64,000 nucleotides of DNA from Saliphagus infecundisoli (GTDB taxonomy: Archaea; Halobacteriota; Halobacteria; Halobacteriales; Natrialbaceae), in assembly GCF_020177375.1 (NCBI RefSeq), contig NZ_JAIWHV010000001.1:248001-312000 (forward strand). The letters run 5' to 3'. The position numbers and the translations under genes are program-made. The notes below the pieces were generated by a model that had not been told where the DNA came from, made no database searches, and saw only the letters and a program-made list of their open reading frames with translations. Shown one piece after another: positions 1-64,000 of this stretch. Within the stretch, counting starts at the first letter, position 1, and every line of letters begins with the position of its first letter.

Positions 1-766
1 CGAGGACGGCGTTCAGGACGGCTCCGAGGACGACGAGGACGGAGCCGGCGTAGAGCCAGGTGAGCACGAGGAAGACCGCGCCCAGCGCGCCGTAGATGGC
101 GTAGGTGGACGCGAGGCCGGCGTAGATCCCGAACGCGCGCCCGAGGACGGTCCAGCCGGCGGCGGCGAAGGCGGCTCCCGGGAGGGCCTCCCGGAGGGTG
201 ACGTCGGCGTTGGGAAAGACGAGGTACACCGGGACGAACGCCATGAGGACGGTGAGGAAGACGAAGACGGGGGCGATGATCCGGAGGAGCCCGCTGGCGG
301 CGGCGGCGAGGAGGCCCTCGGCGACCGCGACGGTGGTGATCCCCAGGAGGATCGCGACCGCGACGATCCCCGCGTTCCGGAAGCTTCGGAGGACCGTGGT
401 CGCGGCGACGGTGCCGTAGACCTCCGAGAAGGTCCGGTCCAGGCCACGGAGGACCCGCGAGCCGGTCCAGAGGAGCCCGACCGTGCCGACGACAGTCGCG
501 CCGCCCCGGCCCGACTCCTCGGTGATCGCCTCGGCGAGCAGCGACTGGGCGCTGGGCGTCAGGACGTCGCTCACCGACTCGGTGACCCGTGCCGCGAGCC
601 CCTCGCCACCGGCGACCGTCGCCACGACGATCCCCAGGAGCGCCAGCGGGACCAGCGAGAAGAAGGCGTAGAAGGCGACGCCGGCCGCCAGAAGCGTTAG
701 CTGTCGGTGCTTTGCGACCCGGCGCATGCGGGTCAGGAGGGCCACGGCCTCCCGGAAGGAGTACAT
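1..766 (-). CDS. YihY/BrkB family membrane protein, C-terminus beyond window edge
   Basis: The reverse strand reads open from an ATG at 766 to the window edge, about 255 residues. The N-terminus carries the family's typical pattern: a helix with 'LLAAGVAFYAFFSLVPL', then four or five more hydrophobic helices, with polar 'PNADVTLREALPGA' between two late ones. This matches the BrkB/YihY (UPF0761) family of polytopic membrane proteins, whose molecular role is unsettled although it was once annotated as ribonuclease BN. The gene is divergent from the small zinc protein at 862. The C-terminal tail is not visible, so completeness cannot be judged. Confidence 0.88.
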   Translation of the reverse strand, partial: MYSFREAVALLTRMRRVAKHRQLTLLAAGVAFYAFFSLVPLALLGIVVATVAGGEGLAARVTESVSDVLTPSAQSLLAEAITEESGRGGATVVGTVGLLWTGSRVLRGLDRTFSEVYGTVAATTVLRSFRNAGIVAVAILLGITTVAVAEGLLAAAASGLLRIIAPVFVFLTVLMAFVPVYLVFPNADVTLREALPGAAFAAAGWTVLGRAFGIYAGLASTYAIYGALGAVFLVLTWLYAGSVLVVLGAVLNAVL

Positions 767-861
767 GCCCCCGGGTTCGGCCCGGACGCGCAAATACCGA
801 CCGCCGGCACTGTCGTCGTCGCGGCGGTGGACTTTTCTCGCGTCCGGGGAGTGAGAGGGGT

Positions 862-1062
862 ATGGACGAGCGGCGCTGTCCCGACTGTGGCGTGGGGATG
901 GAGGAGACGTCCGTCAGGACCGGTGACGGAATGAAGCTCTCGATTTCAACGGGGAAACGCGAGGGACTGCTCGGGAAACTCGGCGTCGGATCGACGACGA
1001 GCCTCGATGCCGTCCGCTGTCCGGAGTGTAGGCTGGTACGACTGTACGCCGCGGGCGATTAG
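862..1062 (+). CDS. small zinc-ribbon protein (66 aa)
   Basis: The reading frame from ATG 862 encodes 66 residues with two CPxC knuckles, C6/C9 and C53/C56, bracketing a short basic and glycine-rich stretch. That is the layout of a single zinc ribbon. Longer upstream extensions of the frame are arginine/proline-rich and not protein-like, so the internal ATG preceded by a G-rich stretch was chosen. The stop overlaps the stop of the convergent trm1 gene by 4 bp. The function is unknown; such tiny ribbons are common in haloarchaea. Confidence 0.75.
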   Translation: MDERRCPDCGVGMEETSVRTGDGMKLSISTGKREGLLGKLGVGSTTSLDAVRCPECRLVRLYAAGD

Positions 1063-2174
1063 CCGAGGTTCGGCGCGGTCGCGGCCCGGATCTCGGCGAC
1101 GTCGGCGTCGGTCTTGAACGCCGTTCCGCCGTAGTGAGCCGGCGAGGCCGAAAAGCCCGCGGCCCGGAGATCCCCCAGAAAGTCGTCCATCGCGTTCGCG
1201 GGCAGTCCCCACGACTTACAGAGCTTGTGCTGGTCGTAGTGGGTCGGCTCGTCGAGCTCGCCCGCGAGCTCGGAGAGCAGCTCGTCGAGCTTCGAGGCGG
1301 TTCCGAACGAATCGGGGACCTCGCCGCGGACCGCCTCGAGGAACCCCCGGTCACGGGTCGGACCGAGCCAGACCGGCCCGGCGACCAGCAGCCGCTGGCC
1401 CCCGCAGTTCGGGCACGTGTCGGGGGCGTCGGCGATCAACCCCTCGCTCGTCTCCCGGTAGAGGCAGTCCTCGCAGTGGACGATGTGACCGAGTTCCTCG
1501 AGAGCGGCGTCGGCGGCGGTCGGCTTGTGGGTGAGCTCCAGCAGCGTTCGGACGTAGTGGCTCCGGGCGTAGGTGACGATCGGGGCGACGCCGACGTCGA
1601 AGCGGGCGGCAGATCGGGCGAGCGCCGAGAGGAGTATCCGGACGCCCATCTCGGCGTGGTACTCCGTGTTCCGTGGCACCGCCGAGTACGACCGGATCCC
1701 GCTTTGCAGGTGGGCGCCACACAGCGGCGCGGTGTCGGTCGCGGTGACACAGACCAGATCGCGCGCGCTCGCGAACGCGGCGTCGGCGAACGGCATCGGC
1801 GTCCCGTAGGGATCGAGGTCGATGACGTCGACGGGAGCCTCGGCGTGCATCACCGCGTTCGCGTCGCCCTCGATCACGCGCGTCCCGTCGTCCTCTGCGA
1901 GGTTCTCGCGGGCGAGCGCCACCGCCTCGCCGTCGGTATCACAGCAGGTCACGCGCCAGCCGTCGGCGGCGGCCCGGAGCCCGCGGATACCGCTTGCAGT
2001 CATCGCGTCGAGATACGTCTCCGCGCGGGGTTCTCGCTCCCGGTAGGCCCGCAGAGCGGCGACCGTCAGGTCCCGGTTCAGCTCCTGGCGAGGGTTGTAG
2101 AACACCGCTTCCTCGACGCCGTCGGTGGACTCGCCGGGGACCGAGAGGGAGACGCCGCCTTCCGTGACGCGCAT
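1059..2174 (-). CDS. trm1: tRNA (guanine(26)-N2)-dimethyltransferase Trm1
   Basis: This 371-residue protein methylates G26 of tRNA using S-adenosylmethionine. It begins with the family's N-terminal pattern (MRVTEGG, then FYNPRQELNRDL), which is the RNA-binding start. It has the class I methyltransferase motif IV DLDPYG at 119-124 and a C-terminal cysteine cluster (CEDC ... CPNCGG) for a structural zinc. The frame stays open upstream to 2348, but that part is low-complexity, so the ATG at 2174 is the start. It is divergent from the SWIM gene at 2260. The length is normal for archaeal Trm1. Confidence 0.95.
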   Translation of the reverse strand: MRVTEGGVSLSVPGESTDGVEEAVFYNPRQELNRDLTVAALRAYREREPRAETYLDAMTASGIRGLRAAADGWRVTCCDTDGEAVALARENLAEDDGTRVIEGDANAVMHAEAPVDVIDLDPYGTPMPFADAAFASARDLVCVTATDTAPLCGAHLQSGIRSYSAVPRNTEYHAEMGVRILLSALARSAARFDVGVAPIVTYARSHYVRTLLELTHKPTAADAALEELGHIVHCEDCLYRETSEGLIADAPDTCPNCGGQRLLVAGPVWLGPTRDRGFLEAVRGEVPDSFGTASKLDELLSELAGELDEPTHYDQHKLCKSWGLPANAMDDFLGDLRAAGFSASPAHYGGTAFKTDADVAEIRAATAPNLG

Positions 2175-2259
2175 ACCCTCGCTGGGACGGGGAGGCCGAA
2201 AAACGGCGCGGTCGGCGCCGAACCAAACCGCTTTGGGCCTCCGGTGGGGAGGTGGGGTC

Positions 2260-2643
2260 GTGACCGAGGGAGAGCCCGGTTCCGGCCCCCGCGACGCCGA
2301 GGCCGTCGAGCGCTGGCAGGCGGCGTTAGCGGAGGCCGGGGAGCTCACGCCCGACGTCGTCGATCGGATCGTCCGCCTCCACGGCGATCGGGGGGTCCGG
2401 GCGATCGAGGCCGTCGGCGAGGGTCGGGTGAAGGAGTATCGAGATTTTACGGTCGTCGTCGGCTACGAGGACGAGTACGTCGTCGAGGGCGGTGGCTGTA
2501 CGTGTAAGGACAGCGAGTACAATCTCGATCCCGACGATCCCACGGCGCTGTGCTGGCACGTGCTCGCGGTCGCGATCGGCCGCCGGGTCGGCCGGATCGA
2601 CGCCCACGACATGTGGTACTCGGAGGTCCGGGAGTTCGTCTGA
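2260..2643 (+). CDS. SWIM zinc-finger domain protein
   Basis: The protein has 127 residues from a GTG start preceded by a purine-rich GGTGGGG. The C-terminal half has the SWIM signature CxC...CxH (C80, C82, C98, H100), a zinc-binding fold associated with nucleic-acid or protein contacts. The N-terminal half is a predicted helical region (residues 10-60) rich in Glu and Arg. No catalytic domain accompanies it. It precedes fttA on the same strand, but 143 bp and a TATA-like box separate them, so they probably have separate promoters. Confidence 0.82.
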   Translation: MTEGEPGSGPRDAEAVERWQAALAEAGELTPDVVDRIVRLHGDRGVRAIEAVGEGRVKEYRDFTVVVGYEDEYVVEGGGCTCKDSEYNLDPDDPTALCWHVLAVAIGRRVGRIDAHDMWYSEVREFV

Positions 2644-2652
2644 GAGAGAGAA

Positions 2653-2662
2653 GTTTTTAACT
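2653..2662 (+). promoter_or_regulatory. TATA-like box upstream of fttA
   Basis: A TTTTTAAC-type box lies in the 143-bp gap before fttA, 125-134 bp upstream of its ATG. If it is used, the fttA mRNA has a 5' leader of roughly 100 nt, unlike the leaderless genes nearby. This rests on sequence pattern only. Confidence 0.45.
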
Positions 2663-2786
2663 CGGGGCCGCGAAGGTCGGATATCGATCCGTCGGCAGAC
2701 CTTTCCTCGGCGGGCGACGGTCCGTGAAGTGACCCCGTTCGGTCGCGACCGTTGCCCGCCCGGACTGCCCACGAAGCCACACATCT

Positions 2787-4691
2787 ATGAGCGACGATAC
2801 GTCATCCACTCTCCACGAACGCGTCGAAACCGAAGTCCCCTCCCACCTCGACGTCACCGACGTCCAGTACGAAGGGCCGGATCTGGTCATCTACACCGAG
2901 ACCCCCCGCGAGTTCGCCGACGACGGCAACATCCTGGGCCAACTCGCCCGGAGTCTCCAGAAGCGGGTGACGATCCGACCTGCGCCGGGCACCCAGTCGA
3001 GCCAGTCCGAAGCCGACGCGAAGATCCGCCAGATCGTTCCCGACGACGCCGAGATCCAGAGCCTCGAGTTCTACCCCACCGTCGGCGAGGTCCTGATCGA
3101 AGCCGAGAAACCGGGGCTGGTGATCGGTCGCCGGGGCCGGACGATGCGCGAGATCACCCGCGAGGTCGGCTGGAACCCCGAGGTGATCCGGACGCCGCCC
3201 ATGGAGTCCTCGACGGTCGCGAACGTCCGGAGCTTTCTCACTCAGGAGCGGGGCGAACGCCGGGACTTTCTCACCGACGTCGGCGAGGAGATCCACCGCG
3301 AGCCCGAAGAGGAGGTGGACTGGGTCCGGATCACCACGCTGGGGTGCTGTCGGGAGGTCGGTCGGGCGAGTTTTCTCTTGCACACGCCGAACACGAAGAT
3401 CCTCATCGACTGTGGCGACAAACCCGGCGCCGAGGGCGAGGTGCCCTATCTCCACGTGCCCGAGGCCGCACCCCTCACCTCCATCGATGCGGTCGTGCTC
3501 ACCCACGCCCACCTCGATCACTCCGCGCTGATCCCGCTCCTGTTCAAGTACGGCTACGACGGCCCGATCTACACCACCGAGCCGACGCGGGACCTGATGG
3601 GGCTGCTCACGCTCGACTACCTCTCGGTCGCTTCGAAGGAGGGCCGAACGCCACCGTACGAGAGCACCCAGGTCCGGGAAGCGATCAAGCGAACCATCCC
3701 GATCTCCTACGGCGACGTCACCGACATCGCACCGGACATCAAGCTCACGATGCACAACGCCGGCCACATCCTCGGCTCGGCGGTGAGCCACTTCCACATC
3801 GGCAACGGCTTCTACAACGTCGTCTTCTCGGGCGACGTCCACTACGAGCCCACCCGCCTCTTTAACGGCGCGGTCAACGACTTCCCGCGCGCGGAGGCGA
3901 TGGTGATGGAGTCGACCTACGGCCGGCGAAACGACTACCAGACCGACAGCGAGGAAAGCGAAGCGAACGTCCACGAGATCATCCGCGAGACCCACGAGGA
4001 AGGCGGAATTACCGTCATCCCCGCGTTCGCCGTCGGGCGCTCCCAGGAACTCATGCTCGTCTTGGAGGAGGCAATGGCCGAGGGGAAAATCCCGACGATG
4101 CCCGTCTACCTCGACGGGATGATCCGCGAGGCGACCGCGATCCACACGGCCTACCCCGAATACTTGCGGGACGGCCTCCGCGAGCGGATCCTCCACGAGG
4201 ACGAGAACCCGTTTCTGGCCGAGCAGTTCGCCCAGGTCGACGGCGGCGGCGAGATGCGCGAAGAGATCGCGAGCGGCGAGCCCTGCGTCATCCTCTCGAC
4301 GTCGGGGATGGTCACCGGCGGCCCGATCATGTCCTGGCTCGAGCTCCTGGGACCCGACTCCGAAAACACCCTGCTGTTCGTCGGTTACCAGGCCGAGGGG
4401 ACGCTGGGTCGGCGCATCCAGAGCGGCCGGGTCGAGGTCTCGCTTGGCGGCCGACGGGGCCCCGATCGGCTCACCCTCGACTGTCGGATCGAGTCGGTCA
4501 GCGGGTTCTCGGGCCACGCCGACCGCGAGGGCCTTGAGAAGTTCGCTGGCGAAATGAACCCCCGCCCGGAGACGATCCTCTGTGTCCACGGCGACGACCG
4601 CGCGACCGACCAGCTCTCCTCGGCGCTCTACCAGAAGTACGACGTCCGGACCCACCAGCCCCGGAACCTGGAGACGTTCAGGTTTCCCTGA
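2787..4691 (+). CDS. fttA: KH/beta-CASP ribonuclease aCPSF1 (transcription termination factor FttA)
   Basis: This 634-residue protein is the archaeal CPSF73 homologue. It cleaves nascent RNA and terminates transcription genome-wide in archaea. The N-terminal ~180 residues form the KH region, with a GRRG loop at 114-117. The metallo-beta-lactamase motif HxHxDH is at H240-H245, followed by the beta-CASP region and the C-terminal 'SGHAD' and 'CVHGDD' metal/CASP motifs. The length and domain order are those of the single-chain archaeal family. Its stop codon overlaps the first base of an 82-bp palindrome (4691-4772), which is notable for a gene whose product acts on RNA 3' ends. Confidence 0.97.
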   Translation: MSDDTSSTLHERVETEVPSHLDVTDVQYEGPDLVIYTETPREFADDGNILGQLARSLQKRVTIRPAPGTQSSQSEADAKIRQIVPDDAEIQSLEFYPTVGEVLIEAEKPGLVIGRRGRTMREITREVGWNPEVIRTPPMESSTVANVRSFLTQERGERRDFLTDVGEEIHREPEEEVDWVRITTLGCCREVGRASFLLHTPNTKILIDCGDKPGAEGEVPYLHVPEAAPLTSIDAVVLTHAHLDHSALIPLLFKYGYDGPIYTTEPTRDLMGLLTLDYLSVASKEGRTPPYESTQVREAIKRTIPISYGDVTDIAPDIKLTMHNAGHILGSAVSHFHIGNGFYNVVFSGDVHYEPTRLFNGAVNDFPRAEAMVMESTYGRRNDYQTDSEESEANVHEIIRETHEEGGITVIPAFAVGRSQELMLVLEEAMAEGKIPTMPVYLDGMIREATAIHTAYPEYLRDGLRERILHEDENPFLAEQFAQVDGGGEMREEIASGEPCVILSTSGMVTGGPIMSWLELLGPDSENTLLFVGYQAEGTLGRRIQSGRVEVSLGGRRGPDRLTLDCRIESVSGFSGHADREGLEKFAGEMNPRPETILCVHGDDRATDQLSSALYQKYDVRTHQPRNLETFRFP

Positions 4692-4772
4692 TAGGGTCGG
4701 AGACGACGATTTACCGTTCGGTCGCGACACGGTACCGCGACCGACGGCGCACTGACTCGTCTCCGACCCTAT
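4691..4772 (+). repeat. post-stop palindromic element, copy A
   Basis: The ends ATAGGGTCGGAGACGA (4691-4706) and TCGTCTCCGACCCTAT (4757-4772) are a perfect 16-bp inverted repeat. Inside lies a second perfect 9-bp stem, TCGGTCGCG with CGCGACCGA (4718-4726 and 4736-4744). The first base is the last base of the fttA stop codon. Related copies follow rps10 (17201) and purL (61713) in the same orientation to the upstream gene. The conserved internal word TTACCGTTCGGTCGC shows common descent rather than just a shared shape. It could be a terminator, a 3'-end RNA processing signal or a MITE-like repeat. Confidence 0.85.
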
Positions 4773-4823
4773 GACCCGCGATCCTGCAGATAGCTTTATT
4801 CTCACGGAATCGGAGAGTCATCC

Positions 4824-5492
4824 ATGCGCCAGAGGTGGGAGGAGTCGCGGGCGGTCGCCGTAGCGTTGGTCCTCGCCAACGCCGTTCCGCTCGTCGGCGT
4901 CGTCTTCCTCGGCTGGAACCTCCACTCGTTGCTGGTGATCTACTGGCTCGAGAGCGGCGCCGTCGGCGTCGAGTCGGTCGCGAAGATCCGCCGTGCCGAG
5001 GGCGAGGACGACCCCGAGGACTTGCCGTCGCTGTCGCTCAACGACACGCCGGTCGCGTCGTTCGTCGGCCGGTCGAACGGGGCGATCGCCGGCTTCTTCG
5101 CCACCCACTACGGGGGGTTCTGGGTCGTCCACGGGGTGTTCGTGATGGTCTTTCCGGCCATGTTCCCCATGCCGGTCGCCTCCCCGTCGGCCGTCGCGGG
5201 CTCTGTCGTCGCGCTCGCGGCCTACCACGTCGCGTCCTACCGGATCAACTATCTGGGAAAGGGAGAGTACGAGCGAAACGGGCCCGTGACGCTGATGGTC
5301 GAGCCCTACCGCCGGGTGTTCGTGCTCCACCTGACGATCGTCGTCGGTGCGTTCGCCGTCGCCTGGATCGGCGCCCCCGCGGGCGCGCTCGTCGTGATGG
5401 TCCTCGTCAAGACGGTGCTGGACCTCCGTGGTCACTGGAGAGAACACGACCGGGCACAGCGGCGAACCCCGCCGGAGGCGCCGACGGCCTGA
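4824..5492 (+). CDS. DUF6498-type integral membrane protein
   Basis: This 222-residue protein has about five or six hydrophobic helices. The N-terminal motif 'HSLLVIYWLESGAVG' sits at the end of the first helix pair, and a mid-protein motif 'FFATHYGGFWVVHGVFV' follows. Both are what I recall of the DUF6498 family, which is common in haloarchaea and of unknown function. It begins 51 bp after the fttA palindrome, with its own AT-rich TTTATTCTC stretch just upstream, so it is likely transcribed separately. The C-terminus is a short charged tail. Confidence 0.7.
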   Translation: MRQRWEESRAVAVALVLANAVPLVGVVFLGWNLHSLLVIYWLESGAVGVESVAKIRRAEGEDDPEDLPSLSLNDTPVASFVGRSNGAIAGFFATHYGGFWVVHGVFVMVFPAMFPMPVASPSAVAGSVVALAAYHVASYRINYLGKGEYERNGPVTLMVEPYRRVFVLHLTIVVGAFAVAWIGAPAGALVVMVLVKTVLDLRGHWREHDRAQRRTPPEAPTA

Positions 5493-5506
5493 TGGCTCCT
5501 GTCCGG

Positions 5507-5749
5507 CTACTTCCGGCCAGCCCGCCGGGCGGCCCACGCCGCGACCCGGCGTTCGGTCGCATAGACGACGGCCGCGGTGGCGACTCCGACCGCCAGCGCG
5601 AGCGCCGCCGCCCGGGGAATCGAGAGCAGGGGCTCGACCAGCAGAGCGTACCCCTGGACGGCGACCAGGACGCTCATGACGCCGACGGCGCCCCACAGCG
5701 CCGCGGAGGCGAGCCGTCTGCCGCCGGGATCATCGATGCTCGGAATCAC
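5507..5749 (-). CDS. small two-helix membrane protein (80 aa), unrecognised
   Basis: A GTG at 5749 opens an 80-residue frame with two clear hydrophobic segments (about residues 13-38 and 45-65) and a basic C-terminal tail ending in RAARRAGRK-like residues. The same frame upstream is charged and low-complexity, which is typical of antisense translation, so only this part is taken as a gene. It is convergent with the DUF6498 gene and divergent from the gene at 5849. I do not recognise the family. The coding assignment rests on hydrophobicity and context only. Confidence 0.5.
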   Translation of the reverse strand: MIPSIDDPGGRRLASAALWGAVGVMSVLVAVQGYALLVEPLLSIPRAAALALAVGVATAAVVYATERRVAAWAARRAGRK

Positions 5750-5848
5750 GTTCCGGCCGTGGTCCCGGACGGCTCTAAAGCCGGCGATCGCCCGCCGGGG
5801 CGGTCGGGACCGCCGGAGCCAAGCCGCTCCGCTCCCGACAGTTGCCCG

Positions 5849-6688
5849 ATGGCCCTCCCCGCCGCTCGCGCAGTCGGTCGCTGGCTCGCGGTTCTCCTTC
5901 CGGTCCTCGCGCTCGCCGGCCTCCGTGCCGGGATCCGTCGGGCCGCCGGAATCCCCTTCGCTCCGGTCTACGGCCGCGGCCGGATCGGCGCCGACTGGGC
6001 CGCCCGTCGGGGAATCACGGGCGAACCGGTCGCCGGGGAGGTCGAACGCTTCTCGATCTACGACCGTCCGGGGTTCGATTTCGAACGGATTCATCCCGAG
6101 ATTCGGCGGTTCTACGAGGAGACCGGCGACTACGACCTCGAGTATCGGACCCGGTGGCACCCGCGGTTTCGCCTCGGGGCCTGGCTCGCTTCGTTCGTGA
6201 CGAGCCGCCTCGAGCAACTGAACCTGCCCGGGCGAAACGACGACCGGACCCGAAGCCTCGAGAGCGAGCTCGCGGCCGTTCCCCGGGAAGTGGACCCACG
6301 GGGGTCCCGCGTCTGGACCCGGGCCGACCCCGACGGGCGGGCGGTGTTCGTCGCCGTCTACGCGACCCATACCAGCGAGGACGTCACCTACGCGAACGTC
6401 GCCGTCCCGCTGCCGGGATCGAATCTCTCGACCGTGCTCCGTCCCGAACACGACGGGGAGGGGGTTCGATTCACGACCCGCGGCCCCGGCGACGGGGGCC
6501 TCTATCTCGTGACCCCGGTCGGAGCGGTTCGACTTCCGATGGACCAGCGCTTTCGGGTGCTGCCGCTGGATTCGGCGGACGGCGGGGATGTTCGGCCGTC
6601 CACCGAGGACTCCGATCTCGTCGCTGTCCACGAGATGTGGCTCTGTGGGCGCCAGTTCCTGACGATCCGGTACCGCATCACCCGATAG
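5849..6688 (+). CDS. unrecognised protein with N-terminal membrane anchor (279 aa)
   Basis: Translation starts at ATG 5849; the frame upstream is not protein-like. Residues 8-25 form one hydrophobic helix followed by arginines, which suggests a membrane anchor. The remainder is soluble and mixed: a 'FYEETGDYDLEYRTRWHPRF' segment near residue 90, then a beta-rich C-terminal half. I recognise no catalytic motif or named domain. It is convergent with ilvA, leaving 3 bp between the two coding regions. The amino-acid composition is typically haloarchaeal, so it looks native rather than recently acquired. Confidence 0.7.
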   Translation: MALPAARAVGRWLAVLLPVLALAGLRAGIRRAAGIPFAPVYGRGRIGADWAARRGITGEPVAGEVERFSIYDRPGFDFERIHPEIRRFYEETGDYDLEYRTRWHPRFRLGAWLASFVTSRLEQLNLPGRNDDRTRSLESELAAVPREVDPRGSRVWTRADPDGRAVFVAVYATHTSEDVTYANVAVPLPGSNLSTVLRPEHDGEGVRFTTRGPGDGGLYLVTPVGAVRLPMDQRFRVLPLDSADGGDVRPSTEDSDLVAVHEMWLCGRQFLTIRYRITR

Positions 6689-6691
6689 GGG

Positions 6692-7903
6692 CTACACCAG
6701 CACCTCGACCGCGTACCCCCGCTCCTCGATCGCCGCGATCAGCTCCTCGACGTGGTCGGGGCCCCTGGTCTCGAGGTCGATCTCGACTTCGGTGTCGCTC
6801 ATCCCGATGTCCCGGGAGGTCCGGTCGTGCTGGATGCCGTAGATGTTCGCCCGGTGGGCCGAGAGCACCGCCAGCAACTTCTCTAAGGCGCCGGGCTCGT
6901 CCTCCAGGACCGTCCGGATCTTGACGTAGCGGCCGGTCTCGACCAGGCCGCGCATGATCACCGTCGTCAGCGTGTTGAGGTCGATGTTTCCCCCCGAGAT
7001 GACGGGAACGACGACCTCGCCCTCGTTCACCTCGAAGTGCTCGAACAGCAGCGCCGCAAGCGGGACCGCGCCGGCGCCCTCGACGACGGTCTTCGAGCGC
7101 TCGAGGAGGTAGACGACGGCCATCGCGATCTCGGAGTCGGGGACGGAAACGACCTCGTCGACGTACTCGCGGATGTGGGCGAAGGTGCACTCGCCGACGC
7201 TCCGGGTCGCGATCCCGTCGGCCATCGTGTCCACCGAGTCGCGGGCGACGACCTCTCCCTTCTCCAGCGAGTCGGCAACGCTCGATGCACCCTGGGCCTG
7301 GACGCCGATCACGCGGACGTCGGGCGTTTCGGTCTTGATCGCCGCCGCGACCCCCGAGATCAGGCCGCCGCCGCCGATCGGGACGACGACGGTCTCGACC
7401 TCGGGGCAGTCCTCGACGATCTCGAGGCCGATCGTCCCCTGGCCGGCCATCACCGCCTCGTCGTCGAAGGCGTGGACGTACGTCCGCCCTTCCTCGCGTT
7501 CGATCTCGTGGGCGCGTTCGGCGGCCTCGGCGTAGTCGACCCCCGCGAGGACGACCTCCGCGCCGTAGCTTCTCGTCGCCTTGACCTTCGAGATCGGCGC
7601 GTTCTCGGGCATCACGATCGTCGAATCGACCCCGATCCGGGAGGCCGCGAGCGCGACGCCCTGGGCATGATTCCCCGCGCTCGCGGTGACAACGCCGGCC
7701 TCCCGGTCTCCCTCGGGAAGCGTCGCCAGCCGGTTGGTCGCCCCGCGGATCTTGAACGAACCCGTCCGCTGGAAGTTCTCCAGTTTCAGGCGGACGTCGG
7801 CGCCGGTCATCGCCGAATAGGTGTAGGAGTGCGTCAGCGGCGTGTGTCGTGCGGTCTCGCGGACCCGATCCTCGGCCGCGAGCACGTCCGAACGCTCGAG
7901 CAT
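6692..7903 (-). CDS. ilvA: threonine ammonia-lyase with ACT domain
   Basis: This 403-residue PLP enzyme deaminates threonine to 2-oxobutanoate, the first step toward isoleucine. The PLP lysine is K51 in 'GSFKIRGA', and a glycine-rich phosphate-binding loop 'PIGGGGLISG' follows around residue 175. The C-terminal ~75 residues are an ACT domain ('VLEDEPGALEKLLAVL'), the usual site for amino-acid feedback. The frame is open to 7930, but the ATG at 7903 matches the family's N-terminus. Together with hom and asd elsewhere in the window it covers several steps of aspartate-family metabolism. Confidence 0.95.
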   Translation of the reverse strand: MLERSDVLAAEDRVRETARHTPLTHSYTYSAMTGADVRLKLENFQRTGSFKIRGATNRLATLPEGDREAGVVTASAGNHAQGVALAASRIGVDSTIVMPENAPISKVKATRSYGAEVVLAGVDYAEAAERAHEIEREEGRTYVHAFDDEAVMAGQGTIGLEIVEDCPEVETVVVPIGGGGLISGVAAAIKTETPDVRVIGVQAQGASSVADSLEKGEVVARDSVDTMADGIATRSVGECTFAHIREYVDEVVSVPDSEIAMAVVYLLERSKTVVEGAGAVPLAALLFEHFEVNEGEVVVPVISGGNIDLNTLTTVIMRGLVETGRYVKIRTVLEDEPGALEKLLAVLSAHRANIYGIQHDRTSRDIGMSDTEVEIDLETRGPDHVEELIAAIEERGYAVEVLV

Positions 7904-8051
7904 ACCATCGAGTATCGGGGGCGGGTCCAAAGGTGTGCTGCCCGAGGGCAGCGACAGGGTACAGGACAGTGCACGGCGTGTGACAGGGTCGTGCGCTCGA
8001 AGCGAGGAACGCTACGGGGATAAACCCGCGCCACGCGCGGTGAAAGTGAAA

Positions 8052-8477
8052 CTACGACTCGTGAAGGGTGACACCGCCGTCTACGGTCGCGAGCACCCGA
8101 TCGCGGAAGGGGCCCTCGCCCGGCCAGTCGGCGTTCACTTCCAGACGGTCGGGGTCGCCGACGTAGGTCCGGACCCGCCCTCCGCTCTCGCGGGGGATCG
8201 GAACGCGAACGTACAGCCCTCGATCGACCCCCTCGTAGGCGTCGAGCCGTTCGATTCCTCGAGGTGTGGTCCGGAGCAGTCGCCCCTCGACGCTCCCGCC
8301 GGGGACCAGGGTCGGATACTCGCCCTCGATCCGCCGAAGGCCCTCGACGGTCGCCTCTTCCAGGTACTCGTACTCGATCCCCTCGCCCGGCGTCGGACCG
8401 CCGACTCCCGAGGCGCGACCGAACACCGCTTCGGCGCGCTCGGGGTCGGTGAGCGTTCCGTAGACGAAGACGAGCAT
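8052..8477 (-). CDS. gamma-glutamylcyclotransferase-like (GGCT/AIG2) protein
   Basis: This 141-residue protein starts MLVFVYGTLTD, the diagnostic N-terminal beta-strand and loop of the GGCT/AIG2 fold ('VYGTL'). It continues with 'YPTLVPGGSVEGRLL' and 'LDAYEGVDRGLYVRV', the conserved core and the acidic segment near the active site. Family members release 5-oxoproline from gamma-glutamyl compounds or act in related amine chemistry; the substrate is not predictable here. The ATG at 8477 was chosen because it places VYGTL at residues 4-8. It is divergent from the MATE gene. Confidence 0.87.
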   Translation of the reverse strand: MLVFVYGTLTDPERAEAVFGRASGVGGPTPGEGIEYEYLEEATVEGLRRIEGEYPTLVPGGSVEGRLLRTTPRGIERLDAYEGVDRGLYVRVPIPRESGGRVRTYVGDPDRLEVNADWPGEGPFRDRVLATVDGGVTLHES

Positions 8478-8548
8478 ACCCGAACTGCGTCGGCCAGTCA
8501 CTTTCGTCTACCGTCAGCGTCAACACCCCCCGGCGGGTGTCGGTTCGT

Positions 8549-9931
8549 ATGGAGGCTGACCGGTCGGTCCGGGCCCGCGTCATAGCGACCTGGAAGCAGG
8601 TACTCGGACTGGCCTGGCCGATCATGGCCGAGCAGACCACCCGGACGCTGATGCGGACCGTCGACATCGTCGTCACCGGCCTCTTCTCGCCCGCGGCGAT
8701 CGCCGCGATCGGTCTCGCGGACCTCTACGCCCGTCTCCCCCTGCGGATCGGCCTCGGACTCGGCGGGGGTGCCATCGCGCTCTCGAGCCAGGACACGGGC
8801 ACGGGTGCGACCGCGACCCGCGACGAGGCGATCACCCAGTCGCTCCTCCTGGGCGCGCTCGCGGGGATCCCCTTCATCGCTTTCGGCTTTCTCCTCGGGG
8901 AGCCCGCGATCGCGATTCTGGGTGCCGAGAGCGAGGTCGCTCGGATGGGCGGGCTCTACCTCGGGACGGTCATGGCGACGGCGCCCGCGCGCCACGTCGG
9001 GCTGATCGCCGCCCGCTCGCTCCAGGGGACCGGCGACACCCGCTCGCCGATGTACGTCAACGTCGTCTCGAACCTGCTCAACGTCGCCGGCTCGGTCGTC
9101 CTCGGTCTGGGATACTTCGGGTTCCCCGAACTGGAGATCGTCGGCGTCGGGATCGCGACCGCGGTCGCGAACGTCTTCACCGCGGTCGTCCTCGTCGTCG
9201 TCATCGCCGGCCCCTGGCGCCAGGGCTCGCTCGTCCGGCCCACGGATCCGGTAATCACCAAACAGCTCCTCGTCGTGAGCGCCCCCCGGATCGCCGAAGG
9301 GGGGATGGCTACGGCTCTCGACTTCCCGTTCAACTCGATTCTCCTCCTCCTTGGCACCGAGGTCAACGCGGCCTACCAGGTCGGCCGCCGGCTCTACCAG
9401 CAGATCACCGGCCCGCTCTCGCGGGGATACAACGTCGCCGCGAGCGTCGTCATCGGCCAGCAGTTGGGCGAAGGCGACCCCGAGGAGGCCCGCTTTTCGG
9501 GGTGGGCGATCGCCGGCCTCGGGCTCGTGACCGTGGGACTGATCGGCGTCGTCCTCGCCGGCTTTGCCTACCGGTTCGTCGACATCTTCACCGACGACGC
9601 CGAGACGATCGAGTACGCCGCCACCTTCGCACGGGCCTACGGGATCGGCGCGCCCTTCCTCGTCACCTACATCGTCCTCGCGGGGGCCTTGCAGGGCGCC
9701 GGCGACACGATCACGCCGATGGTCGCCCGGATCAGCGGGCTCGTGATCTTCTACGTCGGCTTCTCCTACGCCGCCGTCACCTCCCTCGAGTGGGGCGTGA
9801 CCGGGATCGCCGTCGGCATCGTACTCAACTTCGTCTGGGCGCTCGCGGTCGTCGCCGCGGGATTTCGCTACGGGGGCTGGGCGGAGAAGGCGGCACGGAT
9901 GATGGACGAGCGGGGGACGGCGACCGACTGA
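8549..9931 (+). CDS. MATE family multidrug/cation efflux protein
   Basis: This 460-residue protein has about twelve hydrophobic helices arranged as two similar halves. The first begins 'WPIMAEQTTRTLMRTVDIVVTG' and the second contains 'NSILLLLGTEVNAAYQVG', both typical of the NorM/DinF-like MATE superfamily, which exports organic cations in exchange for Na+ or H+. An in-frame GTG at 8537 would add four residues; the ATG at 8549 is preferred. It is convergent with citrate synthase, with 6 bp between the ends. The substrate is unknown. Confidence 0.93.
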   Translation: MEADRSVRARVIATWKQVLGLAWPIMAEQTTRTLMRTVDIVVTGLFSPAAIAAIGLADLYARLPLRIGLGLGGGAIALSSQDTGTGATATRDEAITQSLLLGALAGIPFIAFGFLLGEPAIAILGAESEVARMGGLYLGTVMATAPARHVGLIAARSLQGTGDTRSPMYVNVVSNLLNVAGSVVLGLGYFGFPELEIVGVGIATAVANVFTAVVLVVVIAGPWRQGSLVRPTDPVITKQLLVVSAPRIAEGGMATALDFPFNSILLLLGTEVNAAYQVGRRLYQQITGPLSRGYNVAASVVIGQQLGEGDPEEARFSGWAIAGLGLVTVGLIGVVLAGFAYRFVDIFTDDAETIEYAATFARAYGIGAPFLVTYIVLAGALQGAGDTITPMVARISGLVIFYVGFSYAAVTSLEWGVTGIAVGIVLNFVWALAVVAAGFRYGGWAEKAARMMDERGTATD

Positions 9932-9937
9932 CGAGGA

Positions 9938-11074
9938 TTACCGGTCCTCGACGGGAACGAACTCCCGTTCGTCGGGACCGACGTAGCGCGACCGGGGACG
10001 GATCAGGCGATTGTCCTCGTACTGTTCGAGGACGTGGGCGATCCACCCCCCCGACCGGCTCATCGCGAAGATGGGGGTGTAGAGGTCGATCGGGATCCCC
10101 ATCTGGTAGTACGTCGAGGCCGAGTAGAAGTCGACGTTGGGCGCCAGGCCCTTCTCGTCTTTGACGTACTCCTCGATGGCGACGCTCATCTCGTACCACT
10201 TGCGGTCGCCGGCGGCCTCGCCCAGGGACTCGCTCTGTTCGCCCAGGATGACCGCCCGCGGGTCCTTGACGTTGTAGACGCGGTGGCCGAAGCCGGGGAT
10301 CCGCCGCCCCTCCTCTAGGGCCTCCGTGACCCAGTCGACCGGGTCGGCCTCGGCGGCGTCGACCTCCTTGAGGACCTCCATGACGTCCTGGTTCGCGCCG
10401 CCGTGGAGACTCCCCCCCAGCGTGCCGATCGCGCTCGTCACCGCCGAGTGGAGGTCCGCGAGCGTGCTCGCGGTCACCATCGCCGAGAACGTCGAGGCGT
10501 TCAGCCCGTGGTCGGCGTGGAGGACGAGCGCCTGATCGAAGACGTCGGCCAGCACGTCGTCGGGCTCCTCGCCGTTTAGCATGTAGAGGAAGTTCGCGGC
10601 GTGAGCGAGGTCCTCGCGGGGCGCGATCGGCTCCTCGCCCCGGCGGGCGCGTTCGAACGCCGCGAGGATCGTCGGGATCTTCGCGGTGATCCGCCGGCCC
10701 TTCCGGAGGTTCGCCTCCCGGTCTGCCGGATCGCGTTCGGCGTCGGGGTCCGTCGAGGAGAGCTGGGAGACCGCGGTCCGAAGCGCCGCCATCGGCTCCT
10801 CGTCGGCGTCGGCCAGCGCCCCGACGGTGTCGAGAACCGCGTCGTCGACCTCGCGAGCACCCGCCATCGCCTCCCGGAACGAGGCGAGGTCGGCCTCGTC
10901 GGGAAGCTCGCCGTGCCAGAGCAAGTAGAGGACCTCCTCGTAGCTCGCCCCCGCCGCGAGATCGTCGATCGTATAGCCGCGATAGACGAGCCGGCCCGCG
11001 TCGCCGTCGATAGAACTGAGTCCCGATTCGGCGACCAGTACCCCCTCGAGCCCTTTCCGTATCTCGTCGGCCAT
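9938..11074 (-). CDS. gltA: citrate synthase
   Basis: This 378-residue enzyme condenses acetyl-CoA and oxaloacetate to citrate at the entry of the TCA cycle. It shows the family's catalytic segments: 'SLHGGANQDVM' (histidine near residue 220), 'PGFGHRVY' (second histidine) and the C-terminal 'VDFYSASTYYQMGIP' with the aspartate. The N-terminal 'KGLEGVLVAESGLSSIDGD' is typical of the short archaeal/Gram-positive type. The ATG at 11074 is followed directly by this segment, so upstream frame extension is rejected. The next gene at 11277 is divergent. Confidence 0.96.
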   Translation of the reverse strand: MADEIRKGLEGVLVAESGLSSIDGDAGRLVYRGYTIDDLAAGASYEEVLYLLWHGELPDEADLASFREAMAGAREVDDAVLDTVGALADADEEPMAALRTAVSQLSSTDPDAERDPADREANLRKGRRITAKIPTILAAFERARRGEEPIAPREDLAHAANFLYMLNGEEPDDVLADVFDQALVLHADHGLNASTFSAMVTASTLADLHSAVTSAIGTLGGSLHGGANQDVMEVLKEVDAAEADPVDWVTEALEEGRRIPGFGHRVYNVKDPRAVILGEQSESLGEAAGDRKWYEMSVAIEEYVKDEKGLAPNVDFYSASTYYQMGIPIDLYTPIFAMSRSGGWIAHVLEQYEDNRLIRPRSRYVGPDEREFVPVEDR

Positions 11075-11276
11075 ACGCCAGTGTTGCCTCCGGGGTGGAA
11101 AAGTATTGCCGTTCGGTCGCTGAGGCGGCCGATCGGCGACGAACGTCCGCTTTCGCCCCGGTATGATCGGAGAGGGTGTCGGTCCGTCCGGGAGTTCCGG
11201 ACGAACGTTGGGTCTCCGGTCGGCTTGGGTTCGGGAGGCGACAACGCTTTTCTCGTCGGCCGCGCAAGCCCGGCGT

Positions 11277-12482
11277 ATGAGCCCGCCTCCGGACGTGGAG
11301 TACCGGCCCGCGAGCGTCAAGGAGGTGCTCGCGGAGATGAAAGACACCGCCGAGCTGTTGATCGACCTCTCGTACTCGGCGGTGCTGTTCGGTAGCGAAG
11401 GGGTCGCAGAGGAGGTCCTCGCCTTGGAAGAGCGGATGGACCTCCTCCAGATGCAAGCCCGGATGAGCCTGCTGATGGCCGCCCGGACGACCGACGACGC
11501 AGAACAGCTCGCGCCCGTGCTGGGCGTCGTCGGCGCCGCAGAGAAGATCTCGGACGCCGCCGGCGACATCGCGAAGGTGGTGTTAGAGGAGATCGGTCTC
11601 CCCGACGCGATGCGGGCCTCGCTGCCCGAGGCCGTCGAGTCGATCGTCCGGGCGACCGTCAGGGAGGACTCCCGGTTTGCCGGGCGCACGCTGGGCGAGA
11701 TCACCTTCGAAACCGAGACCGGCGTCCGCGTGATCGCGATCCGGCGCGGGGGCGAGTGGCTGCTCGATCCGACCCACGAGACGAGCCTGGAGGCCGGCGA
11801 CGTCGCGCTCCTCAGAGGGGCCGAGGAGAACCTCCCGCCCGTCTACGAGTCGATCACGGGCGAGCCCTACGCGGTTCCCGACCCGGTCGAACCCGCGATC
11901 GACGACTTAGAGCGTGCGGTCGACGCGATCGTTCTGATGAAGAACATGAGCGAACTCGCGGTCGACCTCGCCTACGGCGCCGTCCTCTACGATAGCACGG
12001 AGCTCGCCGAGGAGGTCGCCGCCCTCGAAGCCGAGGTCGATCAGCTGGAATCGCGCTTCGAGGCCTGGACGCTGCGGGCCGCGGCGGACGTCGCGGATCC
12101 GGTCGTCCTCCGGGGGCTGGTCCACCTGGCGGGCAGCACCGAGGTGATCAGCGACGCGGCCCTGGAGATCAGCGAGGGCGTCCTCCGGGGGATCGGCACC
12201 CACCCGGTCGTCGCCGAGGCGGTCCTGGAGAGCGACGAGGTGCTCGTTCGCTCGACGGTCGGGGAGGGGTCGCGTCTCGACGGGACGACCATCGGCGAGC
12301 AGACTGTCCGGACGGACACGGGCATGCGGATCATCGCGGTCCGGCGCCCGCGGGGCTCGCCGAGCACGGAGGACGACGAGTGGGAGACCCAGCCCGGCCC
12401 GGACACCCGACTCGCGGCCGGGGACGTGATCCTCGCGAAGGGGACCCGTACGGGCGCAGACCGCCTCGAGGAACTCGTCTGA
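11277..12482 (+). CDS. PhoU-like/TrkA-C tandem regulator of potassium transport type
   Basis: This 401-residue soluble protein is built as an internal duplication. Residues ~10-110 are a PhoU-like helical domain ('EMKDTAELLIDLSYSAVLFGS'), ~125-195 an RCK/TrkA-C domain, ~215-310 a second PhoU-like domain ('LMKNMSELAVDLAYGAVLYDS') and ~315-400 a second TrkA-C domain. The two halves align motif by motif. Such proteins are annotated as potassium channel family regulators, with TrkA-C binding ligands and gating a membrane partner. No channel gene is adjacent. A TTTTCTCG box about 28 bp before the ATG suggests a leaderless transcript. Confidence 0.88.
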   Translation: MSPPPDVEYRPASVKEVLAEMKDTAELLIDLSYSAVLFGSEGVAEEVLALEERMDLLQMQARMSLLMAARTTDDAEQLAPVLGVVGAAEKISDAAGDIAKVVLEEIGLPDAMRASLPEAVESIVRATVREDSRFAGRTLGEITFETETGVRVIAIRRGGEWLLDPTHETSLEAGDVALLRGAEENLPPVYESITGEPYAVPDPVEPAIDDLERAVDAIVLMKNMSELAVDLAYGAVLYDSTELAEEVAALEAEVDQLESRFEAWTLRAAADVADPVVLRGLVHLAGSTEVISDAALEISEGVLRGIGTHPVVAEAVLESDEVLVRSTVGEGSRLDGTTIGEQTVRTDTGMRIIAVRRPRGSPSTEDDEWETQPGPDTRLAAGDVILAKGTRTGADRLEELV

Positions 12483-12761
12483 TCAGCCCGCTTCGATCTC
12501 CCGGGACACCCGGAGGGCAGAACGGACGGTGAGCACGACGGCGATCAACATCCCCGTGGTGACGGCGACGACGCCGGCGAGTCCGAGATAGAGGAGCCAC
12601 GACTCCTGGGTCTCGCCGGGGAGGACGAAGACGGCAAAAAGCGCCGCAGCGAAGAGGCTCCCGGCGAGCAGGCCGATCGCCGCGTTCCGCTTGGCGCCGA
12701 CGGTCACGAGCGCGCGGGCCAGTGAGGGGCGATCCGGGCGGTTCTCGGGGTTCTCGGACAC
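12483..12761 (-). CDS. small two-helix membrane protein (92 aa)
   Basis: From a GTG at 12761 the frame encodes a charged N-terminus (SENPENRPDRPSLARALVTVG) and two hydrophobic helices at about residues 25-48 and 55-80. It ends just after the stop of the convergent PhoU/TrkA-C gene, with no spacing. The sequence resembles small haloarchaeal membrane proteins of unknown function. Upstream frame extension beyond the GTG is arginine-rich and rejected. No function is inferred. Confidence 0.65.
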   Translation of the reverse strand: MSENPENRPDRPSLARALVTVGAKRNAAIGLLAGSLFAAALFAVFVLPGETQESWLLYLGLAGVVAVTTGMLIAVVLTVRSALRVSREIEAG

Positions 12762-12936
12762 GTACGTGTGTAGCGCCCGCGCGTACAAAATCGCGTCGGC
12801 TTCTCCCCCGCGTCTCCTTGCCCGCTCGGCCCCACGCTGGCGTCCGGATAACGGCTCCGTACTCGCTCGTGGGGCCGGATCACACGGGCCGGCAGGGAAC
12901 GGATAACTAATCCCCGTTCGTCCCCGAGGGAAGGGT

Positions 12937-13530
12937 ATGTGGCCGTGGGAACACGCCATCGTCGGCTACCTCGCGTACTCGTTTTTCTGCCGGCTCTACT
13001 ACCGGGAGTCGCCCGACGGGCTCGCGGCGTTCGCGGTCGTCCTCGCGTCGGTCGGTCCGGACCTGATCGACAAACCCTTGACCTGGCAGTTCGGCGTCCT
13101 CGAAAGCGGCTATTCCATTGGCCACTCCCTCTTTTTCGCGGTACCGTTCGCGCTCGTCGCCGGCGCGCTCGCGCGGGCGGCGGGGCGACCACGGGCGGGG
13201 ATCGCCGTCGGGATCGGCTACCTCTCGCATCTCCCGGCGGACGTGTTCTATCACTACGCGACCGGGAGCCCGACGCGCTGGGAGCTCGCGCTCTGGCCCG
13301 TCCGGAGGACCCCCCCGGAGGGCCAGTACGGGCTGGTGGGCCACACGACTGAGCTGCTCGTCGCCTACGGCCACCGGCTGCTGGCCGGAGGGGCCTCGGG
13401 GTACGTCCGGCTCCAGCTCGCGATCGCCGCCGGTGCCTTTCTGGTGTGGCTCGCCGACGGCGCACCGGTCCTACGGGAGATCCTCGTCGGCGGCAGGCGG
13501 CTCCTCGCCCGCTCGCATGCGGGTCGGTGA
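12937..13530 (+). CDS. membrane-bound metal-dependent hydrolase-like protein (DUF457/YdjM type)
   Basis: The 197-residue product begins 'MWPWEHAIVGYLAYS', the opening of the LexA-regulated YdjM-like membrane hydrolase family, where an early WxH motif contributes to a metal site. Further conserved acidic and histidine positions follow: 'VGPDLIDKP' near residue 42, 'IGHSLFF' near 61 and 'SHLPADVFYH' near 97. About four to five hydrophobic helices intervene. The enzymatic activity of the family is not established. It sits alone between the small membrane protein and tRNA-His. Confidence 0.82.
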   Translation: MWPWEHAIVGYLAYSFFCRLYYRESPDGLAAFAVVLASVGPDLIDKPLTWQFGVLESGYSIGHSLFFAVPFALVAGALARAAGRPRAGIAVGIGYLSHLPADVFYHYATGSPTRWELALWPVRRTPPEGQYGLVGHTTELLVAYGHRLLAGGASGYVRLQLAIAAGAFLVWLADGAPVLREILVGGRRLLARSHAGR

Positions 13531-13590
13531 CCGCCGACCGAGAGCGAGTCGTAATGTATTTTAGCGTTACCCTGCTACGTCGGAGTGCGT

Positions 13591-13664
13591 GTCCGGGTTA
13601 GGGTAGTGGACCATCCTTCAGCCTTGTGGAGGCTGAGACGCGGGTTCGATTCTCGCACCCGGAC
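13591..13664 (+). tRNA. tRNA-His (GTG)
   Basis: A complete cloverleaf can be folded. G-1 is encoded at 13591, acceptor arm TCCGGGT pairs with ACCCGGA, the D arm is GGGT/ATCC, and the anticodon stem CAGCC/GGCTG holds loop TTGTGGA with anticodon GTG at 13626-13628. The T arm is GCGGG/CTCGC with loop TTCGATT, and the discriminator is C73. An encoded G-1 opposite C73 is the normal histidine identity element in archaea. No intron and no encoded CCA are present. Copies of its T-arm/3' end lie downstream. Confidence 0.95.
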
Positions 13665-13705
13665 TTTCTGGCGACGAACGAACGTGAGGAGCCGAACGTC
13701 CGACC

Positions 13706-13784
13706 GAGATCGAACCCTGCCAGCCGCAACGGCCGAACGCAGTGAGACCGACCGTCTGGCTTCGGTTCGATTCTCGCACCCCGA
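13706..13784 (+). repeat. tRNA-His tail module: inverted T arm plus direct copy of the 3' end
   Basis: GGTTCGATTCTCGCACCC at 13764-13781 is an 18-nt exact copy of tRNA-His positions 13643-13660. Upstream, GAGATCGAACCC (13706-13717) is the reverse complement of the same T arm with one base missing. Between them lie AGCCGCA and GACCGTCT, degenerate forms of words shared with the tRNA-Ala and tRNA-Ser modules. The unit could fold into a hairpin whose stem is T-arm sequence. It is not a tRNA gene, since acceptor 5' strand, D arm and anticodon arm are absent. Confidence 0.8.
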
Positions 13785-13822
13785 TTTCGAACCTCGCCAG
13801 GAATACGCACGCGAACCGATGT

Positions 13823-13830
13823 CTTTTCGG
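13823..13830 (+). promoter_or_regulatory. TATA-like box for the ACT/hom operon leader
   Basis: CTTTTCGG lies about 28 bp before the ATG at 13855. That is the usual haloarchaeal box A distance for a transcript starting at or near that ATG, which would make the leader ORF leaderless. Pattern-based only. Confidence 0.35.
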
Positions 13831-13854
13831 TGGCCCGGCGTCCGAGATAGTCCA

Positions 13855-13980
13855 ATGAGTATCTCCGCCAGCGTTCCTCGAGGCCGCCCGTTCCGGGCCT
13901 CTCGAGCGGGGCCCGGAACGGGCCCGTCGGAATCGGCGTACGGCGAGGCCGAGTGCCGTGGAGGTGGGGTCGATGGCTGA
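13855..13980 (+). promoter_or_regulatory. structured leader with possible 41-codon ORF before the ACT/hom operon
   Basis: An ORF from ATG 13855 runs 41 codons and terminates inside the start of the ACT gene (TGA 13978-13980, ACT ATG 13973). Within it CCCGTTCCGGGCC (13887-13899) and GGCCCGGAACGGG (13910-13922) are a perfect 13-bp inverted repeat with a 10-nt loop. The 5' arm overlaps a competing hairpin, GAGGCC 13880-13885 with GGCCTC 13896-13901. Mutually exclusive stems plus a short translated ORF resemble an attenuator. The peptide is rich in Ser and Gly, with only one Thr, so it is not a classical threonine sensor. Confidence 0.5.
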
Positions 13981-14536
13981 CTCCGTCCCCGACGAGGAGC
14001 CGGGAGACGCCGAACCCGACGGCGGCGTCCGGGCGTACACCGTTCGCCTCGAGCTCGTCGACGAACCCGGCGAACTGCTCCGGACGCTGGAGCCGATCGC
14101 AGACCACGGCGGGAACCTCCTCTCGATCCACCACGAGCGGGGGAACATTACCCCGCGTGGGCACATCCCGGTCGAGGTAGACCTCGAATGCCCCCCTGAG
14201 CGCTTCGAGGAGATCGTCGGGGCGCTCCGGGAGGCGGGGATCAACGTCATCCAGGCCGGCGCGGACCGCTACGGCGAGGAGGTCAACGTGATCCTCGTGG
14301 GTCACCTCGTCGAGACCGACCTCTCGGATACGCTGTCGGCGATCCAGGGGACTGACGGCCTCTCGGTCGTCGACCTCTCGCTTGCGGCCCCCGAGGGGAT
14401 GGACGCGGTCTCGAGCGCGCGGGTCCGACTGGCCGTAGACGCCGGCCGCGCGGAGTCGGCCCTCGAGACGGTCCGGGAGGTCGCCGAGGGAAAGGACCTC
14501 TCGGTCGTCGAGCCGCTCCTGGGGGGTGGTGAGTGA
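13973..14536 (+). CDS. ACT-domain protein, putative regulator of homoserine dehydrogenase
   Basis: This 187-residue protein starts at ATG 13973, preceded by GGAGGTG, a strong Shine-Dalgarno. After an acidic disordered N-terminus (~25 residues), residues 25-105 form an ACT domain ('RLELVDEPGELLRTLEPIADHGGN'). A second, weaker ACT-like half covers 105-185. Its stop overlaps the hom start (TGATG), so the two are translationally coupled. Homoserine dehydrogenase normally carries its own C-terminal ACT domain; the neighbouring Hom lacks one. I infer that this protein is the detached feedback subunit. Confidence 0.87.
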   Translation: MADSVPDEEPGDAEPDGGVRAYTVRLELVDEPGELLRTLEPIADHGGNLLSIHHERGNITPRGHIPVEVDLECPPERFEEIVGALREAGINVIQAGADRYGEEVNVILVGHLVETDLSDTLSAIQGTDGLSVVDLSLAAPEGMDAVSSARVRLAVDAGRAESALETVREVAEGKDLSVVEPLLGGGE

Positions 14537-15477
14537 TGGACCTCGCGATCCTCGGTGCCGGCGCGGTCGGACGATCGGTCGCCGACCTCGCGGACGACTA
14601 CGGCCACCGGGTCGTCGCGCTCGCGGACTCGACGCACGCGGCGGTCGCCGAGGAGGGAATCGAGGCCGACGCCGCGCTCGGCCGGAAGGAAGCGGGCGAT
14701 CCGCTCGGCTCCCACGAGCCGGAGGCGGTCTTCGACGCTCCCTACGACGCCCTCGTGGAGGCGACGCCGACGACCCTCGGGGACGCGGAACCCGGCTTCT
14801 CCCACGTCGAGCGCGCACTCGCCGACGACCGCCACGTCGTCCTCGCGAACAAGGGTCCCGTCGCCGAACGCTACGACGAACTCCGGGAGCTTGAGGCCGC
14901 GAGCGCGGGCTCGGTCCGGTTCGAGGCGACCGTCGGCGGCGCCATCCCCGTGCTCTCGACGATCGAGGACTGCACCCCCGAGTCGGTCACCGCAGTTCGG
15001 GGCGTCCTGAACGGGACCGCGAACTTCATCCTCACGCGGATGGCCGCGGAGGGACTGGACTACGACCACGTCCTCGCGGAGGCCCAGGACCTCGGGGTGG
15101 CGGAGGCCGACCCCACATTCGACGTCGACGGCACCGACGCCGCCCTCAAGTTCGTCATCCTGGCGAACGTCCTGGGCGGGGGCGGTTTCTCCCTTGCGGA
15201 CGCGACCGTCGATGGGATTCAGGACGTGCCGGGCAGTGCCCTCGAGCTCGCAAGCGAGGACGGGCGGACGATTCGGCTCATCGGCGAGGCGACCCGCGAG
15301 GGCGTCCGGGTCGGTCCCAGACTCGTGCCCGAAAACGGCGCGCTCGCGGTGACCGGGACCCGGAATATCGTCCAGATCGAGACCCGCGAGGCGGGCAGTC
15401 TCCACAACAGCGGCCGTGGCGCAGGGGGCCCCGAGACGGCGACCGCGGTGCTCGCGGACGTCGGCCGGCTCGACTGA
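14536..15477 (+). CDS. hom: homoserine dehydrogenase, short form without ACT domain
   Basis: The 313-residue enzyme reduces aspartate semialdehyde to homoserine, the branch to threonine and methionine. It has an N-terminal Rossmann motif GAGAVG at residues 7-12, the dinucleotide-binding 'ANKGPVA' near 110, and the catalytic-domain signature 'ATVGGAIPVLSTIEDC' near 135 with 'LNGTANFILT'. It is shorter than the bacterial ~430-residue form because the regulatory ACT tail is absent; that role is probably supplied by the coupled upstream protein. GTG at 14533 would overlap further, but ATG 14536 fits the TGATG coupling. Confidence 0.95.
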   Translation: MDLAILGAGAVGRSVADLADDYGHRVVALADSTHAAVAEEGIEADAALGRKEAGDPLGSHEPEAVFDAPYDALVEATPTTLGDAEPGFSHVERALADDRHVVLANKGPVAERYDELRELEAASAGSVRFEATVGGAIPVLSTIEDCTPESVTAVRGVLNGTANFILTRMAAEGLDYDHVLAEAQDLGVAEADPTFDVDGTDAALKFVILANVLGGGGFSLADATVDGIQDVPGSALELASEDGRTIRLIGEATREGVRVGPRLVPENGALAVTGTRNIVQIETREAGSLHNSGRGAGGPETATAVLADVGRLD

Positions 15478-15590
15478 CGGTCGCCCCGCCACTGGCTCGC
15501 GTGTGATCGTGGGACAAACCGCAGGACTGCGTGGCGATCGGCGTGAGGGGGTTTCGAAATGGTTTTAACCGCAACGAGCAAAGGGGACCG

Positions 15591-15596
15591 ATATAA
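15591..15596 (+). promoter_or_regulatory. TATA box of tuf
   Basis: ATATAAG lies 26-31 bp before the tuf ATG, the standard box A spacing for a leaderless haloarchaeal mRNA. A second AT-rich word, GGTTTTAACC, at 15561-15570 is palindromic and could be an additional promoter element. Assigned from spacing and sequence only. Confidence 0.55.
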
Positions 15597-15621
15597 GCGC
15601 CTTCGCGCGTGAGCTACAACA

Positions 15622-16890
15622 ATGAGCGAGGACAAACCACACCAGAACCTGGCCATCATCGGCCACGTCGACCACGGAAAGAGCACGCTCGTCGGACGAC
15701 TCCTCTACGAGACGGGGAGCGTTCCCGAGCACGTCATCGAACAGCACCGCGAGGAAGCCGAAGAGAAGGGTAAGGGCGGCTTCGAGTTCGCCTACGTGAT
15801 GGACAACCTCGCCGAGGAGCGCGAGCGCGGGGTCACCATCGACATCGCCCACCAGGAGTTCGATACCGACGAGTACTACTTCACCATCGTCGACACGCCT
15901 GGCCACCGCGACTTCGTCAAGAACATGATCACCGGGGCCTCCCAAGCCGACCACGCCGTCCTCGTCGTCGCCGCCGACGACGGCGTCGCGCCCCAGACCC
16001 AGGAACACGTCTTCCTCTCGCGGACGCTGGGCATCGAGAAGCTCATCGTCGGGATCAACAAGATGGACCTCGTCGACTACGACCAGGGCGACTACGACGA
16101 CGTCGTCGCCGAGGTCAACCAGTTGCTTGACCAGGTCAACTTCCAGGTCGACGACAACTCGTTCATCCCGATCTCGGCGTTCGAGGGCGACAACATCGCC
16201 GAGCCCTCCGAGAACACGCCGTGGTACGACGGCCGGACCCTGCTGGAGACGCTCAACGACCTGCCCGAGAAGGAGCCGCCGACGGACGCGCCGCTTCGGC
16301 TCCCGATCCAGGACGTCTACACCATCTCCGGCATCGGGACCGTCCCCGTGGGACGACTCGAGACCGGGACGATGAACGTCGGCGACAACGTCTCCTTCCA
16401 GCCCAGCGACGTGGGCGGCGAAGTGAAGACGATCGAGATGCACCACGAGGAAGTCCCCTCCGCGGGCCCCGGCGACAACGTCGGGTTCAACGTTCGGGGC
16501 ATCGGCAAGGACGACATCCGCCGCGGTGACGTCTGTGGCCCCGCCGACGACCCGCCGAGCGTCGCCGAGACGTTCCAGGCCCAGGTCGTCGTCATGCAAC
16601 ACCCCAGCGTGATCACCGCGGGCTACACCCCCGTCTTCCACGCCCACACGGCCCAGGTCGCCTGTACGATCGAGTCCATCGACAAGAAGATGGATCCCTC
16701 CTCGGGCGAGGTCGCAGAGGAGAACCCCGACTTCATCCAGTCGGGCGACGCCGCGGTCGTCACCATCCGACCCCAGAAGCCCCTCAGCATCGAGCCCTCC
16801 AGTGAAATCCCCGAACTCGGGAGCTTCGCCATCCGCGACATGGGTCAGACCATCGCCGCCGGCAAAGTGCTCTCGGTCAACGAGAAATAG
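15622..16890 (+). CDS. tuf: translation elongation factor EF-1 alpha (aEF1A)
   Basis: This 422-residue GTPase delivers aminoacyl-tRNA to the ribosome. The G1 P-loop GHVDHGKST is at residues 14-22, with G3 'DTPGHRD' and G4 'NKMD' in order. Domains II and III follow, with 'VPVGRLETG' and a C-terminal '[16 protein letters not shown]'. The size and insertions are archaeal. Its stop is directly followed by the rps10 start, the conserved archaeal tuf-rps10 pair. The preceding gene is hom rather than fusA. Confidence 0.98.
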
Positions 16891-17199
16891 ATGCAACAGG
16901 CACGCGTTCGACTCGCGGGCACCAGCCCACAGGACTTAGACAACATCTGTGACGACGTCCGCGAGATCGCAAACAACACCGGCGTCAACCTGAGCGGTCC
17001 GATCCCGCTCCCCACGAAGACCCTCGAGATCCCGACCCGGAAGTCCCCGGACGGCGAGGGCACCGCGACCTGGGAGCACTGGGAGATGCGCGTCCACAAG
17101 CGCCTGATCGATCTGGACGCCGACGAGCGCGCGCTCCGCCAGCTCATGCGCATCCAGGTGCCAAACGACGTCTCGATCGAGATCGTCCTCGAGGACTGA
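16891..17199 (+). CDS. rpsJ: 30S ribosomal protein S10
   Basis: The 102-residue protein (uS10) begins '[22 protein letters not shown]' and contains '[28 protein letters not shown]', both diagnostic of archaeal uS10. It starts on the base after the tuf stop codon, so the genes are co-transcribed and probably coupled. An 80-bp palindrome begins 2 nt after its stop codon and is the likely transcript end. The length is normal for the family. Confidence 0.98.
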
Positions 17200-17200
17200 G

Positions 17201-17278
17201 ACGGTCGGAGACGACGATTGACCGTTCGGCCGCAGTGCCGTATTGCGACCGACGGTGCATCGACTCGTCTCCGGCCGT
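17201..17278 (+). repeat. post-stop palindromic element, copy B
   Basis: ACGGTCGGAGACGA (17201-17214) pairs with TCGTCTCCGGCCGT (17265-17278), 14 bp with one G-U position. The interior carries GATTGACCGTTCGG and TGCGACCGACGG, aligning with copy A at 4691. The element starts one base after the rps10 stop codon. Covarying differences between copies A and B in the outer stem (GGG/CCC against CGG/CCG) support a selected or recently duplicated hairpin. It may end the tuf-rps10 transcript. Confidence 0.82.
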
Positions 17279-17440
17279 ATGCCGACACCGGCCGACGACG
17301 CCGTTCTCGTGTCCTCGAAACGGCCGAAACGGCTGATACGGACTGCGAACCTCTTTTAGACGGTGGCGGTCCCGCCACCGGTACACACGTAGAGCAGAAC
17401 GGTCTGTGCGCTTTTGTAGCTCCCCCGCGTACGGACCGGT

Positions 17441-18082
17441 ATGTCGGAGTTCCTCCCGGGACACGATCGGGAGTCCCAGTCGGGATCGGCGACGGCGGGA
17501 TCGGAAACCGTGGGAGGCGCCGGTCCGCTCCTCGAGACGCTCGGGCTGTTCGCCGTCGTCGCCCTCGCGCAGCTCGTCGCTGGCGCGGCCGGGGCGATGA
17601 CCGGTCTGTTCGTCCTCTCGGCGCCGGTCACGAACGACCCCTGGACGGTCGTCACGAGCGTCTACGCCCACGGCGGGCTCGGACACCTCCTCTCGAACAG
17701 CCTCGCACTGGTCGTCTTCGGCTGGCCGGTCGCACGGGCGACGACGCGGGTTCGGTTTCACGCCTTCTTCGTGGCGACCGGCGCGGTCGCTGGTCTCGCC
17801 CAGATCTGGGTGATGGGACTGTTCGGCGCCCACGCGGGCGTTCTGGGGGCCAGCGGTGCGGTCTTCGCCCTGCTCGGCTATCTCGTCGCCGGCAATCGGC
17901 TCTCCTCGGGGATCGCCGCCTGGGTATCGGTCCCCCGGTGGGTGACCGTACTGGTCTTTCTGGTGCTCGCCGCCGCGGTGACGGTCGCGACCGCGGCCCC
18001 CCAGGTCGCGCTGGTCGCTCACTTCGTCGGCTTCCTGTTGGGGCTCCTCGCGGGCCGTGCGGGCGTGTTACAACCCCAGTAA
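17441..18082 (+). CDS. rhomboid family intramembrane serine protease
   Basis: This 213-residue protein has about six hydrophobic helices. The catalytic serine is S138 in 'GASGAVFA' and the partner histidine is H194 in the last helix ('LVAHFVGF'). The L1-loop and helix-2 signature 'HGGLGHLLSNS' spans 78-88. These are the hallmarks of active rhomboids, which cleave transmembrane segments of substrate proteins. The hydrophilic N-terminal 25 residues are Ser/Gly-rich. A GCGCTTTTGTAG box about 30 bp upstream suggests its own promoter. Substrates are unknown. Confidence 0.95.
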   Translation: MSEFLPGHDRESQSGSATAGSETVGGAGPLLETLGLFAVVALAQLVAGAAGAMTGLFVLSAPVTNDPWTVVTSVYAHGGLGHLLSNSLALVVFGWPVARATTRVRFHAFFVATGAVAGLAQIWVMGLFGAHAGVLGASGAVFALLGYLVAGNRLSSGIAAWVSVPRWVTVLVFLVLAAAVTVATAAPQVALVAHFVGFLLGLLAGRAGVLQPQ

Positions 18083-18130
18083 GGATCGAAGCACAAGCTA
18101 CAAATAGCGACACGGGTTACGACCGGGTGC

Positions 18131-18202
18131 GGGCTCGTAGATCAGCGGTAGATCGCTTCCTTCGCAAGGAAGAGGCCCTGGGTTCAAATCCCAGCGAGTC
18201 CA
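18131..18202 (+). tRNA. tRNA-Ala (CGC)
   Basis: The cloverleaf folds with acceptor GGGCTCG against CGAGTCC (one G-U), anticodon stem CTTCC/GGAAG around loop TTCGCAA giving anticodon CGC, T arm CTGGG/CCCAG with loop TTCAAAT, and discriminator A at 18202. It decodes GCG. No CCA and no intron are present. Two partial copies of its 3' end follow within 220 bp. Confidence 0.94.
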
Positions 18203-18253
18203 TATTCCTGCGGCGCGAGCAATTCCGCGAGCGCCGCGAATAGATGTCGAAGT

Positions 18254-18344
18254 TGGGATTTGAACTAGACCAGTCGCAGCCCGGGAGCGAGCGCAGCGAG
18301 CGACCCGGACCGTCTGGGCGTAGTTCATAATCCCAGCGAGTCCA
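18254..18344 (+). repeat. tRNA-Ala tail module, first copy
   Basis: TGGGATTTGAAC (18254-18265) is the exact reverse complement of the tRNA-Ala T arm. It is followed by AGTCGCAGCCCG (18272-18283), a GAGCGAGCGCAGCGAGCG-like palindromic stretch and GGACCGTCT (18307-18315). The module ends with a direct copy of the tRNA 3' end, ATCCCAGCGAGTCCA exact at 18330-18344, with one extra base in the loop just before it. Core words and order are the same as in the tRNA-Ser module although the flanking tRNA sequence differs. Confidence 0.82.
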
Positions 18345-18405
18345 CTCACTCGATTCTCTCGTTCGCGGACTCGCTGTACCTCGCAAACGCTTCGCGTTCA
18401 CTCAC

Positions 18406-18419
18406 TCCCAGCGAGTCCA
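18406..18419 (+). repeat. second copy of the tRNA-Ala 3' end
   Basis: TCCCAGCGAGTCCA is a 14-nt exact match to the tRNA-Ala terminus, 217 bp downstream of the gene. It lacks the shared core of the first module but is preceded by an imperfect palindrome (CTCGCAAACGCTTCGCGTTC). It may be an older or partial copy. Confidence 0.7.
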
Positions 18420-18446
18420 CATGCGTTCGTGGCTTCTAGCGCCCGA

Positions 18447-18716
18447 TTACTCGAGCGCTGCGACTTCGACGGTCATTCGGTCGTCGAACGAGAGTTCGAT
18501 GCGGTGGCCGTCGTGGTCGAAGGTGACGGTGCCCGCCCGAGAGCGCCGCGAGGTCGATTCGAACAGGCCGTTCAGCGCGTCGGGATCGACGCTGTCGTGA
18601 AGGGGTGTCACGTCGGCGGTCTCGACGCCACGTACGTCGGCGATCGCGGTGACCACCGCCGTCGTCGGCGTCTCGGCCCCGCCGATCCTCCGGCGTACGA
18701 CCTCTCCCGTGTCCAT
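18447..18716 (-). CDS. HalOD1 (halobacterial output domain 1) protein
   Basis: The 89-residue protein consists of a single HalOD1-like domain: an N-terminal helix 'TAVVTAIADVRGVETADVTPLHDSVDPDALNGLF', then beta-strands 'GTVTFDHDGHRIELSF'. In haloarchaea this domain occurs alone or fused to response regulators, where it is presumed to be an output module. The exact activity is unknown. No sensor or regulator gene is adjacent; it stands between the tRNA-Ala remnants and an AT-rich intergenic stretch that probably contains its promoter. Confidence 0.82.
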   Translation of the reverse strand: MDTGEVVRRRIGGAETPTTAVVTAIADVRGVETADVTPLHDSVDPDALNGLFESTSRRSRAGTVTFDHDGHRIELSFDDRMTVEVAALE

Positions 18717-18844
18717 GGATACGTCCTATCACGGTCCTCGGTAAAAATCTGTCGCCAAAACCGGACGTAATCGACGTATTTCGTCGATCATTGCCGGATT
18801 CGGAATCGTATTATTAATCGTTCTGTTCGTTCGTCAACCACCGG

Positions 18845-19147
18845 TCAGCGATCGGGGAGACGCTCGGAGAGCCGGGCGAACCGCTCGTCTACGGCCTCGC
18901 GGTGCTCCTCGCTCTCGCCCTCGCGGTGGTCGGCTCCCACGAACTCGCCGTCGGCGACCGTGACCGAGAGGACGGCCCCCTCGTAGCGACCCTCGCGGGG
19001 GAGCCGGTCGGCGGCGACGTCGAGCTGGTCGATCGCTCGGGGCCCGTCCTCGCTTGACGCGTCACACCCCGGCCCCGCCTCCATGAGGATCACGGCTGTC
19101 TCGCCGTCGACGATCCGGTCGACCACGCCGGTGTAGCTCCCGTCCAT
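18845..19147 (-). CDS. DUF3006 family protein
   Basis: The 100-residue protein shows the DUF3006 pattern: 'GVVDRIVDGETAVILMEAG' then 'QLDVAADRLPREGRYEGAVLSVTVADGEFV', a small beta-barrel-like domain. Its ATG (19147) lies inside the 3' end of the ComEC-like gene, overlapping it by 58 bp in another frame, so the two are surely co-transcribed. In bacteria DUF3006 genes also sit next to ComEC-type metallo-beta-lactamases. The conserved pairing suggests a partner role, but no biochemistry is known to me. Confidence 0.8.
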   Translation of the reverse strand: MDGSYTGVVDRIVDGETAVILMEAGPGCDASSEDGPRAIDQLDVAADRLPREGRYEGAVLSVTVADGEFVGADHREGESEEHREAVDERFARLSERLPDR

Positions 19148-20274
19148 GGGGGAGGTGTAGGCACGGCACGGGCATCAATCGTGGGATCGGCGAGCTCGCG
19201 GCGCTCGTCGGCGTCGGGTCGTTCCTCCCGGAGGTCCTCGGGATCGGTCGAGAACTCCTCGGCGGGCGCGACCGAGAGCTCTCGGCCGTCGGTCGTGACG
19301 ACGACGTCGCCGTGGACCGCGGTCCAGTAGGTCTCGATCCCGCGGTCGGCGAAGGAAGCGAGGACCTCCTCGTGTGGATGGCCGTACTGAGAATCGCGGG
19401 CGCTCGAGATCACGGCGACCTTCGGGTCGACGGTGGCGAGGAGGGGATCGCTCGAGGAGGTCGCGGAGCCGTGGTGGCCGACCTGGTAGACGTCGGACGC
19501 GAGGGCGTCGCCGCGGGCCTCGACCATCCGGGCTTCGGTCGCCGCCTCGGCGTCGCCGGTGAAGAGGGCGGTTCGGTCGCCGTACTCGACGGTGAGCGCG
19601 ACGCCGTTTCCGTCGAGGTCCTCGCCGGCGGTGTCCGCGGGCGGGTTGTGGAACTCGACCGACGCCGCTCCGACGTCGATCGCATCGCCCTCCCGCACCT
19701 CGTACAGCGTGACGTCGTGGCGCTCGACGGCGTCCAGGTACCGTTCGTACGTCCGGGAGGTGTGGACGACTCCGGAGTCGTAGACCGCGCCGATCCCGTC
19801 GTACTCCGTCTCGTAGGCGTCGATCACCGCCTCGTGGCCGCCGATGTGGTCGGCATGGGCGTGCGTGGAGACGAGGTGGTCGATCCGCTCTACGTCCTGC
19901 TCGCGCAGGGCCGTGAGGACCCGCTTCCCGTCGTCGCGCCAGTCGCCCGAATCGACGAGCATCGTCTCGCCGTTGGGGAACTCGACGACGGTCGCGTCGG
20001 CCTGGCCGACGTCGAGGTAGCGAATCCGAAGCTCGCCGCCGGGGACGTCGGTCGGCGTCTCCTCTCTCCCGAGATCCGATCCGTCGTCGGCGTCGGCCCC
20101 CGATTCCGTCGGCGTCGTGTCGTCCGTATCGTCGGCCTCGGGAGCGCCGCTTCCCGAACCGGCGTCTGGACCGATTCCGGGTGCGATCCCGATTCCGACG
20201 ACGAGCACGGCGACAAGGACGACAACGAGGACGACGGCGACGAGCCATCTTCCGGCCGCTCGAATCTGGCTCAC
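19090..20274 (-). CDS. ComEC/Rec2-type metallo-beta-lactamase with N-terminal membrane anchor
   Basis: From GTG 20274 the protein has 394 residues. One hydrophobic helix lies at ~10-32, then an acidic Gly/Ser/Asp/Thr-rich linker to about 82, then a metallo-beta-lactamase domain. The metal motif is 'STHAHADHIGG' (HxHxDH), with 'LFTGDAE' and 'YQVGHHGSATSS' as later metal ligands. This matches the nuclease-like domain of ComEC, but the membrane channel domain is absent, so it is probably an anchored extracellular phosphodiesterase or nuclease. An upstream ATG at 20457 would prepend a non-protein-like stretch and is rejected. It overlaps the DUF3006 gene. Confidence 0.85.
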   Translation of the reverse strand: MSQIRAAGRWLVAVVLVVVLVAVLVVGIGIAPGIGPDAGSGSGAPEADDTDDTTPTESGADADDGSDLGREETPTDVPGGELRIRYLDVGQADATVVEFPNGETMLVDSGDWRDDGKRVLTALREQDVERIDHLVSTHAHADHIGGHEAVIDAYETEYDGIGAVYDSGVVHTSRTYERYLDAVERHDVTLYEVREGDAIDVGAASVEFHNPPADTAGEDLDGNGVALTVEYGDRTALFTGDAEAATEARMVEARGDALASDVYQVGHHGSATSSSDPLLATVDPKVAVISSARDSQYGHPHEEVLASFADRGIETYWTAVHGDVVVTTDGRELSVAPAEEFSTDPEDLREERPDADERRELADPTIDARAVPTPPPWTGATPAWSTGSSTARQP

Positions 20275-20647
20275 CGCCCTTCCCGTCCCGTTGGGTGTGT
20301 TCCGATCGTCGGACCCGTCACTGTGGGCGGAAACGCCGGCCGTGCTGATAGCTGTTGGGTCGGCCTCTCGGGACCAACGGGACGAACCGTCGCAGCCGGG
20401 CGGGAGTGGGGAAGGGGAGAACTCGTCTCGCCCGGGCAGATATCTCCGGTTCGGCACGACCCTGGGAACGGTGGTGGGAAAGGTCGTGCGTATCGACCGA
20501 GGGAGAGCAGATGTATAGCCCTGCGGTCGGCATATTCAGGGTCGGCTCCGGCGACGAGCCCGAGCCGGTCGCACGGCTCTCGACGGACTCCCTCGGAAAA
20601 ACTCGGGCCGTTCGCTGTCGTACACGTCGCCCCTTCGGCGGGAACGC
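20275..20647. other. 373-bp gene-free stretch
   Basis: Between the winged-helix gene's stop and the ComEC-like start no frame looks like protein. Possible frames are arginine/proline-rich. A GATATC-containing stretch near 20449 might belong to the ComEC promoter. I see no repeat or strong hairpin. Confidence 0.5.
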
Positions 20648-20998
20648 CTACTCCTCGGTCTCCTCGTCCTCGAGTTCGCCGCGGACGAAGGCAGCCTCGG
20701 CGCTTTCCTGGCCGGCGTCGGCGGTGGGTCCTTCGAGGAGGGTCGCGAAGTCGTCGACCTCGTCGTACTGGTCCCGGTAGACCAGCGCGGCTTTCCCCGT
20801 TTGAGTGATCTCGTAGAGGCCCGAGCGTTCGGCGGGGCCGATCTTTCTGACCAGTCCGTAGTCCTCGAGGACGGGCAGGCGGGTATTGATGTTCTTGCGG
20901 CTCTTGTCCGTGTGGGCCTGGAGGTTCGTCGCGACGTTGCGTCCCGTCTCCTCTAAGGCCGCCAGGATCAGGAAGTCCGTGGGTCGTCGGAGTTTCAT
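20648..20998 (-). CDS. winged-helix transcriptional regulator (PhiH1 repressor-like)
   Basis: The 116-residue protein starts 'MKLRRPTDFLILAALEETGRNVATNLQ' and carries a winged helix with recognition region 'KSRKNINTRLPVLEDYGLVRKIG', then the wing 'ERSGLYEITQTGKAAL' and an acidic tail. This is the haloarchaeal family related to the phage PhiH1 repressor. Such small regulators bind DNA as dimers. It lies downstream of the molybdenum hydroxylase operon on the same strand with a 221-bp gap, so a regulatory link is possible but not shown. Confidence 0.85.
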   Translation of the reverse strand: MKLRRPTDFLILAALEETGRNVATNLQAHTDKSRKNINTRLPVLEDYGLVRKIGPAERSGLYEITQTGKAALVYRDQYDEVDDFATLLEGPTADAGQESAEAAFVRGELEDEETEE

Positions 20999-21219
20999 CG
21001 GTCATCGTACTCCCTCCTCGATAATAGGTCTTCTGGCTATTTGCGTTGCCAACGCCGGAACGCTATCTGTAACGGCTGTTTTCCGCGGCAGTGACGAACG
21101 ACGGCGGAGTCGGGACTGCGATCGGTCGCGTTCGATCCCCGGAGAACCCGGCGCTGGGTCGGACGACCGGGTGACGGTCGTCCCGTCGATCGGGACGTCG
21201 TCTCCCCGGCGGTCCGGGT

Positions 21220-22107
21220 TCAGTCGGCGGCCGGCGCCGCGAGGTCGGCGTTCGCTTCGGCGAGCGCCCGTTCGGTGTACACCTCGAGGAGCTGTGCCCG
21301 GAACTCCCCCGAGGCTCGCAGGTCGTCCATCATCAGCGCCGTGTCGAGGCCCTCGCCCGCGCGGGCGGCTGCGGCCTCGATCGTCTCCTCGTCGACGGAG
21401 CCACCCGCCAGGGCGTCCTCGACGCCCTCGAGCCGGACCCCCCGGTCCATCACGCCGCTGGCGCCGACGCGGACCGTCTCGGCGGCTCCGTCCTCGACCG
21501 AAAGCAGGGCGGCGACGCCGACCATCGCGTACCCCGAGGAGGGGCTCGCTCGCTTGACGTAGGTGCCGACGGCGCCGGCGGCCGAGGGGACCTCGACCCG
21601 GGTCAGGAGCTCGTCGGGACCGATGTCGGTCGCGTACATTCCCAGGTAGAACTCCTCGGCGGGCACGTCGCGCTCGCCGTCGGGTCCCTGGACGACCATC
21701 GTCGCATCCGAGACGAGCACCGCGCCGGGGAGGTCCGAAGCGGGGTCGGCGTGGGCGACGTTGCCCCCGACGGTCCCCCGGTTGCGGACCTGCCGGTCGC
21801 CGACCTGCTCGACCGCCGCGGTCAGCGCGGGCGCGTGCTCGCGGGCGGCTTCGGCGTCTAAAACGTCGCTGTAGCTCGTCATCGCGCCGATGGTAAGCGT
21901 CCCGCCGTCGGCCGTGACGCCGGTGAGCTCTTCGATCCCGCCGATGTCGATCAGGACGTCGGGACTCGAGAGCCCGCTTTTCATCGCCGGGAGCAGGCTG
22001 TGGCCGCCCGCCAGTAGCTCGGTCTCCGCGTCGCCGTGTTCCTCCAAGAGCTCGATCGCTTCGGCGGTCGTTTCCGGCTCGTGGTAGTCGAACCCGTCGG
22101 GAATCAT
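21220..22107 (-). CDS. molybdenum hydroxylase, FAD-binding medium subunit (CoxM-like)
   Basis: The 295-residue subunit carries the two FAD motifs of the vanillyl-alcohol-oxidase-type fold: 'LLAGGHSLLPAMKSG' near residue 32 and 'LTIGAMTSY' near 95. A 'GGNVAHADPASDLP' segment follows and the CO-dehydrogenase flavoprotein C-terminal domain from about 175. It passes electrons from the iron-sulphur subunit to an acceptor. It is the last gene of the three-gene operon, and its ATG overlaps the large-subunit stop by 4 bp. Confidence 0.95.
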   Translation of the reverse strand: MIPDGFDYHEPETTAEAIELLEEHGDAETELLAGGHSLLPAMKSGLSSPDVLIDIGGIEELTGVTADGGTLTIGAMTSYSDVLDAEAAREHAPALTAAVEQVGDRQVRNRGTVGGNVAHADPASDLPGAVLVSDATMVVQGPDGERDVPAEEFYLGMYATDIGPDELLTRVEVPSAAGAVGTYVKRASPSSGYAMVGVAALLSVEDGAAETVRVGASGVMDRGVRLEGVEDALAGGSVDEETIEAAAARAGEGLDTALMMDDLRASGEFRAQLLEVYTERALAEANADLAAPAAD

Positions 22108-24548
22108 CGCTTCTCACCTCCCTCGTCGTCGCCCTCGCCAGGCGGGGACCCGCCATCCGTGGTCGCCCGTCCGTTCGTCGCCTCCCAGACCCGTTCGGCG
22201 GTCAGCGGCATCTCGATGCCCTCGACGCCAAAGGGTTCGAGGGCGTCGGCGACGGCGTTGACGACGGCCTGGGGGGCCGCGATGGTGCCGGCCTCGCCGA
22301 CGCCTTTCACTCCCAGGGGGTTGTGCGGGCTCTCGGTCACGGTGGAGTCGGTCTCCATCTCGGGGATGTGGTAGGTCTTCGGGACCGCGTAGTCCTGCAT
22401 CGAGCCGGTCAGCAACTGTGCGTTCTCGTCGTACTCGGCGCCCTCGTAGAGGGCCTGGCCGATCCCCTGGGCGATCCCGCCGTGGATCTGGCCCTCGACG
22501 ATCTTGGGGTTGATCTGGTTGCCGACGTCGTCGACCGCGGCGTATTGCTCGAACTCGATCTCCCCCGAGTCGGGATCGACCTCCACGACCGCGACGTGGG
22601 TGCCAAACGGGAAGACGAAGTTGTCCGGGTCGTAAAAGGAGGTGGCCTCGAGCCCCGGCTCCATCTCCTCGGGCATGTCGTGGGCGAGGTAGGACTGCTC
22701 GGCGACCTCCTTGATCCCTAGCGAGCGGTCGGGCGCGCCGGCAAGCCGGAACTCGCCGGCCTCGAACTCGATATCGTCGGGATCGGCCTCGAGCTGGTGG
22801 GCCGCGATTTCCTTTGCCTTCTCGACGAGCTTTTCCGAACTCTTGACGAGCGAGCTCCCGCCGACGGCCGCCGACCGGGAGCCGTAGGTGCCCATCCCGT
22901 GTGGGATCTCGTCGGTGTCGCCCTCGACGACCTCGACGTCGTCGTAGGGGATGCCGAGCTCGTTGGCGACGATCTGGGCGTACGTCGTCGCGTGACCCTG
23001 CCCGTGCCCCGAGGTGCCACAGAAGGCGGTGACCGTCCCGGAGGGATGGAAGCGGACGAGACTGGACTCCCAGAGGCCGGCCTGGGCACCCAGTTGGCCG
23101 GCGAGTTCCGAGGGGGCGAGCCCGCAGGCCTCGATGTAACAGGAGAAGCCGATCCCCAGATACCGACCTTCCTCGCGGGCTTGCTCCTGGCGCTCGCGGA
23201 ACGAGTCGTAGTCGACCATCTCGAGGGCCTTGTCGAGAGGCTTCTCGTAGTCGCCGCTGTCGTAGACGACGGCGACCTGGGTCTCGTAGGGGAATTCGTC
23301 CGCGGGAACGAAGTTCAGCCGGCGGAACTCCGCGGGGTCCATGTCGACCTCGCGGGCGCCGAGATGGGCCAGGCGCTCGACGACGAAGGAGGCCTCCGGG
23401 CGGCCGGCGCCCCGGTAGGCGTCGACCGGCGGAACGTTCGTGAACGCGCCAGTCACCGAACAGTGGATCGCGGGGATGTCGTACTGGCCCGAGAGCAGGG
23501 TGCCGTAGAGCCAGGTCGGTACCGCGGGGGCGAACGTCGAGAGGTAGGCCCCGAGGTTCGCCTTCGTGTCCACCCGCAGGCCCGTGATCCTCCCGTCGTC
23601 GTCCATCGCGAGTTCGGCCTCCGTCCGATGGCCCCGTCCCTGGGCGTCGGTGACGTACGTCTCCGTGCGTGTCGCGGTCCACTTGACCGGACGCTCCAGG
23701 TCCTTGGCGATCCAGGCGGCGAGGGCCTCGTCGGCGTAGTGGTGGATCTTGCTCCCGAAGCCGCCGCCGACCTCCGGGGCCTTGATCCGGAGTTTGTGCT
23801 CGGGGTGGCCGATGACCCCCGACATCAGCAGCCGGTGGAGGTGGGGGTTCTGGGAGGTCATGAACACCTCGAGTTCCCCGGAGCCGGGACTGTAGTCGGC
23901 GACTGCCGCACGGGGCTCCATCGCGTTCGGGACCAGCAACTGGTTCTCGACGTCGATCGAGACCGTATGCGACGCCGACTCGAACGCCTCGTCGGTCGCG
24001 TCGCTATCCCCGAGTTCCCAGTCGAAGGCGACGTTGTCCTCGCCGTGGAGCGCGGGAGCGCCCTCGTCGAGTGCCTCCCTGGGGTCGGTGACGGCGTCCC
24101 GGCGGCCGTAGTCGACGGAGACGGCCTCGGCCGCGTCGCGGGCCGTATAGCGGTCCTCGGCGACGACGACCGCGATCGCATCGCCCTGGTAGCGAACGCG
24201 GCCGTCGGCCAGGATCGGGTGATCGACCTGCTCTAAACTGTCGAGCAGCCAGCCGGTCGGCAGCGAGAACGACCCGCCTTCGGGCGTGTCCTCTCCGTGG
24301 AGGTCCTCGTGGGTGTACGTCGCGACGACGCCTTCCATCTCCTCGGCCGCGCTCGTATCGACGCCCTCTAGATCGGCGTGGCCGTACTGGCTCCGGGCGA
24401 CGGCCATGTGGGCCATCCCCGGACGCTGGATGTCGTCGGTGTACTCGGCGTCGCCGGTGATGAGCGCGGGGTCCTCCCGGCGTTCGATCGCCGAGCCGAG
24501 GATGTCGGCGGCGTCGACCTCCTCGGGGTCCATCGAGTCGATCGTCAC
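22104..24548 (-). CDS. molybdenum hydroxylase, large molybdopterin-binding subunit (form II CoxL-like)
   Basis: The 814-residue subunit belongs to the xanthine oxidase/CO dehydrogenase family. It has the molybdopterin motif GGGFGSK (261-267), the signature AYRGAGR (377-383) and the catalytic glutamate E752 in 'GVGEAG'. True form I CO dehydrogenases carry AYxCSFR with a Cu-binding cysteine in this loop; here the cysteine is absent, so this is form II and the substrate may be an aldehyde, purine or other heterocycle rather than CO. It overlaps both neighbours by 4 bp. No maturation genes are visible. Confidence 0.95.
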   Translation of the reverse strand: MTIDSMDPEEVDAADILGSAIERREDPALITGDAEYTDDIQRPGMAHMAVARSQYGHADLEGVDTSAAEEMEGVVATYTHEDLHGEDTPEGGSFSLPTGWLLDSLEQVDHPILADGRVRYQGDAIAVVVAEDRYTARDAAEAVSVDYGRRDAVTDPREALDEGAPALHGEDNVAFDWELGDSDATDEAFESASHTVSIDVENQLLVPNAMEPRAAVADYSPGSGELEVFMTSQNPHLHRLLMSGVIGHPEHKLRIKAPEVGGGFGSKIHHYADEALAAWIAKDLERPVKWTATRTETYVTDAQGRGHRTEAELAMDDDGRITGLRVDTKANLGAYLSTFAPAVPTWLYGTLLSGQYDIPAIHCSVTGAFTNVPPVDAYRGAGRPEASFVVERLAHLGAREVDMDPAEFRRLNFVPADEFPYETQVAVVYDSGDYEKPLDKALEMVDYDSFRERQEQAREEGRYLGIGFSCYIEACGLAPSELAGQLGAQAGLWESSLVRFHPSGTVTAFCGTSGHGQGHATTYAQIVANELGIPYDDVEVVEGDTDEIPHGMGTYGSRSAAVGGSSLVKSSEKLVEKAKEIAAHQLEADPDDIEFEAGEFRLAGAPDRSLGIKEVAEQSYLAHDMPEEMEPGLEATSFYDPDNFVFPFGTHVAVVEVDPDSGEIEFEQYAAVDDVGNQINPKIVEGQIHGGIAQGIGQALYEGAEYDENAQLLTGSMQDYAVPKTYHIPEMETDSTVTESPHNPLGVKGVGEAGTIAAPQAVVNAVADALEPFGVEGIEMPLTAERVWEATNGRATTDGGSPPGEGDDEGGEKR

Positions 24549-25066
24549 TCGCCTTCACCCCCCGGCCAGCGGACCTCGCCGCCGTCGGCCACCGGTTCGT
24601 CCAGCTCGGCGGCGGCGTTCTCGACGGCGTTGACGATGTTCTGATAGCCCGTACACCGACAGAGGTTCCCCTCTAACCCCTCGCGGATCTCCTCGCGGGA
24701 GGGGTCGGGGTTCTCCCTGAGGAGATCGGTCGCCGTCATCATCATCCCGGGAGTGCAGTAGCCACACTGGAGGCCGTGTTCCTCCCGGAACCCCTCCTGG
24801 ATCGGATGGTAGTCGTCACCGCTCTCGAGCCCCTCGACGGTCTCGATCCGCTCGCCGTCGGCCTGGACCGCGAGCACCGTACAGGACTTGACGGCCTCGC
24901 CGTCCATGTGGACCGTACAGGCCCCGCAGGTAGTGGTCTCACAGCCGACGTTCGTCCCCGTATAGCCGAGTTCGTCCCGGAGCGCGTGGACGAGCAGGGT
25001 CCGTGGCTCCACCGAGAGCTCGTGGTCGGTCCCGTTTACCGTCAGCGTGATCTCGTGGTCGGTCAT
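24545..25066 (-). CDS. molybdenum hydroxylase, [2Fe-2S] small subunit (CoxS-like)
   Basis: This 173-residue protein has the usual two iron-sulphur domains. The plant-type cluster ligands are C42, C47, C50 and C62; the C-terminal four-helix domain has C101, C104, C136 and C138 ('LQCGYCTPG', 'NLCRCTGY'). It transfers electrons from the molybdenum site to the FAD subunit. It is first in the operon small-large-medium, and its stop overlaps the large-subunit start by 4 bp. Its last ~25 residues are an extra acidic tail. Confidence 0.96.
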   Translation of the reverse strand: MTDHEITLTVNGTDHELSVEPRTLLVHALRDELGYTGTNVGCETTTCGACTVHMDGEAVKSCTVLAVQADGERIETVEGLESGDDYHPIQEGFREEHGLQCGYCTPGMMMTATDLLRENPDPSREEIREGLEGNLCRCTGYQNIVNAVENAAAELDEPVADGGEVRWPGGEGE

Positions 25067-25198
25067 GGTCGTGGCCGGGACGCCTCGGGTCGCTCGCTCG
25101 AGCCGGCTCTCCCGGGGACCGTCGGCTCGCTCGGGGCCTTGGCATCGGCGTCTCCGAACTCAGTGAAGATCGTACACATACACCACTCTACATCCCAC

Positions 25199-25212
25199 CT
25201 ATATAATTATAG
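25199..25212. promoter_or_regulatory. AT-rich divergent promoter region
   Basis: CTATATAATTATAG is the most AT-rich point in the 268-bp gap between the molybdenum hydroxylase operon and the small gene at 25335. It can serve as a box A for the leftward operon, giving a leader of about 110 nt. A separate ATTATAT at 25305-25311 sits 24-30 bp before the rightward ATG. Confidence 0.5.
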
Positions 25213-25334
25213 TTCTTTGCAATGGGTCGGCGGCGCGCTTGCCGGCTGCGATCGGCTGATGGCCGTCGCGGACCCAGTCTCGACGATCGCACGCCTCCGA
25301 AACCATTATATCGGATAACTCACAATTTCGGCCC

Positions 25335-25547
25335 ATGGGCACCGTCGACTCCGAAGCGGGACACCCCTTCGAGAACCCGCTCTTTCGCTACGGGATCGGT
25401 CTCTCGGGAGCCATCGTCATCATCGCCGTCGCGATCCTCTACCTCGACGGCGTCGCCCGCTACGTCGCGCTCGCGATCGCGGTCCTCGACGGAGCGGTGA
25501 CGCCGAAGATCCTCGAGTACGCCGCCGCTCAGGACGCTCAGACGTAG
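25335..25547 (+). CDS. small membrane protein (70 aa)
   Basis: The 70-residue product has two adjacent hydrophobic stretches (about residues 18-36 and 40-58) separated by the acidic turn YLDGVARY. The motif 'FRYGIGLSG' precedes the first helix. An ATTATAT box 27 bp upstream suggests a leaderless transcript. Its 3' end overlaps the convergent asd gene by 10 bp. It resembles small haloarchaeal membrane proteins of unknown role. Confidence 0.68.
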   Translation: MGTVDSEAGHPFENPLFRYGIGLSGAIVIIAVAILYLDGVARYVALAIAVLDGAVTPKILEYAAAQDAQT

Positions 25548-26578
25548 CCCTCTTCGACCAACAGCTCGCCGTTCAACACGCTCGCGCCGGCAGCACCTCG
25601 AAGCGTGTTGTGGGCGAGGCAGTTGTACTGGATGCCGAACGTCGATTCGCGGACGCCGCCGGCGGCGATCGCCATCCCGTCGCCGACGGTTCGGTCGAGG
25701 CGGGGCTGGGGCCGTTCGGGGTCCTCGAAGACGTGGATGAGCGGCTCGGGCGAGGAGTGAAGCGAAAGCGATGGGTACTCCGCAAACGCCTCCCGAACCT
25801 CTTCGGGGGAGGGGTCCTCGCTCGTCTCGATCCAGACGTTCTCGAGGTGGCCGTCGATCGTCGGGATCCGGTTGCAGGACGCGGCAACCTCCATTTCGTG
25901 ATCGGCGAGCGCGGTGCCGTCGAACTCCCCGAGCAGTTTGCGGGACTCGGTCTCGAGTTTGGCCTCCTCGCTGCCGATGTGGGGGATGGCGTTGTCGATG
26001 ATCTCCATCGACGTGACGCCGTCGTAGCCCGCCCCCGAGACCGCCTGGAGGGTCGCGACGTGGACCGTCTCGAGGCCAATACCCGCCTCGGCGAGGGCGG
26101 CGAGCGTCGGAACGAACGTGATCGTCGAGCAGTTCGGGTTCTTGACGAGCGCCCCGTCCCACCCGCGCTCCTCGCGCTGGATCTCGAGGGCCTCGAGGTG
26201 ATCCCCGTTGACCTCCGGGATCACGAGCGGGACGTCGGACTCCATCCGGGCGTTCGAGGAGTTCGAGGAGACGACGTAGCCGGCCTCACAGAACGGGGTT
26301 TCGACTTTCGCGCCGACGGTCGAGGGCAGCGACGAAAAGAGCAGGGGGACGTCGTCGGGCACTGCTTCGGGAGTGGTCGCGGTGACGGTCATCTCGCCGA
26401 CCTCCTCGGGGATGGGGGTGTCGATGCGCCACTTCGCGACGTCGCGGTAGGGGTGGCCCGCGCTCTCGTCGCTTGCTGTCAGGGCCGCGATCTCGAACTC
26501 GGGATGGGGTTCTAAAAGCTGGATCAGGCGCTGTCCGACCGCGCCGGTGGCGCCGAGAACGCCGACTCGTACTGTCAT
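25538..26578 (-). CDS. asd: aspartate-semialdehyde dehydrogenase
   Basis: This 346-residue enzyme converts aspartyl phosphate to aspartate semialdehyde, the precursor of homoserine and lysine. The N-terminal NADP motif is GATGAVGQ (9-16) and the catalytic cysteine is C150 in 'VKNPNCST'. A histidine-containing segment 'EVAASCNRIPTIDGH' follows. The sequence is of the archaeal/fungal type. ATG 26578 was chosen over 26605 because the family starts directly with the Rossmann strand. Its product is the substrate of Hom encoded at 14536. Confidence 0.96.
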   Translation of the reverse strand: MTVRVGVLGATGAVGQRLIQLLEPHPEFEIAALTASDESAGHPYRDVAKWRIDTPIPEEVGEMTVTATTPEAVPDDVPLLFSSLPSTVGAKVETPFCEAGYVVSSNSSNARMESDVPLVIPEVNGDHLEALEIQREERGWDGALVKNPNCSTITFVPTLAALAEAGIGLETVHVATLQAVSGAGYDGVTSMEIIDNAIPHIGSEEAKLETESRKLLGEFDGTALADHEMEVAASCNRIPTIDGHLENVWIETSEDPSPEEVREAFAEYPSLSLHSSPEPLIHVFEDPERPQPRLDRTVGDGMAIAAGGVRESTFGIQYNCLAHNTLRGAAGASVLNGELLVEEGYV

Positions 26579-26683
26579 TGCCCGGGGTCGGGGACGGTGG
26601 CGCAAAGACGTTTGGGTTCGGGCCAGTATCGACTCCCCGGCGCCGGCGCCGGACGGCGATTCCCGACAGCTATCGACCGGCGG

Positions 26684-27688
26684 TCACCACCGGTGGTGGA
26701 CGTACTCGCGGACGGACTCGTCGTAGACCTCGGTCACCGTCGCCCGCTCCTCGTCCGACAGCGACCGCAACCTCGAGGCCGCGGCGTTCGCCCGGACGTG
26801 CTCGGGGTTCGTCGACCCCGGAATCACCGTCGTCACTGCATCGAAATCGAGGATCCACCGGAGGGTGAACTGGGCCATCGACCACTCCTCCGGTACTGCG
26901 GGCCGGAGTTCGTCGACGGCCTCGAGGCCGACGTCGTAGGGAACTCCCGCGAAGGTCTCGCCGACGTCGAAGGCGTCGCCGTCGCGGTTGTAGTTGCGGT
27001 GGTCGTCCTCGGGGAACTCAGTGTCGGCGTCGAGGGCGCCCGTCAACAACCCGGAGGCGAGGGGAACCCGGACGATGACCCCGACGTCGCGGCGATCGGC
27101 CTCCCGGAAGAACAGTTCCGTCGGGCGCTGGCGCAATGGATTTGCGATGATCTGGACCGTCTCGACGCCGGGGTACTCGATCGCTTTGAGCCCTTCCTCG
27201 CAGCGCTCGACGCTGACGCCGTAGTGGGCGATTTTCCCCTCGTCGACGAGGCCCGAAAGCGCCTCGAACGTCTCGGGCTGGTAGTAGGCGTCCGTCGGCG
27301 GGCAGTGCAGTTGGAGGAGATCCAGCGTCTCGACCCCCAGGTTCTCGAGGCTTCGATCGACGAACTTCTCTAAATGCTCGCGGTCGTAGTCGGCGGCGAC
27401 GTGGGGGTCGAGCCGTCGGCCGGCCTTGGTCGCGACGACCGGCTCCGCGTCGTGGTCGGCCAGGACCTCCCGGATCAGTCGCTCGCTGCGGCCGTCGCCG
27501 TAGACGTCGGCGGTGTCCAGGAAGGTGATACCGGCGTCGAGAGCGGCCCGGATCGCTTCTCGACCTTCGTCCTCGCTAACCTCTCCCCAGTCTGAACCGA
27601 CGTTCCAGGTTCCCATGCCGACCTCTGTGACGTCGTAGCCGGTCGTCCCGAGCGCACGCTCGTCGATATCGGTCTCTGCCGTGTCCAT
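26684..27688 (-). CDS. aldo/keto reductase
   Basis: The 334-residue protein is a single TIM-barrel NADP-dependent oxidoreductase. It shows 'ITFLDTADVYGDGRSE' with the catalytic Asp and Tyr, 'VVATKAGRR' with the catalytic Lys, and 'DLLQLHCPP' with the catalytic His. The C-terminal cofactor-binding 'TTVIPGSTNPEHV' completes it. This is the general AKR family (tas-like); the substrate cannot be predicted. It runs in the same direction as asd, with a 105-bp gap. Confidence 0.93.
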   Translation of the reverse strand: MDTAETDIDERALGTTGYDVTEVGMGTWNVGSDWGEVSEDEGREAIRAALDAGITFLDTADVYGDGRSERLIREVLADHDAEPVVATKAGRRLDPHVAADYDREHLEKFVDRSLENLGVETLDLLQLHCPPTDAYYQPETFEALSGLVDEGKIAHYGVSVERCEEGLKAIEYPGVETVQIIANPLRQRPTELFFREADRRDVGVIVRVPLASGLLTGALDADTEFPEDDHRNYNRDGDAFDVGETFAGVPYDVGLEAVDELRPAVPEEWSMAQFTLRWILDFDAVTTVIPGSTNPEHVRANAAASRLRSLSDEERATVTEVYDESVREYVHHRW

Positions 27689-27757
27689 ACCCGACGTTGT
27701 GGCCGGACGGCTATAGTCCTTCAGCTACCGGAGGACGGGCTCGTCGAGAACTCGCGT

Positions 27758-27949
27758 TCAGGCGGGGACTTCGCTGCCCTTCTTGCGGGTGACGTAGCCC
27801 GCGACCCGGTTCCGGACGCCCTTGGACTCGATGTTGGTGAGCTTCATGACGCTGTCTTTGTTCTGCTCGAAGTCGGTGGTGAACGCCTCCGGGTACCGCT
27901 CTAGGAGCAGGTTCCCCGTCTTCTTGACGTAGGCAGGTTTGATGGCCAT
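27758..27949 (-). CDS. rps17e: 30S ribosomal protein S17e
   Basis: The 63-residue protein begins 'MAIKPAYVKKTGNLLLERYPE', the archaeal eS17 start, and continues 'FTTDFEQNKDSVMKLTNIESKGVRNRVAGYVTR' with family-typical residues. It is an archaeal/eukaryotic small-subunit protein with no bacterial counterpart. ATG 27949 was selected over 27988 because the family begins at this methionine. The sequence GGAAGC precedes it. It stands alone without other ribosomal genes, as in other haloarchaea. Confidence 0.96.
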   Translation of the reverse strand: MAIKPAYVKKTGNLLLERYPEAFTTDFEQNKDSVMKLTNIESKGVRNRVAGYVTRKKGSEVPA

Positions 27950-28117
27950 GGGGGAAGCTCTCTCCCTGAGGGCCTTAATAGGCACCATTTCTGCCGAATC
28001 GATTCGGGCCTTCGCCGTCCGGTTCGACGCCCGCAGTTCGGCCTCCGGGGCGTCGTGGGCCAGTTCGTGCGGTCGGACCAGGTGACTCGGACTCGGCGAT
28101 CCACTGCGTCTCCCCGA

Positions 28118-28744
28118 TCACTCGTCGACGGATCGAACCACGCCGAGTGCAGCGCCGATCCATCTCGCAAAGCCCGTCTCGACGACGACGGTCACGAGGA
28201 TGACCAGAAACACCGTCCCGAGCAGGACGTCCGCGCCCGCCGGATCCGAGGGAGGCGCCCCCGTCTCGAGGCGGATGGCGAACAGCGTGGCGACCGTGGC
28301 GGGGATGATCCCGCGCGGACCGATCGCGCCGACGAACAGGCGCTCGCGGACCGTGAACCCACAGCCGATCGTCGAGACGAAGACGGCAAGCGGGCGGAGC
28401 ACGACCATCACCACCGCGACGACCGCGAGACCGGCGACGCCGAGCGCGAGCAGTTCGGAGAACTCGAGCAGCGCCGCGAGCGCGATGAAGACGAACGAGA
28501 GGACGAGGACGGTCACGTCCCGCTTGAACCGGTGAACGCTCTCTTGGTGGGGTAACTCGACGTTGCCGAGGACGAATCCCGCGGTCGCCGCGGCCACGAT
28601 GCCGGCCTCCGAGAACACCGAATCGGCCGTCGCGAACGCGGTGACCGCCGCGGCGAGGACGAGCAGCCGGGCCACCTGTGGCGCCCGATCGGGGGGAAGT
28701 TCGACCCGCGTGAGCAGCGGATCGAGATCGACGTGGATGGACAC
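28118..28744 (-). pseudogene. truncated CPA-type cation:proton antiporter (C-terminal half of membrane domain only)
   Basis: From a GTG at 28744 the frame encodes 208 residues that match only the second half of an NhaP/CPA-type exchanger: about six helices, including 'GAIGPRGIIPATVATLFAIRL', the conserved GPRG-containing helix. Complete exchangers need about twice this membrane length, and the haloarchaeal ones I know also end in a TrkA-type domain. Neither part is present. The 132 bp upstream are too short to hold the missing N-terminal half, and the next gene is DUF447. The reading frame is intact, so it may be expressed, but transport is unlikely. Confidence 0.72.
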
Positions 28745-28876
28745 CGGTTCACCACCCTCTCCGCCGCTCGGAGCCGTCCGTCTCGGCTGTCACGGCGACC
28801 ATGAACCGCGAACTACGGCTCCCAGCGGTAAAATCCTCGTGGCATCTCGTGGGCCGCCGGGCCGTCGTCGTGCGAC

Positions 28877-29554
28877 CTACAGCCAGTCGTATTCGTCGGC
28901 GGCCGCCGGCTCCCACGTCGAGTGTCGACGCACCCGCGAGAGCGCCTCCAGTTCGCGTGGCCCGCCCGTCCGGTCGACCACCGACACGCAGTGGGCGAGC
29001 CGGTCGACGAGGACCGTCTCGTCGTAGCCCGGGACGTCGAGGCGCGAGGCCGCGACGGTCGCCTCGATCACGGCTCCGAAGCCGCGGTTGATCGGCGCCA
29101 CCGTCTCGCGCTCGATCGCGGCCTCGACGGGCACGAGGGTCCACTCGACCCACCGCGTCCCGCCGTCAGTTCCCGACCCCGCTCGCTCGGCGCGCACCCG
29201 AGCCCAGGCGTCCGTGGCGTCGATCACCGGCTCCGCTTCCTCGACGATCGAGAGGGCGGCGTCGGCGAAGGCCACGGGGTCGCGCGTGAACTGGACGTAC
29301 CCCTCGCCCTCCCGGTGAAAGTTCCGCTGGGTCCGGGTGTTCCCCCAGGTGCGCGCCGTGACCGCCTCGCCGGCGAACAGCCCGAGCGCGGCGACGTTCC
29401 ACAGTCCGTTCGGCCCGCGGGTCGCCACGAGGGACTCGGTGACGCCCGCGAGGGAAACGGGCCACCCCTCGCAGGGCTCGCCCTCGAGCCCGTCTGCCTC
29501 TTCGCCGGGTACCCCCTCGTCCGCCCGCTCGCACCCACCATCGTCTCCGCTCAT
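28877..29554 (-). CDS. DUF447 family protein (flavin-reductase-like fold)
   Basis: This 225-residue protein has an acidic ~33-residue N-terminal tail and then the DUF447 domain: 'LVATRGPNGLWNVAALGLF', 'ARTWGNTRTQRNFHREG' and 'APINRGFGAVIEATVAASRL'. DUF447 has an FMN-binding split-barrel-like architecture but no proven activity known to me. It is the last of four genes coupled by 4-bp overlaps (cofD, Dus-like, CitG-like, DUF447). As I recall, homologues cluster with tetrahydromethanopterin and methanofuran genes in methanogens and methylotrophs, so a pterin- or F420-related role is plausible. Confidence 0.88.
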   Translation of the reverse strand: MSGDDGGCERADEGVPGEEADGLEGEPCEGWPVSLAGVTESLVATRGPNGLWNVAALGLFAGEAVTARTWGNTRTQRNFHREGEGYVQFTRDPVAFADAALSIVEEAEPVIDATDAWARVRAERAGSGTDGGTRWVEWTLVPVEAAIERETVAPINRGFGAVIEATVAASRLDVPGYDETVLVDRLAHCVSVVDRTGGPRELEALSRVRRHSTWEPAAADEYDWL

Positions 29555-30408
29555 ACGACCAGCTCACCCCGCTCGAGCGCGACGAACAGCCCCGCACAGA
29601 CCAGATCCGCGGTGGTCCCCGGATTCACTCCCCGCGAAACGAGGTCGTCGGCGAACGCCTCGACGGCCTCGGGCTCCGTGTCGAGCGCGGAGCGCTCGTC
29701 GAGTTCCGCCGCCCGCTCGCGGACCTCCTCGGCTACCCTCTCTCCGTGTTTGGTCGCGACGAGCGTGTCCGGGCGGTCGGCGAGCGCGGAGAGGAAGGCG
29801 GCCGCGGCCCGCTCGGAGGGCGTCCCCTCGGTCCCGCCGATCACCCCTGCAGCCCGGAACGAGCGCTCGAACCCCTCGGTCCACTCGCGGGCGACGTCGT
29901 CGCCGGGCACGCTCGCCGCCATCACCTCGAGCAGCGTGAGCCCCCGCTCCTCGACGGCGGGGACCGCCTCGCTGCCCCGGCGGACGTCGAGGGGCTCCAT
30001 CCCCTCGGGCGGCTCGCCGACGCGGACGTCGGTGTGGTCGAACGCCCGGTAGAAGCCGGCGGCGTCCTCGACCGTCGTCCCCTCGACGACCTCGCGGACG
30101 CCGGCGGGCGTCACTTCGCGGCCACTTGCGGCCCGGACCAGCGGAACCAACAGGAGCAGCGAGCCGAACTGGGTGTTGCCCCCCTCCTGGCACCCCATCC
30201 CGGCGACCGCGCGCTCGAACGCGCTCCCGACGGGGGCGCCCTCGCCGGCCAACTCGAGGCCCTCCCGCGACCCGACGGCACCCGCGAGGAAGTGGTCATA
30301 CCGGAGGCCGGAGAGATCGCGCTCGCGATCGACGTTTCCGGGTTTCGGGGTCGCGCTGACCTCGAGCAGGAGGGCGAGCTGGGCGGTCTCGGCGGGCGAC
30401 CGGGTCAT
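29551..30408 (-). CDS. CitG-like triphosphoribosyl-dephospho-CoA synthase family protein
   Basis: The 285-residue protein carries the CitG signature 'EVSATPKPGNVDRERD' near residue 17 and a second motif 'QEGGNTQFGSLLLL' near 75. CitG makes the prosthetic-group precursor of citrate or malonate decarboxylase, but no such decarboxylase is present here, and archaeal homologues occur without it. I infer another ATP- or nucleoside-transfer reaction linked to cofactor synthesis. It overlaps both neighbours by 4 bp, so it is translationally coupled in the cofD operon. Confidence 0.87.
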   Translation of the reverse strand: MTRSPAETAQLALLLEVSATPKPGNVDRERDLSGLRYDHFLAGAVGSREGLELAGEGAPVGSAFERAVAGMGCQEGGNTQFGSLLLLVPLVRAASGREVTPAGVREVVEGTTVEDAAGFYRAFDHTDVRVGEPPEGMEPLDVRRGSEAVPAVEERGLTLLEVMAASVPGDDVAREWTEGFERSFRAAGVIGGTEGTPSERAAAAFLSALADRPDTLVATKHGERVAEEVRERAAELDERSALDTEPEAVEAFADDLVSRGVNPGTTADLVCAGLFVALERGELVV

Positions 30409-31181
30409 GGCTCCGGTTCCGCGGGCGGTTCGATCCCCTCGGGGTCGAACTCCCGATCGACGGCCTCGCGGACGCGCGCCAGGACCGTGGGGTCGTCGCT
30501 CGGCCGACCGACGCTGACCGCGTCCGCTCCGTAGGATCGGTACTCCGCGACCGCTTCGCGCCCGCGGACGCCGTTGTTCGCGATCAGGTACAGTCCGCAG
30601 GCCGCTCGGACGTCGGCGACCAGCCCCTCCGAGTCCATCGCATCGACGTGGAGATAGCTCGCACCCGCGTCCTCGAGAACCCCCGCCAGCGCCGGGAGAT
30701 CGACCCCCGGAACCTCAGTTCGGACCTTGACCCCGACCGGGACGTCCGCCGCCTCCGTGGCGGTCCGGACGTACTCGGCGAGTCGGGGGGTGTCGGCGAG
30801 CAGGGACTCCCCACAGCCCACGGCGCGGAGTTCGTCCTGGCGGCAGTGGGCGTTGATTTCGAGGAACGCGCCCCGGTCCTCGCAGATCCGGGCGACTTCC
30901 TCGAGAGGATCGGGCGTCGCCGACCGGACGTTGATCCCGGCCCGGATCGGCGCGTCCTCGAGGGAAGCGAGCTGTCGGTCGACGAAGGCGGCTGGCTCCC
31001 GGGGGAGGAACTCGCTTCGCCCGCGGGCGACCAGTTTTCTGGCGGCGGCCCTCGAGGGCGAATCGAGGGCGATCCCGCCCAGGACCGCGGCGTCGGCGTG
31101 CTCGCCCCCCGCCTGCGCCCAGTCGGCGTCGGACTCGCCGCTGAGACTCGCGAGCGCGAGCCGCGGGGCAAAGTCGGTCAT
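30405..31181 (-). CDS. dihydrouridine-synthase-like TIM-barrel protein (MJ0144-type)
   Basis: The 258-residue protein is a Dus-like TIM barrel. It has 'FLEINAHCRQDELRAVGCGESLL' in the middle, 'VGVKVRTEVPGVDLPAL', and C-terminal 'LIANNGVRGREAVAEYRSYGADAVSVGR', a flavin-phosphate-binding pattern. It is shorter than true tRNA-dihydrouridine synthases and lacks the C-terminal RNA-binding helical domain, so tRNA is not necessarily its substrate. It is the second gene of the operon after cofD, with 4-bp overlaps on both sides. Confidence 0.82.
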   Translation of the reverse strand: MTDFAPRLALASLSGESDADWAQAGGEHADAAVLGGIALDSPSRAAARKLVARGRSEFLPREPAAFVDRQLASLEDAPIRAGINVRSATPDPLEEVARICEDRGAFLEINAHCRQDELRAVGCGESLLADTPRLAEYVRTATEAADVPVGVKVRTEVPGVDLPALAGVLEDAGASYLHVDAMDSEGLVADVRAACGLYLIANNGVRGREAVAEYRSYGADAVSVGRPSDDPTVLARVREAVDREFDPEGIEPPAEPEP

Positions 31182-32218
31182 CGATTCCCATCCCCTTCCC
31201 GGACCCGCTCGATCGCGCGGAGAGCGGCCTCCCGGACCCGCCTCGCGTCCGCCTCGCCGTCGATCCGGATGTTGGTCTCGACCGTCGGGACCGGCAGGTC
31301 ACCGCCATCGCCCGAATCGACGACGACGGCGTCGGCGAAGGGGTAGGCCTCGGCCAGCCCCGCCGTCGTCGGCTCGCGGCCGGTCGCGCGCATGAGCTCC
31401 GCTGCAGGTCCCGAAAAGGCCTCGCCCGCGAGGAAGGGGGAGACCGTGACGACCGTCGTTTCGGCGAGGGCCTCGCGAACGCCCGGCACCGAGAGGATCG
31501 GGCCGACGCTCGTCACGGGGTTCGAGGGGCCGATCACGACCGGCTCCGTCAGGGCCTCCAGAACGGTGTCGGTCGGGGCGGCCTCCTCGCTGCCCCGGAA
31601 CTCGACGTCCTCGACGGTCGGCTCGCCTTCGCGGCCGACCCAGTACTCCTGGAAGTGCATTGCTCCCTCGGGGGTGTGGACGATGGTCGCAACGGGATCG
31701 TCGCTCATCGGCAGGATCTCGCTTTCGGCGCCGACGGCCTCCCCCAGAACTCGAGTCGCCTCGGTCAGCGTCTCCCCCCGATCGATGAGGCTCGTCCGGG
31801 TGATGTGGACCGCCCGGTCGCGGTCGCCGATCGTCATGAACTCCGCGATCCCCGAAAAGCGCCGCCAGCGGGCGAGTCGCCGGCCCGCCGTCTGGGCCTC
31901 CTCGGGGAGGTACTGGGGACCCTCGGACAGCCCCGCCTCGCTCGCGAGCTCGAACAGCGCCTCGTTCGTCCGGTGGGTGTCGCCCTCGATCCCCCACCAG
32001 TACTCCCGATCCAGCACGTCGCCGCCCTGAAAGAGCAGCGTGTCGATGTCCGGCGAGACGAGCAGGCCCCCGAGTTCGATGTCGTCGCCGGTGTTGGCGA
32101 CGATCGTCAGGGTCTCGGAGGAAAACGGACCTTCGCCTCCCGCAGCATCGACTCTCCCGGACCCGGTCCCCTCCAACAGCTTCGGCGTTCCGGTCCCCCC
32201 GGAGAGAACGGTAACCAT
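31178..32218 (-). CDS. cofD: 2-phospho-L-lactate transferase (coenzyme F420 synthesis)
   Basis: The 346-residue enzyme joins the lactyl-phosphate (or PEP-derived) moiety to the deazaflavin FO to give F420-0. It starts 'MVTVLSGGTGTPKLLEG', the substrate-binding GGTGTPK loop, and has 'VANTGDDIELGGLLVSPD' near residue 37 and 'PSNPVTSVGPILSVPG' near 225, all conserved in CofD. It leads a four-gene operon. GTP cyclohydrolase III at 57148 acts early in the deazaflavin/flavin route. cofE, cofG and cofH are not in this window. Confidence 0.95.
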   Translation of the reverse strand: MVTVLSGGTGTPKLLEGTGSGRVDAAGGEGPFSSETLTIVANTGDDIELGGLLVSPDIDTLLFQGGDVLDREYWWGIEGDTHRTNEALFELASEAGLSEGPQYLPEEAQTAGRRLARWRRFSGIAEFMTIGDRDRAVHITRTSLIDRGETLTEATRVLGEAVGAESEILPMSDDPVATIVHTPEGAMHFQEYWVGREGEPTVEDVEFRGSEEAAPTDTVLEALTEPVVIGPSNPVTSVGPILSVPGVREALAETTVVTVSPFLAGEAFSGPAAELMRATGREPTTAGLAEAYPFADAVVVDSGDGGDLPVPTVETNIRIDGEADARRVREAALRAIERVREGDGNR

Positions 32219-32249
32219 ACGGGTCCTACCGCCGGCTCCGGTTAATGGG

Positions 32250-33809
32250 TTACGACCCCGATCCCTCGCTGCCGATCCACTCGGCGAAACTCCCCTCCAG
32301 AAGGGTCTCGGCCTGGCGGTCGATGTACGCCCGCTGCATCCCCGTGATCGCCCCCTCGAGATCGCTTCCCTCGTCGAGGCGGGCGGCGACCTGGTCGCGT
32401 TTCCAGCTCGCGGGCGTCACCCCCTGGCGGACCCGCCGGCGGAGCGGGTAGAGGTACTTCGCGGCGGCGTCCTCGCTCAGGCCCCGGCTCGAGAGGCCGT
32501 CCTCGGCGTGGGCGAGGAGGTCCTCGTAGATCCGTTTTCGATCCCTCGTCCGGTCGCCGTCGTTCGTGATCCAGACGAGATCGGCCGAGAGCCCCTCCCG
32601 CATCGCGGCGTAGAAGTTCTCGCGAGCGATCTCCCAGTCGAGATCGACGACGGGGTGTTCGAGCCGGGTGAGGCTCTCGAGCAGGCCCGCGAACGCCGCC
32701 TGGAAGGAAATCGAATCCCTGACCGTGGGCTGGGCCGGGATCGGGCGGAACTCGATGCGGGCGTTCGCCGCCGATCGGCTCGAGCCGTCGAAGACCGGCC
32801 GGACCCACCGCCAGTAGGTGCCGTGTTTCCGCCGGAAATGTGCGAACCGATCGTCGAACCGCCCGCCCTCCGAGACCGGCATCGGGACGATGGTGTCGTC
32901 GTCGACGATCCGGTCTACGGCCTGGGCGGCGGTCTCGAGGTCGCGCGGGAACCGGACCTTCCCGGCGCCGGCGGCGGGGTCGTTGAGGGTCGTCTCGAAG
33001 ACGCTGATCCGGTGTTCCATCCACGCTTCAGCCAGGATCTCCTGGGCGCTCGCGCCCTCGTCGTAGAGGTCGGGCGGGAAGAAGGGGCTGTTGACGCCCA
33101 GCGCGAGCAGCGGGGCGGCGATCCGCAGGGCGTAGTTGAAGTAGTCGGGGAGGTCGACGGCGTGGGGGACCTGGTAGTGGGGCTGGATCGAGGTAATCAG
33201 GCTCTCGGGCATCACGGTGTCCGCGGAAAGCGAGACGTTGGGCGCCTCGATGCGCATTCCTGCGGTCTCGGCCTGATCCGTGTTCGCCATCGCGTGGTAG
33301 CGTGCCGCCGCGCTCATGTTCGTCGCGACCCGGATCGGGCGTTCGTCGTCGCCGACCGTCCGCTCGACGCTGTCGGTGAGGTACCCCCGGGCGGTCTCGC
33401 CGTCGGGGGGGATCGTCCAGAGTGCGTCGCTGACCAGCGCCATCCCCTCCGTGCGCGTGACGTCGACGGCCGTCCGGAGTCGGGACTTGACCTCGGCTTC
33501 CTGGGCGAGAAGGCCGTCGGCGTTCAACGGCTGGGGGCTGGTCGTCATCTCGGCGTTGTGGAGCCCGAGTTCCTTCTCGAAGCCGATCAGCTCCAGCAGT
33601 CGGCGGGGCATCCGCCGAAGAGCGCACCCGTCGGCGCCGACGGCGTAGAACTCGTACTCGAGGCCGACGATCGCCTGGGGGTTGTCGAACGTCCCGTCGT
33701 GGATCTCGCCTTTGATCCAGTCGGCGTCGGCCCCGGCCCGCCGTCGGTACTCCTCGGGATCGACCGCGAGCACCTCCCCGACCCGCGCCGCGAGTTCCTC
33801 CCCGGGCAT
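32250..33809 (-). CDS. GCS2-type glutamate-cysteine ligase-like carboxylate-amine ligase
   Basis: This 519-residue protein has the start of the GCS2 fold, 'AIVGLEYEFYAVG' with the metal-binding glutamates, and a substrate segment 'LGLHNAEMTTSPQPL'. Later come 'AANARIEFRPIPAQPTV' with Arg/Glu and a long C-terminal helical part. It is much longer than the ~360-residue haloarchaeal GshA, so it may ligate a different acid and amine. A GTG at 33824 is in frame, but ATG 33809 is preferred. It is divergent from mvk, with the two start codons 89 bp apart. Confidence 0.75.
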   Translation of the reverse strand: MPGEELAARVGEVLAVDPEEYRRRAGADADWIKGEIHDGTFDNPQAIVGLEYEFYAVGADGCALRRMPRRLLELIGFEKELGLHNAEMTTSPQPLNADGLLAQEAEVKSRLRTAVDVTRTEGMALVSDALWTIPPDGETARGYLTDSVERTVGDDERPIRVATNMSAAARYHAMANTDQAETAGMRIEAPNVSLSADTVMPESLITSIQPHYQVPHAVDLPDYFNYALRIAAPLLALGVNSPFFPPDLYDEGASAQEILAEAWMEHRISVFETTLNDPAAGAGKVRFPRDLETAAQAVDRIVDDDTIVPMPVSEGGRFDDRFAHFRRKHGTYWRWVRPVFDGSSRSAANARIEFRPIPAQPTVRDSISFQAAFAGLLESLTRLEHPVVDLDWEIARENFYAAMREGLSADLVWITNDGDRTRDRKRIYEDLLAHAEDGLSSRGLSEDAAAKYLYPLRRRVRQGVTPASWKRDQVAARLDEGSDLEGAITGMQRAYIDRQAETLLEGSFAEWIGSEGSGS

Positions 33810-33867
33810 CTTCGTACTCGCCACTCTCGGTCGCCGGACTTGAATGCAGTTATCCCCGATCGACGGG

Positions 33868-33875
33868 ATATAAAC
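33868..33875 (+). promoter_or_regulatory. TATA box of mvk operon
   Basis: ATATAAAC lies 24-31 bp before the mvk ATG. This is close to the haloarchaeal consensus and to the spacing of leaderless transcripts. It is the clearest promoter in the mvk-gcs2 divergent gap. Confidence 0.6.
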
Positions 33876-33898
33876 GACCCTCGCCCCTACGGCCGGCC

Positions 33899-34876
33899 AT
33901 GACTCGCTCTACCGCCCCCGGGAAGGTCTATCTCTTCGGGGAACACGCCGTCGTCTACGGCGAACCCGCAGTCCCCTGTGCGATCGAACGTCGGGCCACT
34001 GTCTCCGTCGAGCGCCGCTCGGACGACCGCCTCCGGGTCGAAGCCGCGGACCTCACGATCGACGGCTTCGCCGTCGAGTACGGCGCGGGCGGGACCGACG
34101 GCCCCGAGATCGACGTCTCCGATGGCCTGGTGTCGGCCGCGACCGCCTACGTCGACGAGGCGATCGCCCAGGCTCGAGACGCCGCCGGCGAGGACGCGGG
34201 CTTCGACGTCCTCATCGAGAGCGAGATCCCCCTCGGTGGCGGCCTCGGCTCCTCTGCGGCGGTCGTCGTCGCGACGATCGACGCCGCGACCCGCGAGCTC
34301 GGCCACGAACTCGACAGGGCGGAACTCGCCGAGCGTGCCTTCCGGACCGAGTACGAAGTCCAGGATGGCCAGGCCTCCCGCGCCGACACCTTCTGTGTCA
34401 CTTCGGGGGGTGCGGTCCGCGTCGAGGGCGACGACTGCCGGCGGATCGAGGCCCCCGACCTCCCGCTGGTCGTCGGCTTCGACGGCGGTGCCGGCGAGAC
34501 CGGCGAACTCGTCGCCGGCGTCGGGGCGCTGCGCGAGGAGTACGGCTTCGCTTCCGACACCGTGGGCGCGATCGGCGACCTCGTCCGGGAGGGCGAGGCC
34601 GCCCTCGCCGACGGGAACATCGAGGAGGTCGGCAGGCTGATGGACTTCAATCACGGCCTGCTATCGGCGCTGGGCGTTTCCGCGCGCTCGCTCGACTCGA
34701 TGGTGTGGGCCGCCCGGGAGGCCGGCGCCCTCGGCGCGAAGCTCACGGGCGCGGGCGGGGGCGGCTCGATCGTCGCGCTCGATCACATGGAGGAAGTCGA
34801 GACCGCCCTCGAGCTCACTCCCGCCTGCGAGGAGGTATTCCGGGCGGAACTCGCCGAGGAGGGGGTCCGGCGATGA
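33899..34876 (+). CDS. mvk: mevalonate kinase
   Basis: The 325-residue GHMP kinase phosphorylates mevalonate for archaeal lipid synthesis. The N-terminal 'APGKVYLFGEHAVVYG' is motif 1, the ATP loop 'PLGGGLGSSAA' (111-121) motif 2, and C-terminal 'GAKLTGAGGGGSIVAL' motif 3. The length and motifs are fully standard. The stop overlaps the ipk start (ATGA), so these two steps of the archaeal mevalonate route are coupled. The promoter is a leaderless-type box 27 bp upstream. Confidence 0.97.
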   Translation: MTRSTAPGKVYLFGEHAVVYGEPAVPCAIERRATVSVERRSDDRLRVEAADLTIDGFAVEYGAGGTDGPEIDVSDGLVSAATAYVDEAIAQARDAAGEDAGFDVLIESEIPLGGGLGSSAAVVVATIDAATRELGHELDRAELAERAFRTEYEVQDGQASRADTFCVTSGGAVRVEGDDCRRIEAPDLPLVVGFDGGAGETGELVAGVGALREEYGFASDTVGAIGDLVREGEAALADGNIEEVGRLMDFNHGLLSALGVSARSLDSMVWAAREAGALGAKLTGAGGGGSIVALDHMEEVETALELTPACEEVFRAELAEEGVRR

Positions 34877-35622
34877 CGACCGTGCTCAAACTCGGCGGGA
34901 GCGTCATTACGGACAAAGATCGGGCGGAGACGGTAGACGGCGAGAGCCTGGAGCGGGCCGCGGCGGCGATTGCCGATGCGGTCTCGGACTCCACAGAAAC
35001 CGACGGGGGACTCGTCGTCGTCCACGGCGGCGGCAGCTTCGGCCACCCCGCCGCCGACGCTCATGGAGTGACGACGACGGCCGGGACCGACGACGCCGGG
35101 GCCGTCACCGAGATCCACGCCGCGATGACGGCGCTGAACGGCTTCGTCCGGCGGGCCCTCCTCGAACGCGGCGTCGAGGCCCTCCCGGTCTACCCGCTCT
35201 CGCTCGCGGCACGAAATCGGGAGGGCGACCTCGCGCTCCCCACGGAGAGCGTCGAGACGATGCTCGAAGAGGGGTTCGTCCCCGTCGTCCAGGGCGACAT
35301 GGTTACCCACGCCGGCCGGGGCGCGACGGTCGTCAGCGGCGACGAACTCGTCGCCGAACTCGCACGCGGGCTCGACGCCGACCGCGTCGGGCTCTGCTCG
35401 ACGGTTCCCGGCGTCCTCGACGACGAGAGGGTCGTCGATCGGATCGACTCCCTCGCGGACGTCGAGTCGGTGCTCGGAGGAAGCGAGTCGACGGACGTCA
35501 CCGGCGGAATGCGGGGGAAAGTCGAGACCCTGCTCGGCCTCGAGACGCCTGCGTCGATCTTCGGGCTCGAGGGACTCGAGGGGTTCCTCGCGGGCGAGGA
35601 CGTCGGGACGACCGTCGGCTGA
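34873..35622 (+). CDS. ipk: isopentenyl phosphate kinase
   Basis: The 249-residue amino-acid-kinase-fold enzyme phosphorylates isopentenyl phosphate to IPP, the last step of the archaeal mevalonate pathway. It begins 'MTTVLKLGGSVITDK'. 'HGGGSFGHP' at 51-59 includes the IPK-specific histidine (H58) that recognises the substrate phosphate. 'VVSGDELVAELA' and 'DVTGGMRGKVE' follow. The start was fixed at ATG 34873 by coupling with mvk; longer frame extensions overlap mvk and are shadows. Confidence 0.96.
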   Translation: MTTVLKLGGSVITDKDRAETVDGESLERAAAAIADAVSDSTETDGGLVVVHGGGSFGHPAADAHGVTTTAGTDDAGAVTEIHAAMTALNGFVRRALLERGVEALPVYPLSLAARNREGDLALPTESVETMLEEGFVPVVQGDMVTHAGRGATVVSGDELVAELARGLDADRVGLCSTVPGVLDDERVVDRIDSLADVESVLGGSESTDVTGGMRGKVETLLGLETPASIFGLEGLEGFLAGEDVGTTVG

Positions 35623-35684
35623 GCGGGTAGGTCGCTGACGACGCGGATCGCTGAGACGGATTCCGTCGGCCGGCGAACCCACTG

Positions 35685-35694
35685 TGTTTTTAAC
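35685..35694 (+). promoter_or_regulatory. TATA-like box upstream of rnj
   Basis: GTTTTTAAC at about 35685-35694 lies some 150 bp before the rnj ATG, giving a potential leader of around 120 nt containing a GTGCGCTCGGTCGCGAGCGCAT-type hairpin near 35734. It may drive rnj-idsA independently of mvk-ipk. Confidence 0.42.
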
Positions 35695-35840
35695 CGCGGG
35701 GAGCATAGCGCCGATCATCGAGACCCGCGGGCAAGTGCGCTCGGTCGCGAGCGCATAGCGGGACCGAATGGCCGTCCCGGTGACGGGCCGGCCAGGAGAC
35801 CGGGAGTCCGCGGACCGTTTCGGTGAGTGTGTTTACACCA

Positions 35841-37190
35841 ATGGAAATCGAAATCGCAACGATAGGCGGATACGAGGAAGTCGGGCGGCAGATGACTGCC
35901 GTCCGCGCCGGTAACGACATCGTCATCTTCGACATGGGGCTGAACCTCTCGCAGGTTCTGATCCACGACAACGTCGAGACCGAGCGGATGCACAGTCTGG
36001 ATCTGATCGACATGGGCGCGATCCCCGACGATCGGATCATGAGCGACCTGGAGGGCGACGTGAAGGCCATCGTACCGACCCACGGCCACTTAGACCACAT
36101 CGGTGCCATCTCAAAGCTCGCCCACCGGTACGACGCGCCGGTCGTCGCGACCCCCTTCACGATCGAACTGGTCAAACAGCAGATCGAGGGCGAACAGAAG
36201 TTCGGCGTCGAGAACGACCTCGTGAAGATGTCCGGCGGCGAGTCGATGACCATCGGCGACCACGGCGTCGAACTCGAGTTCGTCCACGTCACCCACTCGA
36301 TCATCGACGCGATCAATCCCGTGCTCCACACGCCCGAGGGCGCGATCGTCTACGGCCTCGACAAGCGCATGGACCACTCGCCGGTGATCCAGGACCCGAT
36401 CGACATGAAGCGCTTCCGTGAGATCGGCCGCGAGGACAACGGCGTGCTGTGTTACATCGAGGACTGTACCAACGCGAACAAGAAAGGGCGGACGCCCAGC
36501 GAGAACGTCGCCCGCGAACACCTCCGTGACGTCCTCTACAGCATGGAGGACTACGACGGTGGGATCGTCGCGACGACGTTCTCAAGCCACATCTCGCGGG
36601 TGACCTCGCTGGTCGAGTTCGCGAAGGACATCGGCCGCCAGCCCGTCCTGCTCGGCCGGTCGATGGAGAAGTATTCCGGGACCGCAGAACGGCTGGACTT
36701 CGTCGACTTCCCCTCGGATCTGGGGATGTTCGGCCACCGCAAGTCCGTCGACCGCACGTTCAAACGGATCATGAACGAGGGCAAGGAGAACTTCCTCCCC
36801 GTCGTCACCGGCCACCAGGGCGAACCCCGCGCGATGCTCACCCGGATGGCCAGAGGCGAGACCCCCTACGAACTGGACGACGGCGACAAGGTCGTCTTCT
36901 CGGCTCGCGTGATCCCCGAGCCGACCAACGAGGGCCAGCGCTATCAGGCCGAGCGCCTCCTCGGGATGCAGGGCGCGCGCGTCTACGACGAGATCCACGT
37001 CTCCGGCCACCTCTGTCAGGAGGGCCACTACGAGATGCTAGACGCCCTCCAGCCCCGGCACATCATCCCCGCCCACCAGGACCTGAAGGGTTTCTCGGGG
37101 TACGTCGATCTGGCCTCGAATCAGGGCTACCAGATGGGTCGGGACATCCACGTCACCCGCAACGGGAACCTGATCTCGATCGTCGACTGA
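35841..37190 (+). CDS. rnj: archaeal ribonuclease J (beta-CASP exonuclease)
   Basis: This 449-residue protein degrades RNA 5' to 3'. It has the metallo-beta-lactamase motif HGHLDH at 81-86 and begins '[21 protein letters not shown]'. The C-terminal '[29 protein letters not shown]' supplies the remaining metal ligands of the euryarchaeal RNase J family. ATG 35841 matches other haloarchaeal starts; GTG 35823 would add six residues. It lies between ipk and idsA, one base before idsA, in an otherwise isoprenoid gene set. Confidence 0.96.
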
Positions 37191-37191
37191 T

Positions 37192-38241
37192 ATGACCTCC
37201 CCAGAGGCGCGCGAACGGGCGGTGCTCGAGGCGGTCGGCGAGCGCCGCGAACGGGTCAACCGGGCGATCCCCGAGGAGCTCCCGATCGTCCGCCCCGAGC
37301 GGCTCTATGAAGCCTCGCGATACCTGCTCGACGCCGGCGGGAAGCGCCTCCGTCCGACCGTCCTCCTGACGACGGGCGAGGCCCTCGCGGACGTCTCGCC
37401 GCTCTCGACGCCCTACCGCCGGTTTCCCGGCCTCGACGGGAGGACGATCGATCTGATGGCCGCCGCCGTCAGCGTCGAGGTCATCCAGTCGTTCACCCTG
37501 ATCCACGACGACATCATGGACGACGACGACCTCCGGCGGGGCGTCCCCGCGGTCCACCGCGAGTACGACGTCGAGACCGCGATCCTCGCGGGCGACACCC
37601 TCTACTCGAAGGCCTTCGAGATCATGCTCGAGACCGGCGCGCCACCCGATCGGGCCGTCGAGGCCCTGGAGGTACTCGCGACGACCTGTACCCGGATCTG
37701 CGAGGGCCAGTCGCTGGACGTCAGCTTCGAGGCCCGCGGCGAGGTCACGACCGAGGAGTACCTCGAGATGATCGAACAGAAGACCGCCGTCCTCTACGCG
37801 GCCTCGGCCTCCCTCCCTGCGATCCTGATGGGTGCCGACGACGAGACGATCGAGGCGCTGTCGGGCTACGGCCTCGACGTCGGCCGTGCGTTCCAGATCC
37901 AGGACGACGTCCTCGATCTGACCGTGCCGAGCGAGAAACTCGGCAAACAGCGCGGCAGCGATCTGGTCGAGGAAAAACAGACCCTGATCACCGTCCACGC
38001 CCGCCAGCACGGCGTCGACATCGAGGGCCTGGTCGACACCGAGGACGTCGACCGCGTTACCGAAGGCGAGATCGACGACGCCGTCGCCGAACTCGAGTCG
38101 GCGGGATCGATCGAGTACGCAAACGGGATGGCCCGGACGCTCGCCGACCGAGGGAAGGATCGGCTGGAAGTCCTCCCCGACAACGAGGCCCGCGGGCTCT
38201 TGGAGGACCTCGCGGACTACCTGATCGAGCGCGGCTACTGA
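37192..38241 (+). CDS. idsA: geranylgeranyl/farnesyl diphosphate synthase
   Basis: The 349-residue trans-prenyltransferase extends allylic diphosphates with IPP to make C20 (possibly C25) chains for archaeal lipids. The first aspartate-rich motif is DDIMD (106-110) and the second 'FQIQDDVLD' lies near residue 233. 'DAGGKRLRP' at 47-55 binds IPP. An unusual run of aspartates extends the first motif (DDIMDDDD). Chain length cannot be settled from sequence alone. It starts one base after rnj, so translation is probably coupled. Confidence 0.95.
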   Translation: MTSPEARERAVLEAVGERRERVNRAIPEELPIVRPERLYEASRYLLDAGGKRLRPTVLLTTGEALADVSPLSTPYRRFPGLDGRTIDLMAAAVSVEVIQSFTLIHDDIMDDDDLRRGVPAVHREYDVETAILAGDTLYSKAFEIMLETGAPPDRAVEALEVLATTCTRICEGQSLDVSFEARGEVTTEEYLEMIEQKTAVLYAASASLPAILMGADDETIEALSGYGLDVGRAFQIQDDVLDLTVPSEKLGKQRGSDLVEEKQTLITVHARQHGVDIEGLVDTEDVDRVTEGEIDDAVAELESAGSIEYANGMARTLADRGKDRLEVLPDNEARGLLEDLADYLIERGY

Positions 38242-38432
38242 GCCGCTCGCCCGATCCTCGTTCTCGAGGCGGGGGAACCGCTCCGGAGACCGACGTGCCA
38301 CGGTACCGACGACCGTCCGAGCCGAGGAACCCGTAGCCTTCAGTTTCGCGGTTGGCTCGTGCCGATCGCGGGCCGTCGGCCGACGATGCCGGAGGACGGA
38401 GTTCTATACGGTCCGGCGCCCAGGGGCTCCTC

Positions 38433-39425
38433 ATGACCGATACCGACAGCGTCACCGTCCACGACGGGATCACGTACGCCGATCGCGACGGCGACGAACT
38501 GAAACTCGACCTCTACGTCCCCCCGGTCGAGTACCCGCCGCTGGTCGTCTACGTCCACGGCGGGGGCTGGGTCGCCGAAACGCGCGAGAACGTCCCCGAG
38601 CCCGAACGGTACGCCGCCGAGTGGGGCGTTGCCATCGCGAGCGTGAGCTATCGCCTCCAAGAGGTCCCCGACGGGAGCGAGCTTTCGAGGATGTTCGACC
38701 CCTCGAACCCGACTCCTCGAGGGACGTTCCCGGATCACTTCGTCGACGTGAAAGCCGGGATCCGGTGGCTGCGGGCCCACGCCGACGACTACGGCTACGA
38801 CGCCGAGCGGGTCGCCGCGTGGGGGGCGTCGGCGGGCGGCCACCTTGCTTCCCTCGCGGGCGTCGTCGACGACGTTCTCGACCTCGGCGACGCCTATGCC
38901 GACGACGTAACGAGGACGGTCGCACCCGGAGAGTCGGGTGCGATCCAGGCGGTCGTGAGCTGGTACGGCGTCTCCGACGTCGGGCTGGCAGCCGAGGGCG
39001 GCGACGGCCTGATGGCGCTGCTCATGGGCGGGTCCCGCGCCGAGTACCCCGAGCGGTACGAGGGGGCCAGCCCGGTGGCCCACGTCACGGCCGACAGTCC
39101 GCCGATCCTGCTCATGCATGGCCGCGAGGACGAGGTCGTCGGCGTCGAACAGAGCCGACGCTTCTTCGACGCGCTCGCCGAGGCCGGGGTCGACGCCGTC
39201 AGCTACGAGCTACACGGCCTGAACCACGTCTGGGCCGACGACGTCGAGTCGATCGACTCCGAACGGACGGCGATGGCCCTCCTGACCGGAGAACCGACGC
39301 CCGCCCAGTCGGTCCACGAGACGACCCACGCGACCGAGGGCGGGACGCTCCGCCCGCTCATACCGGAGCTTCCGCCGGCCGGTCCCGACGCGATCCGGCA
39401 GTTCCTTGAGGAGACCATCGGGTGA
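38433..39425 (+). CDS. alpha/beta hydrolase, BD-FAE/HSL-like esterase
   Basis: The 330-residue hydrolase has the oxyanion motif HGGGW near residue 46, the nucleophile elbow 'WGASAGGH' near 136, the catalytic Asp in 'HGREDEVVG' and His in 'LHGLNHVW'. This set is typical of the BD-FAE/carboxylesterase families acting on acetylated sugars or short esters. There is no signal peptide, so it is cytosolic. It is convergent with the GH95 gene, 45 bp apart; together they could deacetylate and hydrolyse a fucosylated oligosaccharide (inference). Confidence 0.88.
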   Translation: MTDTDSVTVHDGITYADRDGDELKLDLYVPPVEYPPLVVYVHGGGWVAETRENVPEPERYAAEWGVAIASVSYRLQEVPDGSELSRMFDPSNPTPRGTFPDHFVDVKAGIRWLRAHADDYGYDAERVAAWGASAGGHLASLAGVVDDVLDLGDAYADDVTRTVAPGESGAIQAVVSWYGVSDVGLAAEGGDGLMALLMGGSRAEYPERYEGASPVAHVTADSPPILLMHGREDEVVGVEQSRRFFDALAEAGVDAVSYELHGLNHVWADDVESIDSERTAMALLTGEPTPAQSVHETTHATEGGTLRPLIPELPPAGPDAIRQFLEETIG

Positions 39426-39470
39426 GGCCACGATCGGGCGTCGGGGACCCCGGCGGTGACGATGGCGAGA

Positions 39471-41807
39471 TTACGACTGCGGCCGGAGCTCGAGGCGCTG
39501 GCCGGGGACCGTCCCGAAGGCGAGCACGTTCGGCTCCGGCCGCTCGACGGGAACGGGGTCGCCGTCGGCCACCACTTCGTACGTGTGATCGTCGGAGGTC
39601 CGAACGCGACACCGATTGCCCGCCGCAGAGCGGATGGTCGCCCGGTCGAGAGTGCCCCCGGTCCACGCCAGATCGACCTCGAACCCCCCGCGGGCGCACA
39701 GCCCCTCGACCGAGCCCGCAGACCAGGCGTCGGGGAGCGCGGGCAGGAGCCGGAGCTCGCCGGCGTGGCTCCCGAGGAGCATCTCCGTGATGCCGGCCGT
39801 GCCGCCGAAGTTGCCGTCGATCTGAAAGGGCGGATGGAGGTCGAAGAGGTTCGACGCCGTCGAGCTGACCAGCAGTTCGCGGAGGTGGGCGTAGGCCTCC
39901 TCGCCGTCCTCAAGCCGGGCGAACTGGTTGATCAGCCAGGCACGGCTCCAGCCGGTGTGGCCGCCGCCGTTTTCGAGGCGGCGCTCGAGGCTCGTTTCGA
40001 CTGCTTCGGCCAGCTCCGGGGTTCCCCGGGGCGTGATCCGCTCACCCGGGTGGGACGCGTAGAGGTGGGAGATGTGGCGGTGGCCGGGCTCGGCCTCCTC
40101 GTGGTCGTCCCGCCACTCTTTGAGCTGGCCGTCGTCCCCGACTTCCATCGGCGGGAGCCGGTCGGCCGCGACGCGGAGTTCCTCGGCGAGTTCTTCGTCG
40201 CGAGAGAGGACATCCGCGGCCGCCGCACAGTCAGTGAATAAATCGGCGAGCAACTGGACGTCCATCGTCGGCGCGACCGCCATGGTTACCTCGTCGCCGT
40301 CGGGACCGACGTAGGCGTTCTCCGGGGAAAGTGAGGGAGTCGTCACAAGGGAGCCGTCTTCGTCCTCGGCGAGGAAGTCGAGGAAGAACTCGGCGGCCTC
40401 GCGCATCGTCGGATAGCCCCTGCGGAGAAACGCCTCGTCGCGGGTGAATCGATAGTGTTCCCAGAGGTGCCGGCAGAGCCACGCCCCGCCCGTCGGCCAC
40501 AGCCCCCAGCGGGCGCCGTCTACGGGAGTCGTGTGGCCCCACGGGTCCGTGTTGTGGTGGGCGACCCAGCCCCGGCAGTCGTAGTGTTCGCGGGCGGTCC
40601 GGCGGCCGTCCTCGCGCAGACCATAGACGAGATCGTGGAGCGGTTCGGCACACTCCGCGAGGTTACAGACCTCCGCCGGCCAGTAGTTCATCTCGAGATT
40701 GACGTTGATCGTATACCCCGAGTTCCACGGCGGCTCGAACTCCCAGTTCCAGATCCCCTGGAGGGTCGCGGGGAGGCCGTCCGGCTGGGAACTTCCCATC
40801 AGCAGGTACCGGCCGTACTGGAAGTAGAGCGCCTCGAGGTGGGGGTCCTCCCGCTCGCCGTAGGCGACAAGGCGGTCATCGGTCGGTTCCGCAATCGGGT
40901 CGCCGAGGTCGAGGGAAACGCGCTCGAATTGCTCGCGGTGGGCGGCGACGTGATCGGTTCGAACCTCCGAATACGACCGATCGGCCATCTTCTCCAATGT
41001 CGCCTCGCAGGCCGCAGTCGGGTTCTCCCCCTCGAAACTCGTCGCAGCATCGAGTCGGATCTCGACGGCCTCCGCGTCCGCAACGTTCAGACGGTCCCCG
41101 TCGGCCTCGACCGTGGCGACCTCGCCCTCCGCCGACACACGGGCGCGGCTCTCGAACCGAACTCCCCATCCCGAGACGCCCTGATCCTCGAGTTCACTCT
41201 CCGTGCGGGGGAGGTTGACGACCTGCCCGCGAAGGAGGAGTTCGTCGTCCACGGCGGTGGCCCGGGCTTCGCGTTCGCGCTCTAGTCCGACGGTTCCCGA
41301 GAGGGTGTCCGGGCCGTCGGTCTCGACGCGGGCGACGAGACAGTCGTCGGGCCGGGAGACAAACGCCTCCCGCGTGACGGTCGTCTCGCCGACGGCGTAG
41401 CGTGCCGTCGCGATGCCGGTCTCGAGGTCGAGTTCGCGACGGTAGTTCTCGACGTCTTCGTGACCCAGGGCGATCTCGAGCGTTCCGAAGCGCTGGTAGG
41501 GCCGCAACCGACGTTCGACGCCAAGCATGCAGTCGTCGGCGAGTGCCTGGGCCTCGGCGGGCCGTCCGTCGGCGAGCAGCGACCGGACCTCTGGGAGCGC
41601 CTCGAGGGCCTCGGGGTTCTGGAGCCCCGAGGCGTCGCCAGCCCACAGCGACTCCTCGTTGAGGACGATCCGTTCGGCCTCGGGGTCGCCGGTCGTCAGC
41701 ACGCCGAGGCGACCGTTGCCCAGGGGGAGCGACTCGAGAGGTCCCGACGCGGGCTCGCGATACCACAGCGTCGATTCGACGCCCGACGGCGGGAGGCGGT
41801 CTGGCAT
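39471..41807 (-). CDS. glycoside hydrolase family 95 protein (alpha-L-fucosidase type)
   Basis: The 778-residue protein matches GH95 throughout. The N-terminal beta domain contains '[11 protein letters not shown]' and 'LNEESLWAG', and the (alpha/alpha)6 barrel contains '[20 protein letters not shown]', 'HHNTDPWG' with the asparagines that position water, and 'SPENAYVG' with the general-acid glutamate. The C-terminal '[22 protein letters not shown]' completes it. GH95 removes alpha-1,2-fucose or related galactose. No signal peptide is present, so the substrate must be imported. ATG 41807 follows a GGAGAT ribosome site. Confidence 0.93.
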
Positions 41808-42193
41808 ATCTCCAGAGACCGAGGGGATCGCCAAAAGCGGTCGGGTCGCCGGTCGACCCCGTTACTCCCGATTCCCGTGTCGGGGATGGACGTCCTCGAC
41901 CCGGCCGCGGCCAGCGCAGCGAGGAGGACGGCGAAGACGACGCCGGTCATCCCGGGGGAACCCCCGAGTAGAGTAGGCGACGGCCGTCCCTCACCAGGAC
42001 CTGCACCCCGTTGAACGCCGCCCTCGGGTCCGCGCCGAACATGCGCGAACGTGTCGCTATCGCCACGGATGGCTTCCGTCGGAGCGGGATTCGGCTCGCG
42101 TTTCGAGGCGGCCGGACGTGGGGACGGAGAGCCGCGACGACGGACGAGCCGACACCGCGGAGGTTTTGGTCCGGCCCCGAATAGCCTCCGCCA
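41808..42193. other. 386-bp gene-free stretch between the GH95 gene and gltX
   Basis: Short leftward frames exist here, including one with a hydrophobic start (MTGVVFAVLLAALAAAG, from 41950), but they run into the GH95 gene in another frame or stop within 35 codons. I do not support a gene. No repeat or clear terminator was found; the gltX promoter must lie at the right end. Confidence 0.5.
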
Positions 42194-43921
42194 ATGGACG
42201 ACGAGTTACGCGACCGGATCGAGCGCGAGGCCGAGACCCACGCGCTCGTGAACGCGGTCAAACACGGGGGCGACGCCGACGTCGGTGCGATCATGGGGCC
42301 GCTGATGGGCGCCAACCCCGACTTCCGCGAGCACGGGGATCAGGTGCCCGGCGTGGCGGGCCGCGTCGTCGCCCGGGTCAACGACCTGACGGTCGAGGAG
42401 AAACGCGCTCGGCTCGAGGAGCTCGCCCCCGAGGAGCTCGCCGAACTCGACGCCGAGGACGAGGGCGAAGAGCATCCCCTGCCCGACCTCCCCGGCGTCG
42501 AGGAGGGCGAGGAGATCCGGATGCGCCTCGCGCCGAACCCGAACGGCCCCTGGCACCTCGGCAGCGCCCGGATGCCCGCCGTCATCGGGACATACAAGGA
42601 CCGGTACGACGGCTGGATGCTCTGTCGGTTCGACGACACAGACCCCGAGACGAAACGGCCCGACATGGATGCCTACGGCGAGATCATAGAAGCGATCGAG
42701 TACCTCGGATTCGAACCCGACGAAGTCGTCAAAGCGTCCGACCGGGTCGACACCTACTACGACCACGCCAGGGAGCTGATCGACCTCGGGGGCGCCTACA
42801 CCTGTTCGTGTGGCGGCGAGGAGTTCTCCGAGTTGAAAAACGCCGGCGAGGCCTGTCCCCACCGCGAGAAGGGTGTCGAGACCGTCCGCGAGGAGTTCGA
42901 GGCGATGGTCGACGGCGAGTACGGGTCGGGCGAGATGGTTCTCAGAGTGCGAACCGACATCGAACACAAGAACCCCGCGCTCAGAGACTGGGTCGCGTTT
43001 CGGATGGTCGACACCCCCCACCCACGCGAGGAAGCCGCCCAGTACCGGTGCTGGCCGATGCTCGACTTCCAGTCGGGAGTCGACGACCACCTCTTCGGGA
43101 TCACCCACGTCATCCGTGGGATCGACCTCCAGGACTCCGCCAAGCGCCAGGCGTTCGTCTACGACTATTTCGGCTGGGAGTACCCCGAAGTGGTCCACTG
43201 GGGCCACGTCCAGATCGACGCCTACGACGTCAAGATGTCCACCTCGCGGATCAAGGAACTCGTCGAGAACGGGGAACTTGAAGGCTGGGACGACCCGCGC
43301 GCGCCGACCGTCGCGAGCCTCCGCCGGCGGGGGATTCGTGGAGAAGCGATCGTCGATGCCATGATCGAGCTCGGGACCTCGACCTCGAACGTCGATCTGG
43401 CGATGAGTTCGATCTACGCCGCCAACCGCGACCTGATCGACGAGGAGACCGACCGGCGCTTCCTGGTCCGAGAGGGCAATCAGATCCCCCTCGGCGGGAG
43501 CCCGCCGGACGAGGCGAACCCGCCGTTGCACCCCAACCACGAAGAGCGGGGCGTCCGCGAGATTCCCGCCGTCGACAGCGTTCTGCTGGAACCCGACGAC
43601 GTTCCCGGCCGCGAGGAACGGATCTGGCTCAAGGGCCTGGGCTGTTTCCAGTTCACCCGGGACGTCCTCCAATACACTGGCGAGGATATCGATGTGGTTC
43701 GGGAGGGCGAGGTCGACGTCGTCCACTGGGTCCCCGCGAGCGAGAGCGTTCCCCTCCGCCTCCGGACGATGACCGGCGACGTCCGCGGGCGGGCCGAACC
43801 CGGAATCACGGAGTACGAAGCCGACGACGTCGTCCAGTTCGAGCGGATCGGCTTCGCGCGGTTCGACAGCGTCGCCGACGACGGCGAGAAGGAGTCGGTA
43901 GCCTACTTCGCGCACCCGTAG
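42194..43921 (+). CDS. gltX: glutamyl-tRNA synthetase (archaeal type)
   Basis: The 575-residue class I synthetase charges tRNA-Glu (and probably tRNA-Gln, since archaea use the GatDE transamidation route). It has an N-terminal archaeal extension (~105 residues) and the HIGH-type motif in 'APNPNGPWHLGSAR'. 'RFDDTDPETKRPD' and the KMSKS-type loop 'DVKMSTSR' follow. The C-terminal half is the beta-barrel anticodon domain of the GlnRS/archaeal GluRS class. In other haloarchaea it usually follows idsA directly; here two carbohydrate-related genes intervene. Confidence 0.97.
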   Translation: MDDELRDRIEREAETHALVNAVKHGGDADVGAIMGPLMGANPDFREHGDQVPGVAGRVVARVNDLTVEEKRARLEELAPEELAELDAEDEGEEHPLPDLPGVEEGEEIRMRLAPNPNGPWHLGSARMPAVIGTYKDRYDGWMLCRFDDTDPETKRPDMDAYGEIIEAIEYLGFEPDEVVKASDRVDTYYDHARELIDLGGAYTCSCGGEEFSELKNAGEACPHREKGVETVREEFEAMVDGEYGSGEMVLRVRTDIEHKNPALRDWVAFRMVDTPHPREEAAQYRCWPMLDFQSGVDDHLFGITHVIRGIDLQDSAKRQAFVYDYFGWEYPEVVHWGHVQIDAYDVKMSTSRIKELVENGELEGWDDPRAPTVASLRRRGIRGEAIVDAMIELGTSTSNVDLAMSSIYAANRDLIDEETDRRFLVREGNQIPLGGSPPDEANPPLHPNHEERGVREIPAVDSVLLEPDDVPGREERIWLKGLGCFQFTRDVLQYTGEDIDVVREGEVDVVHWVPASESVPLRLRTMTGDVRGRAEPGITEYEADDVVQFERIGFARFDSVADDGEKESVAYFAHP

Positions 43922-43935
43922 CCGGCCCACTCCGA

Positions 43936-44121
43936 TTATTCGCCGTCCTCACCGTTTTCCAGCAGCGACGAGCCGTCACCTACGGGATCGGCGACGACGC
44001 CGTCCTCCCGGCCGAGCACCCGTCCGTGGGCCGCACAGACCAGTCGGTTGTCGGCCCACGGAAGGTGGAGTTCGACGGCCGCGGGCCGCCCGCAGCCCTC
44101 CTCGGCACACTTCCGGTCCAT
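43936..44121 (-). CDS. small zinc-binding protein (61 aa)
   Basis: The 61-residue product has potential zinc ligands C5, C10, C29 and H32 in the arrangement Cx4C...CxxH, followed by an acidic tail. 'RPAAVELHLPWADNRLVCAAHGRV' resembles small haloarchaeal zinc proteins of unknown function. ATG 44121 excludes an upstream extension that is not protein-like. It is convergent with gltX, 14 bp apart. Confidence 0.72.
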   Translation of the reverse strand: MDRKCAEEGCGRPAAVELHLPWADNRLVCAAHGRVLGREDGVVADPVGDGSSLLENGEDGE

Positions 44122-44201
44122 ACTCCTCGGAGGGGAGCGGAGGGATTCAGTGTTTCTGGAACTGGGCCGGGATTTATTCCTATCCGACACTATCGGTTCG
44201 C

Positions 44202-44579
44202 ATGGTCGATCGAGCACCGATCGCGGTCGGTCTCGTCCTCGGAGCGGCGGTCCCGTCGATCGTCTACGCCGACGGCTACTGGGATCCCCAGCTCATGGCC
44301 GTTCTCGGGCTCACGTGGGCCGTTTCCGGATGGCTAATTGCCCGTAATTGGCGAATGATGCGGGAGGCACCGGAGCGCTGGGGCGCTTTGTATGCACTCC
44401 TCGTCGTCGGCGTCCCCGGGTTCGGAATCCACGCCGACCTCCCGCTCTCGGGCGATCTCTGGGACGTGCTACGACTGTTGGTGATCGGCGCACTCGCGGG
44501 AGCCGTCGCCCTCGGGATGGAGACGGCTCGCCCGGAGAGCCACCGCGAGGAGAGCAGGGTCACGACGCCCGCCGACTGA
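44202..44579 (+). CDS. four-helix membrane protein (125 aa), unrecognised
   Basis: The 125-residue product has four hydrophobic segments at about 8-24, 31-48, 62-78 and 88-106, with an RNWRMMREAPERW charged loop between helices two and three, and a charged C-terminal tail. A GATTTATTCC box 27-30 bp upstream suggests a leaderless transcript. I do not recognise the family; the strong hydrophobicity and promoter support it as real. Confidence 0.65.
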   Translation: MVDRAPIAVGLVLGAAVPSIVYADGYWDPQLMAVLGLTWAVSGWLIARNWRMMREAPERWGALYALLVVGVPGFGIHADLPLSGDLWDVLRLLVIGALAGAVALGMETARPESHREESRVTTPAD

Positions 44580-44602
44580 CCGGACGACCGGTCGAACCCG
44601 TC

Positions 44603-45088
44603 CTACAGCACGAACACCGAGAGAACGAATCCGAGAAAAACGGTCGCCGTCAGCAGCACCTGGATCGCCGTCGAGGCGAGGACGCCGACGGTGGCGTAGG
44701 CCGCGGATCGAGAACTCTCGCGGACGTCGCCGCCGAGGACGAACTCGAGTGCGAAGACCGTTCCGAACAGGCCCACCAGCAAGCCGATCGGGCCGGTAAT
44801 CAGAAAGAGGACGATCGAGACGACGACGGCGGCCACGGTCGTCGTCCAGGAGGCGCCGCCGTAGCGGGCAGCGCTGGCGCCCGCGAAGAGATCGACGAGT
44901 ACGGTAGTGACCGCGAGCACGGAGAGGACCGCGAGCGCGAGGAGTCCGGGTTCGGTAAAGCCCGACCCCCACCAGTAGAGCAGGAGGCCGGCGAGCGAGA
45001 GCGCGCCGCCGGGGACCATCGGGACGACCGTCCCGACGACGGCGCCGACGAGCAGGGCGACGGCCACGACCGCGACGACATCGACCAT
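44603..45088 (-). CDS. DUF456 family membrane protein
   Basis: The 161-residue protein contains about five hydrophobic segments with the DUF456 glycine pattern: 'GTVVPMVPGGALSLAGLLLYWW' near the N-terminus, 'GASWTTTVAAVVV', and 'LITGPIGLLVGLFGTVFALEF' where a GPxG turn recurs. Members are glycine-zipper-like membrane proteins of unknown function. ATG 45088 was chosen over 45139 since the extra residues are serine-rich and non-conserved in appearance. It is convergent with the gene at 44202. Confidence 0.85.
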   Translation of the reverse strand: MVDVVAVVAVALLVGAVVGTVVPMVPGGALSLAGLLLYWWGSGFTEPGLLALAVLSVLAVTTVLVDLFAGASAARYGGASWTTTVAAVVVSIVLFLITGPIGLLVGLFGTVFALEFVLGGDVRESSRSAAYATVGVLASTAIQVLLTATVFLGFVLSVFVL

Positions 45089-45297
45089 GGAGGCCGAAGA
45101 CGAGGAGGACTGAAAGGCCTGCCGTCCTGGGTCCGTCACTCCCGAACTCGGAGCCTCGAGCGGTTCGGCGCCACCGACGAGGTGATTCGAACGGAACGCG
45201 GCGGGTGGTGTCGGTTCCCGCTACCTCGAGTAGTTCCGGGCCGACCGGTGATCCGGCCGGAACGCAACCGTCGGCGCCGGCCGGGTGGTCCGGGAGA

Positions 45298-46233
45298 TCA
45301 AAAAGCCGTCCCGTCGGGCCCCTTCAGATCGAGGAACTCCCGGACCTGGTTGGGGGAGGCGGGCTCTCGTCCCGTCTGTTCGGCCGCCAGATCGACCAGT
45401 TTCGCGACGAGGTCGGCGTTGCTTTCGGCGAGTTCCCCCTTTCGAAGGTAGAGGTTGTCCTCCAGGCCGACGCGGGCGTGGCCGCCCATCGAGATCGCTT
45501 GCAGACCCAGCGGGAACTCGTTGCGGCCGGCGCCGATCACTGAAAACGAATACTGCTCGCCGAAGAGGTCCTCGGCGACGCGGTGCATGTGGGTCAGGTT
45601 CGCGGCGTCGGCACCGATCCCGCCGTGGATCCCGAGGACGAACTGGAGGTGAAGCGGAGACTCGAGAAGCCCCCGATCGAGCAGGTGCTTCGCGTTGTAG
45701 AGGTGGCCGACGTCGTAGCACTCGAGTTCGGGTTTCGTTCCGTGGGCGTCGAAGACCGGGAGGATCGTCTCGAGGTCTCCGAACGTGTTCCGGAAAATGA
45801 GGTCCTTGGTTCCCTCGAGATACGGCTCCTCCCAGTCGTGTTCGAACTCGTCGTACCTCTCGAGGAGCGGGTAGAGCCCGAAGTTGATCGAGCCCATGTT
45901 ACAGGAGGCCATCTCGGGGGCGAGTCGGGGGACGACGCCGATCCGCTCTCTCGGTGGGGAGGAGGGTTCGCCGCCGGTGGTCGGCTGGACGATGGCGTCG
46001 CTTTCCTTGCGGATCCGGGTCGCGACCTCGTCGAAGAGGTCGAAGTCGTTGACGGGTTCGCCCGTCTCGGGGTCCCGGACGTGGACGTGGACGACGTTGG
46101 CGCCGGCGTCGGCGGCGGCGATCGCCTCCTCGGCGATCTCCTCGGGCGTGATCGGGAGGGAAGGCGACATCGTCGGCGTGTGGATCGCCCCGGTCACCGC
46201 ACACGAGAGGACGAGGTCGTCGAACGAGCGCAT
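45298..46233 (-). CDS. BKACE (DUF849) beta-keto acid cleavage enzyme
   Basis: The 311-residue TIM-barrel protein shows the zinc motif 'VVHVHVRDPETGEPV' near residue 45. 'PTTGGEPS' and 'MGSINFGLYPLL' follow, and the C-terminal half has 'HGGIGADAANLTHM' and 'GGHARVGLEDNLYL', conserved across 3-keto-5-aminohexanoate cleavage enzymes. The family condenses a beta-keto acid with acetyl-CoA to give acetoacetate and a CoA ester; the substrate varies between subgroups and cannot be assigned. No lysine-fermentation genes are near. It is divergent from the amphi-Trp gene. Confidence 0.93.
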   Translation of the reverse strand: MRSFDDLVLSCAVTGAIHTPTMSPSLPITPEEIAEEAIAAADAGANVVHVHVRDPETGEPVNDFDLFDEVATRIRKESDAIVQPTTGGEPSSPPRERIGVVPRLAPEMASCNMGSINFGLYPLLERYDEFEHDWEEPYLEGTKDLIFRNTFGDLETILPVFDAHGTKPELECYDVGHLYNAKHLLDRGLLESPLHLQFVLGIHGGIGADAANLTHMHRVAEDLFGEQYSFSVIGAGRNEFPLGLQAISMGGHARVGLEDNLYLRKGELAESNADLVAKLVDLAAEQTGREPASPNQVREFLDLKGPDGTAF

Positions 46234-46326
46234 ACGCGGGGATGGGGCCGTCGGACCGTAAGTACTCGCCCCGCTCCGTCGCCTGCAACGCGTAGCTTTA
46301 CCCGGTCGGTCGGTGATGTGGACTGT

Positions 46327-46809
46327 ATGGTTTCGATGAATCAGGAGCGAGAGCGGACGCGAAGCGAGGTCGCCGACTACCTCCGGGAGTTCGCCGACGA
46401 ACTCGATCCCGCGGGCTCGCGGACGGCCGACACGAGAACCGACGCCGGAGCCGGCCGGACCGACCGCACGGCGACCGAAAGCGGTGCCGGCACGCCGGGA
46501 ACCGGGACCGGCGACGACTCGTTGACCGACGACGACAGCACGCTGACCGCCGACGACGATCGAGCCGGAGACGCGGGCGCGGACGCGACGACGGACGCGA
46601 ACGCCGCGAACCGGAACGCGGGCGACCGGGTGACGATCATCGTCGGCAACGAGAGCGCGACGATCAACCCGCCCGAGACGCTCGACTTCGCGGTCGACGT
46701 CGACACCGACTCGTCGCTTTTGGGTACTGGCGCCGACCGGTCGGCGACGTTCTCGCTGCGGTGGTCCGAGGAACACGTCGAGGCCGACGACTCCCTGGAA
46801 GTCGAATAA
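46327..46809 (+). CDS. amphi-Trp domain protein with a long disordered insert
   Basis: The 160-residue protein has the two halves of an amphi-Trp domain. 'RSEVADYLREFADELD' is at the N-terminus, and 'DRVTIIVGNESATINPPETLDFAVDVD' with 'FSLRWSE' is in the C-terminal 60 residues. Between them lies an unusual ~70-residue Asp/Thr/Ala/Gly-rich low-complexity stretch where related proteins have a short linker. The function is unknown. A second in-frame ATG at 46336 could be the start. Confidence 0.8.
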   Translation: MVSMNQERERTRSEVADYLREFADELDPAGSRTADTRTDAGAGRTDRTATESGAGTPGTGTGDDSLTDDDSTLTADDDRAGDAGADATTDANAANRNAGDRVTIIVGNESATINPPETLDFAVDVDTDSSLLGTGADRSATFSLRWSEEHVEADDSLEVE

Positions 46810-46814
46810 TCGGG

Positions 46815-48017
46815 TTACCGCCGGAGCAGCAGGTAGCCGGCGGCACCCAGAAGGGCCATTCCGCTCCCACAGACGACGAGGAGCGCGCGGTAGCCCTCGG
46901 CGGGCACCGGAAAGAACGTCTCGGCGACGAACGGCACCGCGGTCGGACCGACGGTCTGGCCGAGACGGAGCACGCTCGTTCGAAGCCCCATCACCCCCGC
47001 CCGGAGCCGATCGGAGACGAGCGTGATAACCGTCGTGTCGATCGAGGGCATCACGATCCCGAAGCCGACGCCGAACGCGAGCAGGGCGACCCCGACGAGG
47101 ATCGGCGAGGGCGCGAGCCGGACGCCGATCAGGCTCGCGCCGTAGGCGACGAAGCCGAGCGCGACGAGTTCGGGCGCCGAGCGCCACTCCGAGACCCGGC
47201 CGTACTGCGAGGAGACCGTCGCGCTCGCGACCGACACCATCGCCAGTACGGGACCGATCGCGCCGGCGCCGAGGCCGAACTGATCGGCGAGCAGGAGGGG
47301 CAGTGCAGTGAGGACCAGTCCATAAAAGACGGTGAAGACGACGAAGATGGCGGCGAAGATCGCGAGCGCCTCCGGGGTTCGGAGGACGTCCCGAAGCCCG
47401 CGGAGATACGTCCGGAGATCGCTCGAGCGTTCCTGGTGGGGTTCCTCGAGGACGAACAGGGTGACGACGCCCACGACGACGGCGACCCCGAAAAAGAGGA
47501 AGGGGACGTTCCACCGGATCGCGCCCAGCGTGCCGCCGATCAGGGGGTAGATCGCCGCGCCCGTCCCGAGGGTGCTCCCGTTGAGTCCCATCACGGCGTC
47601 CCTGCGGGTGCCCTCGTAGAAGTCGCCGATCATCGTCACTGCGAGGGTGACGAGTGCGCTCGCGCCGATCCCCTGGAGGAATCGCAGGCCGAGGACGGCC
47701 CGGAAGCTCTCGACGAAGGCGACGCCCGCGCCGGCGGTTCCGAACACGAAGAGCAGGGGAACGATCACGCGACGGCGCCCGAGGCGGTCGGCGACCAGCC
47801 CGATGAAGGGGGTGAGGACGATCCCGGGGAGGGTGTAGGCGGTGATGACGAGGCCGACCTGGGCGTCGCTGACGCCGAAGGCCGCCCGGAGGTCGGGGAG
47901 GACGGGGCTGACCATCGAGACGCCCATGACGCCGACCAGTGAGCTGGCGAGGATGACGTAGAGCGCGCTCGAGTCCCAGGGAACGGCGGACATTCCCGTC
48001 TCTTCGGTCGCGGTCAT
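46815..48017 (-). CDS. major facilitator superfamily transporter
   Basis: The 400-residue protein has twelve predicted helices. The MFS A-motif region reads 'GLVADRLGRRRVIVP' between helices two and three, and an equivalent 'TVSSQYGRVSEW' segment lies in the second half. It resembles drug:H+ antiporter-type exporters; the substrate is not predictable. It is convergent with the amphi-Trp gene (5 bp apart) and separated from aIF1A by 105 bp. Confidence 0.93.
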   Translation of the reverse strand: MTATEETGMSAVPWDSSALYVILASSLVGVMGVSMVSPVLPDLRAAFGVSDAQVGLVITAYTLPGIVLTPFIGLVADRLGRRRVIVPLLFVFGTAGAGVAFVESFRAVLGLRFLQGIGASALVTLAVTMIGDFYEGTRRDAVMGLNGSTLGTGAAIYPLIGGTLGAIRWNVPFLFFGVAVVVGVVTLFVLEEPHQERSSDLRTYLRGLRDVLRTPEALAIFAAIFVVFTVFYGLVLTALPLLLADQFGLGAGAIGPVLAMVSVASATVSSQYGRVSEWRSAPELVALGFVAYGASLIGVRLAPSPILVGVALLAFGVGFGIVMPSIDTTVITLVSDRLRAGVMGLRTSVLRLGQTVGPTAVPFVAETFFPVPAEGYRALLVVCGSGMALLGAAGYLLLRR

Positions 48018-48122
48018 CTCTCGTTCGGACCTGCCCGTCGGCGGTACGTCGGGGTTCCGGTACCGGAAAACCAGCCGCGACGGAGCCGTCGCTGGTAGGG
48101 GAAACGAGCGATCAGGAGCGGA

Positions 48123-48407
48123 TTAGTCGATGTGGCCTTCGCGGCGGAGCTGGGCGGCGTCCTGGTTGGAGTAGCGCCACTCGATGTTGGCCTTCTCGTC
48201 CTGCCAGTCCCAGGGCTCGACGAGGACGACGTCGTCCTCCTCGATCCAGGTGCGGTACTTCATCCGGCCGGGGATCCGGCCCATGCGCTCTTTCCCGTCC
48301 TCACAGCGGACGCGGACGTGGTTGCCGCCGTTGTGTTCGGTGACCACCGCGAACAGCTCGTCGTCGTTGGGCATGCGGAGGTTCCGACTCTCTCGTTCGT
48401 TACTCAC
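48123..48407 (-). CDS. translation initiation factor aIF1A, divergent paralogue
   Basis: The 94-residue protein is an OB-fold factor that promotes initiator tRNA binding to the small subunit. It has the family pattern '[16 protein letters not shown]', '[19 protein letters not shown]', '[26 protein letters not shown]' and a C-terminal '[12 protein letters not shown]'. The OB loop reads [12 protein letters not shown] where I recall most haloarchaeal copies as having a 'GxNRVKVRC'-like sequence, so this may be the second paralogue many haloarchaea carry. GTG 48407 is the start. Confidence 0.93.
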
Positions 48408-48566
48408 ACCGTACTGTAGGAGGGGCAGACGGTTAAGTGATCGGTGACGGATGGGAGCGTTCCGCATCCGGCCCAGTGCTTAAGCTCCGCGAGCGCCACG
48501 AGATACCATGGACTGTACGGATCGACGGTCGGGGGAGGGAGGTCTCCGAAAGCGAGCGGCCGGGGG

Positions 48567-48839
48567 ATGGCGATGAGCCTCTTCAGCGACCTGGGCGAGA
48601 AGGTCGAACGGTTCAAACAGAGCGCCGTCTCCGCTAGCGAGGACCAAGCCGAGTTCGTCTGCCGGGCGTGTGAGGAGCCGGTGTTTACCGACCAGGAGCG
48701 CTGTCCCCACTGTGGGGCCGAGGCGGTCGAGCGGGTCCCGGCAAGGGAGGACGCTCCCCCGGAGGAGGGATCGAGAGCGTCCGGTTCCGAAGGCGAATCC
48801 GGCGGAACCGACCGGACCGATCGGCCCGACCGCGAATAG
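48567..48839 (+). CDS. small zinc-ribbon protein (90 aa)
   Basis: The 90-residue protein has an N-terminal amphipathic helix ('SLFSDLGEKVERFKQSA'), a zinc ribbon with C32/C35 and C46/C49 ('CRAC', 'CPHC') and an acidic Ser/Gly-rich disordered tail of about 35 residues. Starts at 48567 or 48573 are equally possible. The family is widespread in haloarchaea without assigned function. It is divergent from aIF1A and convergent with the halogenase-like gene, 4 bp apart. Confidence 0.75.
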   Translation: MAMSLFSDLGEKVERFKQSAVSASEDQAEFVCRACEEPVFTDQERCPHCGAEAVERVPAREDAPPEEGSRASGSEGESGGTDRTDRPDRE

Positions 48840-48843
48840 GGGT

Positions 48844-50415
48844 TCAGTTCTCGAAGCCGGGATGGAACGTGGTGTAGAACTCCGCGTAGCTGAGGAAGTC
48901 GTCGATCCGGTCGCCGACCGAGTCGGTGTACTCCTCGACACGGGAGACGACCGCCGGGTCGGGCTCGTGGTCGATCCCCTTGTGGAACTCCGACTCGACG
49001 CCCAGGCCCTGGAGGACGAGGTAGTAGAGATAGTAGTTGTTCAGGTCCGTCGCCGTCCGCGTGAGCGATGCCCGCGTTCCGGGCGCACAGAAGCCCGACG
49101 CCCGGTAGCTCTCGACCTGTTCGATCGGGCCGGGGTTGATCTCGCGGGCCTCGGTCCAGAAGGGGGTCTCGCCCGAGTTGTACTTGTAGTAGAGGCTGAC
49201 GAAGTCGTAGATCTCCTCCCAGGTCGCCCGCGTCGTCTCGTTGAACAGTTCCCGGACCCCGTCGTGGTTGATCCGGCCGTGCATCCCCAGGAACATCGCC
49301 AGCCGGTCGGCCAGTTTGGCCGAGGTCGTAAGCGCCGTCGACTGGAGGGGCTCGACGAAGCCGACCGCGTTCCCGACGGCGACGCAGTTGTTCGCCCAGG
49401 GGGTTTCGAGGACGCCCGACTCGAAGCGGTAGCGGCGGGTCTCGTCGGGGTCGATCCTCTCGGCACGGGTCTCGACGAACTCCGCGAGCGCCGCCTCGTC
49501 GTCGATGTGCTCCGAGGAGTAGACGTAGCCGAGATCGCGGACGTCGACCGTGTCGATCTGCCAGAACCAGCCCGCTTCCCCGGAGGTGACGACGGTCGCC
49601 GAGACGATGTCGTCGAACGAGACGTCGGTCGTGGCGACGACCGCGGAGTCGACCGGAAGATCGAACTCCCGGAGGGACGTTCCGAGTTCGGTCATCAGAA
49701 GCCGCCGGAAGCCCGAGGCGTCGACGTAGAGGTCGGCGGCGTACTCCCGGGCGCCGGCGATCGAGTCGATCCAGCCCTCGGAGCTCTCGACGGCCTCGAT
49801 CCGGTCGTCGATCAGGTCGATCCCGCGTTCCCGACAGAGCGTCCGCAGGAATCGGTTGAAGCTCTCGGAGTTGAAGTGATAGGAGGCGTCCGGTAGCCCC
49901 TTCTGGATGTCGAAGACGTTCTCGTCGTCGAGTACCATCGGGGTCTTCCCGGGGGTTTCGGCGAGTTCGTTGTACAGCGTGGTGTACTCCCCGACCTCGT
50001 AGCGGTGGTGGAACTCGTCGAACACCGCCTCGTTCTCGGGGCTCAGCGACTCCCGTCGGGTCGTCGGCTCGACCCACTTCCCCAGGTCGACCTGGCTGAC
50101 CGTCGGGAGGGGCTTTCCCAGCGGGCTGTGGAATTCCTTGCCACACCAGTCCTTCAGGTAGACCGTGCTCTTGAACCCGAGTTTCACCTCCTCGACCAGC
50201 CGAGTGGGGCTGATCTCGAGGCGGTCGTGGAGGAAGGTAAGCAGGTACCGGAGCGTGCTCTTGCCGACCTCGGGCACCGACTGGTCGAAGTCGTCGACGA
50301 CGAATATCTCCGGGTCGTCGAGCCCCTTCTCCAGGGCCAGCGCGGTGAGCAGTCCGGCGTCGCCGCCGCCGACGATCCCGATCGAGTCGATCCTGTACCG
50401 AATGTCACTCCCCAT
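48844..50415 (-). CDS. flavin-dependent halogenase-like (tryptophan halogenase family) protein
   Basis: The 523-residue protein has the FAD motif 'GIVGGGDAG' (13-21) and the conserved lysine of flavin halogenases at K82 ('LGFKSTVYLKDW'), at nearly the same position as K79 of PrnA. The WxWxIP motif reads WFWQID (283-288), with the proline lost. The segment that in PrnA holds the catalytic glutamate ('PLES') reads 'EPLQST' (355-360), so that residue is Gln358. Fold and flavin use are secure; halogenation is doubtful. It lies 76 bp after the spermidine-synthase-like gene on the same strand. ATG 50415 is used. Confidence 0.85.
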   Translation of the reverse strand: MGSDIRYRIDSIGIVGGGDAGLLTALALEKGLDDPEIFVVDDFDQSVPEVGKSTLRYLLTFLHDRLEISPTRLVEEVKLGFKSTVYLKDWCGKEFHSPLGKPLPTVSQVDLGKWVEPTTRRESLSPENEAVFDEFHHRYEVGEYTTLYNELAETPGKTPMVLDDENVFDIQKGLPDASYHFNSESFNRFLRTLCRERGIDLIDDRIEAVESSEGWIDSIAGAREYAADLYVDASGFRRLLMTELGTSLREFDLPVDSAVVATTDVSFDDIVSATVVTSGEAGWFWQIDTVDVRDLGYVYSSEHIDDEAALAEFVETRAERIDPDETRRYRFESGVLETPWANNCVAVGNAVGFVEPLQSTALTTSAKLADRLAMFLGMHGRINHDGVRELFNETTRATWEEIYDFVSLYYKYNSGETPFWTEAREINPGPIEQVESYRASGFCAPGTRASLTRTATDLNNYYLYYLVLQGLGVESEFHKGIDHEPDPAVVSRVEEYTDSVGDRIDDFLSYAEFYTTFHPGFEN

Positions 50416-50491
50416 CAATCACCAAAAATAGCCAGGGTCAGTATAAACCCTCCTCTCGGTCGATCTCCACGGCCGGATCCTCGACGCCGAG

Positions 50492-52159
50492 CTACGTGCC
50501 CGGAGCCAGGGGCGGCGGAGCCGACGCGCCGGCGGCCGGACCGGGAGCGATCGACTCGACGCCGCCGGAGCCGTTCCCGGTGTTCTCCTCGCTTCCGTCG
50601 GTTTCGCCGGTCGCGTTCGTCTCCTCGACGACGTATCGCTGGCCGATCATCGGGTCCAGCAGGTCGTCGACGGTCGCCCGGTCGTCCCGGAGGACCGGCA
50701 CGTCGTCGGTCCGGGGTTTCTCGAGGTAGCCGTCGATCTCGCCGCCCATATTGAGGCCGATATCGCGGTCGTCGTTCCGTTCCGCGAGCTCCGCCTCCGA
50801 GAGGCGGTCGTCGCTCTTGGTGGCGACGACCTCGACGTTCTGGACGACGTTCGCGTCGGCGGTCCGGAAGGCGTACGTCTGGGCGAAGACCTCGTCGATG
50901 GTCCGGTACTGCGAGCGGTAGAACTCCGAGGCGGGGCCCGCCGGCGCCGAGATCACGTTCGCGACGAGGACGCCGTCGGCCGAGAGCCGGTCGTGGACGA
51001 CGCTCATGAACTCCCGGGTCGTGAGCTCGAAGGGAACCTTGTCGATCCTGTAGGCGTCGAGGACGATGGCGTCGTACTCGCGGTCGGTCTCCTGGAGGAA
51101 GGTTCGACCGCCGTCGTTGTAGACGTTGAGCCGCTCGTCGTCGGTGTCGACCTCGAAGTAGGTGTCGGCGGCGTCGATCACCTCGGGATCGATCTCGACG
51201 ACGTCGACCGTCACGTCGTCGTCGTTCTCGAGGAAGGCTTTGGGACCGGTGAACCCGCCCCCGCCGACGAACAGCACCCGGTCGATGTCGTCGGGGTCGT
51301 CGGCCATCAGGTACGGCATGTGGAAGTAGCGGGTGTAGTCGAAGACGTGGCGGGTCGGCTCGTCCTTGTTCATCGCGCTGTGGCGTTTCCCGTCCAGGTA
51401 CAGCGTCCGGGTGTCGCCGCTGTCGACGACCTCGAGTTCCTGGTAGGGCGTCTGGGTCTCGTAGACGACCTGACCCTGGACGGAGTAGCCGAGCGGGCCG
51501 CCGGCGACGGCGCCGACCAGACAGATGGTCACGACCGCCGCGCTGATCGCGGGCCGGCGCGGGATCTGCGGCGCCTCGATGGCGATGGCGGTCACCACGA
51601 GCAGGAGGCCAAGGATCAGGCCGATCCGGTCGATCGAGAGCCGGGGGATGAGCAGGAACGTCGTCCCGAACGTGCCGACGAGGCTCCCGATCGTCCCCAG
51701 CGCGTAGACGTGTCCGGAGGCCTCGCCGGTGCCGGTCTTCCCCGAGAGCTGGGCGCCGTAGGGGCTGACGAACCCGAGGAGGTAGGTTGGCGGGCCAAAG
51801 AGGATCGTGATCGCCGGCAGGGAGGCATACCGGCTGGGAAGGGGAATCGCCGCCGTCGTCGTCAGCAGGGCCTCGTGGGCGAACACGAGGAAGGCGACGT
51901 AGCCCGCCGTCGCCAGGAACAACCAGGTCAGCTCCCGGAGGGTGGTGTGTGCCGCCCGCTTGCCGCCCTGGTGGTAGCCCAGAGAGAGGGCCGCCAGACT
52001 GACCCCGATGATGCTCCCCCAGGTGTAGATGCTGCTGCCGAACTGGGGAGCGACGATCCGTCCCGCCAGGATCTCCAGGCCCATGCTGACGGTCCCGGAG
52101 ACGAACACCGCCAGCTCCGGCCTCGTAACGCGCGGAACCCGCTCGGAGACTCCCGACAT
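50492..52159 (-). CDS. membrane protein fused to spermidine-synthase-like domain
   Basis: The 555-residue protein has about seven N-terminal helices (residues ~10-235) similar to the MFS-like part of fused spermidine synthases. A class I methyltransferase/aminopropyltransferase fold follows: 'DRVLFVGGGGFTGPKAF', 'VDVVEIDPEVIDAA' and 'EYDAIVLDAYRID'. A ~60-residue Gly/Glu/Pro-rich tail closes it. Substrates are unknown; polyamine synthesis is not assured because active-site tyrosines and aspartates cannot be confirmed by eye. It is probably co-transcribed with the halogenase-like gene downstream. Confidence 0.87.
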   Translation of the reverse strand: MSGVSERVPRVTRPELAVFVSGTVSMGLEILAGRIVAPQFGSSIYTWGSIIGVSLAALSLGYHQGGKRAAHTTLRELTWLFLATAGYVAFLVFAHEALLTTTAAIPLPSRYASLPAITILFGPPTYLLGFVSPYGAQLSGKTGTGEASGHVYALGTIGSLVGTFGTTFLLIPRLSIDRIGLILGLLLVVTAIAIEAPQIPRRPAISAAVVTICLVGAVAGGPLGYSVQGQVVYETQTPYQELEVVDSGDTRTLYLDGKRHSAMNKDEPTRHVFDYTRYFHMPYLMADDPDDIDRVLFVGGGGFTGPKAFLENDDDVTVDVVEIDPEVIDAADTYFEVDTDDERLNVYNDGGRTFLQETDREYDAIVLDAYRIDKVPFELTTREFMSVVHDRLSADGVLVANVISAPAGPASEFYRSQYRTIDEVFAQTYAFRTADANVVQNVEVVATKSDDRLSEAELAERNDDRDIGLNMGGEIDGYLEKPRTDDVPVLRDDRATVDDLLDPMIGQRYVVEETNATGETDGSEENTGNGSGGVESIAPGPAAGASAPPPLAPGT

Positions 52160-52297
52160 CTGGACCGGCTAGGCCGAGCGCACAATTACAGTTGTCGATG
52201 GCCCGACGGGAGCCAGCCACCGGCACCTTCGGGGAGTACCTCCGCCGGCCGTCCCGCCGGGACGAGCTTTTTGGGCCCGACGGACGACGGTCTGGAC

Positions 52298-52663
52298 GTG
52301 TACTCACACGTCAGCTTAGAGGACGTCGACGCCCGCGAACTCGAGGACGGGGCACCGATCCTGCGGTCGGTCGGCATCGACCTCCAGCCCGAGGAGATGC
52401 GCCCGTCGGTCTGGGAGTACGACGCCGGCGAGGAGAACGTCTTCCACCGACAGGGGAGCCAGGAGGAGCTGTACGTCGTCCTCGAGGGGAGCTTCGACGT
52501 GACGATCGAACGCGACGACGAGCGCGAGGTCCTCGCCGTCGAGGCGGGCGACTACCTGGTCGTTCCCCCGGAGTCCTGGCGCCAGCTGTCGGCCCGCGAG
52601 CCGAGCCGGGTGCTCGTCGTCGGCGCGCCGAACGTCGCCGACGACGGGATCGTCGAGGACTGA
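52298..52663 (+). CDS. cupin-domain protein
   Basis: The 121-residue single-domain cupin carries 'SQEELYVVLEGSFDVTI', the first cupin motif with its glutamate, and 'VEAGDYLVVPPESW', the second. The usual metal histidines of motif 1 are reduced: 'FHRQGSQEELY' has one His. Start GTG 52298 is about 30 bp after a GCTTTTTGGG box, which suggests a leaderless transcript. The family includes sugar isomerases, dioxygenases and ligand sensors; no specific role is assignable. Confidence 0.85.
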   Translation: MYSHVSLEDVDARELEDGAPILRSVGIDLQPEEMRPSVWEYDAGEENVFHRQGSQEELYVVLEGSFDVTIERDDEREVLAVEAGDYLVVPPESWRQLSAREPSRVLVVGAPNVADDGIVED

Positions 52664-52669
52664 CCGAGG

Positions 52670-53479
52670 TCACTCGGGCCGTGGCGACCCGACGGTGACG
52701 GGATCGCCGACCGAGAACGCCTCGCCCCACGACTCCGGAGGCACCCGCGTGTTGACCATCAGCCGGAAGTAGTGGTCGAACTGCGCCTCGTTGGCCCACT
52801 CGGGGAGCGTTGCCCGCCTGCGCTCGACGAACCGTTCCCGGAAGCCCTCGGTCTCGGCCCCGGTATCGGGGTCCCGCGTCGGGACGACACACCGCGCACA
52901 GGGGCTCTCGCCGTGGATCGTCGCCCCGCCGATCTCGAACGGGACGACCGTCCCCGGCCGGTCGTAGAGACGGTCCTCGGCGAACGCCTCCCCCGAGAGC
53001 ACGAGGTTCGGCCGGAGCCGCCGGCACAGCTCGGCGGGCGTGATCCCCTCGAACCAGGCGGCGACCGCCGCCAGGGTTCCCGACGCGATGACGGTCGGCC
53101 CCGCGGCGTCGGTGTCGTCGGGAAAGCCGCCCTCGTCGTTCCGCCGGAGGGAGACCTCGTCGCCCAGGTACTCGGCGAGCCACGCCTCGAGAGCGGTTCG
53201 GTCGTCCTCCAGGTCGAACCCCCGCGGGGACGGGTCGCCGGGGCCGGGGTCGTGGACGCGGAGGGAGACCCGGCCCATCTCGAGATCGAACGCCGCGCCG
53301 ATCCGGTGGATCGCCCGCTCCCGTTTCCCGTTGACGTACTCGCCGTCGCTATCGACGATCGAGTACCGGCGGTCCCACGCCAGCCCGCCGCCCTCGACGA
53401 TCCGGGCCGTCTCGCGGACGGTCGCGTCGAGAGACTTGATCGGGTGGACGCGGATCGACTCGAGGGTCGGCGCGGTCAT
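52670..53479 (-). CDS. MOSC domain protein (mARC-like)
   Basis: The 269-residue protein has an N-terminal MOSC_N beta-barrel ('IRVHPIKSLDATVRETARI', 'WDRRYSIVDSDGEYVNGKRE') and a MOSC domain ending in 'GESPCARCVVPTRDPDTG', where the cysteine that binds the molybdenum cofactor is expected. mARC-type proteins reduce N-hydroxylated compounds. It is the second Mo-dependent candidate in the window after the hydroxylase at 21-25 kb. Convergent with the cupin gene. Confidence 0.92.
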   Translation of the reverse strand: MTAPTLESIRVHPIKSLDATVRETARIVEGGGLAWDRRYSIVDSDGEYVNGKRERAIHRIGAAFDLEMGRVSLRVHDPGPGDPSPRGFDLEDDRTALEAWLAEYLGDEVSLRRNDEGGFPDDTDAAGPTVIASGTLAAVAAWFEGITPAELCRRLRPNLVLSGEAFAEDRLYDRPGTVVPFEIGGATIHGESPCARCVVPTRDPDTGAETEGFRERFVERRRATLPEWANEAQFDHYFRLMVNTRVPPESWGEAFSVGDPVTVGSPRPE

Positions 53480-53711
53480 CGGGTGGACGATCGGTCCGGG
53501 ACGTCAAAGTCGTTACTTCGGGCGAGCGAACGTTGCATGCGGTTTAGCTCCATTCGCGGAGACGGTGATCGTTCAATACAGACTGTCGGTCGGCTCTAAT
53601 CGATATGCTCACAATCGAGACGAACACAGTCCATGGACTATCGATGCTCGAGGTCTCTCAAAGATTTCTCTGCACCAGAAGCTATTCATGAAACGAGTTT
53701 GATATTCCTCT

Positions 53712-54173
53712 ATGGACGGCAGGATATCACGCCGGACAGTTATCTGTCTCAGCAGTACCTCGCTTGCCGGTAGTCTTAGCGGTTGCAACACCCTGATAGG
53801 TCAGAACGAACCTGAGCGTTTCACACTTTGCAATCTCGAAATTTTCAACGGAGATCAGGACTCCGAACATAGGATCGAGATCCACGTACAGGCCGATGGT
53901 GAGACGGTTCATCGGGGCACATATGACATACCGAGTGCAACGGGCAGCACCGTCTCTGATAAGGAGTTTGATCCTCGTGATTGGCTCGATGGACCGATCC
54001 AAACGCTCACAGTGGAAGGGCAGGTCGATAAGCAAGATCGTGTCGGTCCTCGAGAGATCATGGCATCGCAGGTTAGCGAACAAACAGAGGTATTCTACAG
54101 GATTGCTGAGGACGAGTCACTCGATATACAATATATGGTAGCGGGCGATGCGTGTAATCGCAATGAACCGTAA
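53712..54173 (+). CDS. small Tat-type lipoprotein (153 aa) in an AT-richer islet
   Basis: The N-terminus has RR at 7-8, a hydrophobic stretch and a lipobox ending LSGC with Cys25, typical of haloarchaeal Tat-exported lipoproteins. The rest is a beta-rich domain of ~125 residues with no recognised motif. The coding sequence and its flanks (about 53550-54180) use visibly more A/T and more varied third positions than neighbours, which suggests recent acquisition. It shares architecture, but no obvious sequence identity, with the lipoprotein at 56118. Confidence 0.72.
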   Translation: MDGRISRRTVICLSSTSLAGSLSGCNTLIGQNEPERFTLCNLEIFNGDQDSEHRIEIHVQADGETVHRGTYDIPSATGSTVSDKEFDPRDWLDGPIQTLTVEGQVDKQDRVGPREIMASQVSEQTEVFYRIAEDESLDIQYMVAGDACNRNEP

Positions 54174-54465
54174 GCTACCCTTTTGCGCTCTCTCGTGGCG
54201 TTCGGTCGCTCGGCAAACGGGTAATAAACACATTCGTTCCTCTCCTCGGTTCGCGGCCTCCGGCCGTTCGCTCGCGGATGCTGCGCTTTTCACAGCCTGA
54301 ACGCGACACGTTCCCTCGGCGTGTAGTGGATCGCCCTCGCCAGCCCGACGGTTTCGGTGGGGCGGAGAGAATCGGGGACCGACTCGAGGAACCCGTCGGA
54401 AGGCGCGAGCCGACGAACCACGGCTCACCGGTGGCCACCGGACGGTTCGCCCGGCGCGAACGGCC

Positions 54466-54678
54466 CTACCAGTAGGGGTTTTCGAGCCAGCGATCCGAGC
54501 GCGCGCCGAGGACGAACAGGGAGAAGACGAGGCCGGCGACGACCGATCCGGCGGCGACCGTCGCGGCGAGGTAGCCGCCGCCGAGCACGCCGTCGAGAAC
54601 CCCCCAGAGACCGGCGGCGACCAGCCCGGCGACGACGACGAGGCCGGCGGCCGTCCCGGCGCGTTCGAGCAGCGTCAT
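54466..54678 (-). CDS. two-helix membrane protein (70 aa)
   Basis: The 70-residue product has two hydrophobic helices (about 8-28 and 33-55) and ends RSDRWLENPYW. ATG 54678 was chosen; the upstream extension is polar and not protein-like. The family is unrecognised but resembles other small haloarchaeal membrane proteins. It is divergent from the gene at 54869. Confidence 0.6.
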   Translation of the reverse strand: MTLLERAGTAAGLVVVAGLVAAGLWGVLDGVLGGGYLAATVAAGSVVAGLVFSLFVLGARSDRWLENPYW

Positions 54679-54868
54679 GTCTCGGACCTCGGCGCGGGAC
54701 CCGATAAATCCGACCCCGGTCGGGGCGATCCTGCCATCTCGCTCCCCCTGGACCGCCGCGATCGGGTCGTGACCCACACAGTCCTCCCGAAGGTCGCGGT
54801 CGTCTGAGAGCGCACCGAGAGCCCGTCGGAAGCGCCGCGTTCAAGGCCGTCGCCGACCGACTCCCGCC

Positions 54869-55567
54869 ATGCTCGTCGTCGTCCCGATCGACCCGTCGCG
54901 CGACCGGACGCCCCTCCCCGGGCTCGAGGGCCTCCTTCCGCCGGCCGACCGTCGCCGGCTGTACGAGGCCGCCGCGACCGACGTCGTCGGGGCGGTCGCC
55001 GACAGCGGCGGCGACCTGCTCGTGAACTACCGCGAACCGAAGGACGGCGACGACGGGAGCGAGGAGGCCGCTCGCAACGCCCTCGCCGACGCCGACCTCG
55101 CCGAGGCCCGTTTCGAGCGCCAGGTCGGCTCGACGCGCTCGGCCCGAACGGGAAACACCGTCACCCACCTCCTTCGGGAGGAAGGGGAGACGAGCGTCGG
55201 GGTCCTCGAGCCGACCGCGGCCCTCGTTTCGCGCACGGAGGTCGACGGCGCGGCGATGAAGATCCGCCGGAACGGTGCCGTCCTGGGGCCGGCACCCGAC
55301 GGCGCGGTCTATCTCGCGGCCTTCGGGGAACCGATCGACTTCGCCGACGCCTACACCGATCCGGAACTGTCGACGATCGCTCGAAAAGCGGCCGACGCGG
55401 GCCTGGAGATCGGTTTCGCGCCGATGGTCCCGACGATCGAAACCGAAGCGGGGCTCCGCTCGACGGTCGCCGGACTCAAGGCGCGTCGGGCCGCCGGGCG
55501 GCCCGTGCCGGAGGCGACCGCCGCCGCCGTCGACGATCTGGGTCTCGCGACCGACAACGCTTTTTGA
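54869..55567 (+). CDS. CofC/DUF2064-like nucleotidyltransferase-fold protein
   Basis: The 232-residue protein begins 'MLVVVPIDPSRDRTPLPGLEGLLPPADRRRLYEAAATDVVGAV', resembling the start of CofC (phospholactate guanylyltransferase) and of DUF2064 glycosyltransferase-like proteins, with a P-[GL]-rich loop and a following helix. The C-terminal half does not clearly match CofC and lacks an obvious DxD-type metal motif. A link to F420 (cofD lies at 31 kb) is therefore only a possibility. It ends 23 bp before tRNA-Ser. Confidence 0.62.
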   Translation: MLVVVPIDPSRDRTPLPGLEGLLPPADRRRLYEAAATDVVGAVADSGGDLLVNYREPKDGDDGSEEAARNALADADLAEARFERQVGSTRSARTGNTVTHLLREEGETSVGVLEPTAALVSRTEVDGAAMKIRRNGAVLGPAPDGAVYLAAFGEPIDFADAYTDPELSTIARKAADAGLEIGFAPMVPTIETEAGLRSTVAGLKARRAAGRPVPEATAAAVDDLGLATDNAF

Positions 55568-55590
55568 GCGGCTCCGGAAGACGAGGGTGT

Positions 55591-55674
55591 GGTGGGGTGG
55601 CAGAGCGGCCCAACGCGCCTGCCTTGAGAGCAGGTGGCCGGGAGGCCTCATGGGTTCAAATCCCATCCCCACCG
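55591..55674 (+). tRNA. tRNA-Ser (TGA)
   Basis: The 84-nt class II tRNA has acceptor GGTGGGG against CCCCACC and anticodon stem CCTGC/GCAGG with loop CTTGAGA, giving anticodon TGA. A long variable arm (GGCCGGGAGGCC) is followed by T arm ATGGG/CCCAT with loop TTCAAAT and discriminator G. It decodes UCA. No intron or CCA. Its T arm and 3' end are duplicated downstream. Confidence 0.94.
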
Positions 55675-55714
55675 TTCTGTCGCGAACACTCCGTGAGCGA
55701 CAGCGAGGTCGATT

Positions 55715-55805
55715 GGATTTGAACGAGAGAAGTCGCAGCCCGCGCAGGCGAGCGAAGCGAGCCGAGCAGGACCGTCTTCGCGTGGTTCAAATCCCATCCC
55801 CACCG
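55715..55805 (+). repeat. tRNA-Ser tail module
   Basis: GGATTTGAAC (55715-55724) is the reverse complement of the tRNA-Ser T arm. It is followed by the core AGTCGCAGCCCG (55731-55742), a GCGAGCGAAGCGAGC palindromic stretch and GGACCGTCT (55769-55777). A direct 22-nt exact copy of the tRNA 3' end, GGTTCAAATCCCATCCCCACCG, closes it at 55784-55805. The core words match the tRNA-Ala module exactly. The spacing between the tRNA end and its copy is 131 bp. Confidence 0.87.
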
Positions 55806-55923
55806 CTTGTGCGACGTGTTCGCGAGCGAAGCGAGTGAACGCACGCGGGAACGGAGTTCCCGCGACGAACGGACGTGAGCAGGGAAACGGAGACGGCGGG
55901 ATTTGAACTACGGAACGAGGAGT

Positions 55924-55971
55924 GCTCTTGTGGAGAGGGTCGTTGATACGGCCCTCCCGGTGAGTCAGAAC
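55924..55971 (+). repeat. 48-bp direct repeat, left copy
   Basis: The sequence around GGGTCGTTGATACGG recurs at 56518-56566 with only a handful of substitutions and one indel. Internally GGAGAGGG and CCCTCC can pair across the conserved TCGTTGATACGG loop, so each copy is a potential hairpin. The two copies bracket the lipoprotein gene at 56118. Confidence 0.78.
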
Positions 55972-56117
55972 GGAACGCGCTCGTCTGATTGCTCACCGAT
56001 CGGGTTCCCGCCTCGACCAACTGAGCAGAGAATCGCAGGACTGGTCTCCGTCAATGTAGTGTACGTGAGGGCATCAATTTATAGTAATTTCAGAATGATA
56101 AGGGAAGAGAACACATC

Positions 56118-56516
56118 ATGATCCGAACTCGGCGGGAACTACTACACACTGGGAGTTTGATTGGATGTGTATGTCTATCCGGCTGTCAGACGTTCTCGTC
56201 ATGCTCGGCGGAAGTCGCCTGTTTTGAGTTCGAGCATGAAGGCTATGATGACGCTCCGGATGTTCTCACAATAACCCACACGGGCGGAGATTCACTACCC
56301 GCTAACGAGGTGTTCATTACGAACGTGGCAGTTGATTATAACGACGAGGAGATAGCTACCGTGCCCTGGTATGAACTCAGTGCGAACGTCGATGCAGATG
56401 ACGAGATCGAGGGTGATTCGATTACCGTTGAAATTCTTTTTCCCGAAGTGGTAGAGGTGCTATGGCGACAGGATGGTGAAGAACGGGTGATCGGGGAAAC
56501 GAGGGATTTCCGTTAA
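56118..56516 (+). CDS. small Tat-type lipoprotein (132 aa), AT-richer, flanked by direct repeats
   Basis: The N-terminus has RR at 5-6, a hydrophobic stretch and lipobox LSGC with Cys23. Two further cysteines follow at once ('SSCSAEVAC'). The mature part is beta-rich and acidic ('VLTITHTGGDSLPANEVFITNV'), a type often seen in haloarchaeal secreted proteins with a type-IV-pilin-like or Ig-like fold; I cannot name the family. Codon use is AT-richer than flanking genes. It has its own AT-rich promoter and lies between two copies of a 48-bp repeat and of tRNA-Ser tail modules. Confidence 0.75.
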   Translation: MIRTRRELLHTGSLIGCVCLSGCQTFSSCSAEVACFEFEHEGYDDAPDVLTITHTGGDSLPANEVFITNVAVDYNDEEIATVPWYELSANVDADDEIEGDSITVEILFPEVVEVLWRQDGEERVIGETRDFR

Positions 56517-56517
56517 C

Positions 56518-56566
56518 GCTCTCGTGGAGGGGGTCGTTGATACGGCTCTCCTGGTGGGCTCAGAAC
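56518..56566 (+). repeat. 48-bp direct repeat, right copy
   Basis: It begins two bases after the lipoprotein stop codon and matches 55924-55971 around GGGTCGTTGATACGG, with the stem partners GGAGGGGG and CTCTCC still able to pair. Placement directly after a stop codon also suits a terminator role. Confidence 0.78.
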
Positions 56567-56600
56567 AGAAATCTAGCGTGTCATAGGTGTAGACGAGAGA

Positions 56601-56655
56601 AGTCACAGCCCGTACAGGCGAGCGAAACGACCGACGTTCAGGTGGTTCAAATCCC
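56601..56655 (+). repeat. decayed second tRNA-Ser tail module
   Basis: AGTCACAGCCCG (56601-56612) differs by one base from the module core, GGCGAGCGAAACGA follows, and GGTTCAAATCCC (56644-56655) is a 12-nt copy of the tRNA-Ser T arm. The CATCCCCACC end is replaced by a diverged GTCCTCCCC. It lies 860 bp from the intact module, on the far side of the lipoprotein gene. Confidence 0.72.
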
Positions 56656-56752
56656 GTCCTCCCCTGACGGGTTCTCCAGTGGCTCCGTCGATACCACCCG
56701 ACCGACGGCGGCGAGGGGCAACGTTTTTGCGACCGACGCACCCACCCCGGGT

Positions 56753-57073
56753 ATGGACTGGCCACACGACCCCGACGGGGAGGAGGGCAGCGAGGGGATG
56801 CGGAAGTTCGACATGGCGGTCATCGCCAAGAAGGTAGACGACGACGAGGACTTCCCCCTCTCCCGGGACGAGTTCGTCGAGGCCCACGGCGCGGACCCGA
56901 TCCGAATCAACTCCGAGACCGTCGTCTCGATGGCGGAGATCTTCGAGCACGTCGACGGTGAGGAGTTCGAGACGATCACCGACATGCATCGGGCGGTCGG
57001 AACGGCGATGCGCGAGGGCGGGTTCTGGACCTACCACCCCGTCGGTGCCGATCCCGAACGCAAGTCGGCCTGA
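56753..57073 (+). CDS. DUF5785 family protein
   Basis: The 106-residue acidic protein starts 'MDWPHDPDGEEGSEGMRKFDMAVIAKKVD', the strongly conserved start of the haloarchaeal DUF5785 family, and has 'DEFVEAHGADPIRINSETVVSMAEIF' and 'HRAVGTAMREGGFWTYHPVG'. It is a small soluble protein with no known activity. An ACGTTTTTGC box about 25-30 bp upstream suggests a leaderless mRNA. It precedes the GTP cyclohydrolase gene by 74 bp. Confidence 0.88.
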   Translation: MDWPHDPDGEEGSEGMRKFDMAVIAKKVDDDEDFPLSRDEFVEAHGADPIRINSETVVSMAEIFEHVDGEEFETITDMHRAVGTAMREGGFWTYHPVGADPERKSA

Positions 57074-57147
57074 GCCGAGCGGGATCGACTATCACGGATC
57101 TGGATTGCGTATCGTTTATACGACGTCGACGGAAACGGGGAGATACC

Positions 57148-57903
57148 GTGACGAACACGCAGGTTACGCTCGTTCAGATCGACAACTACGGGCCCTGGAC
57201 CGTGACGCCGGAACCGAGGCGCGAAGCCGACCTCCAGACGCTCCAGTCGCGGCTGTACGCCGACGTCTCCCAGTTCGTCGGCGCCCGCGATGGCTACGTC
57301 TTCTTCACCCGCTTCGACAACATGATCGCCGTCACGAACGGGCTCGATCTCGACGACCACCGGCTCCTCCAGGAGTCCGTCGGCAACCGCTACCCGGTCT
57401 CGTTGAGTCTAGGGGTCGCGGCCGACCCCGATCCCGTCGAGGCACTCTCCGAGGCGACCGAGCTGGTCCAGGACGCCGGCAGCGCCCAGGACCGAAACAG
57501 ACGCGAGATCCTCGGCGGCGAGGTCGCGGAGGGCACGGGCGGCGAGGACGTCGGAATCGCCCATTTCGACGTCAACGACGCCACCGGCGAGTACACCGAC
57601 GAGCTGAACGCCTTCGACAGTTTCATCGAGATCGAACAGGCCTACGCCGAACTCATGCGCTACATGCGCACCGCCCACCGGAGCCTCTCGTTTTTCGTCG
57701 GCGGCGACAACATCATCGCCGTCTGTCCCGAACTGGGCGAGGACGCCTATCACGATGCCATCGCCCACGTCGAGGAGGACGTCGGCGTCGCGCTCAAGGT
57801 CGGCGTCGGAAGCGGTTCGAGTGCCCACGCGGCCGGGATGGACGCCAAACACGCCCTCGAGATCTGCCGCGCAGAGGAAACCCGGATCGAGTTCAGCCGC
57901 TGA
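57148..57903 (+). CDS. gch3: GTP cyclohydrolase III (IIa)
   Basis: The 251-residue enzyme hydrolyses GTP to the formamidopyrimidine intermediate used for riboflavin and deazaflavin synthesis in archaea. It contains two similar halves related to nucleotide cyclase folds: 'VTLVQIDNYGPWTVTPEPRREADLQTLQSRLYAD' and, later, 'LSFFVGGDNIIAV' with a GGD-like metal motif. 'ARDGYVFFTRFDNMIAVTNG' is diagnostic. The GTG start follows GGGGAGA. Functionally it links to cofD at 31 kb in the F420 and flavin supply. Confidence 0.95.
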   Translation: MTNTQVTLVQIDNYGPWTVTPEPRREADLQTLQSRLYADVSQFVGARDGYVFFTRFDNMIAVTNGLDLDDHRLLQESVGNRYPVSLSLGVAADPDPVEALSEATELVQDAGSAQDRNRREILGGEVAEGTGGEDVGIAHFDVNDATGEYTDELNAFDSFIEIEQAYAELMRYMRTAHRSLSFFVGGDNIIAVCPELGEDAYHDAIAHVEEDVGVALKVGVGSGSSAHAAGMDAKHALEICRAEETRIEFSR

Positions 57904-57950
57904 GAACGGTCGAAAAAGTTCGCCGGCCGCTCGCTTAAGTCTGCCGGAGG

Positions 57951-57960
57951 TAGCTTTTAG
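57951..57960 (+). promoter_or_regulatory. TATA-like box of the CBS gene
   Basis: AGCTTTTAGG lies 25-34 bp before ATG 57985, the spacing expected for a leaderless transcript. Confidence 0.45.
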
Positions 57961-57984
57961 GCCGATTGTGCCAATCGATACCAT

Positions 57985-58551
57985 ATGGAACAGGCACTGG
58001 CTGTCAGGGACGTCCTGACGAACGACTACGTCGGCGTCAGCGAGGCCGACACCGTCCTCGCGACCGTCGAGCTCATGCGGGCCGAACGGACGGGCTGTGC
58101 GCTGGTCGTCCGTGGCTCCGATCCCGTCGGGATCGTCACCGAGTGGGACGTCCTCGGGCTCGTCGAGGAGGGGAAATCGGCCGCGGAGACGACCGTCGGC
58201 GACGCCATGTCGACGCCCGTGATCACGATCGGCGCCGACCGCTCGCTGACCGAGGCCGCCGCGCTGATGACCCGCGAGAACGTCCGGAACCTCGCCGTCA
58301 CCGACGACCGGGAGATCCTCGGGGCCCTCACCCAGCGGGACGTGATCGCCGCGACGGGCTCGTTCCAGGGCTCGCCCGATTCCGAGCTCGCCGGGGAGAT
58401 GACGACCGCGGGCGACTTAGAGGAGGGACGGCTCCGGGCCAACGGCGGCGAGTACACGACCCAGGGGGTCTGTGAAGCCTGTGGCTCGCTCGTCGACGCA
58501 CTCCGGGAGGCAAACGGCCAGCTCCTCTGTGCGGACTGCAGGCGGGTGTAG
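57985..58551 (+). CDS. CBS-pair protein with C-terminal zinc ribbon
   Basis: The 188-residue protein has two CBS domains (about 8-62 and 72-126), each with the adenosyl-binding pattern near its end ('GIVTEWDVLG', 'GALTQRDVIA'). A linker and a zinc ribbon with C163, C166, C182 and C185 follow. CBS pairs sense adenine nucleotides; the ribbon suggests contact with nucleic acid or a protein partner. It is followed on the same strand by the GNAT gene, 110 bp away. Confidence 0.92.
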   Translation: MEQALAVRDVLTNDYVGVSEADTVLATVELMRAERTGCALVVRGSDPVGIVTEWDVLGLVEEGKSAAETTVGDAMSTPVITIGADRSLTEAAALMTRENVRNLAVTDDREILGALTQRDVIAATGSFQGSPDSELAGEMTTAGDLEEGRLRANGGEYTTQGVCEACGSLVDALREANGQLLCADCRRV

Positions 58552-58661
58552 CACCGAAAGAGGTTCCCCGACGGGCGACGAGGTCCGCCCGTGTACCGGC
58601 CGCGATCGACTCCGGCGGTTCCGGCGCTCCCGACGACCCCGACCGGACGCGAGGGTGACCG

Positions 58662-59213
58662 ATGAGCGACGACGGCGAGCGGGCCGACGACCCGGCTGCC
58701 AGTGACGACACCGACGCCACGCCGCTGATCGAGCCTGCAACGGACGACGACCTCCCAGCCCTCGTCTCCGCCTGGATCGCCCTTGCGGGCGAACAGGAGG
58801 CTTACGGCTCCCACATCCGCCCCGAGGAAAACCGGGAGGCGATCCGGGACGTCCTGCTCGCTCATACGTTCGACGACGACCTCCTCGTCGCCAGGATCGA
58901 CGACGCGATCGCCGGCTTCGCCAGCGTCTCGATGGAGAACGGACTGTTCGAACTCGACGTCGCCCGCGGACGCCTCTCGAACCTCTACGTCACGCCCGCC
59001 CATCGGGGCCGCGGGATCGGCACCGCCCTCCTCGAGGCCGCCGAGGACCGGCTCCGGGCGGAGGGCGCCGACGTCCTCTCGCTCGAAGCGATGGCCGACA
59101 ACGCCGACGCGAGGCGGTTCTACCGGGCGAACGGCTACCACGAGACGCGAGTGACGATGGAGCGACGGCTCGAGGACCGGGGAAACGACACACACTCAAA
59201 GGAAGAACGGTAA
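58662..59213 (+). CDS. GNAT family N-acetyltransferase
   Basis: The 183-residue protein has an acidic disordered N-terminus (~20 residues) and a GNAT domain. The acetyl-CoA motif A is 'LYVTPAHRGRGIGTALLEAAEDRL' and the C-terminal strand and helix region is 'NADARRFYRANGYHET'. The substrate (amine, peptide or small molecule) is unknown. It ends 11 bp before tRNA-Thr. Confidence 0.93.
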   Translation: MSDDGERADDPAASDDTDATPLIEPATDDDLPALVSAWIALAGEQEAYGSHIRPEENREAIRDVLLAHTFDDDLLVARIDDAIAGFASVSMENGLFELDVARGRLSNLYVTPAHRGRGIGTALLEAAEDRLRAEGADVLSLEAMADNADARRFYRANGYHETRVTMERRLEDRGNDTHSKEER

Positions 59214-59224
59214 GGATCGACCGC

Positions 59225-59298
59225 GCCAGGGGAGCATGGGCGGTTCATGCACTCGACTTGTAATCGAGACTTCGTGGGTTCGAATCCCACCCCTGGCT
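59225..59298 (+). tRNA. tRNA-Thr (TGT)
   Basis: The cloverleaf folds with acceptor GCCAGGG/CCCTGGC, D stem GCAT/ATGC and anticodon stem CTCGA/TCGAG around loop CTTGTAA with anticodon TGT. The T arm is GTGGG/CCCAC with loop TTCGAAT, and the discriminator is T. It decodes ACA. No intron or CCA. Unlike the other three tRNAs here it has no duplicated tail downstream. Confidence 0.94.
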
Positions 59299-59535
59299 CG
59301 TTTCAACGGCGAAAGTTCGTCTCAAACCGGACAGATCACTGGGTCGCTCTCGAAGCTGTCGCCTTTCAACTCCACGAAGGTTCGTCTGAAACCAACCGCT
59401 TCCCGAAGCGCATCATTCCACGTTCCGCTTCAACCCTGCCCAAACACGCCCGATTTTCCTCGGAAGTACGATATGTGGTTGCATGATCGTGTGCATGGAA
59501 AGCGATTTACCGTCCTCGACTGAACACGAGAATGA

Positions 59536-61710
59536 ATGAGTCTTGCCGATTCGGACCGCGAGCTGATCACCACCGAACTCGGCCGCGAGCCGACGGCGGC
59601 GGAGGCGGCGCTGTTCGAGAACCTCTGGAGCGAGCACTGTGCGTATCGCTCCTCGCGCCCGCTGTTGGGCGCGTTCGACAGCGAGGGCGAGCAGGTCGTG
59701 ATCGGTCCCGGCGACGACGCCGCGGTGGTCGCCCTCCCCGATCCCGAGACGGGCGAGCCCGGCGAGACGTACGTCACGCTCGGCATCGAGAGCCACAACC
59801 ACCCTTCCTACGTCGATCCGTTCGACGGCGCGGCCACGGGCGTCGGCGGCATCGTGCGGGACACGCTCTCGATGGGTGCCTACCCCATCGCGCTGACCGA
59901 CTCGCTGTACTTCGGCCCCTTCGCCGAGGACCACCCCAAGTACCTCTTCGAGGGCGTCGTCGAGGGAATCAGCCACTACGGCAACGCCATCGGCGTTCCG
60001 ACGGTCGGGGGCAGCGTCGATTTCCACCCCGACTACGAGGGCAACCCCCTGGTGAACGTCGCCTGCGTCGGCCTCCTCCCCGCGGATCGGCTGGTCACGG
60101 CCGTGGCCCAGAAACCCGGAAACAAACTGGTGCTCGTCGGGAACGCCACCGGCCGGGACGGACTCGGGGGAGCCTCGTTCGCCAGCGAGGATCTGGCCGA
60201 GGACGCAGAGACCGAGGACCGACCCGCGGTCCAGGTCGGCGACCCGTACGCAGAAAAGCTGCTGATCGAGGCCAACGAGGTCCTCGTCGAGGAGGGCCTG
60301 ATCGAATCGGCCCGGGACCTCGGTGCCGCCGGTCTGGGCGGCGCCTCGAGCGAACTCGTCGCCAAGGGTGGACTGGGCGCCGAGATCGAACTCGAGGCGG
60401 TCCACCAGCGCGAACCGGAGATGAACGCACTCGAGATCCTCCTGGCGGAGTCCCAGGAGCGGATGTGTTACGAGGTCGCCCCCGAGAACGTCGAGCGCGT
60501 CGAGGCGGTCGCCGCGCGCTTCGACCTGGGCGCGTCGGTCATCGGCGAGGTCACCGAGGGGAACTACCGGTGTACCTTCGAGGGAGAGACCGTCGTCGAC
60601 GTCGACGCCGAGTTCCTCGGCGACGGCGCCCCGATGAACGACCTCCCGGCCGAGGAGCCAGCGGTGCCCGACACCGAACTCCCGGATCCCGACCTCGAGG
60701 AGTCGTTCGAAGCCGTCGTCTCGAGCCCGAACACCGCCTCGAAGGAGTGGGTGTATCGCCAGTACGACCACGAGGTCGGCGTCCGAACCAGCGTGAAGCC
60801 GGGCGACGACGCCGCCGTCGTCGCGATCCGGGAGGCCGCCGGCCTCGGGGACGACGCGCTCTCGGAGGACGCGGAGGGTATCGGGCTCGCGATCTCGGCG
60901 GGGGGCGCGCCCAACTGGACCGCGAGCGATCCCGAGGCCGGCGCCCGCGCGATCGCCGTCGAGAACGCGACGAACCTCGCGGCGAAAGGGGCCCGGCCGC
61001 TGGCGGCCGTGGACTGTCTCAACGGGGGCAACCCCGAGAAGCCCGACGTCTACGGCGGCTTCTCGGCGGCGGTGTCGGGACTCGCGGAGGCGTGTGCCGA
61101 CCTCTCGGTCCCCGTCGTCGGCGGCAACGTCTCGCTGTACAACGACTCCGCGACGGGGCCGATCCCGCCGACGCCGACGCTCGCGATGGTCGGCACGAAG
61201 CGGGGATACGAGGCCCCGCCGCTTTCGGCGAGTCCGGAGGGCGATCTCCTCCTGGTCGGCGACCGACCCGACCGGCTGGGCGGCTCGGAGTACCTCGCGC
61301 GCTTCGGCGGCAGCGACCGGTTCCCCGCCCTCCCCGACGATCCAGCGGGGTTCGTCGATTCGCTCGCGGCGGTCGCAGACCACCCCGCGACGCTCGCGAC
61401 CCACGACGTTTCCCACGGAGGCCTCGCCGTTTCCCTCGCCGAGATGGTCACCGATGAGGCGGGTCTCGAGGTCAGCCTCTCCGGGGACCCCGCCGCCGCG
61501 CTGTTCGCGGAGGGCGCCGGCCGCGTCCTCGTCCAGACGACCGACCCCGACGCCGTCCGGGAGGCGTTCGCGGGAATCGCCCCCGTGGCGCGGATCGGCG
61601 AGGGAACCGACGACGGGGTCCTCCGGGTCGACGTCGGCGAAACCGACCTCACCTACGACGCGGCCGGGATCCGCGAGCGCCGCTCGACGATCGCCGCCGA
61701 ACTCGAGTAG
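59536..61710 (+). CDS. purL: phosphoribosylformylglycinamidine synthase subunit PurL
   Basis: The 724-residue ATP-dependent subunit makes FGAM in purine synthesis, with PurQ and PurS as partners encoded elsewhere. It shows the PurM-like duplication. The first half has '[10 protein letters not shown]', '[11 protein letters not shown]' and '[14 protein letters not shown]'; the second half has '[16 protein letters not shown]' and '[10 protein letters not shown]'. The length is that of the small (non-fused) form. ATG 59536 was taken; ATG 59532 is in a different frame. A palindromic element starts 2 nt after its stop codon. Confidence 0.97.
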
Positions 61711-61712
61711 TC

Positions 61713-61794
61713 ATACGGTCGGAAGAAACGAGTTACCGATCGACCGCGGTGACGTGTTGCGATCGAGGGTCCACTGACGTTCCGCCGACTGTAT
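61713..61794 (+). repeat. post-stop palindromic element, copy C
   Basis: ATACGGTCGG (61713-61722) pairs with CCGACTGTAT (61785-61794) with one G-U. The interior keeps GAGTTACCGATCGACCGCG and GCGATCGAGGG...CACTGACG, aligning with the inner parts of copies A and B. The inner outer-stem part is more degenerate than in the other copies. It starts 2 nt after the purL stop and reaches the stop of the convergent sensor gene at 61794. Confidence 0.78.
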
Positions 61795-63242
61795 CAGGGT
61801 TCGAGAGTCGCCACTCCCCGAACGGAGACGCGGCCCTCGCCGACCGATAGCCGCCAGCCGTGGGCGTCGGCGATCGCCCGCGCGACCGCGAGGTCGAGCC
61901 CGTCGGCTCCCCACGCTCGGCGTTCGGTCCCTCCGTCCTCCCCGTCGGCGGCGACGTAGAACCCCCGTTCGTCCCCGTCTACGGTTCCGACCCGGACGGC
62001 CCGAATCCCCTCGGAGCCGCCGGCCCGCTCGAGCGCGCCGTTGAGGACCGACGCGAGCAGCGACCGGAGTCGGCCGGGGGCCGCCCGCAGGCTTCCCCCG
62101 TTCTCCACGACGATCCGGTCGGGATCGGCCCGCGACTCCGCGACGGCGGTCTCGAGGGCCGCCCCGAGCTCGACCCGCTCGCGCCGGCCGACGCCGGTCG
62201 CCTCGCCCGCGACCGCGCCGACGTCGGCGACGAGTTCGCGGATGCGGTCGATGCGCTCTCCGACCTGGGGTTCCCCGTCCGTCCCGGCGAGGGCGGCCTC
62301 GATCGCCTCGAGTTCGCGGTCGACGTCCGTCGAGAGCGCGCCCGCGACGGTCTCGAGGCGATCGGCCTGGCTCGCGATCCGGTCGGCGCGCTCGCGGAGG
62401 AGCCGGTCCCGGTCGGCCCGATCGAGGGCCGCGCGGGCGTTCTCGACGAGCGTCGCCAGGAGGTCGCGGTCGGCCTCGTCGAAGGCGTGGGCCTCGAACG
62501 AGCCGGTCATCAGGACGCCGTGGGCCCCGATGGGCGCGATGATCTCCGAGCGGAGCCGCGTCTCGGGGTTGTAGAGCCCATCGACCTCCCGGAGGTCGCC
62601 GTATAGTTGGAGTTCGCCGGCCTCGAAGGCGTCCCAGACGAGCCCCTCGCCGGGGGCGAATCGGGGGAGCCCCCCGAACTCGTCGTGGGCGCCCGCGGTG
62701 CCGGCGACCGGCTCCAACCCCCCGTGGTCGTCGTCGACGAGCCAGACGCCGCTGATCGGCAGATCGAGCAGGTCGCCGCCCGCGTGGACGGCGATCGCAC
62801 AGATCTCTCGGGGGTCGTCGGCCCGCACCAGCCGGCGGGTCACCCCGTGGAGCGAGGCGAGTATCCGCTCGTGGTCCCGGCGCTCGGTGACGTCCCGGAC
62901 GATCGCCGCGACCGCCGGCCCGCCCCCAAGCGCCGTGAGCCGGACGATACCGACGCGCTCGCGTCCCTCGCCGTCCGTGTACGTCAACTCGATCTCGGTC
63001 GGATCGCCGCCGTCCCGCAGCTTCTCGATCGCCCGGTGGAGTTCGGCGGCCTCCCGGGGGGCGACCTCCCCGGCCGACAGCAGACGCTTGAGGGAGGCAC
63101 CGACGACGGCCCCGCGGTCGACGCCCATGGCGCACTCGACGGCGGCGTTTACCGACCGCACCCGGTCGTCGCCGCCGACCACGACCACGCCGTCCCGGAT
63201 CACCTCCACGACGGACGGCGGCGCTTCCGGCGCGTCGTTCAC
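61794..63242 (-). CDS. PAS/GAF sensor protein with degenerate histidine-kinase core
   Basis: The 482-residue soluble protein has a PAS domain (~10-120, 'VIRDGVVVVGGDDRVRSVN' and 'AIVRDVTERRDHERIL'). A GAF domain (~125-275) and a coiled-coil-like dimerisation region follow, then a C-terminal ATPase-like fold ('RLRSLLASVLNGALERAG'). No histidine stands where the phospho-acceptor H-box should be ('ALSTDVDRELEAIEAAL'), and glycine boxes are weak. It therefore looks like a sensor derived from a kinase that lost autophosphorylation. Start GTG 63242. Confidence 0.83.
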   Translation of the reverse strand: MNDAPEAPPSVVEVIRDGVVVVGGDDRVRSVNAAVECAMGVDRGAVVGASLKRLLSAGEVAPREAAELHRAIEKLRDGGDPTEIELTYTDGEGRERVGIVRLTALGGGPAVAAIVRDVTERRDHERILASLHGVTRRLVRADDPREICAIAVHAGGDLLDLPISGVWLVDDDHGGLEPVAGTAGAHDEFGGLPRFAPGEGLVWDAFEAGELQLYGDLREVDGLYNPETRLRSEIIAPIGAHGVLMTGSFEAHAFDEADRDLLATLVENARAALDRADRDRLLRERADRIASQADRLETVAGALSTDVDRELEAIEAALAGTDGEPQVGERIDRIRELVADVGAVAGEATGVGRRERVELGAALETAVAESRADPDRIVVENGGSLRAAPGRLRSLLASVLNGALERAGGSEGIRAVRVGTVDGDERGFYVAADGEDGGTERRAWGADGLDLAVARAIADAHGWRLSVGEGRVSVRGVATLEP

Positions 63243-63482
63243 CCCCGATCACCCGCCGCACGCGGAGGAGTCATCGGATGTGTCTACTATCCGGGGGGTG
63301 GAACTTCACTCCCCCGGCCGTCCCCGCGGGGAACGATGCCACCCCGTAGGTCGGGAGCCGCCCCGACCGCCGGCTCCGGTCGGCGATCCGGAGCCGAGGC
63401 AGGATATCGGACGTATCGCCGGCTGCCGGGCTCGATACCGGGTATCGACAGGTTAATCCTCTGGAGTGGCATACGGCGATCC

Positions 63483-64000
63483 ATGCCAGGAGTGACGGTC
63501 GCCCATGACCGACTCGACGACGATGCCGTCGAGGACGCCCTCCGTTCGGTCCGTTTCGACGACCGCTACACCCGAGAGAACGTAGTCGACGACGACGATC
63601 GAGTCGTCGCCTACACCGGCTACGACGAGTATCCGGTACGCGTCATCGAGACCGATTCGCACACGGTCGTTCTCGAGGGCCATCTCTACGGGACCGACGA
63701 GGTCGAGGGTGAACTGACGGCTGCGGCGGAGCTGGTCGAGGAGGGGCGACTCGACGAGCTCTCGGAGTGGCTGGCGGGCCGCGACGGCGATTTCCTCGTC
63801 GTCGTCGTCGGGGACGACGGCTCGACCCGAGTGATGAACGATATGTTCGGGCGTCTCCCGACCTACCGGGCGACCATCGGCGGGACGACCGTCGTCACCC
63901 GCGAACTCAAAGTGATCCGGAAGCTCGCGCGGTCGGCCGGCGAGGAACTCGAACCGAACACGCTCGCGCTCGGCCAGTTCCTCTGGTTCGGCCACCCTCT
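63483..64000 (+). CDS. asparagine-synthase-like protein, N-terminal part, cut by window edge
   Basis: The 172 visible residues form a glutamine-amidotransferase-like (Ntn) fold: 'HTVVLEGHLYGTDEV', then 'GRDGDFLVVVVGDDGSTRVMNDMFGRLPTYR', a pattern of asparagine synthetase B-type N-terminal domains. The usual catalytic Cys2 is absent (MPGVTVAH), so the glutaminase activity is likely lost. Such proteins occur in haloarchaeal surface-polysaccharide or glycosylation loci. The synthetase domain lies beyond the window. Confidence 0.8.
   Translation, partial: MPGVTVAHDRLDDDAVEDALRSVRFDDRYTRENVVDDDDRVVAYTGYDEYPVRVIETDSHTVVLEGHLYGTDEVEGELTAAAELVEEGRLDELSEWLAGRDGDFLVVVVGDDGSTRVMNDMFGRLPTYRATIGGTTVVTRELKVIRKLARSAGEELEPNTLALGQFLWFGHP

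Follow-up and report, generated by a model that had tools for sequence, protein, structure and literature searches.

What is the DNA that stands directly behind a tRNA gene and ends in a second copy of that gene's own 3' end? The question is raised by the window, the whole stretch of 64,000 nucleotides from Saliphagus infecundisoli that was analyzed, in which the tRNA genes found by ARAGORN are those for tRNA-His, -Ala, -Ser and -Thr. A first-pass annotation had reported one and the same architecture behind the Ser, Ala and His genes, in which a spacer, an inverted copy of the T arm and a shared core are followed by a sequence repeating the tRNA 3' end. Reading of the flanks bore this out at all three loci and revealed no tail behind tRNA-Thr. 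The order at the His, Ala and Ser loci is tRNA, hairpin I, an anti-T-loop sequence, hairpin II (the core, or head) and the direct copy (Table 1). What had been read as a spacer is a conserved hairpin (hairpin I), and both this hairpin and a second, damaged Ser unit had previously been missed. When Rfam was run over the window, only the four tRNAs exceeded the gathering score, the tails matching no known RNA family, and by eye no kink-turn, H/ACA, C/D or BHB motif fitted them. The second tRNA-Ser unit appears to be divided by an insertion (window 55924-56556) with a 132-aa lipoprotein-like ORF (56118-56516) between 39-nt direct repeats (55924-55962 and 56518-56556; 90%); a domain search with this ORF gave only a sub-threshold Pilin_N hint.

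Table 1. Tail units in the window, with their host tRNAs, and loci of the Halorubrum repeat that holds the same core
Feature	Position in window	Strand	Support
tRNA-His(GUG), host tRNA; nt 53-73 = 13644-13664	13591-13664	+	ARAGORN
Hairpin I, His tail	13665-13703	+	Flank reading
Anti-T-loop sequence, His	13704-13715	+	Flank reading
Hairpin II (head), His	13716-13764	+	L074, E=1e-17
Direct copy of tRNA-His nt 53-73, 18/21	13765-13785	+	Own-3'-end comparison
tRNA-Ala(CGC), host tRNA; nt 53-73 = 18182-18202	18131-18202	+	ARAGORN
Hairpin I, Ala tail	18203-18253	+	Flank reading
Anti-T-loop sequence, Ala	18254-18265	+	Flank reading
Hairpin II (head), Ala	18266-18322	+	L075, E=1e-16
Direct copy of tRNA-Ala nt 53-73, one extra base inserted	18323-18344	+	Own-3'-end comparison
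tRNA-Ser(UGA), host tRNA; nt 53-73 = 55654-55674	55591-55674	+	ARAGORN; Rfam RF00005
Hairpin I, Ser tail	55675-55712	+	Flank reading; fold statistics, 120 homologous hairpins
Anti-T-loop sequence (inverted T-arm copy), Ser	55713-55724	+	Pairing I4 and I5
Hairpin II (head/core), Ser: AGTCGCAGCCCG...GGACCGTCT, linkers GAGA / GCGTG	55725-55784	+	Model R1, E=4e-20
Direct copy of tRNA-Ser nt 53-73, 21/21	55785-55805	+	Exact match to 55654-55674 (D1)
Second anti-T-loop sequence, probably part of displaced distal Ser unit	55896-55909	+	D8, I2, I3
Second Ser head and direct copy, partly decayed; displaced by about 860 bp by the insertion	56593-56664	+	L083, E=0.001; D1, D3
Halorubrum repeat loci			L144, L152, L154, L157, L158, L161, L162, L171, L176, L177, L210, L216, L224, L226, L231

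The duplication has exact boundaries, tRNA nt 53-73 (21 nt), as shown by the identity between tRNA and copy at 186 loci, which is 0.31 at nt 51, 0.76 at nt 52, 0.98 at nt 53, 0.90-0.99 up to nt 72, 0.81 at nt 73 and 0.54 beyond; for this profile, as for the strand folding, the Haloferax comparison and the array gradient given below, most loci were collected via the core itself. The direct 3'-end copy first described is present, with its extent corrected to these 21 nt. Since it spans the T loop and the 3' strands of the T stem and of the acceptor, and lacks the 5' T-stem strand, no T arm can be formed from it. As for the inverted T-arm copy, the T loop plus about 3 nt (roughly nt 54-63) was confirmed as complementary, whereas the acceptor is not complemented. 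This anti-T-loop is tRNA-specific, with a 92% match at nt 57, and where direct copy and tRNA differ it agrees with the tRNA by 17:3 (11:6 under other anchoring), as expected if it recognizes, or is copied from, the tRNA. A mutual hairpin of the inverted and direct copies was accordingly rejected as the sole constraint.

The core GTCGCAG..ACCGTCT is one among several head types, others being the simpler GTCGCGC..CACGTCT and AGGGA..GACCG. Over 184 heads with GTCGCAG..ACCGTCT, Watson-Crick pairing reaches at least 94% at each of the five best stem pairs, several of which switch between GC, CG and AT; in sum these five show 21 G-U versus 7 A-C combinations, a count over related and thus non-independent sequences. 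Hairpin II folds better on the tRNA-sense strand (z -4.44 versus -3.78 antisense, p=1e-5) and so does hairpin I (120 homologous hairpins, p=2e-7), these and the other P values treating related sequences as independent; a control region beyond the tail showed no sense-strand advantage. The structure therefore resides on one strand, the would-be RNA, which lends partial support to the earlier idea of a tRNA-derived RNA hairpin; together with the fixed orientation reported below, it suggests that tails may be transcribed as pre-tRNA trailers. Units are about 60-150 bp in size, span about 40-180 bp between copies and are non-coding, and GTTC abuts the 3' foot of the hairpin. Both hairpins repeatedly show the motif GA-RC-GNA-GY-GA at their apex (e.g. 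window 55748-55761), and further sequences downstream contain it too.

Tails extend well past the three loci to which they had seemed restricted. In three genomes in which all or nearly all tRNAs were examined, a copy of the tRNA's own 3' end is carried by 17 of 45 (G000), 23 of 41 (G264) and 24 of 39 (G142) tRNAs, with tandem copies at 5, 8 and 10 tRNAs, respectively, and the sets of tail-bearing tRNAs are largely different. Roughly 40-60% of tRNA genes in the examined haloarchaeal genomes thus bear tail units; only these counts and a survey of tRNA-His are unbiased for presence, because the core had served to collect most of the loci. The threshold for a copy was ad hoc, a local alignment score of 12-15 of 20-21, with background scores of 6-11. 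Over 44 tRNAs of the window's genome the own-3'-end scores are bimodal, 16 being at least 13; each of these 16 takes first rank when the 3' ends of the other tRNAs are scored as well, in 15 cases unshared. Among 96 copies compared, the best match was the copy's own tRNA in 90. The specificity of the T-arm match, proposed earlier as a test, thus held, the own tRNA being matched far better than other tRNAs of the genome. The bimodal scores and, for the core, a rarer backward-read control rule out chance.

Every genome of the family (125 of 125) has the core words GTCGCAG..ACCGTCT, the backward-read control being less frequent overall, and the genomes matched in a pattern scan of named genomes were all haloarchaeal. 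A covariance model, R1, gave at least 14 tRNA-linked matches (by inspection) in the window's own genome, 13–15 in three Haloferax genomes other than H. volcanii and, in a phylum sample, 3–23 matches each in 22 of the 24 genomes belonging to the order, versus two weak matches among 124 genomes outside it. The 10 tRNAs sampled from a non-halophile of the same phylum had no true copy, a duplicated tRNA gene set aside. Tails are apparently absent from the AT-rich genome G221, with copies in 0 of 9 sampled tRNAs and no model match, and in a genome of another family (G255) a copy was found at 1 of 10 tRNAs, with a head of different type. About a dozen tRNA genes are clustered on a 34-kb contig (G000:C25:6686-9493; L307, L323), in which a strict first scan found no own-3'-end copies; a similar cluster lies at G142:C1:2635124-2637763, and both look virus- or plasmid-like.

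The occurrence of the core away from tRNAs had been named as a further test, with a mixed result: such cores exist, mainly in a Halorubrum repeat, but 85 of 125 exact pattern matches in named genomes have a same-strand tRNA in the 600 bp upstream of them, and 0 of 125 have an opposite-strand tRNA within 600 bp (orientation 85:0). Contig edges cut 8 of the others, and most of the remaining 32 belong to a long extragenic repeat of Halorubrum (CTGGGGAGGCGTGAGG ... GGGACTCAAAGGGGCAG), which holds the same core without the tRNA arms. A protein gene whose product ends in ...MTGQRCFRHD also has the core at its 3' end (L005, L052 and L071 in G004, G013 and G005), and at L052 the downstream sequence resembles a partial copy of that gene end. 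The core pattern is present in Actinarchaeum halophilum (L229) as well.

Tails might be by-products of replication or repair, fold-back and template switching at tRNA palindromes giving rise to direct-inverted-direct structures. This would fit the agreement of the anti-T-loop with the tRNA over the direct copy (17:3, or 11:6) as well as the inverted heads encountered at two tRNA-His loci (G010 and G003), from which inversion appears possible and rare. Yet it leaves unexplained the conserved heads, the constant orientation and the haloarchaeal restriction (no true copy at 10 tRNAs of one non-halophile), and we consider it improbable.

Units are gained and lost. In the His survey the copy number at tRNA-His ranged from 0 to 5 inside one family, and one array contained three identical 111-bp units in tandem. 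Comparison of orthologous tRNA loci, which the annotation had called for, showed that tRNAs of three Haloferax species differ by whole units, gain versus loss being unrooted. At Haloferax Gly-GCC, Val-UAC and Val-CAC, an extra unit lies between the tRNA and a unit with a hairpin I common to both species; at each of these tRNAs the species therefore differ by the unit nearest to it, which fits an insertion at that point. Across 52 arrays, the tRNA-proximal copy was closer in sequence to the tRNA in 30, farther in 3 and equal in 19 (p=1e-6), the youngest unit apparently being the one that adjoins the tRNA. Two elements (L287, G027:C1:1079217-1080711; L288, G005:C3:58600-59122) are apparently integrated at tRNA-His via a 43-bp att reaching from the anticodon loop to the end, and at the one in G005 an array of tail units stands behind the displaced His fragment.

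Units are also shared among tRNAs. Head similarity was 0.176 for different tRNAs of the same genome versus 0.147 between genomes (permutation p=0.002), and the type of tRNA had no effect (p=0.49), the same tRNA in another genome adding no similarity. Whole units align across different tRNAs, as between Gly-CCC and Gly-GCC (106/130) or Gly-GCC and Ser-GGA (104/126). A tail specific to tRNA identity was rejected because tRNA sets differ and heads do not follow tRNA type. These data support the proposal of a common element with acquired locus-specific tRNA ends, units being shared and arms local, and in part that of a minimal mobile element, units being gained, lost and common to different tRNAs. 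No transposition event was seen, and alternatively gain and loss could reflect unequal recombination between the 21-bp repeats, and head sharing could reflect ectopic gene conversion.

The arrangement could be matched to no known element, and its best reading is one of target-site duplication rather than classical att logic; in the open literature no description of tail units was found. With a probability of about one half, we regard them as haloarchaea-specific, small, non-coding and non-autonomous elements that insert beside tRNAs and duplicate the 3' end of the target. A unit comprises hairpin I, anti-T-loop and hairpin II, directly 3' of the tRNA and between two copies of nt 53-73. Insertion would take place where the tRNA ends, and strands joined in staggered fashion and then filled in would leave nt 53-73 duplicated, with a topology like that of repeat duplication at a CRISPR leader or of casposon insertion (PMC6977970), in which the tRNA body would correspond to the leader, nt 53-73 to the repeat and the tail to the spacer. 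Because nt 53-73 would be duplicated at each insertion, the tRNA would be left intact and new units would stack on its 3' side; related units on tRNAs with differing, local ends fit such target duplication. The anti-T-loop, complementary to the universal T loop, probably aids recognition of tRNA genes, and the unit is probably transcribed as a pre-tRNA 3' trailer and would act in folded form, either as RNA or as a single strand of DNA. Against this speaks that the anti-T-loop is tRNA-specific, a property that a sequence brought in by the element alone would lack at first. A stronger version, which we hold unlikely, envisages a new class of mobile element, in which the anti-T-loop of a tail RNA or single-stranded DNA would pair with the universal T loop and direct insertion at nt 53-73, producing CRISPR-like arrays with the tRNA gene as leader and repeat, and tails transcribed as trailers that may be regulatory RNAs.

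Candidate mobilizers were sought in carrier genomes. No integrase lies inside the units, which are too short between copies to hold one. Cas1 was rejected as a general mobilizer, being absent from five of seven carriers tested (G000, G142, G246, G264 and G175), and so was Y1 transposase, as Y1_Tnp was not found in two carriers with many copies (G264 and G175, with 23 and 17 model matches). The latter absence bears on the view that tails are single-strand DNA hairpin elements of the REP, PATE or IS200-IS605 kind, moved by a Y1 (HUH) transposase. The imperfect palindromes, in which mismatches are conserved, the preference of one strand in folding, GTTC at the hairpin 3' foot and the existence of PATEs in haloarchaea (PMC3119063) argue for it. 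However, G221 has ten Y1_Tnp matches and no detected tails, and PATEs lack a target duplication (PMC3119063), in contrast to the 21 nt duplicated in tails, so that this view appears very improbable.

The structural data are also compatible with ancient, structured pre-tRNA 3' trailers that are functional and under selection, whose copies would change by unequal recombination or gene conversion and involve no mobile element. Sense-strand structure, covariation and G-U excess, the strict orientation relative to the tRNA and the presence of tails in nearly all haloarchaea sampled are in line with this. So is the absence of a long T run before most tails, on which ground a reading as terminators was rejected. 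Stable trailer-derived RNAs have moreover been reported in H. volcanii, where one study is cited as having traced 11 tRNA-derived RNAs, with a single exception, to the 3' trailers of pre-tRNAs (Heyer et al. 2012, via PMC3544259); a circRNA-seq table for this species lists no tRNA-tail circle (PMC7714728). By contrast, the wide variation of tail-bearing tRNAs between genomes, the differing copy number at orthologous loci, heads independent of tRNA identity, a copy whose missing 5' T-stem strand precludes a T arm, and the apparent absence of tails from G221 (0/9 sampled, no model match) speak against selected trailers, and we judge this explanation rather unlikely.

That tails are recombination remnants, namely solo attachment sites of tyrosine-integrase elements crossing over in the T loop, had also been considered. 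Classically, a direct copy of the 3' end of a tRNA gene is what marks an att site (PMC8371274), mycobacteriophage Ms6 crosses over in the T loop (PMC1762012), and one tandem array was found at a His fragment of 43 bp that resembles an att site. But the units encode nothing, and an integrase element must supply its own target's tRNA end: Ms6 requires a target that agrees with its 26-bp core at every position (PMC1762012), whereas here homologous units on different tRNAs carry local arms. IMG/VR yielded 0 matches to the strict core pattern, phage matches were at chance level only and two matches were on megaplasmids; a virus- or plasmid-borne attP was thus not supported by searches of limited sensitivity (a strict pattern or one short query). 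Integrase scars were not supported as the source of the tails, and we give them little probability.

Flanks downstream of tRNAs are usually taken for att scars or passed over. In the examined haloarchaea, close to half of the tRNA genes are followed by a repeated folded unit and a copied tRNA end, so that 3'-end tRNA copies in these organisms are not safely assigned to integrase sites. If tails are mobile, they would point to an insertion system that reads a feature universal to tRNAs and lies outside known enzyme families; if they are trailer RNAs, they would supply the origin of the trailer-derived RNAs reported in H. volcanii.

Several known systems share traits with the tails. Integron attC arrays present a folded imperfect hairpin followed by GTT, in tandem, as tails do; unlike integron cassettes, no cassette genes were seen in tails, neighboring His copies lying about 106–230 bp apart. 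The H. volcanii trailer RNAs would occupy the same location, if tails are transcribed, and no account of them as recurring units that bear a copy of the tRNA end was found (PMC3544259). PATEs and small mobile repeats are likewise short, palindromic, non-coding and haloarchaeal, but they lack target duplication, and small mobile repeats mostly hit other mobile elements (PMC3119063), whereas tails sit on tRNAs with a 21-nt duplication. Elements of tyrosine integrases have in common with tails the duplicated tRNA 3' end and the T-loop boundary (PMC8371274; Ms6, PMC1762012), and tails differ in having neither integrase nor cargo, no virus matches to the strict pattern, and shared units with local arms. 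In comparison with CRISPR and casposons, the inserted tail unit is a recurring hairpin and not foreign DNA, Cas1 is absent from five of seven tested carriers, and the 3'-terminal 21 nt of a functional tRNA are duplicated instead of the 14–15 bp of casposons (PMC6977970). As in those systems, the target would be duplicated at each insertion and the new unit placed beside the leader, whose part is taken by the tRNA body. The divergence gradient and the species comparison point to such leader-proximal growth; casposons, too, use tRNA 3' ends (PMC6977970).
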